Shown here: piece after piece, positions 1 through 32,063 of the stretch
Layout: every line of letters begins with the position of its first letter
Position numbering within the stretch: position 1 is the first letter of the stretch
Assembly (NCBI GenBank): GCA_025455045.1
Contig: JALONJ010000015.1
Span: forward strand, 1-32,063
DNA length: 32,063 bases
Direction: 5' to 3'
Origin: Microscillaceae bacterium
Lineage (GTDB): Bacteria; Bacteroidota; Bacteroidia; Cytophagales; Microscillaceae
Notes under the pieces: generated by a model
The model's database searches: none
What the model saw: the letters and a program-made list of their open reading frames with translations, nothing else
What the model was told of the DNA's origin: nothing
Made by a program: the position numbers and the translations under genes

Positions 1-125
1 AGAATCTAAAGCGTTGATTATCAAGAGTTTCAGATTCTTCGCTTCGCTCAGAATCACTGAAATTGATAAATTTCAGAAAAAAGATTTTCATTCCTGAAAG
101 GTGGTGAAGAACCGGACGATTTTTA

Positions 126-150
126 TAAGTAATTGATTATCAGCTAGTTA
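126..150. repeat. 25-bp dyad motif, exact copy
   Basis: This is an exact match to TAA-N5-TGATWATCA-N5-TTA. TAA is at 126-128, the core at 134-142 and TTA at 148-150. The motif is its own reverse complement, so it has no orientation. Block centres are 11 bp apart, one helical turn. Function unknown; a binding site for a dimeric protein is my inference. Confidence 0.85.
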
Positions 151-235
151 TGCTATTTTAAATATTTTATGTAAAAGCTGATTATCAGATACTTAGTAAA
201 TAAATCGGAAAAGAACCAGTAATTCCCACTATGTA

Positions 236-260
236 TAAGTACCTGATTATCAATGAGTTA
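236..260. repeat. 25-bp dyad motif, exact copy
   Basis: Exact match to TAA-N5-TGATWATCA-N5-TTA with the core at 244-252, just upstream of the 85-bp REP-like element. A looser copy (core 179-187) lies between this one and the copy at 126. Confidence 0.85.
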
Positions 261-271
261 TAAAAATTTTA

Positions 272-356
272 TGGTTCTTCACCACTTTTCAGGAAAATTG
301 TAATGCAGGCTGTCTAGCCTGCCCGCGTAAATGAGTTGAGGCTTAGAATAAAGCCA
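272..356 (+). repeat. 85-bp REP-like element, copy 1
   Basis: It contains the inverted repeat GCAGGCTGTCTAGCCTGC (about 304-321) with conserved flanks. It is identical over 85 bases to the reverse complement of 17623-17707. A diverged third copy lies at about 23172-23285. The central palindrome and conserved flanks resemble bacterial REP elements. No transposase is linked to it in this window. Confidence 0.85.
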
Positions 357-379
357 TAATTTCCTCAAAACCAGATTTT

Positions 380-404
380 TAACTCTTTGATAATCAATGA
401 GTTA
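380..404. repeat. 25-bp dyad motif, exact copy
   Basis: Exact match with central base A (TGATAATCA at 388-396), TAA at 380-382 and TTA at 402-404. It follows directly after the 85-bp element. Confidence 0.85.
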
Positions 405-454
405 TATGTGTCAAAGTGGAAATTGCTGGAAAAGAACCCCCTCCGGGGGCAGCA

Positions 455-604
455 GGGTTGTTAAGTTCTATTTTTGAGCCAAATTTTATTCGCCGTTAGA
501 CCTCACCCCCTAACCCTCTCCCTTTGAGAAGGGGAAGATTCAGGAAGCCCCGCCCTGAAAGAGGAGGGCTTTGGGCTGGGGTTGTATTCAGAACTTAACA
601 GCCC
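455..604. repeat. Composite hairpin around a C/G-rich repeat
   Basis: Outer arms GGGTTGTTAAGTTCT (455-469) and its near-perfect complement (590-604) enclose a C-rich repeat at about 502-580, of the form CCTCACCCCCTAACCCTCTCC followed by GAGAAGGGG. Similar C-rich units occur at 11021-11095 (inside valS), 21617-21648, 28797-28826 (inside aspS) and about 31929-31965. Confidence 0.7.
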
Positions 605-691
605 CAATCCGGGGGCAGGGGGCTTAGAAACTGTCCGAACTATTGATTGATTAACTTGAAATAATTAATAAACTTTTTAATTGATATAAAA

Positions 692-946
692 ATGGATTTA
701 AAAACTTTATTTGAAGCGGCGGCGGCAAAGTCCAAGACCATTACGAATCGCCCCTCCAACGACACTTTGCTACAATTGTATGCGCTCTACAAACAAGCCA
801 CCGAAGGCGACAACAATGGCAAAAAACCCGGAATGTTTGACCTAGTAGGGCAAGCCAAGTATGATGCTTGGTCAAAACTCAAAGGCAAATCTTCGGCAGA
901 TGCGATGCAAATGTATGTGGATTTGGTGGATTCACTGACCAAATAA
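692..946 (+). CDS. Acyl-CoA-binding protein (ACBP)
   Basis: This 84-aa protein matches the ACBP family in length and motifs. It has LYALYKQATEGDN (residues about 29-41), then PGMFDLVGQAKYDAWSKLKGKSS, the helix 2-3 region that forms the acyl-CoA pocket, and a final helix around MYVDLVDSL. ACBPs are soluble cytosolic four-helix proteins that bind medium- and long-chain acyl-CoA esters and act as carriers or pools for lipid metabolism. The ATG start gives a standard-length protein. It is monocistronic, with a strong terminator directly downstream (955-990). No lipid gene is adjacent. Confidence 0.93.
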   Translation: MDLKTLFEAAAAKSKTITNRPSNDTLLQLYALYKQATEGDNNGKKPGMFDLVGQAKYDAWSKLKGKSSADAMQMYVDLVDSLTK

Positions 947-954
947 ACCTCATT

Positions 955-990
955 GCCCCGATTTTGACAAGATAAATCAGGGCATTTTTT
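955..990 (+). terminator. Rho-independent terminator after ACBP gene
   Basis: A stem GCCCCGATTT pairs with AAATCAGGGC (one G-U pair) around a short loop and is followed by TTTTTT. It lies 9 bases after the ACBP stop codon. Confidence 0.8.
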
Positions 991-1018
991 ATTGTTTCAT
1001 TATTTCATTGTAATACAA

Positions 1019-1258
1019 ATGAAGTTATTAGATTATGTTCTGCTGGCATTGGCAGTCGTATTTTTGGTGGTGGGCATTGACCAAACCGTCAAGGGAATCC
1101 CTTTGCAATTTACTTATTGGATTTTTATGCTTTCGGGGGCAAGCTTGATAATGCTCAATTTGCGAAAAATTCAGAAAAAAGACCTAAATTCGCCTCCAAA
1201 AGCTGAAGGGAAACCGCAAAAACTACCTCCCAAAAGCCCACAAATCAAAAAAAAGTAA
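1019..1258 (+). CDS. Small two-helix membrane protein, unknown function
   Basis: I take the start at the ATG at 1019 (79 aa) rather than an in-frame TTG at 992, because the ATG lies directly before the first membrane helix. Two hydrophobic segments (about residues 4-20 and 29-47) are followed by a basic, proline- and lysine-rich cytoplasmic tail (PPKAEGKPQKLPPKSPQIKKK region). The stop codon abuts the ATG of the CNNM/CorC gene with no gap, so the two are almost certainly cotranscribed and translationally coupled. I do not recognise the family. A partner or accessory role for the downstream membrane protein is inference only. Confidence 0.7.
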   Translation: MKLLDYVLLALAVVFLVVGIDQTVKGIPLQFTYWIFMLSGASLIMLNLRKIQKKDLNSPPKAEGKPQKLPPKSPQIKKK

Positions 1259-2560
1259 ATGGATTATATCAATACTACTGTTATCATTATATCTTTGGCG
1301 TTGTCGGCTTTCTTCTCCGGCACCGAGATTGCTTTTGTGTCGGCAAATAAGCTCTATTTTGAATTACAAAAAAAACAAGGTGCGCTTTCGGCAAATATCA
1401 TCGCGCCTTTTTTCAAACGCCCATCTTTATTCATTGCTACGATGTTGGTGGGCAATACTTTGTCATTGGTGGTATATGGTATTTTTATGGCAGATGTACT
1501 AGACCCTATTTTGGTAAAAAACTTGCCCGCAAGTATCAACAATGAAATCAATATTTTGATAGTACAATCTATCATTTCTACTTCATTGGTATTGGTGGTA
1601 GCCGAGTTTTTGCCCAAAGCTATTTTTCGGCTCAACCCCGACCGTTTTTTGGAGGTCTTGGCAATTCCGGTTTTGGGTATTTATTGGTTGCTCAAAATAC
1701 CGGTTTTGGGCTTTGTCAATTTTTCTAAATACCTGATTGTCAAAGTATTTCGCTTAAATTATTCCGAAGACAAACCTGTGTATCGCCTAGTCGATTTGAA
1801 CAACTACATCAGCAATACCACACCGGCTTATCACGAAAACGAAGATGTAAAAATTGATACCGAAATATTTAGCAATGCCATCGAGTTTCGCAGTATCAAA
1901 ATCAGAGATTGTATGACTCCCCGCACCGAGATTATTGGTGCTGAACTCACCGACGGCATTGATGGTTTGAAAAATGCTTTTTTAGATAGTGGACACACCA
2001 AACTGGTGATTTATCAAGATTCAATTGACGAGATTATTGGGTATGTTCACGTGCAAGCCTTGTTTCACAATCCCGAAACCATTATGTCGGTCTTGACCAA
2101 CACCATTTTTGTTCCCGAAACTACCGTTGCCCAAGAACTGATGGTGCGCCTGATTGCCGAAAATCGTAGCTTGGCAATCGTTTTAGACGAGTTTGGCGGC
2201 ACTGCCGGTATCATTACTTTGGAAGATATTTTGGAAGAAATTTTTGGGGAAATTCAAGACGAAGACGACGAAAGCAAAGGTGTAGAGCAAAAAATCGATG
2301 AGTATAATTACATTTTAAGCGGGCGACTCGAGATGAAATATCTCAACGAAAGATACCAGTGGCAAATTCCTGAAGGTGATTACGATACCCTGAGTGGTTA
2401 TATTTTGAGTATCAACGAGAGTATTCCGCATACCAACGAAATCATTGCCAAGCACCCCTTTACATTTACTATTCTTACGATGGATTATTCGCGGATTGAC
2501 ACGCTTAAACTCACCATCAACAAAGAATATTTGGACGAATTGAAAGATAACAACAATTAA
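1259..2560 (+). CDS. CNNM/CBS/CorC membrane protein (hemolysin family, GldE-like)
   Basis: This 433-aa protein has the complete HlyC/CorC architecture. An N-terminal CNNM transmembrane domain (about residues 1-190) carries the signature SAFFSGTEIAFVSANK and several helices. A CBS pair follows (about 210-335, with MTPRTEI and DEFGGTAGIITLEDILEEIFGEI). A C-terminal CorC/HlyC domain (about 350-430) contains YDTLSGYIL. Family members are implicated in Mg2+/Co2+ efflux. In Bacteroidota a paralogue, GldE, is associated with gliding motility alongside the lipoprotein GldD. I cannot separate GldE from a general paralogue by eye, and no gld gene is adjacent. It forms a two-gene unit with the small membrane protein at 1019. 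Confidence 0.9.
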   Translation: MDYINTTVIIISLALSAFFSGTEIAFVSANKLYFELQKKQGALSANIIAPFFKRPSLFIATMLVGNTLSLVVYGIFMADVLDPILVKNLPASINNEINILIVQSIISTSLVLVVAEFLPKAIFRLNPDRFLEVLAIPVLGIYWLLKIPVLGFVNFSKYLIVKVFRLNYSEDKPVYRLVDLNNYISNTTPAYHENEDVKIDTEIFSNAIEFRSIKIRDCMTPRTEIIGAELTDGIDGLKNAFLDSGHTKLVIYQDSIDEIIGYVHVQALFHNPETIMSVLTNTIFVPETTVAQELMVRLIAENRSLAIVLDEFGGTAGIITLEDILEEIFGEIQDEDDESKGVEQKIDEYNYILSGRLEMKYLNERYQWQIPEGDYDTLSGYILSINESIPHTNEIIAKHPFTFTILTMDYSRIDTLKLTINKEYLDELKDNNN

Positions 2561-2675
2561 TGACAAATAGGAATGAATAGCGAATAATGTAGAGTGAATA
2601 GTTTTTTAATTACTTGAAAAGCCGCCAGAGGTGAGTCAATAGGCTACCAAAAAATGTTGTACGCATTATTTTGTT

Positions 2676-2707
2676 CTTGTTCCTAAAGTATTAAATTCCT
2701 AAATTTG
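2676..2707 (+). promoter_or_regulatory. Candidate Bacteroidota promoter for Uma2 gene
   Basis: A -7 element TAAATTTG (2700-2707) matches TAnnTTTG. CTTG, close to TTTG, lies 20 bases upstream (2676-2679). The predicted leader to the ATG at 2729 is about 15 bases. Confidence 0.5.
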
Positions 2708-2728
2708 TAAATAAGCCCCGACAAATCT

Positions 2729-3301
2729 ATGGTTTTGACCCAAACCCATATCAGTGAAGCTGAGTACTTGGCAAATGAAGCCCAAGCCGAATGGAAAAGT
2801 GAATTTCACGCCGGAGAAGTTTTAGCAATGGCGGGCGCAAGTTTGGCACACAACAGCCTCGTATCCAACCTCCACGGGGAATTATTTGCTTGTTTAAAAA
2901 AAATAGGTTGCAAAATATTTATGTCGGATATGTTGCTCAAACTTCCGGCTTGTCAAAAATATGTTTATCCCGATTTGATGATTGTGTGTCAAAAGATTGA
3001 ACTCGCCGAAAAAAAAGGTAGAGTAGATGTATTGCTCAATCCTGAAGTCATTATTGAGGTGCTTTCCGCCGGCACCGAGCTTTATGACCGCAGTACCAAA
3101 TTTGATTGTTACAAAGAGTTGGCAAGTGTCAAACAATATGTACTTATCGACTCGCAAAAAATCCTTGTCGAGACCTATGACCGCACCACCGACAATCACT
3201 GGCTTTTGAAATCCGAAAAAGATTTATCCAAAAAAATCCAGATTGGCGACTGCGAAATTCAATTGAATGATTTGTATCATTTGGTTGAGCTTGAGAAATA
3301 A
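2729..3301 (+). CDS. Uma2-family (DUF820) PD-(D/E)XK nuclease-like protein
   Basis: This 190-aa protein has the Uma2 pattern: an N-terminal MSEAEYLA-like segment (HISEAEYLANEAQAEWKSEF), a central YVYPDLMIVC with the conserved PD aspartate, and NPEVIIEVLS followed by TKFDCYKELASVKQYVLID, the E and K region of the PD-(D/E)XK fold. Uma2 proteins are abundant in cyanobacteria and Bacteroidota, usually as many paralogues, and their biological role is unsettled. The gene stands alone with its own candidate promoter, and a 25-bp dyad lies just downstream (3318). Confidence 0.88.
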   Translation: MVLTQTHISEAEYLANEAQAEWKSEFHAGEVLAMAGASLAHNSLVSNLHGELFACLKKIGCKIFMSDMLLKLPACQKYVYPDLMIVCQKIELAEKKGRVDVLLNPEVIIEVLSAGTELYDRSTKFDCYKELASVKQYVLIDSQKILVETYDRTTDNHWLLKSEKDLSKKIQIGDCEIQLNDLYHLVELEK

Positions 3302-3317
3302 GCAAAAGATAAATTTA

Positions 3318-3342
3318 TAACCAACTGATTATCAGTTACTTA
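3318..3342. repeat. 25-bp dyad motif, exact copy
   Basis: Exact TAA-N5-TGATWATCA-N5-TTA with the core at 3326-3334, between the Uma2 gene and the methyltransferase gene. Confidence 0.85.
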
Positions 3343-3419
3343 CAAAAATAACCTCAGATCCCAAGCGTGTCATCTATCTTGATTCGGCTTACTTTTTAAA
3401 TTATATCCGCAATATTTCA

Positions 3420-4613
3420 ATGACTTATTTAGAAAAGCTCCAATCGCCTGATATTCAGGAGTTTATCCAACAAAATTGGCAGAAGAATCCCCACGATTTG
3501 ATGCTTCAACGGGATAAACTAAAACACTTGCCCCTGCCCGAAATAGCCGAACAAATCCACTGCTTGCAAAAAGCCCAAATCAAACTCCCGACTTGGTTTG
3601 CCACGCCTCACTTGATTTATACCAAAACCGCCATTGAGCAATGTTCTTCCGAAATCACTGCCCAATTCAAAGCCCAATTGCTCCAAAATCAGAAAGTAGT
3701 TGATTTGACCGGTGGACTGGGAGTAGATACCTATTTTTTTGCCTGCCAAAATCCTCGCGTAACGCACGTAGAACCTAATATTGAGCTACAAAACATTGTA
3801 AGATATAATTATAAATTGCTCAAAATCAATAACTTAGATTTTTTTGCCGGAACTGCCACCGATTACCTTTCCCAAGCCACCGAAGTAGATGCTTTTTACC
3901 TAGACCCTTCGCGCCGCACCGAACAACAACGGAATTTTCGCTTAGAAGACGGCGAACCCAATATCTTAGGGCTATTGCCTCAACTGCTTGCCCAAGCCTC
4001 GCAAGTGTGGTTAAAAACTTCGCCTTTTTTGGATATAAGCCTCACTATCAGACAGTTAGCACAAGTACATAAGGTATGGGTGCTATCGGTAGCCAACGAA
4101 GTAAAAGAAGTGCTGTATTGCTTGCAAAATCATTCACAAGAGCCTGACATACAGGCAATTAATTTTAAAAATAATGGGCAATCGGATAGTTTTGACTTCC
4201 GTTATTCCGAAGAAAAAAAACTTGCCGAAACCCAAACTATTCCTTTGGCTAGTCCACAAAAATACCTCTACGAACCCAATGCCGCTATTTTGAAAGCCGG
4301 AGCATTTTTGAGTTTTGCCCACCGATTCAACCTAGCCAAGCTCCACCCCAACAGTCATTTATATACTGCCAATGCATTGATAAAAGATATTCCGGCTCGG
4401 GTATTTAGCCTCAAAGCTCTCACCAAACTCGACAAAAAAAGCATTTATCAGCACCTGCCAAATCGCCAAGCCAATTTGACCGTTCGAAACTTCCCGCTTA
4501 CCGTAGCCCAAATTCGCCAAAAAATCCAACTAAAAGAAGGCGGTGATGACTACCTTTTTGCTACAACTGATTTCAATAACCAGCATTTGATTTTGATTTG
4601 CGAGCAATTATGA
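3420..4613 (+). CDS. Class I SAM-dependent methyltransferase with PG_1098/THUMP-like domains
   Basis: This 397-aa protein is typical of a Bacteroidota family. An N-terminal helical region is followed by a Rossmann methyltransferase core with motif I VVDLTGGLGVDTYFFA (about residues 93-108), an acidic motif II around THVEPNIEL, and the motif IV-like AFYLDPSRRT (about 158-167). The C-terminal part (residues 290-397) fits the ferredoxin-like and THUMP-like domains of the P. gingivalis PG_1098 group. An RNA substrate is likely from the THUMP-like part, but the target is not known to me. The gene ends one base before the convergent kinase gene, so there is no room for a dedicated terminator. Confidence 0.85.
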   Translation: MTYLEKLQSPDIQEFIQQNWQKNPHDLMLQRDKLKHLPLPEIAEQIHCLQKAQIKLPTWFATPHLIYTKTAIEQCSSEITAQFKAQLLQNQKVVDLTGGLGVDTYFFACQNPRVTHVEPNIELQNIVRYNYKLLKINNLDFFAGTATDYLSQATEVDAFYLDPSRRTEQQRNFRLEDGEPNILGLLPQLLAQASQVWLKTSPFLDISLTIRQLAQVHKVWVLSVANEVKEVLYCLQNHSQEPDIQAINFKNNGQSDSFDFRYSEEKKLAETQTIPLASPQKYLYEPNAAILKAGAFLSFAHRFNLAKLHPNSHLYTANALIKDIPARVFSLKALTKLDKKSIYQHLPNRQANLTVRNFPLTVAQIRQKIQLKEGGDDYLFATTDFNNQHLILICEQL

Positions 4614-4614
4614 A

Positions 4615-6645
4615 TCAAGATGGTTGCTGATTAGGCAAGGTAAATTTGAAAATAGCCCCTTCGCCCAGGGTACTTTCTACCCAGATGATGCCACCATTTT
4701 TTTCCACAAATTCTTTGCAAAGCAATAGCCCCAAGCCCGTGCCTTTTTCTTTGGCAGTGCCGAGTTTTATTTTTTTATCATCTAGTTGAAATAGCTGGGC
4801 TTGGGTGGCTAAATCTATGCCTACGCCTTCGTCTTTGACCGAAATTTGGCAAAAATCTCCCATTATTTGGGCTGAAACCTCAATTTGGGTGTCTTTGAGA
4901 CTAAATTTAATGGCATTGGCTATCAGATTGCGTAAAATGAGGCGCAACATATTGACATCTGCCCATACTTGCAAGGTCGGGGCAATGTGGGCAGTCAATT
5001 TTACTTGTTTTTGGGTGGCTATTTCACTTAGCAAGTCTATATTTTCTTGCACAATTGCTCCCAAATCACAGGCAATCACTTGGGGTTCAATGCCTTTCAA
5101 TTGGCTAGATGCCCAAAACAATAGATTATCTAGCAAATTGGTGGTATAATTGAGGTTTTTGCTGATACCCGCCACCAAATTTTTAAAATCCTCGGGCGAT
5201 AAGGCATCATAGCGCAATAACTCAAAAACTCCTTTTAGGCTATTGAGGGGCGCGCGAAAATCGTGGGCAATGATGGAAAACAGTTTGTCTTTGATAGAAT
5301 TAGATTCGGCAAGTTTTTGGTTTTTGAGGTTTAAGTCTGCGTTCAGCTCGGCTAGTTCTTGGGTACGGCTTGCTACTCTTTTTTCTAAATTGAGGTTGAT
5401 GGTTTGGAGTTCGGTACTCAAAATCTCGACTTGATTGAAAGCATCAGAAGAACGAATCGCCAAAAAAGAGGCTTGCGACAAGAAAAACACCAAAAAACCA
5501 AAAGGGGTGAGATACAAAGTATTGATAAGCACTGCCGAATGTAAAGCATCATTGATAACGGTAATCGCAAGAAAAACAATCCCAAATAAAAATAAGTGCG
5601 AGCCTTTGCGCCCCCGACGAATGGCTTGGATAATCGTCCCAATAAAAACGATGATGACAAATACCAGAAAAAAATAATAAGGTAGAATAAAATAAGAAAA
5701 AACGGTGGTCGGGAAAATGAATATCAAGATTGCAAAGCTCCATATATAGCCGTGAATTGCCCAAACAATTTTCTTAGATAGTTCTTCAGGAAAAAGTAAC
5801 CGCAGGTAGGTTGCCAAAAAAGGACTTACCATAAACGTAGATAAATACTCTAACTTGCTTTTCCACTCAAAACTTAACCCGGGAAGCAAATTATTCAAAT
5901 ATACTTCGTTGGTAGTCGTAACGCGCCACGCCAATATAAAACACAGGATGGCAAAATAAAAAATAGAAGCATCTCGCGGACGTACCACATAAAGCAAAAT
6001 ATGATAAATCCCCATAATAAACAAACTTCCACACAAAAAAATGACCGTAACCAAGGCTTGTTCGCGGATTTGATAAATTTGTGCTTCGGTACCCAACTGC
6101 CAACTGTGCCAAAGCCCGCCTTTGCGGTGCGAAAAATTAGAAATATGAATCGTGATAGCTAATTCGGGTTGTGAAGCATCAAAAGTAAAAATACCAACCT
6201 CAGCATTAGGAATATGCTGGGCGGCGGTTTTGCCAATTTGCCCTCTTTTGCCAATCAATTGCCCATTGACGTACAAATGGTAAGCTGTGGACTGGTCAAT
6301 GGTTTTGAGTGCCAAACGGGGACAATTTTTAGGCAGCAACACCCGCAAGTGATAGGTAGCAAAACCGTAGCCGTCGACTTTTTTGCCTTGATGGATTGGT
6401 CCCTCCCAACTAGCCGCCGGAACTTGAAGGTAGTTTTTGGTCTGAATTTGTTTTAAATCGGCTTCCGAAAGAAATACTCCGTAATAAAACTCCCAATTTC
6501 CATCTAAATTAAGATAAGCTTGTTGAGCAAAATCCCACTGCCTTAAGTCCAGAACCCCTTGTTCGATAGGCAAGGTTTTATTCTGCGCCATCAGGCTTGC
6601 GGTGAGCAATAAGGTAATTAATAATATGAAGCTATTTTTTTTCAA
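4615..6645 (-). CDS. 7TMR-DISM sensor histidine kinase
   Basis: This 676-aa membrane kinase begins at a TTG; no ATG lies near, and this start gives a clean signal peptide (MKKNSFILLITLLLTASLMAQ). Residues about 25-190 form an extracellular 7TMR-DISM sensing domain (jelly-roll type, LNLDGNWEFYYG). About 200-395 carry seven membrane helices, followed by a coiled coil. The HisKA domain has FSIIAHDFRAPLNSL with the phospho-acceptor His near residue 460. The ATPase domain shows the N box NLIANAIKFS, G1 VKDEGVGI and G2 GTGLGLLL. No response regulator is adjacent, so this is an orphan kinase. The ligand may be a carbohydrate or other small molecule, judging from the family fold only. Confidence 0.92.
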   Translation of the reverse strand: MKKNSFILLITLLLTASLMAQNKTLPIEQGVLDLRQWDFAQQAYLNLDGNWEFYYGVFLSEADLKQIQTKNYLQVPAASWEGPIHQGKKVDGYGFATYHLRVLLPKNCPRLALKTIDQSTAYHLYVNGQLIGKRGQIGKTAAQHIPNAEVGIFTFDASQPELAITIHISNFSHRKGGLWHSWQLGTEAQIYQIREQALVTVIFLCGSLFIMGIYHILLYVVRPRDASIFYFAILCFILAWRVTTTNEVYLNNLLPGLSFEWKSKLEYLSTFMVSPFLATYLRLLFPEELSKKIVWAIHGYIWSFAILIFIFPTTVFSYFILPYYFFLVFVIIVFIGTIIQAIRRGRKGSHLFLFGIVFLAITVINDALHSAVLINTLYLTPFGFLVFFLSQASFLAIRSSDAFNQVEILSTELQTINLNLEKRVASRTQELAELNADLNLKNQKLAESNSIKDKLFSIIAHDFRAPLNSLKGVFELLRYDALSPEDFKNLVAGISKNLNYTTNLLDNLLFWASSQLKGIEPQVIACDLGAIVQENIDLLSEIATQKQVKLTAHIAPTLQVWADVNMLRLILRNLIANAIKFSLKDTQIEVSAQIMGDFCQISVKDEGVGIDLATQAQLFQLDDKKIKLGTAKEKGTGLGLLLCKEFVEKNGGIIWVESTLGEGAIFKFTLPNQQPS

Positions 6646-6664
6646 AAAAATATTTAATTTTTCA

Positions 6665-6689
6665 CAATCAATTGATAATCAGTTATTTA
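6665..6689. repeat. 25-bp dyad motif, one-base variant, forming a stop codon
   Basis: The core TGATAATCA lies at 6673-6681 with the right arm TTA at 6687-6689; the left arm is CAA instead of TAA. The TTA arm is exactly the TAA stop codon of the minus-strand AIPR gene. Confidence 0.75.
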
Positions 6690-8420
6690 TAAATATTTTT
6701 CTAATATACTTAGTAAATCTCCTCTTCTAAAAAGGGCTGAAATTCGTCTTAAATCAATTTTCTCCAAATCTTTTACAGGGAAAAATTCTTCAAGTGCTTT
6801 AACAAGTATTTGATTAGCCTCTTGGAAAAGTTGTTCATTATTTTGGTCAAAATATTTTTTTACTTCTTTAAAATTTTTGTGGGTAAGCTGTTTGAATGAA
6901 ATATTCATTTTTTTTAACAAAGTATTTCCAACGAGCATAGCTATAAAATAATTGCTATAGGGAATGTGATTGTATTTTTGACTTAAATCTTCTTTTCGTC
7001 TTTGATTATCACAATATCTAAAAATAAAAACTGCCATTAACAATTGTGAGGCATTAATTTCTTCAAAAACATCTTCATAAAACTTTCCAAATAACTCGGC
7101 TCTTTTAAATTTTGCCAAATGAGGCTTTCTTTTCCATATTGCGAAAACCGCTTCTGAGGCTACCGAAGAAGGTACGTTCATAGGGTCAATACTTGTAAAA
7201 CCCTCGCCTTTTCCTTGCCAATTTAACCCTTTAAACCTTTCTCCTCGTTTGGTAATATAATGATAGCCTAATTGTTCAATAGCAATTTTTAATTTTTTTT
7301 GAATTTCATCATTTGCTCTTAAATCCCGTAAATCGACTGGGTTTTGGCTATTGGTGGCAATGGTTATATCAGTGGTAAGCGTTTGAGTATCTTCATCTTC
7401 GGTAGATACCTCATATAATCTAAGCAATACAAATACTTTGGAAAAATCGATATTCGGATTGTTTTTAATAGTTTCTCGGATTGTGCGTGAAGTTTGCCCG
7501 CCATTGATAATTTGAATGTCATCTACTTTTACCTGCCAGTTTTCGTCCATTAGTTCATTGTGTCTAAATTGGCTACAAAGCATTGTAATTCCATTATTAA
7601 AGAAATAAAAATTATTTCTTTTATCTTCACTTACAAGAGTTTTTTGGATGGCTTCATTGATTCGGCTTTTGTGCAACCCCAAATATTTACGAATGTTCTT
7701 TTCCAATAAATTTTCGCCGTGTCTTTCCATCAAACCCGCTATTTCGTTCACGCTTACTTTGCCGACTAATACTCGTTTGAAAGCAAAATTTTCGATAATT
7801 GCCTTGCCACTCAAACGAATAGCGTCTTTGATAGGGGTATTATTTTGTAATTGCCTTACAATATCTTGGTGATTATAATGCTGAAAGCTGACTTGATTTT
7901 TGGGGAAATTAGCATTTTTGATATGATTGTCCCCCTCGACTTGCCAAACTTCGCCATTGCTCAATAAAACCGATTTGATATTGGGAATATATCCGTCCAA
8001 AATCAGTGAGCGAATTTCCTCAATAAAAGGTTTGATTTTATCATTTAATAACAAAGTCTTATGAGGATTAAAAATATTTTTAATGGCATCAATGGTTCTC
8101 AATAACGCATTTGCCGGAAAATGGTATTCTTTCTCCAAATCAAAATGGTATTTGGATTGAAATAAAATAACCGTAAACTCCGAATCGCTGATGTCGCCAA
8201 TATAAATGGCATCAACCCCTGAATCATTGCCCCCTTCGGTAATATAACTCACTGATTCTGAGCTTTCTATCTCTAAATAAGAAGCAGCCGCAAAAATCAA
8301 AAAGGCTTTGGACAATTGCTTTTTGCGATGCTCCTCATTTTTGGGAATCTCAAACCAATCAGGGTTATCTTGAAAGATTTTTCCTACCCTTTGGTCAATG
8401 ATTTGTTTGTTGATATCCAT
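6687..8420 (-). CDS. AIPR-family protein with N-terminal nuclease-like domain
   Basis: This 577-aa protein matches the AIPR (abortive infection phage resistance) family. The diagnostic block NFYFFNNGITMLC followed by VDDIQIINGGQTSRTI lies near residues 270-310. The N-terminal third shows a PD-(D/E)XK-like pattern, GGNDSGVDAIYIGD then TVILFQSKYH, consistent with an Asp and the QxK motif of a restriction-type nuclease. AIPR proteins are linked to phage resistance in lactococcal plasmids and occur in defence islands. Here it is a single gene with no methyltransferase beside it. Predicted cytosolic. A defence role is likely by family but not shown by context. The start is an ATG at 8420. Confidence 0.85.
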   Translation of the reverse strand: MDINKQIIDQRVGKIFQDNPDWFEIPKNEEHRKKQLSKAFLIFAAASYLEIESSESVSYITEGGNDSGVDAIYIGDISDSEFTVILFQSKYHFDLEKEYHFPANALLRTIDAIKNIFNPHKTLLLNDKIKPFIEEIRSLILDGYIPNIKSVLLSNGEVWQVEGDNHIKNANFPKNQVSFQHYNHQDIVRQLQNNTPIKDAIRLSGKAIIENFAFKRVLVGKVSVNEIAGLMERHGENLLEKNIRKYLGLHKSRINEAIQKTLVSEDKRNNFYFFNNGITMLCSQFRHNELMDENWQVKVDDIQIINGGQTSRTIRETIKNNPNIDFSKVFVLLRLYEVSTEDEDTQTLTTDITIATNSQNPVDLRDLRANDEIQKKLKIAIEQLGYHYITKRGERFKGLNWQGKGEGFTSIDPMNVPSSVASEAVFAIWKRKPHLAKFKRAELFGKFYEDVFEEINASQLLMAVFIFRYCDNQRRKEDLSQKYNHIPYSNYFIAMLVGNTLLKKMNISFKQLTHKNFKEVKKYFDQNNEQLFQEANQILVKALEEFFPVKDLEKIDLRRISALFRRGDLLSILEKYL

Positions 8421-8650
8421 AATATTTTTATTGTAAGCATCTAAGGAATTGGGAATTAATAATTAGGAATTAGAAATTATTTAATTACCTGATTTTCAAC
8501 TAATTATATCTTTAAAAGTGTCACTTTATTTTGAATCTGCTCCTAATATTTTTATTGTAAGCATCTAATTATCAATTTTTTACAAACTCGCCAAACTCTT
8601 CTTCCCAATCTTTAACTTTTGGGGTGTTTGAGTGAGAAAATTGGACAAAA

Positions 8651-8735
8651 TCATTTTTTAAAATTTAACATCCCTTCGGCGGATAAATCTTCATCAATTT
8701 CTTCCCAATGCACTCCGTAGCCTGCTCGCCATTGT
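8651..8735 (-). pseudogene. DUF2442 C-terminal relic, copy 1
   Basis: Read on the minus strand, this encodes YGVHWEEIDEDLSAEGML ending in NFKK and a stop. That matches the C-terminus of DUF2442 proteins (typically VHWEELDEDISVEGLL). The upstream part of the gene is absent: the frame runs into the palindromic repeat at 8739-8780. It is a short remnant without a start codon. Confidence 0.65.
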
Positions 8736-8738
8736 AAT

Positions 8739-8780
8739 CCAGCCTGTTAGGCTGGTAATTCTCCAGCCTAACAGGCTGGG
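8739..8780. repeat. Double palindrome CCAGCCTGTTAGGCTGG, copy 1
   Basis: CCAGCCTGTTAGGCTGG and its complement CCAGCCTAACAGGCTGG are separated by about 8 bases, so the whole can fold as one long hairpin or two short ones. The same structure occurs at 8939-8980, and a relative with TTTAGG at 23069-23116. Confidence 0.8.
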
Positions 8781-8850
8781 TTACAAGTTTGCTAAACTCT
8801 CCTTCCCAATCTTTAACTTTTGGGTGCTTGAGTGAGAAAATCAGGCAAAA

Positions 8851-8935
8851 TCATTTTTTAAAATTTAACATCCCTTCGGCGGATAAATCTTCATCAATTT
8901 CTTCCCAATGCACTCCGTAGCCTACTCGCCATTGT
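8851..8935 (-). pseudogene. DUF2442 C-terminal relic, copy 2
   Basis: This is the second copy of the relic inside the duplicated 200-bp unit. It reads YGVHWEEIDEDLSAEGML on the minus strand and then stops. Near identity to copy 1 implies a recent duplication after the gene had already decayed. Confidence 0.65.
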
Positions 8936-8938
8936 AAT

Positions 8939-8980
8939 CCAGCCTGTTAGGCTGGTAATTCTCCAGCCTAACAGGCTGGG
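8939..8980. repeat. Double palindrome CCAGCCTGTTAGGCTGG, copy 2
   Basis: Second copy of the paired palindrome. It lies directly against the valS stop codon at 8981, so on the minus strand it forms the first hairpin after valS. It has no U-tract and is therefore not a standard terminator. Confidence 0.75.
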
Positions 8981-11695
8981 TTACAAGTTTGCTAAACTCT
9001 CCTCCAGCGACTTAATCTTCGCTTCGGCATCGGCGAGTTTTTGGCGTTCGGTGGCTACAATTTCGGGTTTGGCATTGGCAACAAATTTTTCATTACTTAA
9101 TTTTTTCAACGTAGAATCCCGAAAACCGATTTGATATTCCAAATCTTTTTGCAGACGGGTTTTTTCTTCTTCGGCATTGACTTGAACGGGAACAAAAAAC
9201 TCGTGTTGTTTGATTAAAAACGGAACCGATGGGTTAGGTTTTTCGCCTTCGTAAATAATATTTGCTAAGTTCGCCATTTTTGGTATTTGGAATATGGGTG
9301 CAAATTGTCTAAACAATGTTGCTTCTGTACTTCGAATGTGCAAGTCTAATGTTTGATTAGGCGAAATTTGTTTTTGGTTTCGAACATTTCGAACATTTTC
9401 TGTCAATTCCAACATCAAATCCATTTGTTCAATAATTACTTGATTATCAATGCTTTCTGCCTTAGGATAAGGTGCAATACAGATAGAATCTCCGGCTTGA
9501 GCTTCGGTCAAATTTTGCCATAATTCTTCGGTAATAAAAGGCATAAAAGGATGAAGAATCCGCAATAATTTATCAAAAAATTCAATGGTACTATCAAATG
9601 TAAATTTATCAATTGCTTGTCCACTTTCGGGCTTAATCATTTCTAAATACCAAGAACAGAAGTCATCCCAAAACAACCCTTTTAAAGTTTGCAAAACATC
9701 CGAAATACGATATTCTGCATAGAGTTTTTCAGTTTCGGTTAATGTGGCATTCAATTTTGCTTTAAACCAACTTACTGCTAACTCATTCTTAGCCAATGGT
9801 TTAGTATTAGTATCAATTTCCCAACCTTTGACTAAACGGTAGGAATTCCAAATTTTATTGGCAAAGTTTCGCCCTTGCTCCATCAAAGGATAGGCAATCG
9901 GTTGTTTGGTTTCTTTGTCAAAAGTAATCGGAAACTTCAAATCATTTCCCGCCGGCGAAGTAAACAACATTCCCACGCGCACGCCATCGGCAGAGAAATC
10001 TCGAATCAACTCCAAAGGCTCAGGAGAATTGCCTAATGATTTAGACATTTTGCGCCCTTCGCCATCGCGGACAATCCCCGTCAAATACACATTGCTAAAC
10101 GGCTTTTCGCCTCTAAATTCATAACCGGCAATAATCATTCGCGCCACCCAAAAAAATAAAATTTCGGGGGCAGTTACCAAGTCATTCGTAGGGTAATAAT
10201 ATTTAATATCCTCATTATCAGGGGCTTGCAATCTTTTGAAAACCGATATGGGCCAAAGCCAAGACGATGCCCAAGTATCCAATACATCTTCATCTTGACG
10301 CAAATCATTGATTTTCAAGGATTTATCTTTGCTTTGGGCAATTAAAAGGGCTTCTTCTTTAGTTTTAGCCACTACAATTTCGCCATTGGGCAGGTAAAAT
10401 GCCGGAATCTGATGCCCCCACCACAACTGCCTTGAGATACACCAATCGCGCACATTTGCCATCCAATGGTTGTACATATTTTTGAATTTGGCCGGATAAA
10501 GTTTGATTTCATCGGTCATTACGGCATCCCAAGCCTTTTTCGAGACTTCTTTCATCTTTACAAACCATTGCAAAGATAATTTTGGTTCTATCACCGCGCC
10601 GGTACGCTCCGAAGTACCGACTTGGTTTTTGTATTCCTCGACTTTGATTAATTGCCCCAAGGCTTCTAAATCCTTAGCGATTTCCTTCCGAACCGCAAAA
10701 CGGTCTTTGCCGACAAATTTAGGTACACCGCAATTTTCATTCAAAGTACCATCATCGGCAATGGTGTCAATAACTTGTAAATTATGTTTTACGCCCAATT
10801 CATAGTCATTGATGTCGTGCGCGGGCGTAACTTTCAACGCGCCCGTTCCGAAATCCATTGTAACATATTCATCGGCAATAATCGGAATTTCGCGGTTTAC
10901 AATCGGCACAAGGGCTTTTTTACCAATCAGGTGTTTGTAGCGTTCATCATTGGGATTGACACAAATCGCTGTATCACCTAAAATGGTTTCGGGGCGAACG
11001 GTGGCAACAACAACCTCACCCCCTAGCCCCCTCTCCTCTTGAGAGGGGGAATTTGCTCCCTCTCCTTCGGAGAAGGCTGGGGAGAGGCTGTATTTTATAT
11101 AATACAATTTTGATTGAACTTCTTTATAAATTACTTCCTCATCCGAAAGGGCGGTTTTGCCTTGCGGGTCCCAATTGACCATTCGAATCCCGCGATAAAT
11201 CAAGCCACGGTTATACAAATCCACAAAAGCCTCCAAAACCGATTCGGAATATTCTTCGTCCATCGTAAAGGCAGTTCTGTCCCAATCGCAAGATGCGCCA
11301 AGTTTTTTTAATTGTTCGAGAATGATTCCGCCGTATTTTTCTTTCCATTCCCAAGCGTACTGCAAAAATTCTTCGCGGGTGAGGTCTTTTTTCTCAATCC
11401 CCTTATCTTTGAGCATCGCTACCACTTTTGCCTCCGTAGCGATAGAAGCGTGGTCGGTTCCCGGCACCCAACACGCGTTTTTGCCTTCCATTCTTGCTTT
11501 GCGGACAAGTACATCTTGGATAGTATTGTTCAACATATGTCCCATGTGCAATACGCCGGTAACATTGGGGGGCGGAATTACTATGGTGTAAGGCTCGCGC
11601 TCATCGGGAACGGATTTAAAAAATTTATTTTTCAGCCAATACTGATACCATTTGTCTTCAACTTCGGCGGGATTATAGGTTTTTGAGATTTCCAT
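8981..11695 (-). CDS. valS: Valine--tRNA ligase
   Basis: This class Ia synthetase charges tRNA-Val in the cytosol and edits misactivated Thr. From the ATG at 11695 it is 904 aa. An upstream in-frame TTG at 11728 lies inside the palindromic repeat array and is rejected. HIGH is present as HMGH (residues 50-53, in [17 protein letters not shown]) and KMSKS as KMSKS (about 549-553). The CP1 editing domain shows [16 protein letters not shown]-terminal coiled-coil arm ends in SLEESLANL. About residues 201-225 are an extra Ser/Gly/Glu-rich segment ([18 protein letters not shown]) encoded by a C-rich dispersed repeat inserted in frame just before the editing-domain VAT-RPET motif. A 25-bp dyad copy (core 9441) lies within the gene. 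The last codons are duplicated downstream in the 200-bp repeat. Confidence 0.97.
11021..11095 (-). repeat. C/G-rich dispersed repeat inside valS
   Basis: This segment has the same composition and word content as the intergenic C-rich repeats at 502-580 and 21617-21648 (CTCTCC, GGAGAGGG, CTAGGGGGTGAGG). It is translated in frame as about 24 residues absent from ordinary ValRS sequences as I know them. Confidence 0.8.
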
Positions 11696-11720
11696 TGTCT
11701 TTTTTTTCGGTTTTTTATTT

Positions 11721-12195
11721 GGCTTCAAACCTGTCAGGTTTATAAAACCTGGCAGGTTTCTTTCATTTCTTTGGCTTCAAACCTGTCAAGTTTATAAAAC
11801 CTGACAGGTTTCATTTCTTTGGCTTCAAACCTGTCAGGTTTATAAAGCCTGACAGGTTTCTTTCATTCTTTGGCTTCAAACCTTTCAAGTTTATAAAACC
11901 TGGCAGGTTTCTTTCATTTCTTTGGCTTCAAACCTGTCAGGTTTATAAAGCCTGACAGGTTTCTTCATTTCTTTGGCTTCAAACCTTTCAAGTTTATAAA
12001 ACCTGACAGGTTTCTTTTCTTTGGCTTCAAACCTGTCAGGTTTATAAAGCCTGACAGGTTTCTTCATTTCTTTGGCTTCAAACCTGTCAAGTTTATAAAA
12101 CCTGACAGGTTTCTTTCATTTCTTTGGCTTCAAACCTGTCAGGTTTCTTCTTTGGCTTCAAACCTGTCAGGTTTATAAAACCTGACAGGTTTCTT
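11721..12195. repeat. Tandem array of ten palindromic units
   Basis: Ten units start with GGCTTCAAACC at 11721, 11773, 11821, 11872, 11924, 11975, 12023, 12074, 12125 and 12154. The period is 48-52 bp, except the ninth unit, which is cut to 29 bp. Each full unit carries AAACCTGTCAGGTTT, then ATAA, then AACCTGACAGGTTT, and can form a hairpin. From the second to the eighth unit, variants with CAAGTTTATAAAACC alternate with CAGGTTTATAAAGCC, implying a dimeric unit of about 100 bp was amplified. The array begins 26 bases upstream of the valS ATG, so any promoter beyond it would give a leader full of hairpins. Confidence 0.93.
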
Positions 12196-12277
12196 GTTTT
12201 TCGATTTTCTAGTTTTATATTTTATAAATAATTGATAACCAATTAGTTATGATAATTATAAGATTTTACCTGATTTT

Positions 12278-12775
12278 TTAAGAATGATTAAGTACAATTC
12301 CAAATGACAAACCTAAAAACATAATAAGAAGCCCCCCATAAAAATCTTTTTTTCCTTCTTTTAAATAAATTTGTCCATCTTTTTCAATATACTGAGTCAG
12401 TCTATTAATTGGGCTTTTTATTGTTTGGTTATTTTCATCAAAAAAAAACATCAATTTTATCACCTAATTTCAAATCGTCTATTTTTTCAAATTCAGGGCT
12501 AAAATCGCCAAAATCTTTTCCGATAAAGAGTTCAAAAGTTTTAGGGTAGCCTTTAACCTTTAATCTGAATATATCTATATTTTCCAAAATCCCGATTAGG
12601 GTAATTCTGATACTTTTTATTAATAAAAGTAATTTCACCGGATACTTTATAAAATTGACTTTTGTCTTTTGTTCCTCGCAATAATATATAAGAGCCGAGA
12701 ATTAAAATTACTACAACACCAATAAGTGAGTTTAGAAAAATCGGATATGGCTTTTGTATTATAAAAATATTTCTA
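12278..12775 (-). pseudogene. Frameshifted small membrane-anchored protein
   Basis: Three reading frames join into one plausible protein of about 155 residues. It has an N-terminal hydrophobic helix (PIFLNSLIGVVVILILGSYI), a soluble part (FYKVSGEITFINKKY, then GYPKTFELFIGKDFGDFSPEF and LKLGDKIDVFFDENNQ) and a C-terminal hydrophobic segment (GGLLIMFLGLSFGIVL). Two lesions break it. One is a 7-bp tandem duplication (TTAAAGG twice, about 12548-12562); the other is one extra base in a run of nine A (12440-12448). Removing either restores continuity at that point. No ATG starts the first segment. It resembles small uncharacterised Bacteroidota proteins; I do not recognise a named family. Confidence 0.7.
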
Positions 12776-12798
12776 ATTTATTGATTATCAATTAGTTA
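12774..12798. repeat. 25-bp dyad motif, exact copy
   Basis: Exact match with the core at 12782-12790. A near copy with one arm TTG instead of TTA follows at 12911-12935, and another with core TGATAACCA and both arms intact lies at 12225-12249. Confidence 0.85.
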
Positions 12799-13006
12799 CA
12801 TTTATTTAATAAATCAAAAAACAAAATTACAGAAAAATTTGGGAAAATGAATGAATTAGGAAAATTGCCAAATAAAATTTGGGGTTGAAATGAATGAATA
12901 AATTGTAAGATAAATAATTGATTATCAGATATTTGCGTACTACACAAGCCATTACCAAAACATAATTTGAATAAAATCCTTAAATTTGTAAAAATGAAAA
13001 AATCCA

Positions 13007-13636
13007 ATGAAAAAAGCTTTTGAACTTTGGGAATACGAAGAAATTGAGAATGAATTTAATTTGACTTCGGTTGAAAATTTATCTTTACTGACGGAGTGGT
13101 TGAATGTTTCAATAAAATTGAGTGTTACAGAAAAACAAACCATTGTTGATTTAAGAAATAAATTGCGAAAAAAAGCCGATGCTTGGAACGAAGATGAGCT
13201 TAAGTTCTTCTTTATCAGTCCTTTAATCAATTTGGTGAATTATAATTCCGACAAATACTCGGCATTTACCCAACGCCCTTTATCGGCTAAAATCAAAGAT
13301 GTGGAAGTAAGTGGGCGAGTGGAATTTATGTTGGCTAAAGGCAAACAAAACCCAAGAGAGCCGTTTTTTTTCCTACACGAATACAAACAAGAGCGCAAAC
13401 GAGACAACGACCCACTTGGTCAGTTATTGATTTCAATGTTGGCGGCACAAGAAAATAATACCTTAAAACATCCTTTGTATGGCTGTTATGTAACCGGCAG
13501 GTTTTGGTTTTTTGTGGTTTTGGAAGGCGATAAATATGCCACAAGTTTGGCTTATGATGCTACACAAGATGATATTTTTCAAATTGTAGCTTCTTTGCAA
13601 GAGATAAAAAATTATATTGAAAAGTTTTTGATTTAA
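13007..13636 (+). CDS. Putative PD-(D/E)XK nuclease-like protein
   Basis: This 209-aa soluble protein has an N-terminal helical half (to about residue 60), then a section reading FFISPLINLVNYN, SGRVEFMLAKG and FFFLHEYKQE. The spacing of an acidic residue, then a hydrophobic strand with E-Y-K (HEYKQE, about residues 124-129), fits the E-x-K arm of the PD-(D/E)XK fold. The C-terminal half has GCYVTGRFWFFVVLEG. Similar uncharacterised proteins recur in Bacteroidota. I cannot assign a substrate. The ATG at 13007 is used; an ATG at 12994 is out of frame. It may form a unit with the gene at 13672, with a 25-bp dyad between them. Confidence 0.65.
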   Translation: MKKAFELWEYEEIENEFNLTSVENLSLLTEWLNVSIKLSVTEKQTIVDLRNKLRKKADAWNEDELKFFFISPLINLVNYNSDKYSAFTQRPLSAKIKDVEVSGRVEFMLAKGKQNPREPFFFLHEYKQERKRDNDPLGQLLISMLAAQENNTLKHPLYGCYVTGRFWFFVVLEGDKYATSLAYDATQDDIFQIVASLQEIKNYIEKFLI

Positions 13637-13645
13637 TTTTTTTCA

Positions 13646-13670
13646 TAAACTATTGATTATCAAAGAGTTA
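13646..13670. repeat. 25-bp dyad motif, exact copy
   Basis: Exact match with the core at 13654-13662. Its right TTA arm ends one base before the ATG of the zinc-ribbon gene, so a bound protein would cover the start of that gene. Confidence 0.85.
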
Positions 13671-13671
13671 A

Positions 13672-14436
13672 ATGCAATTAATTCCAAATAAAAGAACTAA
13701 ATATGGGAGTTTTGACCTTATTTCGGAAGAGGGTTGGAAACTTTATCACTTTATTGATTTTAGTTCAAAACTATTGGTAGTATCGGAAATGTTGATTGAT
13801 TTGTCCAATATTCCTACGGAGTTTGGAGTCAAAACCATTCCAAGTCGCCAATACATTATCCATCAGAAAAAAGCCAAAATCCTTACGTTTGAGGAGTGGA
13901 AAGCATTTTTTAATTATGAAGAAGAAGTCAGTTGGAGTACGGACGGCACTTTGAAAGAAACTTGGCTTCGCAAATACAATCCCCAAACCAACGATGATGA
14001 GTATGAAGGCAAGCTAGAACAAGTAGCCGAGGGCAAAATCTTGCGCCAAAGTTTTTCGGTCGCATTTCGCGCCGATGCCCGCCAGAGTTTGCTAGAAGCA
14101 CATTATAAACACCTTGAATCGGCAGAAAAAACCAAACAAGTCATCGCCCAATCAACCCAAACTTGCCCACACTGTGGCAAAAAAGTCTTGGCAGACGGAC
14201 GATACCCCCGTTATATCTGTTCGGAATGTGCCGATTTGGACAAACTCGACGAAAACGGCTACCGCTTAGAATTTTATAATGAAGGAATATCGGGCGGTTT
14301 CTTAGTTTATTATTATCAAGATAATCAACTTATGAAAATGACTAAAGATGAATATGAAAAAGTTTGCTACATCGAGGGCAAAAAATACTTGGCAACCGAA
14401 GCCCGTTTTGGGGGAATTGTGATTGAAAAAGTTTAG
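13672..14436 (+). CDS. Zinc-ribbon protein of unknown function
   Basis: This 254-aa protein has no signal peptide. Residues about 163-191 form a zinc ribbon, CPHCGKKV then YICSECAD (two CxxC pairs). Before it is an alpha/beta region with a tryptophan-rich stretch (EEWKAFFNYEEEVSWSTDGTLKETWLRKYNP segments). After it is a C-terminal part (GISGGFLVYYYQ, KKYLATEARFGGIVIEKV) of about 60 residues. I do not recognise the family. Its start lies directly against a 25-bp dyad and the preceding gene is 35 bases upstream on the same strand, so cotranscription is possible. Confidence 0.75.
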   Translation: MQLIPNKRTKYGSFDLISEEGWKLYHFIDFSSKLLVVSEMLIDLSNIPTEFGVKTIPSRQYIIHQKKAKILTFEEWKAFFNYEEEVSWSTDGTLKETWLRKYNPQTNDDEYEGKLEQVAEGKILRQSFSVAFRADARQSLLEAHYKHLESAEKTKQVIAQSTQTCPHCGKKVLADGRYPRYICSECADLDKLDENGYRLEFYNEGISGGFLVYYYQDNQLMKMTKDEYEKVCYIEGKKYLATEARFGGIVIEKV

Positions 14437-14486
14437 ATACCACTTCAATCCATTGTTGCGTCATTGTTGGCATATTTGCTTTTTGT

Positions 14487-15143
14487 TCATAAAATCAATT
14501 GATAATCATCGAGTGCGTTTTTCTCAAAAGTTTCCAGCATTGTTTGGCTAGTTGGGATGATGTGAACTGCCGTCATTCCCATTGCCCGCGCCGCTACCAC
14601 ATTGTCCCAATTGTCGTCTAAGAGGACAGTTTGCTCAATTTGCAAATGATTTTCTTGCAAAACCTGTTCATAAATCTCGACTTCCGGTTTGCGCTTGCCT
14701 AAGTAATGCGAATAATAAACTTTTTCAAACAAATGCTCAAGTGATTGATAATCAGTACTTTGGGCAAACAGTGCCTCAAAACAAAGCTGATGGATTTCGT
14801 TGGTGTTGCTCAATAAAAACAGGCGGTAATTTTTTTGTAAATTTTTTAGCAATTGGATTCTCGCTGGGGGAAAATCCAAAATCAAAGCATTCCAAGCCTC
14901 ATCAATGGCGGCATCGGTCCAATCAACTTGGCAAATTTGGCGCAAATCAGCTCGAAAAGTTTGGGCAGAAACCAAGCCCTTTTCAAACTGAATAAACAAT
15001 GAATGGTGAAAAATTTCGGCATTGATGGCTTGCTGCGAAGGGGGCAGTAGCTCGGCAAACCGATTGAGGGTGAGGGCAGTGTCAATGTTGAGTACCACAT
15101 TGCCAAGGTCAAAAATCAGGTTACGAATATTTTTTGAGTTCAA
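14487..15143 (-). CDS. HAD-superfamily phosphatase, YihX-like
   Basis: This 218-aa protein belongs to HAD subfamily IA. Motif I is IFDLGNVVLNID (nucleophile Asp12, with Gly at the +2 position as in YihX-type enzymes). Motif II is LFLLSNTNEIH and motif III is GKRKPEVEIYEQVL (Lys). Motif IV is VLLDDNWDNVVAARAMG. YihX dephosphorylates glucose-1-phosphate in E. coli; the substrate here is unknown. A TTG start at 15143 is used, as no ATG lies in frame before motif I. The C-terminus is encoded by sequence containing a 25-bp dyad core (14500-14508). It is convergent with the zinc-ribbon gene and divergent from the tRNA. Confidence 0.88.
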   Translation of the reverse strand: MNSKNIRNLIFDLGNVVLNIDTALTLNRFAELLPPSQQAINAEIFHHSLFIQFEKGLVSAQTFRADLRQICQVDWTDAAIDEAWNALILDFPPARIQLLKNLQKNYRLFLLSNTNEIHQLCFEALFAQSTDYQSLEHLFEKVYYSHYLGKRKPEVEIYEQVLQENHLQIEQTVLLDDNWDNVVAARAMGMTAVHIIPTSQTMLETFEKNALDDYQLIL

Positions 15144-15158
15144 TTTTGTGAAATTTTA

Positions 15159-15190
15159 TTTGGGTTTTTCGTTACAAAGGTATAAATTTG
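15159..15190 (+). promoter_or_regulatory. Promoter of the split tRNA gene
   Basis: TTTG (15159-15162), 20 bases and TAAATTTG (15183-15190) match the Bacteroidota -33/-7 consensus TTTG / TAnnTTTG. Transcription would start near 15197. The leader contains a hairpin AAAAACCATTG / CAATGGTTTTT (about 15202-15228) ending right at the mature tRNA 5' end. Confidence 0.7.
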
Positions 15191-15229
15191 CACCTCAATT
15201 CAAAAACCATTGTGCATCAATGGTTTTTA

Positions 15230-15610
15230 GGACCCATAGCTCAGTCGGTTAGAGCATCTGACTCATCAACGAGTTCTTTGATATATTGGTTTCTTTTAGC
15301 TAAGTAAAGAAACCCAAAATATTCAAAAAATTATATATGGTGCGTCTATTGAGAAATTGATAGAATGAAAGGGGTTAATTCGGAAAAACCTGACCGCGTA
15401 AAAACGATGGCAATTCCGAGCCAAGTTCACAAAAACCATCAAAGTAGTGAAAAGGTGTAGAGACTAAAGTGTGAGGAGGTAACCAATAAGCACTTATCAA
15501 CGCCCCTCACCTGACCGAGTAAAGTCGAAGGTGGTGATATAGTCCGACTACATAGCGAAAGCTGTGGAAAGTGAATCAGGTGGTCGCAGGTTCGAGCCCT
15601 GCTGGGTCCA
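15230..15610 (+). tRNA. tRNA with CAU anticodon (Met or Ile2), split by a group I intron
   Basis: The exons are 15230-15266 and 15574-15610. Joined, they give a full cloverleaf. The acceptor GGACCCA pairs with TGGGTCC. The D arm is AGCTCAGTCGGTTAGAGC. The anticodon stem CTGA/TCAG holds the loop CTCATAA (anticodon CAT at 15264-15266). The T arm is GCAGGTTCGAGCCCTGC and the discriminator is A, with CCA not encoded. I cannot decide between elongator tRNA-Met and lysidine-modified tRNA-Ile2, which share this anticodon. The intron position after base 36 is the site used by the known Azoarcus tRNA-Ile(CAU) intron. Confidence 0.93.
15267..15573 (+). ncRNA. Group I intron (IC3-like) in the anticodon loop
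   Basis: This 307-nt insertion shows the conserved group I core in order. P is AATTCGGAAAAACCTGAC (15377-15394), Q is AATTCCGAGCCAAG (15412-15425), R is GGTGTAGAGACTAA (15454-15467) and S is ATATAGTCCGACTA (15537-15550). GACTA in R pairs with TAGTC in S to form P7. P2 is visible as GGTTTCTTT pairing with AAAGAAACC, and a P9 hairpin CATAGC-GAAA-GCTGTG has a GNRA loop. It follows a 5' exon ending in U and ends in G, as expected. P, Q, R and S closely resemble the Azoarcus tRNA intron. There is no open reading frame, so no homing endonuclease. It should self-splice to release the mature tRNA. Exact splice sites are inferred from the restored tRNA loop. Confidence 0.92.
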
Positions 15611-15624
15611 CAATTATTTTCATA

Positions 15625-15659
15625 AAAGCCTATAAATCAATGATTTGTAGGCTTTTTTT
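15625..15659 (+). terminator. Rho-independent terminator of the tRNA gene
   Basis: AAGCCTATAAATCA pairs with TGATTTGTAGGCTT (one mismatch or wobble) and is followed by TTTTTTT, 15 bases after the tRNA. Confidence 0.88.
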
Positions 15660-16088
15660 GTTTGTCATCATCAACAATAATCTTCTACTGCACTACTATC
15701 CAGAATACAATAAAAGCGATCAAATCTGCTAGATTCTAGAAAACTAACAGGTTTCTGGCCGACAATCTGCGTTACTATTTGTCTGAAAAAGTGTGAAGAT
15801 TCATTTGTAATTTGTCTAACATTCAATACTGTCGGGTAAAATGATTTGGCTTTGGCTAATCATCATTAAAATTTTCGTACCCAACTACGCCATTTTGTTG
15901 TTGAAAATGGAACACAGATGACGCGGATTAGGCAGATAAGTGTGGATTTATCGGTGCAAATCCGTCCAATCCGCGTCATCTGTGAGCTAAAAAAAAGCAT
16001 CAAATACCACCCGAAAGTATTAACCTGATAAAACACTAAGAAATGAATAATGTAAAATGAATAATTTTGTAACTACCTGAAAATCAAT
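15660..16088. repeat. Non-coding stretch with a long hairpin
   Basis: No gene is supported. An inverted repeat with 17-base perfect arms CACAGATGACGCGGATT (15913-15929) and its complement (15968-15984) forms a long hairpin of the kind found dispersed in many bacterial genomes. A dyad variant with core TGAAAATCA and both arms intact lies at 16070-16094. Confidence 0.65.
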
Positions 16089-16331
16089 ATGTTACTAAAA
16101 AATATTGCCTTGAATTCAAAACTTGAAATCGTAAGCTCAAAAAATCTTTACAAAATTAACAAATTCTTAGGTCGGCGAACATTTCAGTTTAATGACTTGT
16201 TTAGTAAATTGCAGAAAAACTCGAAAAAATTGAACTTATTTGAAGTTGATGCCAAAGATTTGGATTGTAAGTCATTCATTATCAGTGTATTAGCTATATT
16301 TAATTATGAAATTTCCCACTCTTTACGATAA
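16089..16331 (+). CDS. Doubtful small ORF upstream of moaA
   Basis: This 80-aa ORF starts with an ATG lying inside a 25-bp dyad variant (16070-16094) and overlaps the first 26 bases of moaA in another frame. The Lys/Asn-rich product (LNSKLEIVSSKNLYKINKFL segment) shows no recognisable domain or signal. It may be translated and coupled to moaA, or be a chance ORF in AT-rich leader sequence. Confidence 0.3.
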   Translation: MLLKNIALNSKLEIVSSKNLYKINKFLGRRTFQFNDLFSKLQKNSKKLNLFEVDAKDLDCKSFIISVLAIFNYEISHSLR

Positions 16332-17316
16332 TCACAATCGCCCTATCAATTATGTACGTTTGGCAGTAACCGACCGTTGCAATTTGCGGTGTTTTTATTG
16401 TATGCCCGAAAATGGCATCAAATACCTCCCCAAGTCGGCTTTGTTGTCGTACGAAGAAATGGAGCGTATGTTGCGCATATTGGCACAAATGGGGGTCAGC
16501 AAAGTTCGGATTACGGGTGGCGAGCCTTTTGTAAGGCGCGATTTGGTGCCATTTATGCAGCGTATCAGCCAAATAGAAGGTATCAATCAAATTCACCTCA
16601 CAACCAATGGCGTATTTACCGGCGATTATCTGCCTCAGCTCCAATCCATAGGCATTGCCTCGGTCAATTTGAGTTTGGATACGCTTGACCAGCAACGATT
16701 TAAAGAAATCACCCGCCGCGATGATTTTGGCAAAGTAATGCAAACTTTGGAGGGCTTGCTCCGATATAATATTCCAACCAAAATCAACGCCGTGATTATG
16801 GCGGGCAAAAATACCCAAGATATTATTCCCTTGACCGAACTCACCCGCCACACGCCGGTTTCGGTGCGTTTTATTGAAGAAATGCCTTTCAATGGCGAAG
16901 GCGCGCGCGAAGAATCCGATTCGGTTGATTTTTGGAGTTTTCGCCGTATTTTAGCCGAGTTACAAACCCACTACCCACAGATTTATAAAATTCCTGACGG
17001 CAAACATTCTACTTCGTACAACTACGCCATTCCCCATCATCAGGGTACGGTAGGTATTATTGCGGCGTTTTCGCGGACTTTTTGTGGCACTTGCAATCGG
17101 ATTCGAGTTACCGCTCAAGGTACACTCAAGACTTGCTTGTATGATGATGGGGTGCTAGACCTCAAAAAACTAATGCGTGAGGGGGCAAGCGATGAAGAAG
17201 TAAGTCAAGCTCTGCTCTATGCGTTTCGCCACCGCCCCAAAGACGGTTTCGAAGCCGAAGCCAATCGCTTGAATCATAGCCCAGTCAGTGAGTCGATGTC
17301 GACAATTGGTGGGTGA
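16306..17316 (+). CDS. moaA: GTP 3',8-cyclase (molybdenum cofactor biosynthesis)
   Basis: MoaA is a radical SAM enzyme that converts GTP to 3',8-cyclo-7,8-dihydro-GTP, the first step of molybdopterin synthesis. In this 336-aa protein the N-terminal cluster motif is CNLRCFYC (Cys25, Cys29, Cys32), followed by VRITGGEPFVRRDL. The C-terminal second [4Fe-4S] site is FCGTCNRIRVT with a further Cys in GTLKTCLYD. The protein ends in STIGG; the C-terminal Gly-Gly is required for MoaA function. Length and motifs are complete. No other moa, mog or moe gene lies in the window, so the pathway is dispersed. Confidence 0.97.
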   Translation: MKFPTLYDNHNRPINYVRLAVTDRCNLRCFYCMPENGIKYLPKSALLSYEEMERMLRILAQMGVSKVRITGGEPFVRRDLVPFMQRISQIEGINQIHLTTNGVFTGDYLPQLQSIGIASVNLSLDTLDQQRFKEITRRDDFGKVMQTLEGLLRYNIPTKINAVIMAGKNTQDIIPLTELTRHTPVSVRFIEEMPFNGEGAREESDSVDFWSFRRILAELQTHYPQIYKIPDGKHSTSYNYAIPHHQGTVGIIAAFSRTFCGTCNRIRVTAQGTLKTCLYDDGVLDLKKLMREGASDEEVSQALLYAFRHRPKDGFEAEANRLNHSPVSESMSTIGG

Positions 17317-17721
17317 GTAATGAGCTAGTGCGAGTATTTTTAAAGTATTCTTAAAAAAATACAATTTTTATTAGTCAATAGTTCGGACAGTTTCGGGTTT
17401 CTAGTTCTGATTTTTTTGTTAATCACTTGATAATCTGCCAAAGGCGGACACGGTCAGGTAATTAAACAATTCCTAATTCCTTACTTATAAAAACCGTCCG
17501 AAATATTGATAAAAATAGTACAATTTTATTTTTTTGAAAATAGTTATTAACAAAAATATAATCAATTGATAGTCAATTAGTTATAAAAATACCTGGGTTC
17601 TTTACCCATTTTGAAGAAGTTCTGGCTTTATTCTAAGCCTCAACTCATTTACGCGGGCAGGCTAGACAGCCTGCATTACAATTTTCCTGAAAAGTGGTGA
17701 AGAACCAATACCTGCTTTAAT
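17317..17721. repeat. Gene-free region with REP-like element
   Basis: No gene is seen. A dyad variant with core TGATAGTCA and both arms intact is at 17559-17583. The inverted perfect copy of the 85-bp REP-like element occupies 17623-17707. The phrase GTTCGGACAGTTTC near 17382 echoes AACTGTCCGAAC near 629-640 in reverse complement, another link between the two regions. Confidence 0.65.
17623..17707 (-). repeat. 85-bp REP-like element, copy 2 (inverted)
   Basis: It is identical to the reverse complement of 272-356 over all 85 bases, with the central palindrome GCAGGCTAGACAGCCTGC. It lies just past the 3' end of the minus-strand TPR gene. Confidence 0.9.
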
Positions 17722-18630
17722 TTATTTACAATTTTCATTGACCCATTTATCGGTATCAATCCCCAGTTCCTTGCCTTTTTTCCAGTCTTCGCAGGCTTTG
17801 ATTTTGTCGCCGGTTTCTTTGCGACATAGCCCACGGTAGGCATATACTTCGCCCACGTTGGGGTTTAACTCAATTATTTTGTCAAAGTCGACAATAGCTT
17901 CGGCGTAGGATTTGAGATAGTATTTGGCTTTGCCACGCTCGAGGTAGCCTTGCAAAAATTTGCTGTCCAGTTCAATCGTTTTGTCAAAATCGGCGGCGGC
18001 TTTGGCGTAGTCCTTCACAGTAAACCAAACAAACCCTCGATAATAATAGGCATCAAGATTTTTGGCATCTTTTTCAATGATTTTGGTGTAGTCGTTGATA
18101 GCCCCTTGAAAATATTTGAGTTTAAAACTCACATCAGCTCGGCTAAAATAGGCTTCTACATCATCGGGCTTAAGCTCCACCAATTTATTGTAATCCAAAA
18201 AAGCATTGCGAGTTTGCCCCATCGCAGCATACAAGTTGGCACGATTGCGATAGGCTTCGGCTTCGCCGGGTTTGATTTCGATTACTTTGCCAAAGTCGTC
18301 AATGGCATCTTGCTTGCGTCCGGCAATGCTTTTGCTCACGGCACGTGATAGTAAATACTCGATTTTTTGGGGAGCCAACTCTACGGCTCGGTCAAAATCC
18401 AAAAAAGCACTGCTAAAAAAGCGTAAATTTACCTTGGCTTTGGCACGCGAAAAATACGCATCGGCAAAATCTTCTTTGAGGGCAATGGCTTTATCAAAAT
18501 CTACAATGGCTTCCGAAAATTGTGATTTTTCAATCTTTTGGTTGCCCGTTTTATACAATTCTTCGGGGCTTTGCGCCTGACTATAAAAATACCAGAATAC
18601 GAATAATAAACTCAGTAAGACTCTTTTCAT
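17722..18630 (-). CDS. Exported tetratricopeptide-repeat protein
   Basis: This 302-aa protein has a signal peptide (MKRVLLSLLFVFWYFYSQAQS) followed by about eight consecutive TPR units of 34 residues. Examples are AIVDFDKAIALKEDFADAYFSRA, AIDDFGKVIEIKPGEAEAYRNRA and AIVDFDKIIELNPNVGEVYAYRG. The C-terminus (ACEDWKKGKELGIDTDKWVNENC) is typical of Bacteroidota TPR proteins, where the last repeats show the DWxKAxELG pattern. TPR arrays mediate protein-protein contacts; a periplasmic scaffold role is inferred. The final Cys is not a lipobox. The partner is unknown. Confidence 0.9.
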   Translation of the reverse strand: MKRVLLSLLFVFWYFYSQAQSPEELYKTGNQKIEKSQFSEAIVDFDKAIALKEDFADAYFSRAKAKVNLRFFSSAFLDFDRAVELAPQKIEYLLSRAVSKSIAGRKQDAIDDFGKVIEIKPGEAEAYRNRANLYAAMGQTRNAFLDYNKLVELKPDDVEAYFSRADVSFKLKYFQGAINDYTKIIEKDAKNLDAYYYRGFVWFTVKDYAKAAADFDKTIELDSKFLQGYLERGKAKYYLKSYAEAIVDFDKIIELNPNVGEVYAYRGLCRKETGDKIKACEDWKKGKELGIDTDKWVNENCK

Positions 18631-18723
18631 AAATTTTTAAAAATTAAAAAAACAAAAACAATTCATTTGCCAATTGAGCGTAGAAAATAAAAACCCATAG
18701 GGAATCAGGAATTAAAAATCACA

Positions 18724-18748
18724 TAAACAATTGATAATCAATTAATTA
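18724..18748. repeat. 25-bp dyad motif, exact copy
   Basis: Exact match with the core at 18732-18740, in the gap between the GlmU-like gene and the TPR gene, both on the minus strand. Confidence 0.85.
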
Positions 18749-18857
18749 CGTTTTTAAAAGAGTTGCTTCATCCCTTATTTATTGCTAGGAAATACAAAAT
18801 ATAGACGGTGATAAAATCCGCAATCCGAAATCTCAAATCCACAATCCCCATTCAGAT

Positions 18858-20015
18858 TTATTTTTCAAAATTAAAAATGGTGTGTAAAATATCGCGGTCT
18901 ATGACCCCCAGCTCAATTTGCCGCCGCGACAATACTTTGATGGCTGTCTCGAGCGATTTTTCAAAGTTATACACCGTAAGCCCTTCACTACCTCCCCAAG
19001 CAAAAGACGGGATAAACTTAGGCGGAAAACCACCCCCAAATATATTGGCACTCACACCTATCACCGTACCGGTATTAAACATTGTATTGATACCGGCTTT
19101 GGAATGGTCGCCCATAATCAAACCACAAAATTGCAACCCTGTGTCCACATAATCAGCTTGTTGATAGTTCCAGATTTTGACACTACTGTAGTTGTTTTTT
19201 AGATTGGAATTGTTGGTGTCTGCGCCCAGATTGCACCATTCGCCCAAAACCGAATTGCCCAAAAAGCCCTCGTGCGATTTGTTGCTATGGGCAAACAGTA
19301 CCGAGTTGCTCACTTCACCACCCACTTTGCAATAAGGTCCAATGGTGGTATTGGGGCGCATTTTGCCGCCCAAATTTACGACTGCCCCCTCGCCCAAAGC
19401 AAAATTGCCTTGAATAATTGCGCCCTCGCTGACCTGCGCATTTTTGCCCAAATAAATTACGCCATTTTCGGCATTCAGAATACAAGCCTTCATTTTAACG
19501 CCGTCTTCGATAAAAATATTTTCGGGATTGTAAACTATAGTATGGCGGTCGGGAATAGGATACGAATCGCGCCCTTTGGTGAGCAAGGCAAAGTCGGCTT
19601 GGATTTGACTCCCATTCAAACGAAAAATATCGGTTGGCAATTGAATAAACTCAATTGCTAAATCTGTAACTAGCTGATTTTCAGGGATATACACGTTAGA
19701 TTGGGTGGTTTTGAGTGCCAAAAGTTTGCCATCAAACAGCAAGGCTTGCTCAAGGGAAAGATTTTTGAAAGCCGCCACCAAATCCCAAGTAGGCAACAAA
19801 GCACTATTGATAAATAAATTTTCTTGGGCAAATTGGGGAATAAACTTAGTTTGCAAATAAGGCTCAGTGAGTGGATATACTGAATTGCCCAAATATTTTT
19901 CCCATTTTTCGGCAAGCGTCAAAATACCTACCCGCAACCCACTGATGGGGCGTGTAAATGTAAGAGGCAATAAATTTTTCCAATCTTGCGGATTATCAAA
20001 TAAGATGTAATTCAT
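18858..20015 (-). CDS. GlmU-like sugar nucleotidyltransferase family protein
   Basis: This 385-aa protein combines a short N-terminal nucleotidyltransferase-like domain (MNYILFDNPQDWKNLLPLTFTRPISGLRVGILT, with the conserved TFTRP..LR.G phrase) with a C-terminal left-handed beta-helix built of hexapeptide repeats (residues about 185-330). It includes VSEGAIIQGNFALGEGAVVNLGG, GPYCKVGGEVSNSVLFAHSNKSHEGFLGNSVLGEWCNLGADTNNSN and GINTMFNTGTVIG segments. The family is conserved in Bacteroidota and annotated GlmU-like or putative sugar nucleotidyltransferase. It is shorter than true GlmU and its substrate is unproven. A cytosolic role in cell-envelope sugar activation is inferred. Confidence 0.88.
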   Translation of the reverse strand: MNYILFDNPQDWKNLLPLTFTRPISGLRVGILTLAEKWEKYLGNSVYPLTEPYLQTKFIPQFAQENLFINSALLPTWDLVAAFKNLSLEQALLFDGKLLALKTTQSNVYIPENQLVTDLAIEFIQLPTDIFRLNGSQIQADFALLTKGRDSYPIPDRHTIVYNPENIFIEDGVKMKACILNAENGVIYLGKNAQVSEGAIIQGNFALGEGAVVNLGGKMRPNTTIGPYCKVGGEVSNSVLFAHSNKSHEGFLGNSVLGEWCNLGADTNNSNLKNNYSSVKIWNYQQADYVDTGLQFCGLIMGDHSKAGINTMFNTGTVIGVSANIFGGGFPPKFIPSFAWGGSEGLTVYNFEKSLETAIKVLSRRQIELGVIDRDILHTIFNFEK

Positions 20016-20430
20016 TCAAAACTAACATTTAGCAGCAGTAAATAAGCCCTTGTCAGGAATAAAATCAACTATTGTCGTTATTGATTCATAATCAATGCCT
20101 TGCCTTACATATATTTCAGGCTGACAATTTTGGGTGCAATATTACTAAATAAGCTACAAAATTTTACGGATTGTCGTTTATTTTGGGGAGCAGGATTTTC
20201 TCTATAGCTTCTCTAACAAGGCTCAAATACTTGCCCCTAAGCCAATAGCAGGCAATATGCTATAGGGCAGGAGTTAAATTTGAAAGGCAATTAAATTTAT
20301 CAATTATTTGATAGAACCAGAGATTTGTATAATTTAGCCGAACCAAACTATTTTTTTATCAGTTAATTGATAAACAACTGATTTTCAGAACCTTACCAAT
20401 TTTTACCCTCGTTTAAATCGCCAAAATACT
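20016..20430. other. Intergenic region between divergent genes
   Basis: No gene is supported. It is the shared upstream region of the GlmU-like gene (-) and the MBL-fold gene (+). A small hairpin ATAGCA..TGCTAT lies near 20262-20281. A dyad variant with core TGATTTTCA and both arms intact is at 20371-20395, about 35 bases before the MBL start codon. Confidence 0.55.
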
Positions 20431-21357
20431 ATGCCTATACATCAAATTGCTCCCGATTTTTTCTTTGTACAAAGAGGCTACCTCAATGGCAATCATTTGG
20501 TTTACAAAGGCTCACAAGTAGCTTTGTTTGATACTGCTTATTCTTCGGGGGTAGCCGATACCCTCCAAATTTTAAAAGATTTAGCCATTGAGATTCCTCA
20601 AATCAGCCTCATTGTCAATACCCACTCCCACTCCGACCACGTGGGGGCTAATCACGCCATTCAACAACAAGCCAATTGCGAAATTGCCTTGCACAAAATC
20701 GGTCAATATTTTATCAATCGCAAGGATATTTTCTTTTTGGGTTGGAAGTTTGACCGCCCGCAAACCGAGTTTTTTACGGTTACGCGCGGGTTGGAAGATG
20801 GCGAAATCATACCCGTTGGTCCTTATCGCTGGCGGGTTATTTATACTCCCGGACACGCTTTTGATGGCATTGTTTTGTATGAACCTTTCCAAAAATGGCT
20901 TATTTCGGGCGATGCCCTTTGGGAAGCCGATGTAGCTTCTATCAATTTATACAAACAAGGCGGGGCGGCTTTGTTTCAACTGCAAGAAACCATTGAACGG
21001 CTTGCTCCTTTAGATGTAAAGACCGTTTTTCCGGGACACGGGCGAATGTTTGGCGATTACGACTCGGCTATAGCCCGTAGCCGCGAAAAAGTACAATTGT
21101 ATTTGGATAATCCTACCCAAATCGGACACGATTTTATCAAAAAAGTAATGATTTTTACCTTGATGATGCTCGATGGGGTGGTAGAAGCAGAGTTTTTGCC
21201 TATGCTGATGCGCCGTGAGTGGTTTACGACCACAGTCAATCTTTATTTTAATGGCGATTATGAAGGCAAGTACCACGCTACCCTCAACAAATTTATAGAA
21301 CGCGGCTTGGTCGTACGCAAAGAGGGCAAATTGCTCACTATTATCAATAAAGGTTGA
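20431..21357 (+). CDS. MBL-fold metallo-hydrolase
   Basis: This 308-aa protein carries the metal ligands of the metallo-beta-lactamase fold: NTHSHSDHVGAN (His65, His67, Asp69, His70), YTPGHAFDG, LISGDALWEAD and VFPGHG. The C-terminal portion (about 230-308, with HATLNKFIERGLVVRKEGKLLTI) looks like a winged helix, as in LACTB2-type hydrolases. The family includes glyoxalase II-like thioesterases and endoribonucleases, and the substrate cannot be fixed from sequence. It is monocistronic with no signal peptide, so probably cytosolic. Confidence 0.9.
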   Translation: MPIHQIAPDFFFVQRGYLNGNHLVYKGSQVALFDTAYSSGVADTLQILKDLAIEIPQISLIVNTHSHSDHVGANHAIQQQANCEIALHKIGQYFINRKDIFFLGWKFDRPQTEFFTVTRGLEDGEIIPVGPYRWRVIYTPGHAFDGIVLYEPFQKWLISGDALWEADVASINLYKQGGAALFQLQETIERLAPLDVKTVFPGHGRMFGDYDSAIARSREKVQLYLDNPTQIGHDFIKKVMIFTLMMLDGVVEAEFLPMLMRREWFTTTVNLYFNGDYEGKYHATLNKFIERGLVVRKEGKLLTIINKG

Positions 21358-21796
21358 TAAAACCCAAGAATCGGCAAGTCTTAGAAATTGAGAATTAAGA
21401 ATTAGGAATTATACAAATACCTAATTATCAAGCAATTACGTTTTTAAAAGTAAGATATTATTTTGTGTCTATTTGTTGCAGTTTTAAAACTTTAAAAAAG
21501 TTTAGACAATTGCTAATTCACAATTGAATTGCCCGTGGCTGGGTAACGAACTGCGCAACTCGCGGCGAGAAACCCCCTATGCTACGGGGTGCATTTCAAA
21601 TTTACGCGTTTCTATTGCCTCACCCTAGCCCTCTCCAAAGGAGAGGGTCATAGGTAGTAAATTTGAAATGCACCCTATGCTACGGCTCATTGACAATGCT
21701 ATTTTTTTGACTCTAAACTTATTTCACAAAATTTTTGTTAAGTTTTTGCGGCTTTTGTCGACATTAATCTAATTTTGAACAAAAATTATTTGGAAT
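21358..21796. repeat. Gene-free region with nested repeat
   Basis: No gene is seen. The 13-bp direct repeats CCCTATGCTACGG (21575-21587 and 21673-21685) flank perfect 19-bp inverted arms GGGTGCATTTCAAATTTAC (21587-21605, complement 21657-21675). The loop holds the C-rich repeat (21617-21648). An imperfect dyad with core TAATTATCA lies near 21428. Confidence 0.8.
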
Positions 21797-22666
21797 ATGA
21801 TATTTTCGCGGGGTGTAAAACTAATGCTATGGGCTTCCTTTTCTATGTCATTGATGAGTTTGAGTGTCAAACTATTGCCCCATATTCCGGCAATTGAGAT
21901 AGCATTGTTTCGTTCCCTTATTTCATTGGCGATTTGTTGGACTATTTTGATAGCGCAAGGCATCTCAATTTGGGGCAACAATCCGCGTATGCTCTTGTTG
22001 AGGGGTGTTTTGGGGGCGGTGTCTTTGATTTTGTATTTTGCAACTTTACAAAAAATTCCTTTGGCTAGTGCGGTGATGTTGCAATATTTGTCGCCGGTAT
22101 TTACGGCAATTGTCGCTTTTGCTTTTTTGCACGAAAAACTTTATAAAATTCAATGGCTTTTTTTAGGCATTAGCTTTGCCGGAGTTTTTTTGGTACAAGG
22201 TTTTGACGATAGAATTCCTTGGTTGTATTTGGTTTTTGGTTTGGGGTCGGCATTGTTGGCGGCTTTGGCTTATGCTACCATTCGCAAGTTGAATCACAGT
22301 GAGCATCCCTTGGTGATTGTTGCCTACTTTCCCTTGCTTACGATTCCGATGGCGGGTGTACCTTCGGCAATCGTGTGGGTAAGCCCACAAGGCTGGGATT
22401 GGTTTTGGTTGTTGTCGGTGGGGATTTTTACACAATTGGCACAAACCTTTATGACTCAAGCCTTTCAAGCCGAAGAAGCCAATCGCTTGGCAAGCGTCAA
22501 TTATGTAGGCGTGATGTTTGCGATGATTTGGGGTTTGATTTTCTTTGATGAAGTATTCAATTTTGGGGCGGTATTGGGAATGACTTTGGTGATTGGCGGC
22601 GTGGTGTTAAATTTGAGTTTTAAATACTGGTATCCTATCAAAGAGAAGATATTGGTCAAAAATTAG
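21797..22666 (+). CDS. EamA/DMT-family inner-membrane transporter
   Basis: This 289-aa protein has ten predicted hydrophobic helices in two EamA repeats, the standard drug/metabolite transporter layout. Repeat one contains EIALFRSLISLAICW, then YFATLQKIPLASAVMLQYLSPVFTAIVAFAFLHEKL. Repeat two contains LASVNYVGVMFAMIWGLIFFDEVFNFGAVLGMTLVIGGVVLNL. Family members export or import small metabolites such as amino acids; the substrate is unknown. No operon partner is apparent. The start is the ATG at 21797. Confidence 0.92.
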   Translation: MIFSRGVKLMLWASFSMSLMSLSVKLLPHIPAIEIALFRSLISLAICWTILIAQGISIWGNNPRMLLLRGVLGAVSLILYFATLQKIPLASAVMLQYLSPVFTAIVAFAFLHEKLYKIQWLFLGISFAGVFLVQGFDDRIPWLYLVFGLGSALLAALAYATIRKLNHSEHPLVIVAYFPLLTIPMAGVPSAIVWVSPQGWDWFWLLSVGIFTQLAQTFMTQAFQAEEANRLASVNYVGVMFAMIWGLIFFDEVFNFGAVLGMTLVIGGVVLNLSFKYWYPIKEKILVKN

Positions 22667-22801
22667 CAGCGATATTTAACTTGCAGTATGAATAGTTTTT
22701 TTAATTACTTGAAAACCCGCCAGAAGCAAGCCCCGTCAATAGATTATCAAAAAATATTGTTTACTTTATTTCTGAAAACCCTACAGATTCCCATTAATAC
22801 A

Positions 22802-22826
22802 TAATCAATTGATAATCAAGAACTTA
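22802..22826. repeat. 25-bp dyad motif, exact copy
   Basis: Exact match with the core at 22810-22818, first of three copies within 260 bp upstream of the decarboxylase gene. Confidence 0.85.
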
Positions 22827-23068
22827 CGAGTAAATAAAGATTCTTTGCACCTTTTCAGGAATCTAAAAAAAATTGTCATTCCGATTATGTAATGAGTTAG
22901 TTATAAGATGTGCTGATGTGCTAATGTAATCCATTGATTATCAATTAATTCATAAATTCAATTGTTTACTTTATTTTATTCTTGTTCCTATGAATTTGAA
23001 AGATTTATTTCAAAAATAAAAATCAAGTATTGTTTTTAAAACCTTGATTATCAAGTATTCATAAAATT

Positions 23069-23116
23069 GTAACCCAGCCTTTAGGCTGGGGGAGGCACAG
23101 CCTAAAGGCTGGGTTA
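23069..23116. repeat. Double palindrome, CCCAGCCTTTAGGCTGGG type
   Basis: GTAACCCAGCCTTTAGGCTGGG and CAGCCTAAAGGCTGGGTTA are complementary around a short spacer. It is a relative of the palindromes at 8739 and 8939, with TTTAGG or CTAAAG in place of GTTAGG or CTAACA. Confidence 0.8.
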
Positions 23117-23317
23117 GATGCTTATTTGTCAAAAGTCAAAGATTATCAAATAGTATAAAAAAACTCACATTTCTTGCTTCTTTACCCATTTTCAGGAAAT
23201 CATCGCTTTATGCTAAGCCCAAACGCATTCGTGTGTGCCGGCTAAACAGCCTGCCTTACAGTTTTCCTGAAAAAGTACGAAGATTCAAAACACGCACGTT
23301 TATTTATCAAAAAAATT

Positions 23318-24733
23318 ATGAATGCTCAAGAGTTTCGACAACGCGCCCACCAATTGGTCGAGTGGATGGCTGATTATTTGGAAAATGTAGAACAATATCC
23401 GGTCAAATCGCCGGTCAAACCCCGCCAAATTTTGGCAAGCCTGCCTGCCAAGCCCCCCCACGACCCGGAGCATTTTGACCTCATTTTTAGTGATTTTCAA
23501 GAAAAAATAATGCCTGGCATCACCCATTGGCAACATCCGGCGTTTTTTGCCTATTTTCCGGCTAACAGCAGTTTTCCGTCTATATTAGCCGAAATGCTCA
23601 CCGCTACCTTGGCAAGCCAATGTATGATTTGGGAAACCTCGCCAGCCGCCGCCGAACTCGAGGAGCAAATGATGGAGTGGCTTCGGCAAATGATGAATAT
23701 ACCCGATGATTGGGTAGGCGTGATTCAAGACACAGCCTCGACTGCTACTTTGTGTGCGATTTTGACTGCCCGCGAAAAATTGAGCAATTATCAAATCAAT
23801 GAACAAGGCTTTGCTAATCAGGCTTTTACGGTGTATTGTTCTACCCAAACCCACTCCTCGATTGACAAAGCCGTAAAAATAGCCGGACTAGGCAAGCAGA
23901 ACCTGCGCAAAATAGCCGTTGATGAGCGTTTTGCGATGCTGCCCGAAGCCCTCGAAACGACTATCCAAACTGATATTGCCGAAGGCAAACGTCCTTTGTG
24001 TGTGGTAGCGGCAATCGGTACAACCAGTTCAACAGCCATCGACCCCTTGCGACAAATTGGCGAAATATGCCAAAAATATGGTGTTTTTTTGCACGTGGAC
24101 GGGGCTTATGCCGGTACTGCCGCTATTTTGCCCGAAAAACGTTGGATTTTAGATGGTTTGGAATTGGCAGATTCGTATGTATTCAATCCACACAAATGGA
24201 TGCTTACCAATTTTGATTGTACGGCTTATTATGTCAAAGATAAAGAAGCCTTGATTCGTACTTTTGAAATATTGCCCGAGTATCTCAAAACCAAAAACGA
24301 TAACCAAGTAAACAACTACCGCGATTGGGGAGTCCAACTGGGCAGAAGGTTTCGCGCGCTCAAGCTCTGGTTTGTGATAAGGACGTATGGAGTGGCGGGG
24401 ATTCAAGCCAAAATTCGCCTCCATTTGGATTTGGCGCAGCTATTTAAACAAAAACTAGAGGCACATCCTGATTTTGAAATCCTTGCCCCAGTAGATTTTA
24501 ACCTAATTTGTTTTAGATATAAACCACTGATTATCAATGACTTAGAGCAAATTAATCAACTCAATACCCAATTGCTCGACAAAATCAACCAAAGTGGCAA
24601 AGCCTATCTTACTCATACTAAACTGAATGATGTTTATACCTTGCGCCTAGTGATTGGACAAACTCAGGTGGAGTCTCGCCACGTGGAGGCAGTTTGGGAT
24701 TTGATTCTGGAAAAGGTGGAGGAGTTAAATTAG
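23318..24733 (+). CDS. Group II PLP-dependent decarboxylase (aromatic-L-amino-acid type)
   Basis: This 471-aa protein matches the DOPA/tryptophan decarboxylase family. The N-terminal segment is FRQRAHQLVEWMADYLENVEQYPV. The substrate loop phrase is HPAFFAYFPANSSFPSILAEML. THSSIDKA carries the His that stacks on the cofactor, FLHVDGAYAG the Asp that binds the pyridine nitrogen, and NPHKW the Schiff-base Lys293. EYLKTK is the mobile-loop region. The likely reaction is decarboxylation of an aromatic amino acid such as Trp, Tyr or Phe to the amine; the exact substrate is unresolved. The full-length product is cytosolic. A 25-bp dyad lies inside the gene (24530-24554), encoding PLIINDL. Confidence 0.93.
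   Translation: MNAQEFRQRAHQLVEWMADYLENVEQYPVKSPVKPRQILASLPAKPPHDPEHFDLIFSDFQEKIMPGITHWQHPAFFAYFPANSSFPSILAEMLTATLASQCMIWETSPAAAELEEQMMEWLRQMMNIPDDWVGVIQDTASTATLCAILTAREKLSNYQINEQGFANQAFTVYCSTQTHSSIDKAVKIAGLGKQNLRKIAVDERFAMLPEALETTIQTDIAEGKRPLCVVAAIGTTSSTAIDPLRQIGEICQKYGVFLHVDGAYAGTAAILPEKRWILDGLELADSYVFNPHKWMLTNFDCTAYYVKDKEALIRTFEILPEYLKTKNDNQVNNYRDWGVQLGRRFRALKLWFVIRTYGVAGIQAKIRLHLDLAQLFKQKLEAHPDFEILAPVDFNLICFRYKPLIINDLEQINQLNTQLLDKINQSGKAYLTHTKLNDVYTLRLVIGQTQVESRHVEAVWDLILEKVEELN
24530..24554. repeat. 25-bp dyad motif, exact copy inside a coding gene
   Basis: Exact TAA-N5-TGATWATCA-N5-TTA with the core at 24538-24546, wholly within the decarboxylase reading frame. The residues it encodes are in register with the family, so it appears to be a substitution of codons and not an insertion. 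Confidence 0.8.
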
Positions 24734-24825
24734 TTTGAATTTTTTTTTTAGAAAAATACTGGTGAGTTTTCGGCAATTAACAAGGCTGAGATTCAGTATT
24801 TTGCCAAAATAGTAATGGTAAAAGC

Positions 24826-25017
24826 TCAAATCATTTCTACTGCTAGGTTATACTCTTTTAATAGCAGTCCAAGTTTTTTAGAAAGCTCGATTTTTAATTG
24901 TAATTTTTGGCGAATGACATATTTTTCACTTTCAATTTCTGAAGGTTCATCGGTTTGATTTATTAGCTGTTCGCTTCGTAGAATAGCCTCGTTTACATTG
25001 GCTAATAAATCCAACAA
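24826..25017 (-). CDS. Small helical hypothetical protein
   Basis: This is a 63-aa product from a TTG start. The frame stays open upstream to about 25076 without an ATG, and that extension (KKYEKIVSKQAVLHLL) is also helical and protein-like. The visible part is almost all amphipathic helix (ANVNEAILRSEQLINQTDEP, then YVIRQKLQLKIELSKKLGLLL). It is divergent from the controller gene at 25187. I do not recognise it. It could be a small structural protein or a decayed gene that lost its start. Confidence 0.4.
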   Translation of the reverse strand: MLDLLANVNEAILRSEQLINQTDEPSEIESEKYVIRQKLQLKIELSKKLGLLLKEYNLAVEMI

Positions 25018-25124
25018 ATGTAAAACTGCTTGTTTGGAAACTATTTTTTCATATTTTTTGAGGTGTGTACTACCAAATTAGGTATTATTCATAAAATGCA
25101 ATTAAAACAAACTTAAATATAAAA

Positions 25125-25139
25125 GCTAACTATAGTATG
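25125..25139. promoter_or_regulatory. Controller-protein operator, upstream site
   Basis: GCTAACTATAGTATG is the inverted form of the site at 25171-25185 and, read on the other strand, matches the MTase operator (CATACTATAGTTAGC against CATACTATAATTAGC). It sits immediately upstream of the -33 element of the controller promoter, where an activator would bind. The ACTATAGT centre resembles known C-boxes. Confidence 0.65.
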
Positions 25140-25170
25140 TTGATGCCGTTATAATGCAAATTTAATTTTG
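25140..25170 (+). promoter_or_regulatory. Promoter of the controller/endonuclease operon
   Basis: The -33 element GTTG (25139-25142), a 20-base spacer and the -7 element TAATTTTG (25163-25170) fit the Bacteroidota consensus. The predicted start near 25177 leaves only about 10 bases before the ATG, close to leaderless, as reported for several C-protein genes. Confidence 0.6.
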
Positions 25171-25185
25171 CATACTAAAATTAGC
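25166..25185. promoter_or_regulatory. Controller-protein operator, downstream site
   Basis: TTTTGCATACTAAAATTAGC overlaps the -7 element and start point. The same 20-mer with one change precedes the MTase gene (26708-26727, minus strand). A protein bound here would block transcription. Confidence 0.75.
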
Positions 25186-25186
25186 A

Positions 25187-25417
25187 ATGGCTTCAAAACA
25201 AGAAATACTCGTAAAATTTGGTCATAAAGTCAGAGATTTAAGAAAGAAAATAGGGCTTTCGCAGGAGCAACTCTCTTTTAGAGCCGACTTACATCGCACT
25301 TATATTGGGATGATAGAAAGAGCCGAAAAGAATATAACACTAGTCAATATTGAAAAAATTGCCAATGCGCTCAATGTTGAGGTCAAAACTTTATTCGACG
25401 ATGATAAAACTGAATGA
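25187..25417 (+). CDS. XRE-family controller (C) protein of the restriction-modification system
   Basis: This 76-aa single-domain helix-turn-helix protein reads FGHKVRDLRKKIGLSQEQLSFRADLHRTYIGMIERAEKNITLVNIEKIANALNVEVKTLF across almost its whole length, split here into the usual five helices. Size and sequence match C proteins that time restriction-modification expression. The 14-20 bp repeated sites before this gene and before the MTase gene support that role. Its stop overlaps the endonuclease start by 17 bases, so the two genes are translationally coupled. Confidence 0.88.
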   Translation: MASKQEILVKFGHKVRDLRKKIGLSQEQLSFRADLHRTYIGMIERAEKNITLVNIEKIANALNVEVKTLFDDDKTE

Positions 25418-25982
25418 TTTTGTTGTATTAAAAACTCCCATAAATGACCTAGCAACTAACTCAGTGGGCATAGTTAGGCAGGTAAATGAAAGTTCAGTTA
25501 TAGTCTTTTTTATTGGTAAAAGGGTTGAACTAAAGCTTTCAATTAATGAAGTCGAGTTTTTAGACGTTGCCAAAACTGGTAAATCATTTGAATACAAAAT
25601 TTGCAATATTTGCCATATTTTGAAAAAAGATTTAGAAGATTTTGATATTAACCAAACTGATGCCCAAGGTAGAAAAACTACCCGACCCAGTTGCAAATCT
25701 TGTCGTATCGAGATAGACGGTATGCCACTTAATAATGAAGCTAAAAAACAGCTTGACACTTCTAAACCTAGTCATTTTTTCATTTGCCCTATTTGCGAAA
25801 AAGGTTCAATACCTGGTATTACCGCTAATTTCGTTAAAGACCATGACCATTTGACCGGAAAGGCTCGAGAATGGATATGCGATAGTTGTAATACCGGTTT
25901 AGGCAGGTTTAAAGATGATATAAATTTGTTGAAAAGGGCAATCGCTTATTTGGAAAAACATTCAACTCATAAAAATAATTGA
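25401..25982 (+). CDS. His-Me finger (HNH/endonuclease VII-like) type II restriction endonuclease
   Basis: I start at the ATG at 25401 (193 aa), which overlaps the controller gene by 17 bases. An N-terminal beta-rich part (residues 1-50) resembles a small barrel. A zinc motif follows, YKICNICHILKKD and CKSCRIEIDG, then a second CPICEKG. The catalytic block is FVKDHDHLTGKAREWICDSCNTGLGRFKDD: DHDH with the metal-binding Asn after the last Cys of the zinc pair, as in T4 endonuclease VII and Hpy99I. All recognisable active-site residues are present. The recognition sequence is unknown. The 3' end overlaps the convergent MTase gene by 16 bases. Confidence 0.85.
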   Translation: MIKLNDFVVLKTPINDLATNSVGIVRQVNESSVIVFFIGKRVELKLSINEVEFLDVAKTGKSFEYKICNICHILKKDLEDFDINQTDAQGRKTTRPSCKSCRIEIDGMPLNNEAKKQLDTSKPSHFFICPICEKGSIPGITANFVKDHDHLTGKAREWICDSCNTGLGRFKDDINLLKRAIAYLEKHSTHKNN

Positions 25983-26695
25983 TTATTTAGTAATCCAACC
26001 CTTTTTTTTGCCAATTCAGTATATTCTTCAGATATTTCCATAAAATATCGCCGATTGTTAATTCTAGCCATTTTGCAGGTTGTACCCGACCCACACATAG
26101 GATCAAAAACAATATCGCCTTCATTAGACCAAGACAATATATGGTCGTGAGCTAGTTTTTCGGGAAATATAGCCGTATGTTGGAAAGCAATTTTATCATT
26201 GGTAGAGCCACCTAACCCAACGGCATAATCCCAAATATTGGTTAAAGTTTTTTCTTCTTTCAATTCTCCCAAAACTTTTTTATTTACTCCATCGGCTTTT
26301 TTATTAAAAACAAGTTTCTCCATTCCTTGCCTTACGGTTTTAGTCTTCAATGGATTAAAAGTATTGGGCTTACCTTTTGAGAAAATAAACATAAATTCAT
26401 AGCAATTTGTGTAGGCATTGGATCTCATAAATGGCGTATTTTTCTTTTGATAAATCATTACATCGTGCACATTGAAACCAACTTCTTGAAAAAAAATACA
26501 TTGCTTAAAACTTGTCAAAGATCTATCACCATTTTTAATTTTATCGCCTACAACCCACACTACTACTCCACCTTTTTTCATTACTCTAAATAATTCAGTA
26601 GCAATATTTTCAAATTCAAATTGATAGCCTTTTTTCATACCTACGAGGCAATCCATATTATAAATATTATCTAGTTCAAATTCTCCTATCATCAT
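25967..26695 (-). CDS. Type II DNA methyltransferase lacking catalytic motif IV
   Basis: From the ATG at 26695 this is 242 aa; an in-frame TTG at 26725 lies inside the operator. It belongs to the beta class of amino-methyltransferases. Motif I is FDPMCGSGTT near the C-terminus, and the family phrases YQFEFENIATELFRVMKKGGVVVWVVGD, TNCYEFMFIFSKGKP, NIWDYAVGLGG and FPEKLAHDHI are present. Normally NMDCLVGMKK is followed by some 20 residues ending in an S/DPPY motif (IV). Here K22 runs straight into G23-YQFEF, so motif IV is missing through a clean in-frame deletion. The enzyme should bind SAM but be catalytically dead. No frameshift or stop is present elsewhere. Confidence 0.85.
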   Translation of the reverse strand: MMIGEFELDNIYNMDCLVGMKKGYQFEFENIATELFRVMKKGGVVVWVVGDKIKNGDRSLTSFKQCIFFQEVGFNVHDVMIYQKKNTPFMRSNAYTNCYEFMFIFSKGKPNTFNPLKTKTVRQGMEKLVFNKKADGVNKKVLGELKEEKTLTNIWDYAVGLGGSTNDKIAFQHTAIFPEKLAHDHILSWSNEGDIVFDPMCGSGTTCKMARINNRRYFMEISEEYTELAKKRVGLLNNQLFL

Positions 26696-26707
26696 TTTAT
26701 TATAATC

Positions 26708-26727
26708 GCTAATTATAGTATGCAAAA
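26708..26727 (-). promoter_or_regulatory. Controller-protein operator before the MTase gene
   Basis: On the minus strand this reads TTTTGCATACTATAATTAGC, one base different from 25166-25185. It overlaps the -7 element (26723-26730) and the predicted start point, so it suits repression of the methyltransferase gene by the C protein. Confidence 0.75.
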
Positions 26728-26754
26728 ATACAAATAGGTTTTTGAATACCCAAA
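26723..26754 (-). promoter_or_regulatory. Promoter of the MTase gene
   Basis: On the minus strand TTTG (26751-26754), 20 bases and TATTTTTG (26723-26730) match the Bacteroidota TTTG / TAnnTTTG consensus exactly. Confidence 0.7.
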
Positions 26755-26857
26755 TTTATGAGAGGTTAAAACAAAATAACTTTCTTTATGAATACTTCGG
26801 GTATTTTTTTATAAGTAATTAATAATCAATGAGTTATATGGTTTTGAATATTTCATA

Positions 26858-26882
26858 TAACTAATCGATTATCATATATTTA
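26858..26882. repeat. 25-bp dyad variant forming a stop codon
   Basis: The core is CGATTATCA (26866-26874) with TAA and TTA arms intact. The TTA arm (26880-26882) is the stop codon of the minus-strand membrane-protein gene. A second variant with core TAATAATCA and both arms intact lies at 26812-26836. Confidence 0.7.
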
Positions 26883-27182
26883 TCTTTTTTTAGCGTAAAA
26901 CCGAAATAATCTATACCAAAAAACTAAAAAGAATAACCAAATTGGAATAAAAAGAAAATTATATTGTCCTATGTTTAATTGGTCTTTTGACCAAAAATAT
27001 AAACCAAAAATCAGGTTAGTAAGGCAGGATAAAACTGTAAAAACAAATACAATAACTAAATTAAAGCTAAGGAAAAATGGTAAGGAAAAAGAGTCGTAAA
27101 AAAAAAGTCTTATAAATATTAATTGAAGAATTGTCAAACCAACCAATAAACCTAAATTTACTGAAAAAATATTTTCTATCAT
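26880..27182 (-). CDS. Small membrane protein, unknown function
   Basis: This 100-aa hydrophobic protein has three probable membrane helices (about residues 8-26, 33-62 and 75-92) and a basic C-terminus (YRLFRFYAKKR). There are no recognisable motifs. The ATG at 27182 lies just before a half-copy of the 25-bp dyad (ATCAATTAGTTAT). The gene stands alone between the restriction locus and the toxin-antitoxin remnant. Confidence 0.65.
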   Translation of the reverse strand: MIENIFSVNLGLLVGLTILQLIFIRLFFYDSFSLPFFLSFNLVIVFVFTVLSCLTNLIFGLYFWSKDQLNIGQYNFLFIPIWLFFLVFWYRLFRFYAKKR

Positions 27183-27229
27183 AGCAAGTTCACTATCAAT
27201 TAGTTATATTATTTGGGGTAGATAATCTA

Positions 27230-27335
27230 CATACTGCTAGACATTTTTAGTTTTCACGCTAAGACGCAAAATATTGACTATGAGATACTTACATTTCTTA
27301 GTTTCTTAGTGGTTTAAAAAATATCTAGTAGTATG
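27230..27335. repeat. MITE-like inverted repeat
   Basis: CATACTGCTAGACATTTTTA (from 27230) is complementary at about 17 of 20 positions to the segment ending GTAGTATG at 27335. The enclosed 65 bases include TTCACGCTAAGACGC, a phrase common in dispersed bacterial repeats. There is no coding capacity. Confidence 0.55.
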
Positions 27336-27448
27336 AATAATCTGTGCAATATTTTTCTAATTACTTGACAATCAATGACTTATACTTTCAAATTAAAATT
27401 TATAAAATGCTAATAATCAGATATTTACATTTTTATTGCCCCATTTAT

Positions 27449-27541
27449 TTACAGTAAGAAAATAGATTTTACTTTGGTTGGCATTTTGCGGTTTTCCAAA
27501 TACAAAACCAAAGCCATTGTGTCGCTTACATATTGATTCAT
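27449..27541 (-). pseudogene. Truncated PIN-domain (VapC-like) toxin
   Basis: The 30-codon frame reads MNQYVSDTMALVLYLENRKM, then PTKVKSIF, then LL and a stop. It matches the N-terminus of PIN-domain toxins (family pattern YVSDTMALVLRLE..KMP.KVK.IF), with the first catalytic Asp in SDT. Full toxins are about 130 residues, so the rest of the domain is gone; sequence beyond has no PIN similarity. Its ATG overlaps the antitoxin stop codon (ATGA), the typical arrangement of an intact operon. Confidence 0.75.
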
Positions 27542-27783
27542 TGTTTAGGAAATTCATTTTGATAAATTGAAAATTCATCTTCTAAATGTTTTAATTCAAC
27601 ATTATCGACATCATTCAAAATATTGTTATGCAACACATATTCAAATTCTTGGGCAAATATTTCTGGTTCAAGATTCTTTTTGCGAATAAAAAATACAAAT
27701 TCGGCAATTTGCTGCAGACTATCTTCTGATAAATCTTGAATACCTCTCAAAATCATTTCTTTAAATTCTAGTGAATGATTCAT
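27538..27783 (-). CDS. Antitoxin of a broken toxin-antitoxin pair
   Basis: This 81-aa acidic protein has an N-terminal ILRGIQDLSEDSLQQIAEFVFFIRKKN helix pair, resembling DUF2281-type antitoxins whose N-terminus reads LPEDKLEEVLDFIEFLK, and a disordered, acidic C-terminal tail that would wrap the toxin. It precedes a PIN toxin gene by a 4-base overlap, which supports the call. With the toxin truncated it is an orphan antitoxin. Confidence 0.7.
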   Translation of the reverse strand: MNHSLEFKEMILRGIQDLSEDSLQQIAEFVFFIRKKNLEPEIFAQEFEYVLHNNILNDVDNVELKHLEDEFSIYQNEFPKQ

Positions 27784-27881
27784 TGGCTTTATTTTTATTA
27801 AACCAAAATTATCAAAAAAATCGCTTAAAAGGAAATTAAAGGTTGAAGATTGCAGTAGTTTTTATCATCATTGTCTTTTAG

Positions 27882-27917
27882 AAAAAAAGGTTGAAAACTT
27901 TAAATCTTCAACCTTTT
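27882..27917 (-). terminator. Rho-independent terminator of aspS
   Basis: On the minus strand AAAGGTTGAA and TTCAACCTTT pair around an 11-base loop and are followed by TTTTTTT, about 15 bases after the aspS stop. Confidence 0.8.
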
Positions 27918-27930
27918 GACAATCAACCAC

Positions 27931-29706
27931 TTACCCCTTCCTCACCTCAATCCCCAACTCTTTCAATTGCTTATCATCAATCGGCGAAGGTGATTTAATC
28001 ATCACATCTCTGCCGGAATTATTTTTAGGGAAAGCAATAAAATCACGAATCGAATCTGCGCCACCAAATATCGAGCAAAGGCGGTCAAAACCAAAAGCAA
28101 TTCCGCCGTGCGGGGGCGCACCAAACTCAAACGCATCCATCAAAAAGCCAAATTGAGCTTTGGCGTTTTCCGGCTCAAAACCTAAGATTCCCAACATTTT
28201 TTCTTGTAAAGGGCGTTGGTAAATTCGGATAGAGCCACCACCTACTTCTGTGCCGTTGATGACCATATCGTAGGCATTGGCGCGGATTTTTCCATAATCT
28301 TCAATATTTTCCAAATAAGCAATATCTTCAGGTTTGGGCGCGGTAAAAGGGTGGTGCATCGCATACCAGCGTCCGTCTTCTTCGCTATACTCCAACAAAG
28401 GAAAATCAATCACCCACAAAGCCGAAAACGTATTTTTATCCCGCAAACCCAAGCGATTGCCCATCTCGAGGCGCAATTCATTCAATTGTTTGCGCACTTT
28501 GTCGGTTTCGCCCGAAAGAATCAACATCAAGTCGCCGGGTTGGGCATTGAATCGCTCCGCCCATTTTTTCAAATCTTCTTCACTATAAAATTTATCTACC
28601 GAAGATTTTAAAGAACCATCTAAGTTATATCTCACATACACCAAGCCTTTTGCGCCAATTTGGGGGCGTTTGACAAAATCGGTCAATTCGTCCAGTTGTT
28701 TGCGGGTATATTCGCTACAGCCTTTGGCGCAAATGCCGACTACCAACTCTGCCGAGTCAAACACTGGAAAACCCCGTCCTTTTACAAGGTCTTCACTTCC
28801 CCCTTCGGGGGTTAGGGGGCAAAACTGCATTTCAAACCTCGTATCGGGTTTATCCGAGCCATACAAACGCATCGCATCATCATAGCGCATTCGAGGCAAT
28901 TCAGGCAAATCAACAGCTTTTACTTCTTTGAATAAATAGCGGATCAAGCCCTCAAAAGTATTTAAAATATCTTCTTGGGTAATGAAAGACATCTCGCAGT
29001 CGATTTGGGTAAATTCGGGCTGGCGGTCGGCGCGCAAGTCTTCATCGCGGAAACATTTGACAATCTGATAATAACGGTCAAAGCCCGACACCATCAAAAT
29101 TTGTTTGAAGGTCTGCGGTGATTGGGGTAAAGCATAAAACTCGCCTTGATTCAAACGCGAAGGCACGACAAAATCGCGTGCGCCTTCGGGTGTGGATTTA
29201 ATCAAAACCGGCGTTTCTACCTCGATAAATGCTTGATTATCAAGATATTGTCGAGTGGCGCGCGCAACTTGATGGCGCAATTCCAAATTTTTGCGGACAA
29301 TATTTCTTCTTAAATCCAAATAACGGTATTCCATTCTAAGGTCATCACCGCCATCGGTTTCGTCTTCAATGATAAAAGGCGTGGTTTTGGCGGCATTTAA
29401 AATTTCAAGGCTTTCGACCAAAATTTCAATCTCACCGGTGGGCAAATTAGGGTTTTTGGCGGTACGCTCAATCACTTTACCGGTGGCTTTGATGACAAAT
29501 TCACGCCCAAGTTTGCGCATCATTTCTTGAGCATCAGTAGGCGTAACGCCCTCTTGGGCAATGAGTTGCGTGAGTCCGTAGCGGTCGCGCAAGTCCACAA
29601 AAGTCAGCCCGCCTTTGTCGCGGTTTTTTTGTACCCAACCGCAAAGCGTAACGGTTTTATTTATATCAGCGAGGCGCAACTCGCCGCAAGTATGAGTTCT
29701 AAGCAT
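27931..29706 (-). CDS. aspS: Aspartate--tRNA ligase
   Basis: This 591-aa class IIb synthetase is of bacterial type. It has an N-terminal OB-fold anticodon domain ([26 protein letters not shown]), motif 2 [18 protein letters not shown], the GAD insertion domain, and motif 3 GIAFGFDRL. The start of the GAD domain normally reads RFGM.FV.L.DLVKG.GF. Here residues about 294-303 ([10 protein letters not shown]) replace the usual four and come from a C/G-rich dispersed repeat (28797-28826). A 25-bp dyad copy (core 29234-29242) sits in the gene at YLDNQ. The ATG at 29706 gives the expected N-terminus, and a terminator follows. Confidence 0.97.
28797..28826 (-). repeat. C/G-rich dispersed repeat inside aspS
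   Basis: On the minus strand this reads GCCCCCTAACCCCCGAAGGG followed by GGAAG. It is the same CCCCCTAACC word as the intergenic repeat at 502-530. It is translated in frame as [10 protein letters not shown] and lengthens the protein by about six residues relative to other AspRS. Confidence 0.75.
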
Positions 29707-29827
29707 AAGATAATGATTGGATTCAATTTATTTTTGAATTTTCAAATTTCTGAATTTTCAAATTAAAATTAGGGTGCAAAAATAAGGAAAAAAGGAAATT
29801 TTTGAGAAGAAATTTGCAAACTAAACC

Positions 29828-31597
29828 TTATTCCTTCAAATATTTAAAAATCTCCGGCTCGGTTTGGCGGAAATAGTTGAGTTGTTCATCAGATAATAAT
29901 AACCATTGCCAGTCATCTAACAAATATAACTGTAACTTTGAGTTTTGTTCTTTTAATAATTGATTAAAAAACTGCGGCAAACGATTGAATATTTCAAAAC
30001 CCTGAGAATCAAAAGAATAAGATTTGTCTAAGCACTTGATTATCAAACTATAGACAAAAGAATTTATGTCTGTATTATTTGCAATAGAATCAATGCCCAA
30101 AAAACCGGCTTTTTTCTCAAGTTTATAATCTTGAATTTTGATTAAACCCTTAGTTAATCGATCAATACCGGCAAAATTTTGCTTGATAGTTTCGTGAAAA
30201 CTCAATTGGTCGAGACTATCACTATCCATTTCCCAACTATCAGGTATTCTTGGCTGAAAAATCGGAAATGGCAGATGATTAAACAAATACTCAGGCTTGT
30301 TGCGTATAATTTCAGTAATTACACTATCTATTTCATTATTAGATAGTTGTGTAATAATATTTTTTGAAATGTATGTATCAATTTTTTCTTTTAAATGCTT
30401 TCTTGTAAAATTTTTCGCAAAAAAATGGCTATAATTGAGCTGGTCAGGTTGAGGGCTTATCAGTTCGCCAAAGATATTGGTTTGTGAACTATCCAAAAGA
30501 ATTAACCCCACTTTGGGTGGATCAAGGTGTTGAGGAAAATAAAACGGTTTCACCCAATAAAATCGCCTCAAATCTCCTCTATCTCGCAAAAAATCATTGA
30601 CCAATTCCAATTCATTTTCTCTATGGTTATGTCTGATTAATTGATTATCTGGAACCGGCAAATAATAAATATTATCAGTTATAAATTGCTGATACTCAGC
30701 TTCTTGTATTTTTATTGAGACATAATCCACATACCTATAATCATCGTTAATTTTTTTGCCTTTGATTTTTAAATCTTTGTAGTCAAATTCCGGCAAAATT
30801 TCTTTTACTTTTTGGTAAAGCAAAGAATAAAAATCGAGAGGTTTTTGAGGAAAATTCTGGTAATCAATCACCAAAGCATTTTTACAATCTTTCAAAATAT
30901 CTGCCCAATTGTGTAATGCATAATTTTGGTAGGAATTGATATATTTTTGATAGTTGATTTCAGAAACAATCTCATTTTTCCTCAAATCAGCCAATATTTT
31001 TAATTGAGCTTGTTTGACAATTGGATAATATTCATAAAAATCATTTCTTTCTATAATCAATCGGATAAAGTCGGTAGTAGTCCTAAAATCAACCCCTAAA
31101 ACCTCATTATATACCTGATTATCAATTAATTGTATCTTTTTTAAGGCATTTAACAATTTTAAGATGTTAGGCTTTTTTCTTGGGTCTTTTTGTTGGATAG
31201 TCTGATTCACCGGAATTGTCTCGGGTAGGCTTGACAAAGGTGGATAAACCACCCATCCACCTCGGTCTTTTTCTCCTTTTTTGCGATAATTATCTAAGCA
31301 AATTCTTAGGATTCCGTTTTTCGTAAATGTAGGCGTATTAAAGCTAGTCCTTGCTCCAACAATCAAAATTTCCCCTAGCCTTTCTTCTGGGGCAAAGTTG
31401 ATGGTTTCTATAAAATGTAATACATCCCAATTTTTCTCATCAATTAATGTAACTATCTGATTTTTAAAGGATCGAGTAATTATTTTTTCTTGGGCAAGGG
31501 TTGTGAAAATATTTTTTGCTTGTTCGATAGTGAATGTTTGGGCATTGCTAAACATTGTAATAAAAATAAAAAAGATTGAAGTTACATATTTTCTCAT
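29828..31597 (-). CDS. Large exported protein of unknown function
   Basis: This 589-aa protein has a clear signal peptide (MRKYVTSIFFIFITMFSNAQ) and no later membrane helix. It is rich in Asn, Lys, Tyr and Ile, mostly helical by appearance, with no lipobox and no C-terminal sorting domain. Segments such as WVVYPPLSSLPETIP, PDSWEMDSDSLDQLSFHETI and LLDDWQWLLLSDEQLNYF suggest a globular fold, but I recognise no family. Two near-exact dyad copies (cores 30037 and 31116) lie within it. A third (31597-31621) overlaps the base pair at its start codon, so its promoter or leader includes that motif. Confidence 0.8.
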   Translation of the reverse strand: MRKYVTSIFFIFITMFSNAQTFTIEQAKNIFTTLAQEKIITRSFKNQIVTLIDEKNWDVLHFIETINFAPEERLGEILIVGARTSFNTPTFTKNGILRICLDNYRKKGEKDRGGWVVYPPLSSLPETIPVNQTIQQKDPRKKPNILKLLNALKKIQLIDNQVYNEVLGVDFRTTTDFIRLIIERNDFYEYYPIVKQAQLKILADLRKNEIVSEINYQKYINSYQNYALHNWADILKDCKNALVIDYQNFPQKPLDFYSLLYQKVKEILPEFDYKDLKIKGKKINDDYRYVDYVSIKIQEAEYQQFITDNIYYLPVPDNQLIRHNHRENELELVNDFLRDRGDLRRFYWVKPFYFPQHLDPPKVGLILLDSSQTNIFGELISPQPDQLNYSHFFAKNFTRKHLKEKIDTYISKNIITQLSNNEIDSVITEIIRNKPEYLFNHLPFPIFQPRIPDSWEMDSDSLDQLSFHETIKQNFAGIDRLTKGLIKIQDYKLEKKAGFLGIDSIANNTDINSFVYSLIIKCLDKSYSFDSQGFEIFNRLPQFFNQLLKEQNSKLQLYLLDDWQWLLLSDEQLNYFRQTEPEIFKYLKE

Positions 31598-31621
31598 AAT
31601 AGACTGATAATCAATTAGTTG
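31597..31621. repeat. 25-bp dyad motif at the start of the exported-protein gene
   Basis: The core is TGATAATCA at 31605-31613, the left arm TAA is exact and the right arm is TTG instead of TTA. It directly adjoins the ATG of the minus-strand gene ending at 31597. Confidence 0.75.
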
Positions 31622-31740
31622 TGGATTATTGTTTGAAAAACTCTAAAATGAATATTAAAATTAGCCCTCAAAAATCAAGAAAAAAAAGAATTTTTCCTTC
31701 TATGGAACAGGAATAAAATAAAGTAAACAAGTGAATTTAT

Positions 31741-31765
31741 TAATTGATTGATAATCAATGTATTA
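31741..31765. repeat. 25-bp dyad motif, exact copy
   Basis: Exact match with the core TGATAATCA at 31749-31757. Confidence 0.85.
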
Positions 31766-32034
31766 CATTAACGTGAATATTTTGAAACATATTAAAAAAG
31801 TACAAAAAATTGAAGTTTTAAAAAAAACAATCCAAAATCCCTCCAAGCCGTCATCCTGCGTGGAACTTTGTTAAATTGTTACCTCTTAGGGTTTTTCTGT
31901 AATTAATTGAAAATCAATGAATTGTGCTTCTCCCCCCTCTTTCGGAGGGGGTTGGGGGGAGGCTGAAAAAAGTCCACAAAGTTCCTTTCAGGATGACTTA
32001 GTTGTGTTTTTTATTGATTCAAAATTTATTTCAC

Positions 32035-32059
32035 TAATTAATTGATTATCAGTATTTTA
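32035..32059. repeat. 25-bp dyad motif, exact copy
   Basis: Exact match with the core TGATTATCA at 32043-32051, at the window edge. Confidence 0.85.
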
Positions 32060-32063
32060 TATT

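Follow-up and report, generated by a model that had tools for sequence, protein, structure and literature searches.

A group I intron in a Bacteroidota tRNA(CAU) gene of probable Ile2 type, and its relatives in bacteria and phages

An interruption in the anticodon loop of a tRNA gene in a member of the Bacteroidota raises three questions: what is the insert, which tRNA does the gene encode, and how did the insert get there? The locus lies in a 32,063-nt stretch of a Microscillaceae contig (hereafter the window). Reading the coordinates directly bears out the original prediction that a gene with a CAU anticodon is split by 307 nt on the forward strand (15267-15573), exactly after anticodon position 36. 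ARAGORN called no tRNA in the window with its intron option off; once introns were allowed, it called an interrupted tRNA with an insert of 307 nt. When the exons are joined at 36/37, the product folds as a tRNA(CAU) in which every stem is paired and the anticodon loop reads CUCAUAA. The proposal that the insert is a group I intron was likewise upheld by the Rfam covariance model RF00028, which matched over its full length (1-253) at a score of 69 bits (E 1e-15), above the cut-off of 50 bits. Rfam gave no further hit in the window, and RF00028 matched nowhere else in the genome, a 6.8-Mb assembly of 697 contigs that is about 95% complete. No ORF of at least 100 aa lies within 15267-15573, and the intron thus encodes no endonuclease of its own. 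The features of the locus are collected in Table 1. Upstream of the tRNA gene, the TTTG-N20-TAAATTTG arrangement fits what we take to be the Bacteroidota promoter consensus, TTTG/TAnnTTTG. Downstream lies a MoaA-like radical SAM gene of molybdenum cofactor synthesis (16306-17316, forward strand).

Table 1. Features of the split tRNA gene, its intron and its immediate surroundings (positions in the window)
Feature	Position	Strand	Basis or remark
HAD-family hydrolase gene, divergent neighbour of the tRNA gene, also in many relatives	14487-15143	-	PF00702, synteny
Bacteroidota-type promoter-like site: TTTG (15159-15162), 20 nt, TAAATTTG (15183-15190)	15159-15190	+	sequence read
5' exon, tRNA(CAU) positions 1-36	15230-15266	+	sequence read, ARAGORN, fold of joined exons
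Group I intron, 307 nt, without ORF	15267-15573	+	RF00028, 69 bits
P1 loop with A+U-rich hairpin; place of the HNH ORF in relatives	15268-15338	+	fold, comparison
AGTTCTTTGA inside the P1 loop, common to ORF-bearing introns	15272-15281	+	
Internal guide GGUG, pairs with 5' exon CAU (U.G at the splice site) and intron C1	15339-15342	+	alignment
P2, GAAA tetraloop	15345-15364	+	95% standard pairs, covarying
P3	15371-15375 with 15502-15506	+	alignment
P4, encloses P5	15379-15384 with 15415-15420	+	alignment
P5, inside P4	15389-15396 with 15405-15410	+	alignment
P6	15420-15422 with 15454-15456	+	alignment
P6a	15426-15430 with 15447-15451	+	alignment
P7, guanosine-binding helix with bulged A	15460-15466 with 15540-15545	+	paired in 93/93, no paired change
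P7.1, extra hairpin between P7 and P3	15467-15495	+	30/31 cells paired, Bacteroidota set
P8	15508-15533	+	alignment
P9, GAAA tetraloop	15551-15566	+	sequence read, alignment
3' exon, tRNA(CAU) positions 37-73, no encoded CCA	15574-15610	+	sequence read, fold
Terminator-like hairpin, then T run	15624-15656	+	terminator scan

The fold was examined by projecting the helices of the window intron onto an alignment of 93 CAU introns, with the partners slid by 1-3 positions as a control. Standard pairs fill 4179 of 4634 cells over the 93 introns, where the slid control gives 1574-2158. In seven Bacteroidota introns, that of the window among them, they fill 357 of 367 cells (116-186 in the control). 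P3, P4, P6 and P7 are 99-100% standard pairs across the 93 sequences, in agreement with the earlier description of a plain P, Q, R and S core and P7, and P3 and P7 form the pseudoknotted core of a group I intron (P3-P9, 93 sequences). Outside the Bacteroidota, P9 (45%) and P7.1 (64%) align poorly. Every core helix is present, and the majority of the variable ones show covariation with relatives. Relative to the majority, the window carries two-sided changes that keep the pair in P2, P3, P4, P5, P6a and P8; in P4, two pairs are changed on both sides compared with most relatives. Base 15420 is a possible partner in either P4 or P6.

The placement of P1 was settled by comparison, because each relative has GGUG directly before the P2 hairpin. 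Two earlier candidates, GACUC/GAGUU (15260-15264 with 15271-15275) and AUCAA/UUGAU, were dropped once this became apparent; these first two pairings broke the U.G rule or left an over-long joint to P2. In the adopted pairing, U36 stands opposite a G of GGUG at the 5' splice site, the last base of the intron is the G at 15573, and the 71 nt between the 5' splice site and the guide form an A+U-rich extension. All 93 aligned introns have a CAU exon upstream and a GGUG guide just before P2. As GGUG fixed where the alignment begins and the exon was located through CTCAT, the independent evidence lies in their place beside P2 and in the first base of the intron, which is C in 90 of the 93.

The guide GUG for a CAU exon is known from the Azoarcus ribozyme, and the likeness that was originally noted to this tRNA-Ile(CAU) class holds for the tRNA class, the insertion site and the guide. 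Like the IC3 intron in tRNA-Ile(CAU) of Azoarcus sp. BH72, the window intron also has GNRA loops on P2 and P9 and no ORF. Unlike it, the window intron is longer (307 nt), A+U-rich, provided with a 71-nt P1 loop and an extra P7.1, and found in another phylum. This comparison drew on the betaproteobacterial relatives L066 and L120 and on what is generally known of the ribozyme. Introns with an IC3-like core in a tRNA anticodon loop, as in the window, are also present in the Bacteroidota relatives L036, L040 and L042, but these are inserted after position 34 of another tRNA. We regard the locus, with a probability of about 0.88, as a single-gene transcription unit in which an IC3-like group I intron of the Azoarcus type splits tRNA-Ile2(CAU) at 36/37 and would be removed as follows. 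The transcribed intron would fold so that the exon CAU pairs with the guide GUG; exogenous guanosine bound in P7 would bring about cleavage after U36; and the exons would be joined at the terminal G. C34 of the spliced tRNA would then be converted to lysidine by TilS, and AUA would be read as isoleucine. Self-splicing, lysidine modification and the dependence of growth on splicing are what the sequence leads us to infer for this organism. TilS is encoded in its genome (183 bits).

Which tRNA is split deserves closer scrutiny, as the automatic label disagrees. ARAGORN prints Gln(ctg) for the window gene and its relatives, having placed the joint two bases away, and automatic annotations may contain this mistake as well. 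Taken at face value, the label means a tRNA-Gln(CUG) host with the intron between positions 34 and 35 (C34|UG), as in tRNA-Leu(UAA); the alternative join folds too, and pairing of GACUC with the GAGUU that lies just within the intron is conceivable. However, such a P1 has C-G as its splice-site pair and leaves the CAU/GGUG pairing next to P2 in 93 relatives unexplained, and the tRNA body is near those of intronless CAU genes, e.g., L208 from the same family, whereas HAD-flanked intronless orthologues, e.g., L209, read CATAA. A glutamine tRNA is thus extremely improbable.

The relatives hold three classes of CAU tRNA: the initiator (CGCGGG), a GGCGAGG...GATTCATAAC class, and a GACTCATAATCAG class, into which the window tRNA falls. 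Most members of the GACTCATAATCAG class have C4-G69 and C5-G68, and their acceptor type is that of the proteobacterial CAU genes with introns, to which group the Azoarcus tRNA-Ile gene belongs; we take C4-G69 and C5-G68 as marks of Ile2 identity from general knowledge of the identity rules. By class, by neighbours and by the acceptor stem, the window host was assigned to the lysidine-type tRNA-Ile2(CAU). That it could instead be the elongator tRNA-Met(CAU) is brought up by the name Met that ARAGORN gives to the spliced tRNA, from the anticodon alone, and by the fact that tRNA scans and a pattern search recognised no elongator Met gene in the assembly. Against this stand the acceptor type of the window class and the separate GGCGAGG...GATTCATAAC class in relatives, whose sequence fits elongator Met, and a methionine identity is therefore unlikely.

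The genome yielded 52 tRNA matches, and the only CAU gene besides that of the window is the initiator Met gene (contig C683, 10745-10817). No second Ile2-type gene was found by tRNA scans and the pattern search in this roughly 95%-complete assembly, which, as far as the assembly goes, agrees with the condition raised at first, that growth would depend on self-splicing if the split gene were the only one for its tRNA. However, as no elongator Met gene was found, the assembly misses at least one tRNA gene, and the sole-copy claim for Ile2 is provisional. Three odd tRNA-like genes occur elsewhere in the same genome, i.e., one of 121 nt with a 50-nt insert (C488, 4251-4371), a class-II-like one called Ile(gat) (C433, 3994-4077) and a partial one (C64, 278-336).

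The assembly, 95% complete and in 697 contigs, leaves room for the view that the window holds a dead gene copy with a degenerate intron and that the real Ile2 gene lies in the missing part. The window intron has the longest branch in its clade (0.6-0.74 in the intron trees), and its constraint may be relaxed. Yet P7 and the guide are intact, the changes in P2, P3, P4 and P6a are paired, which argues against decay, the exons are perfect in the fold, and the single-gene locus is conserved and has a terminator. A dead copy is very improbable on these grounds. The window intron looks intact and is an ordinary member of a family of group I introns common to many bacterial phyla and phages.

The original prediction implied that such introns are rare in this phylum, and here it did not stand: a group I match is present in 30 of 395 genomes sampled across the Bacteroidota, and in 10 of the 146 searched as relatives (source genome included). 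CAU introns recur in several Bacteroidota families and are present in genomes G002, G024, G029 and G117. Inspection and ARAGORN identified tRNA-Leu(UAA), tRNA-Arg(UCU) and initiator tRNA-Met as other group I hosts in the phylum. Loci of this kind, with introns in other tRNA genes, include L036, L038-L042 and L250-L266, and some genomes contain two or three. A pattern scan of GTDB contigs matched at least 118 stretches, in a survey biased by a pattern that favoured TG|AAT-type 3' junctions. Among the matches listed, plus the window and its relatives, 93 distinct introns at the same site could be delimited; L159 was left out owing to a false 5' exon. Among those listed, 74 are from Pseudomonadota, 8 from Bacteroidota and 7 from Planctomycetota, with one each from Verrucomicrobiota, Actinomycetota, FCPU426 and an unassigned record; single occurrences in MAGs may be binning errors. 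A 2014 review places tRNA group I introns in cyanobacteria and in alpha- and betaproteobacteria only (PMC4033280). We found no paper on tRNA(CAU) introns of Bacteroidota or phages in the open literature, a search that covered few subscription papers. By itself, the window copy only extends a textbook ribozyme family by one phylum, whereas across many phyla a tRNA gene presumably needed by the cell would rely on splicing.

The HAD hydrolase gene flanks the tRNA gene in the window, in the intron-bearing loci L032, L033 and L037, and in the intronless L209 of the same family. This is the same gene, with and without the intron. In an unrooted tree that included phage and HNH-bearing introns, the window intron falls in a Bacteroidota-only clade (100/100), which L032 joins at 98/95. 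The L033 intron interrupts the syntenic gene in a genome of the same family but clusters with the phage intron L292 (96/80, on long branches). Uniting the window and L033 in one clade was rejected at p 0.0075 once the phage introns were added, with p 0.07 for the 93 introns; in that first set, which comprised no phage introns, the test did not reject one clade holding every Bacteroidota intron (p 0.51). Separate arrivals in the same gene seem to be the simplest reading, although the long branches leave some doubt. The transfer that had been suggested for the window is upheld in an altered form: the window intron itself sits among those of its own phylum, whereas the same gene in a genome of the same family carries an intron of another lineage, and within this family the gene has seemingly received introns repeatedly. 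The window intron and the proteobacterial CAU introns may share descent, as they are alignable over the whole core and have the site and the guide in common, but the trees are unrooted.

Several Bacteroidota tRNA(CAU) introns carry an HNH ORF in the P1 loop (L032, L037, L124 and L275-L278). They share the site of the window intron and, where placed, its clade, but have an ORF of about 140 aa that is absent from the window. In L032, L037 and L124 the ORFs are 139-152 aa long and 58-64% identical to the L037 copy; the protein matches Pfam HNH below threshold and phage HNH families strongly (E to 2.5e-23). In-frame stops were seen in L276 and L277, and that of L277 looks like the natural end of the ORF; L278 ends early and its ORF may be broken. 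The cyanobacterial tRNA-fMet intron also has an endonuclease ORF, for an endonuclease of another kind; it is made mobile by that endonuclease, as the HNH-bearing CAU introns may be by theirs, but the tRNA and the site differ. Intron-type HNH was matched in 8 of 390 genomes of the order, and the source genome gave no match in this search. A small ORF elsewhere in the window (13007-13636, forward strand) has a weak C-terminal match to PD-(D/E)XK nucleases (E 2.5e-4, under the curated cut-off).

The AGTTCTTTGA motif of the window loop also occurs in the ORF leaders of L037 and L275 and in the leader of a phage gene in L282; sharing of a 10-mer was reached by 11, 18 and 51 of 2000 shuffles, respectively. 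The claim of an ORF remnant in the window comes from this one shared 10-mer, which we regard as a modest sign that an ORF was lost. The window intron is probably derived from a mobile ancestor whose P1 loop held an HNH gene, since lost; this is a weaker inference.

The intron also occurs in tRNA genes of phages. The same junction pattern matched 19 IMG/VR contigs (L286-L304). In most of them a CAU tRNA gene is likewise interrupted at 36/37, several of these genes lying within tRNA arrays, and group I scores rise to 108 bits. The complete genome of an isolate, Klebsiella phage Muenster, holds an unannotated intron scoring 104 bits (L305, about 2497-2800). In a 2014 review, the group I introns of phages are all in protein genes (PMC3984707). 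A further phage tRNA(CAU) is split by a group I intron at 36/37 (L309, 2501-2802), and some phage introns measure about 750-770 nt and may carry ORFs. HNH relatives also stand free near intronless tRNA(CAU) genes (1345-1902 in both L282 and L283, and 1360-1932 in L284), and two more phage records show a free-standing HNH gene beside an intronless tRNA(CAU) (L307, 2447-2930; L308, 2208-2908). This arrangement resembles collaborative homing (PMC3984707), what is seen here being the genes alone. Between the window DNA and named phages, only short matches were obtained. One tentative scenario, which we hold to be possible rather than probable, is that tRNA-Ile2(CAU) is a homing site shared by bacteria and phages, that an HNH gene joined an intron using the same site, that the window represents the ORF-less end stage, and that phages carry the introns between phyla. 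Since phage tRNA genes hold the same intron, phage-borne spread of tRNA introns is directly testable. In Vibrio phage vB_VpaM_R16F (L306, 1292-3782), the large terminase subunit is annotated in five pieces and one of the gaps matches a group I core; this terminase gene probably holds several introns.
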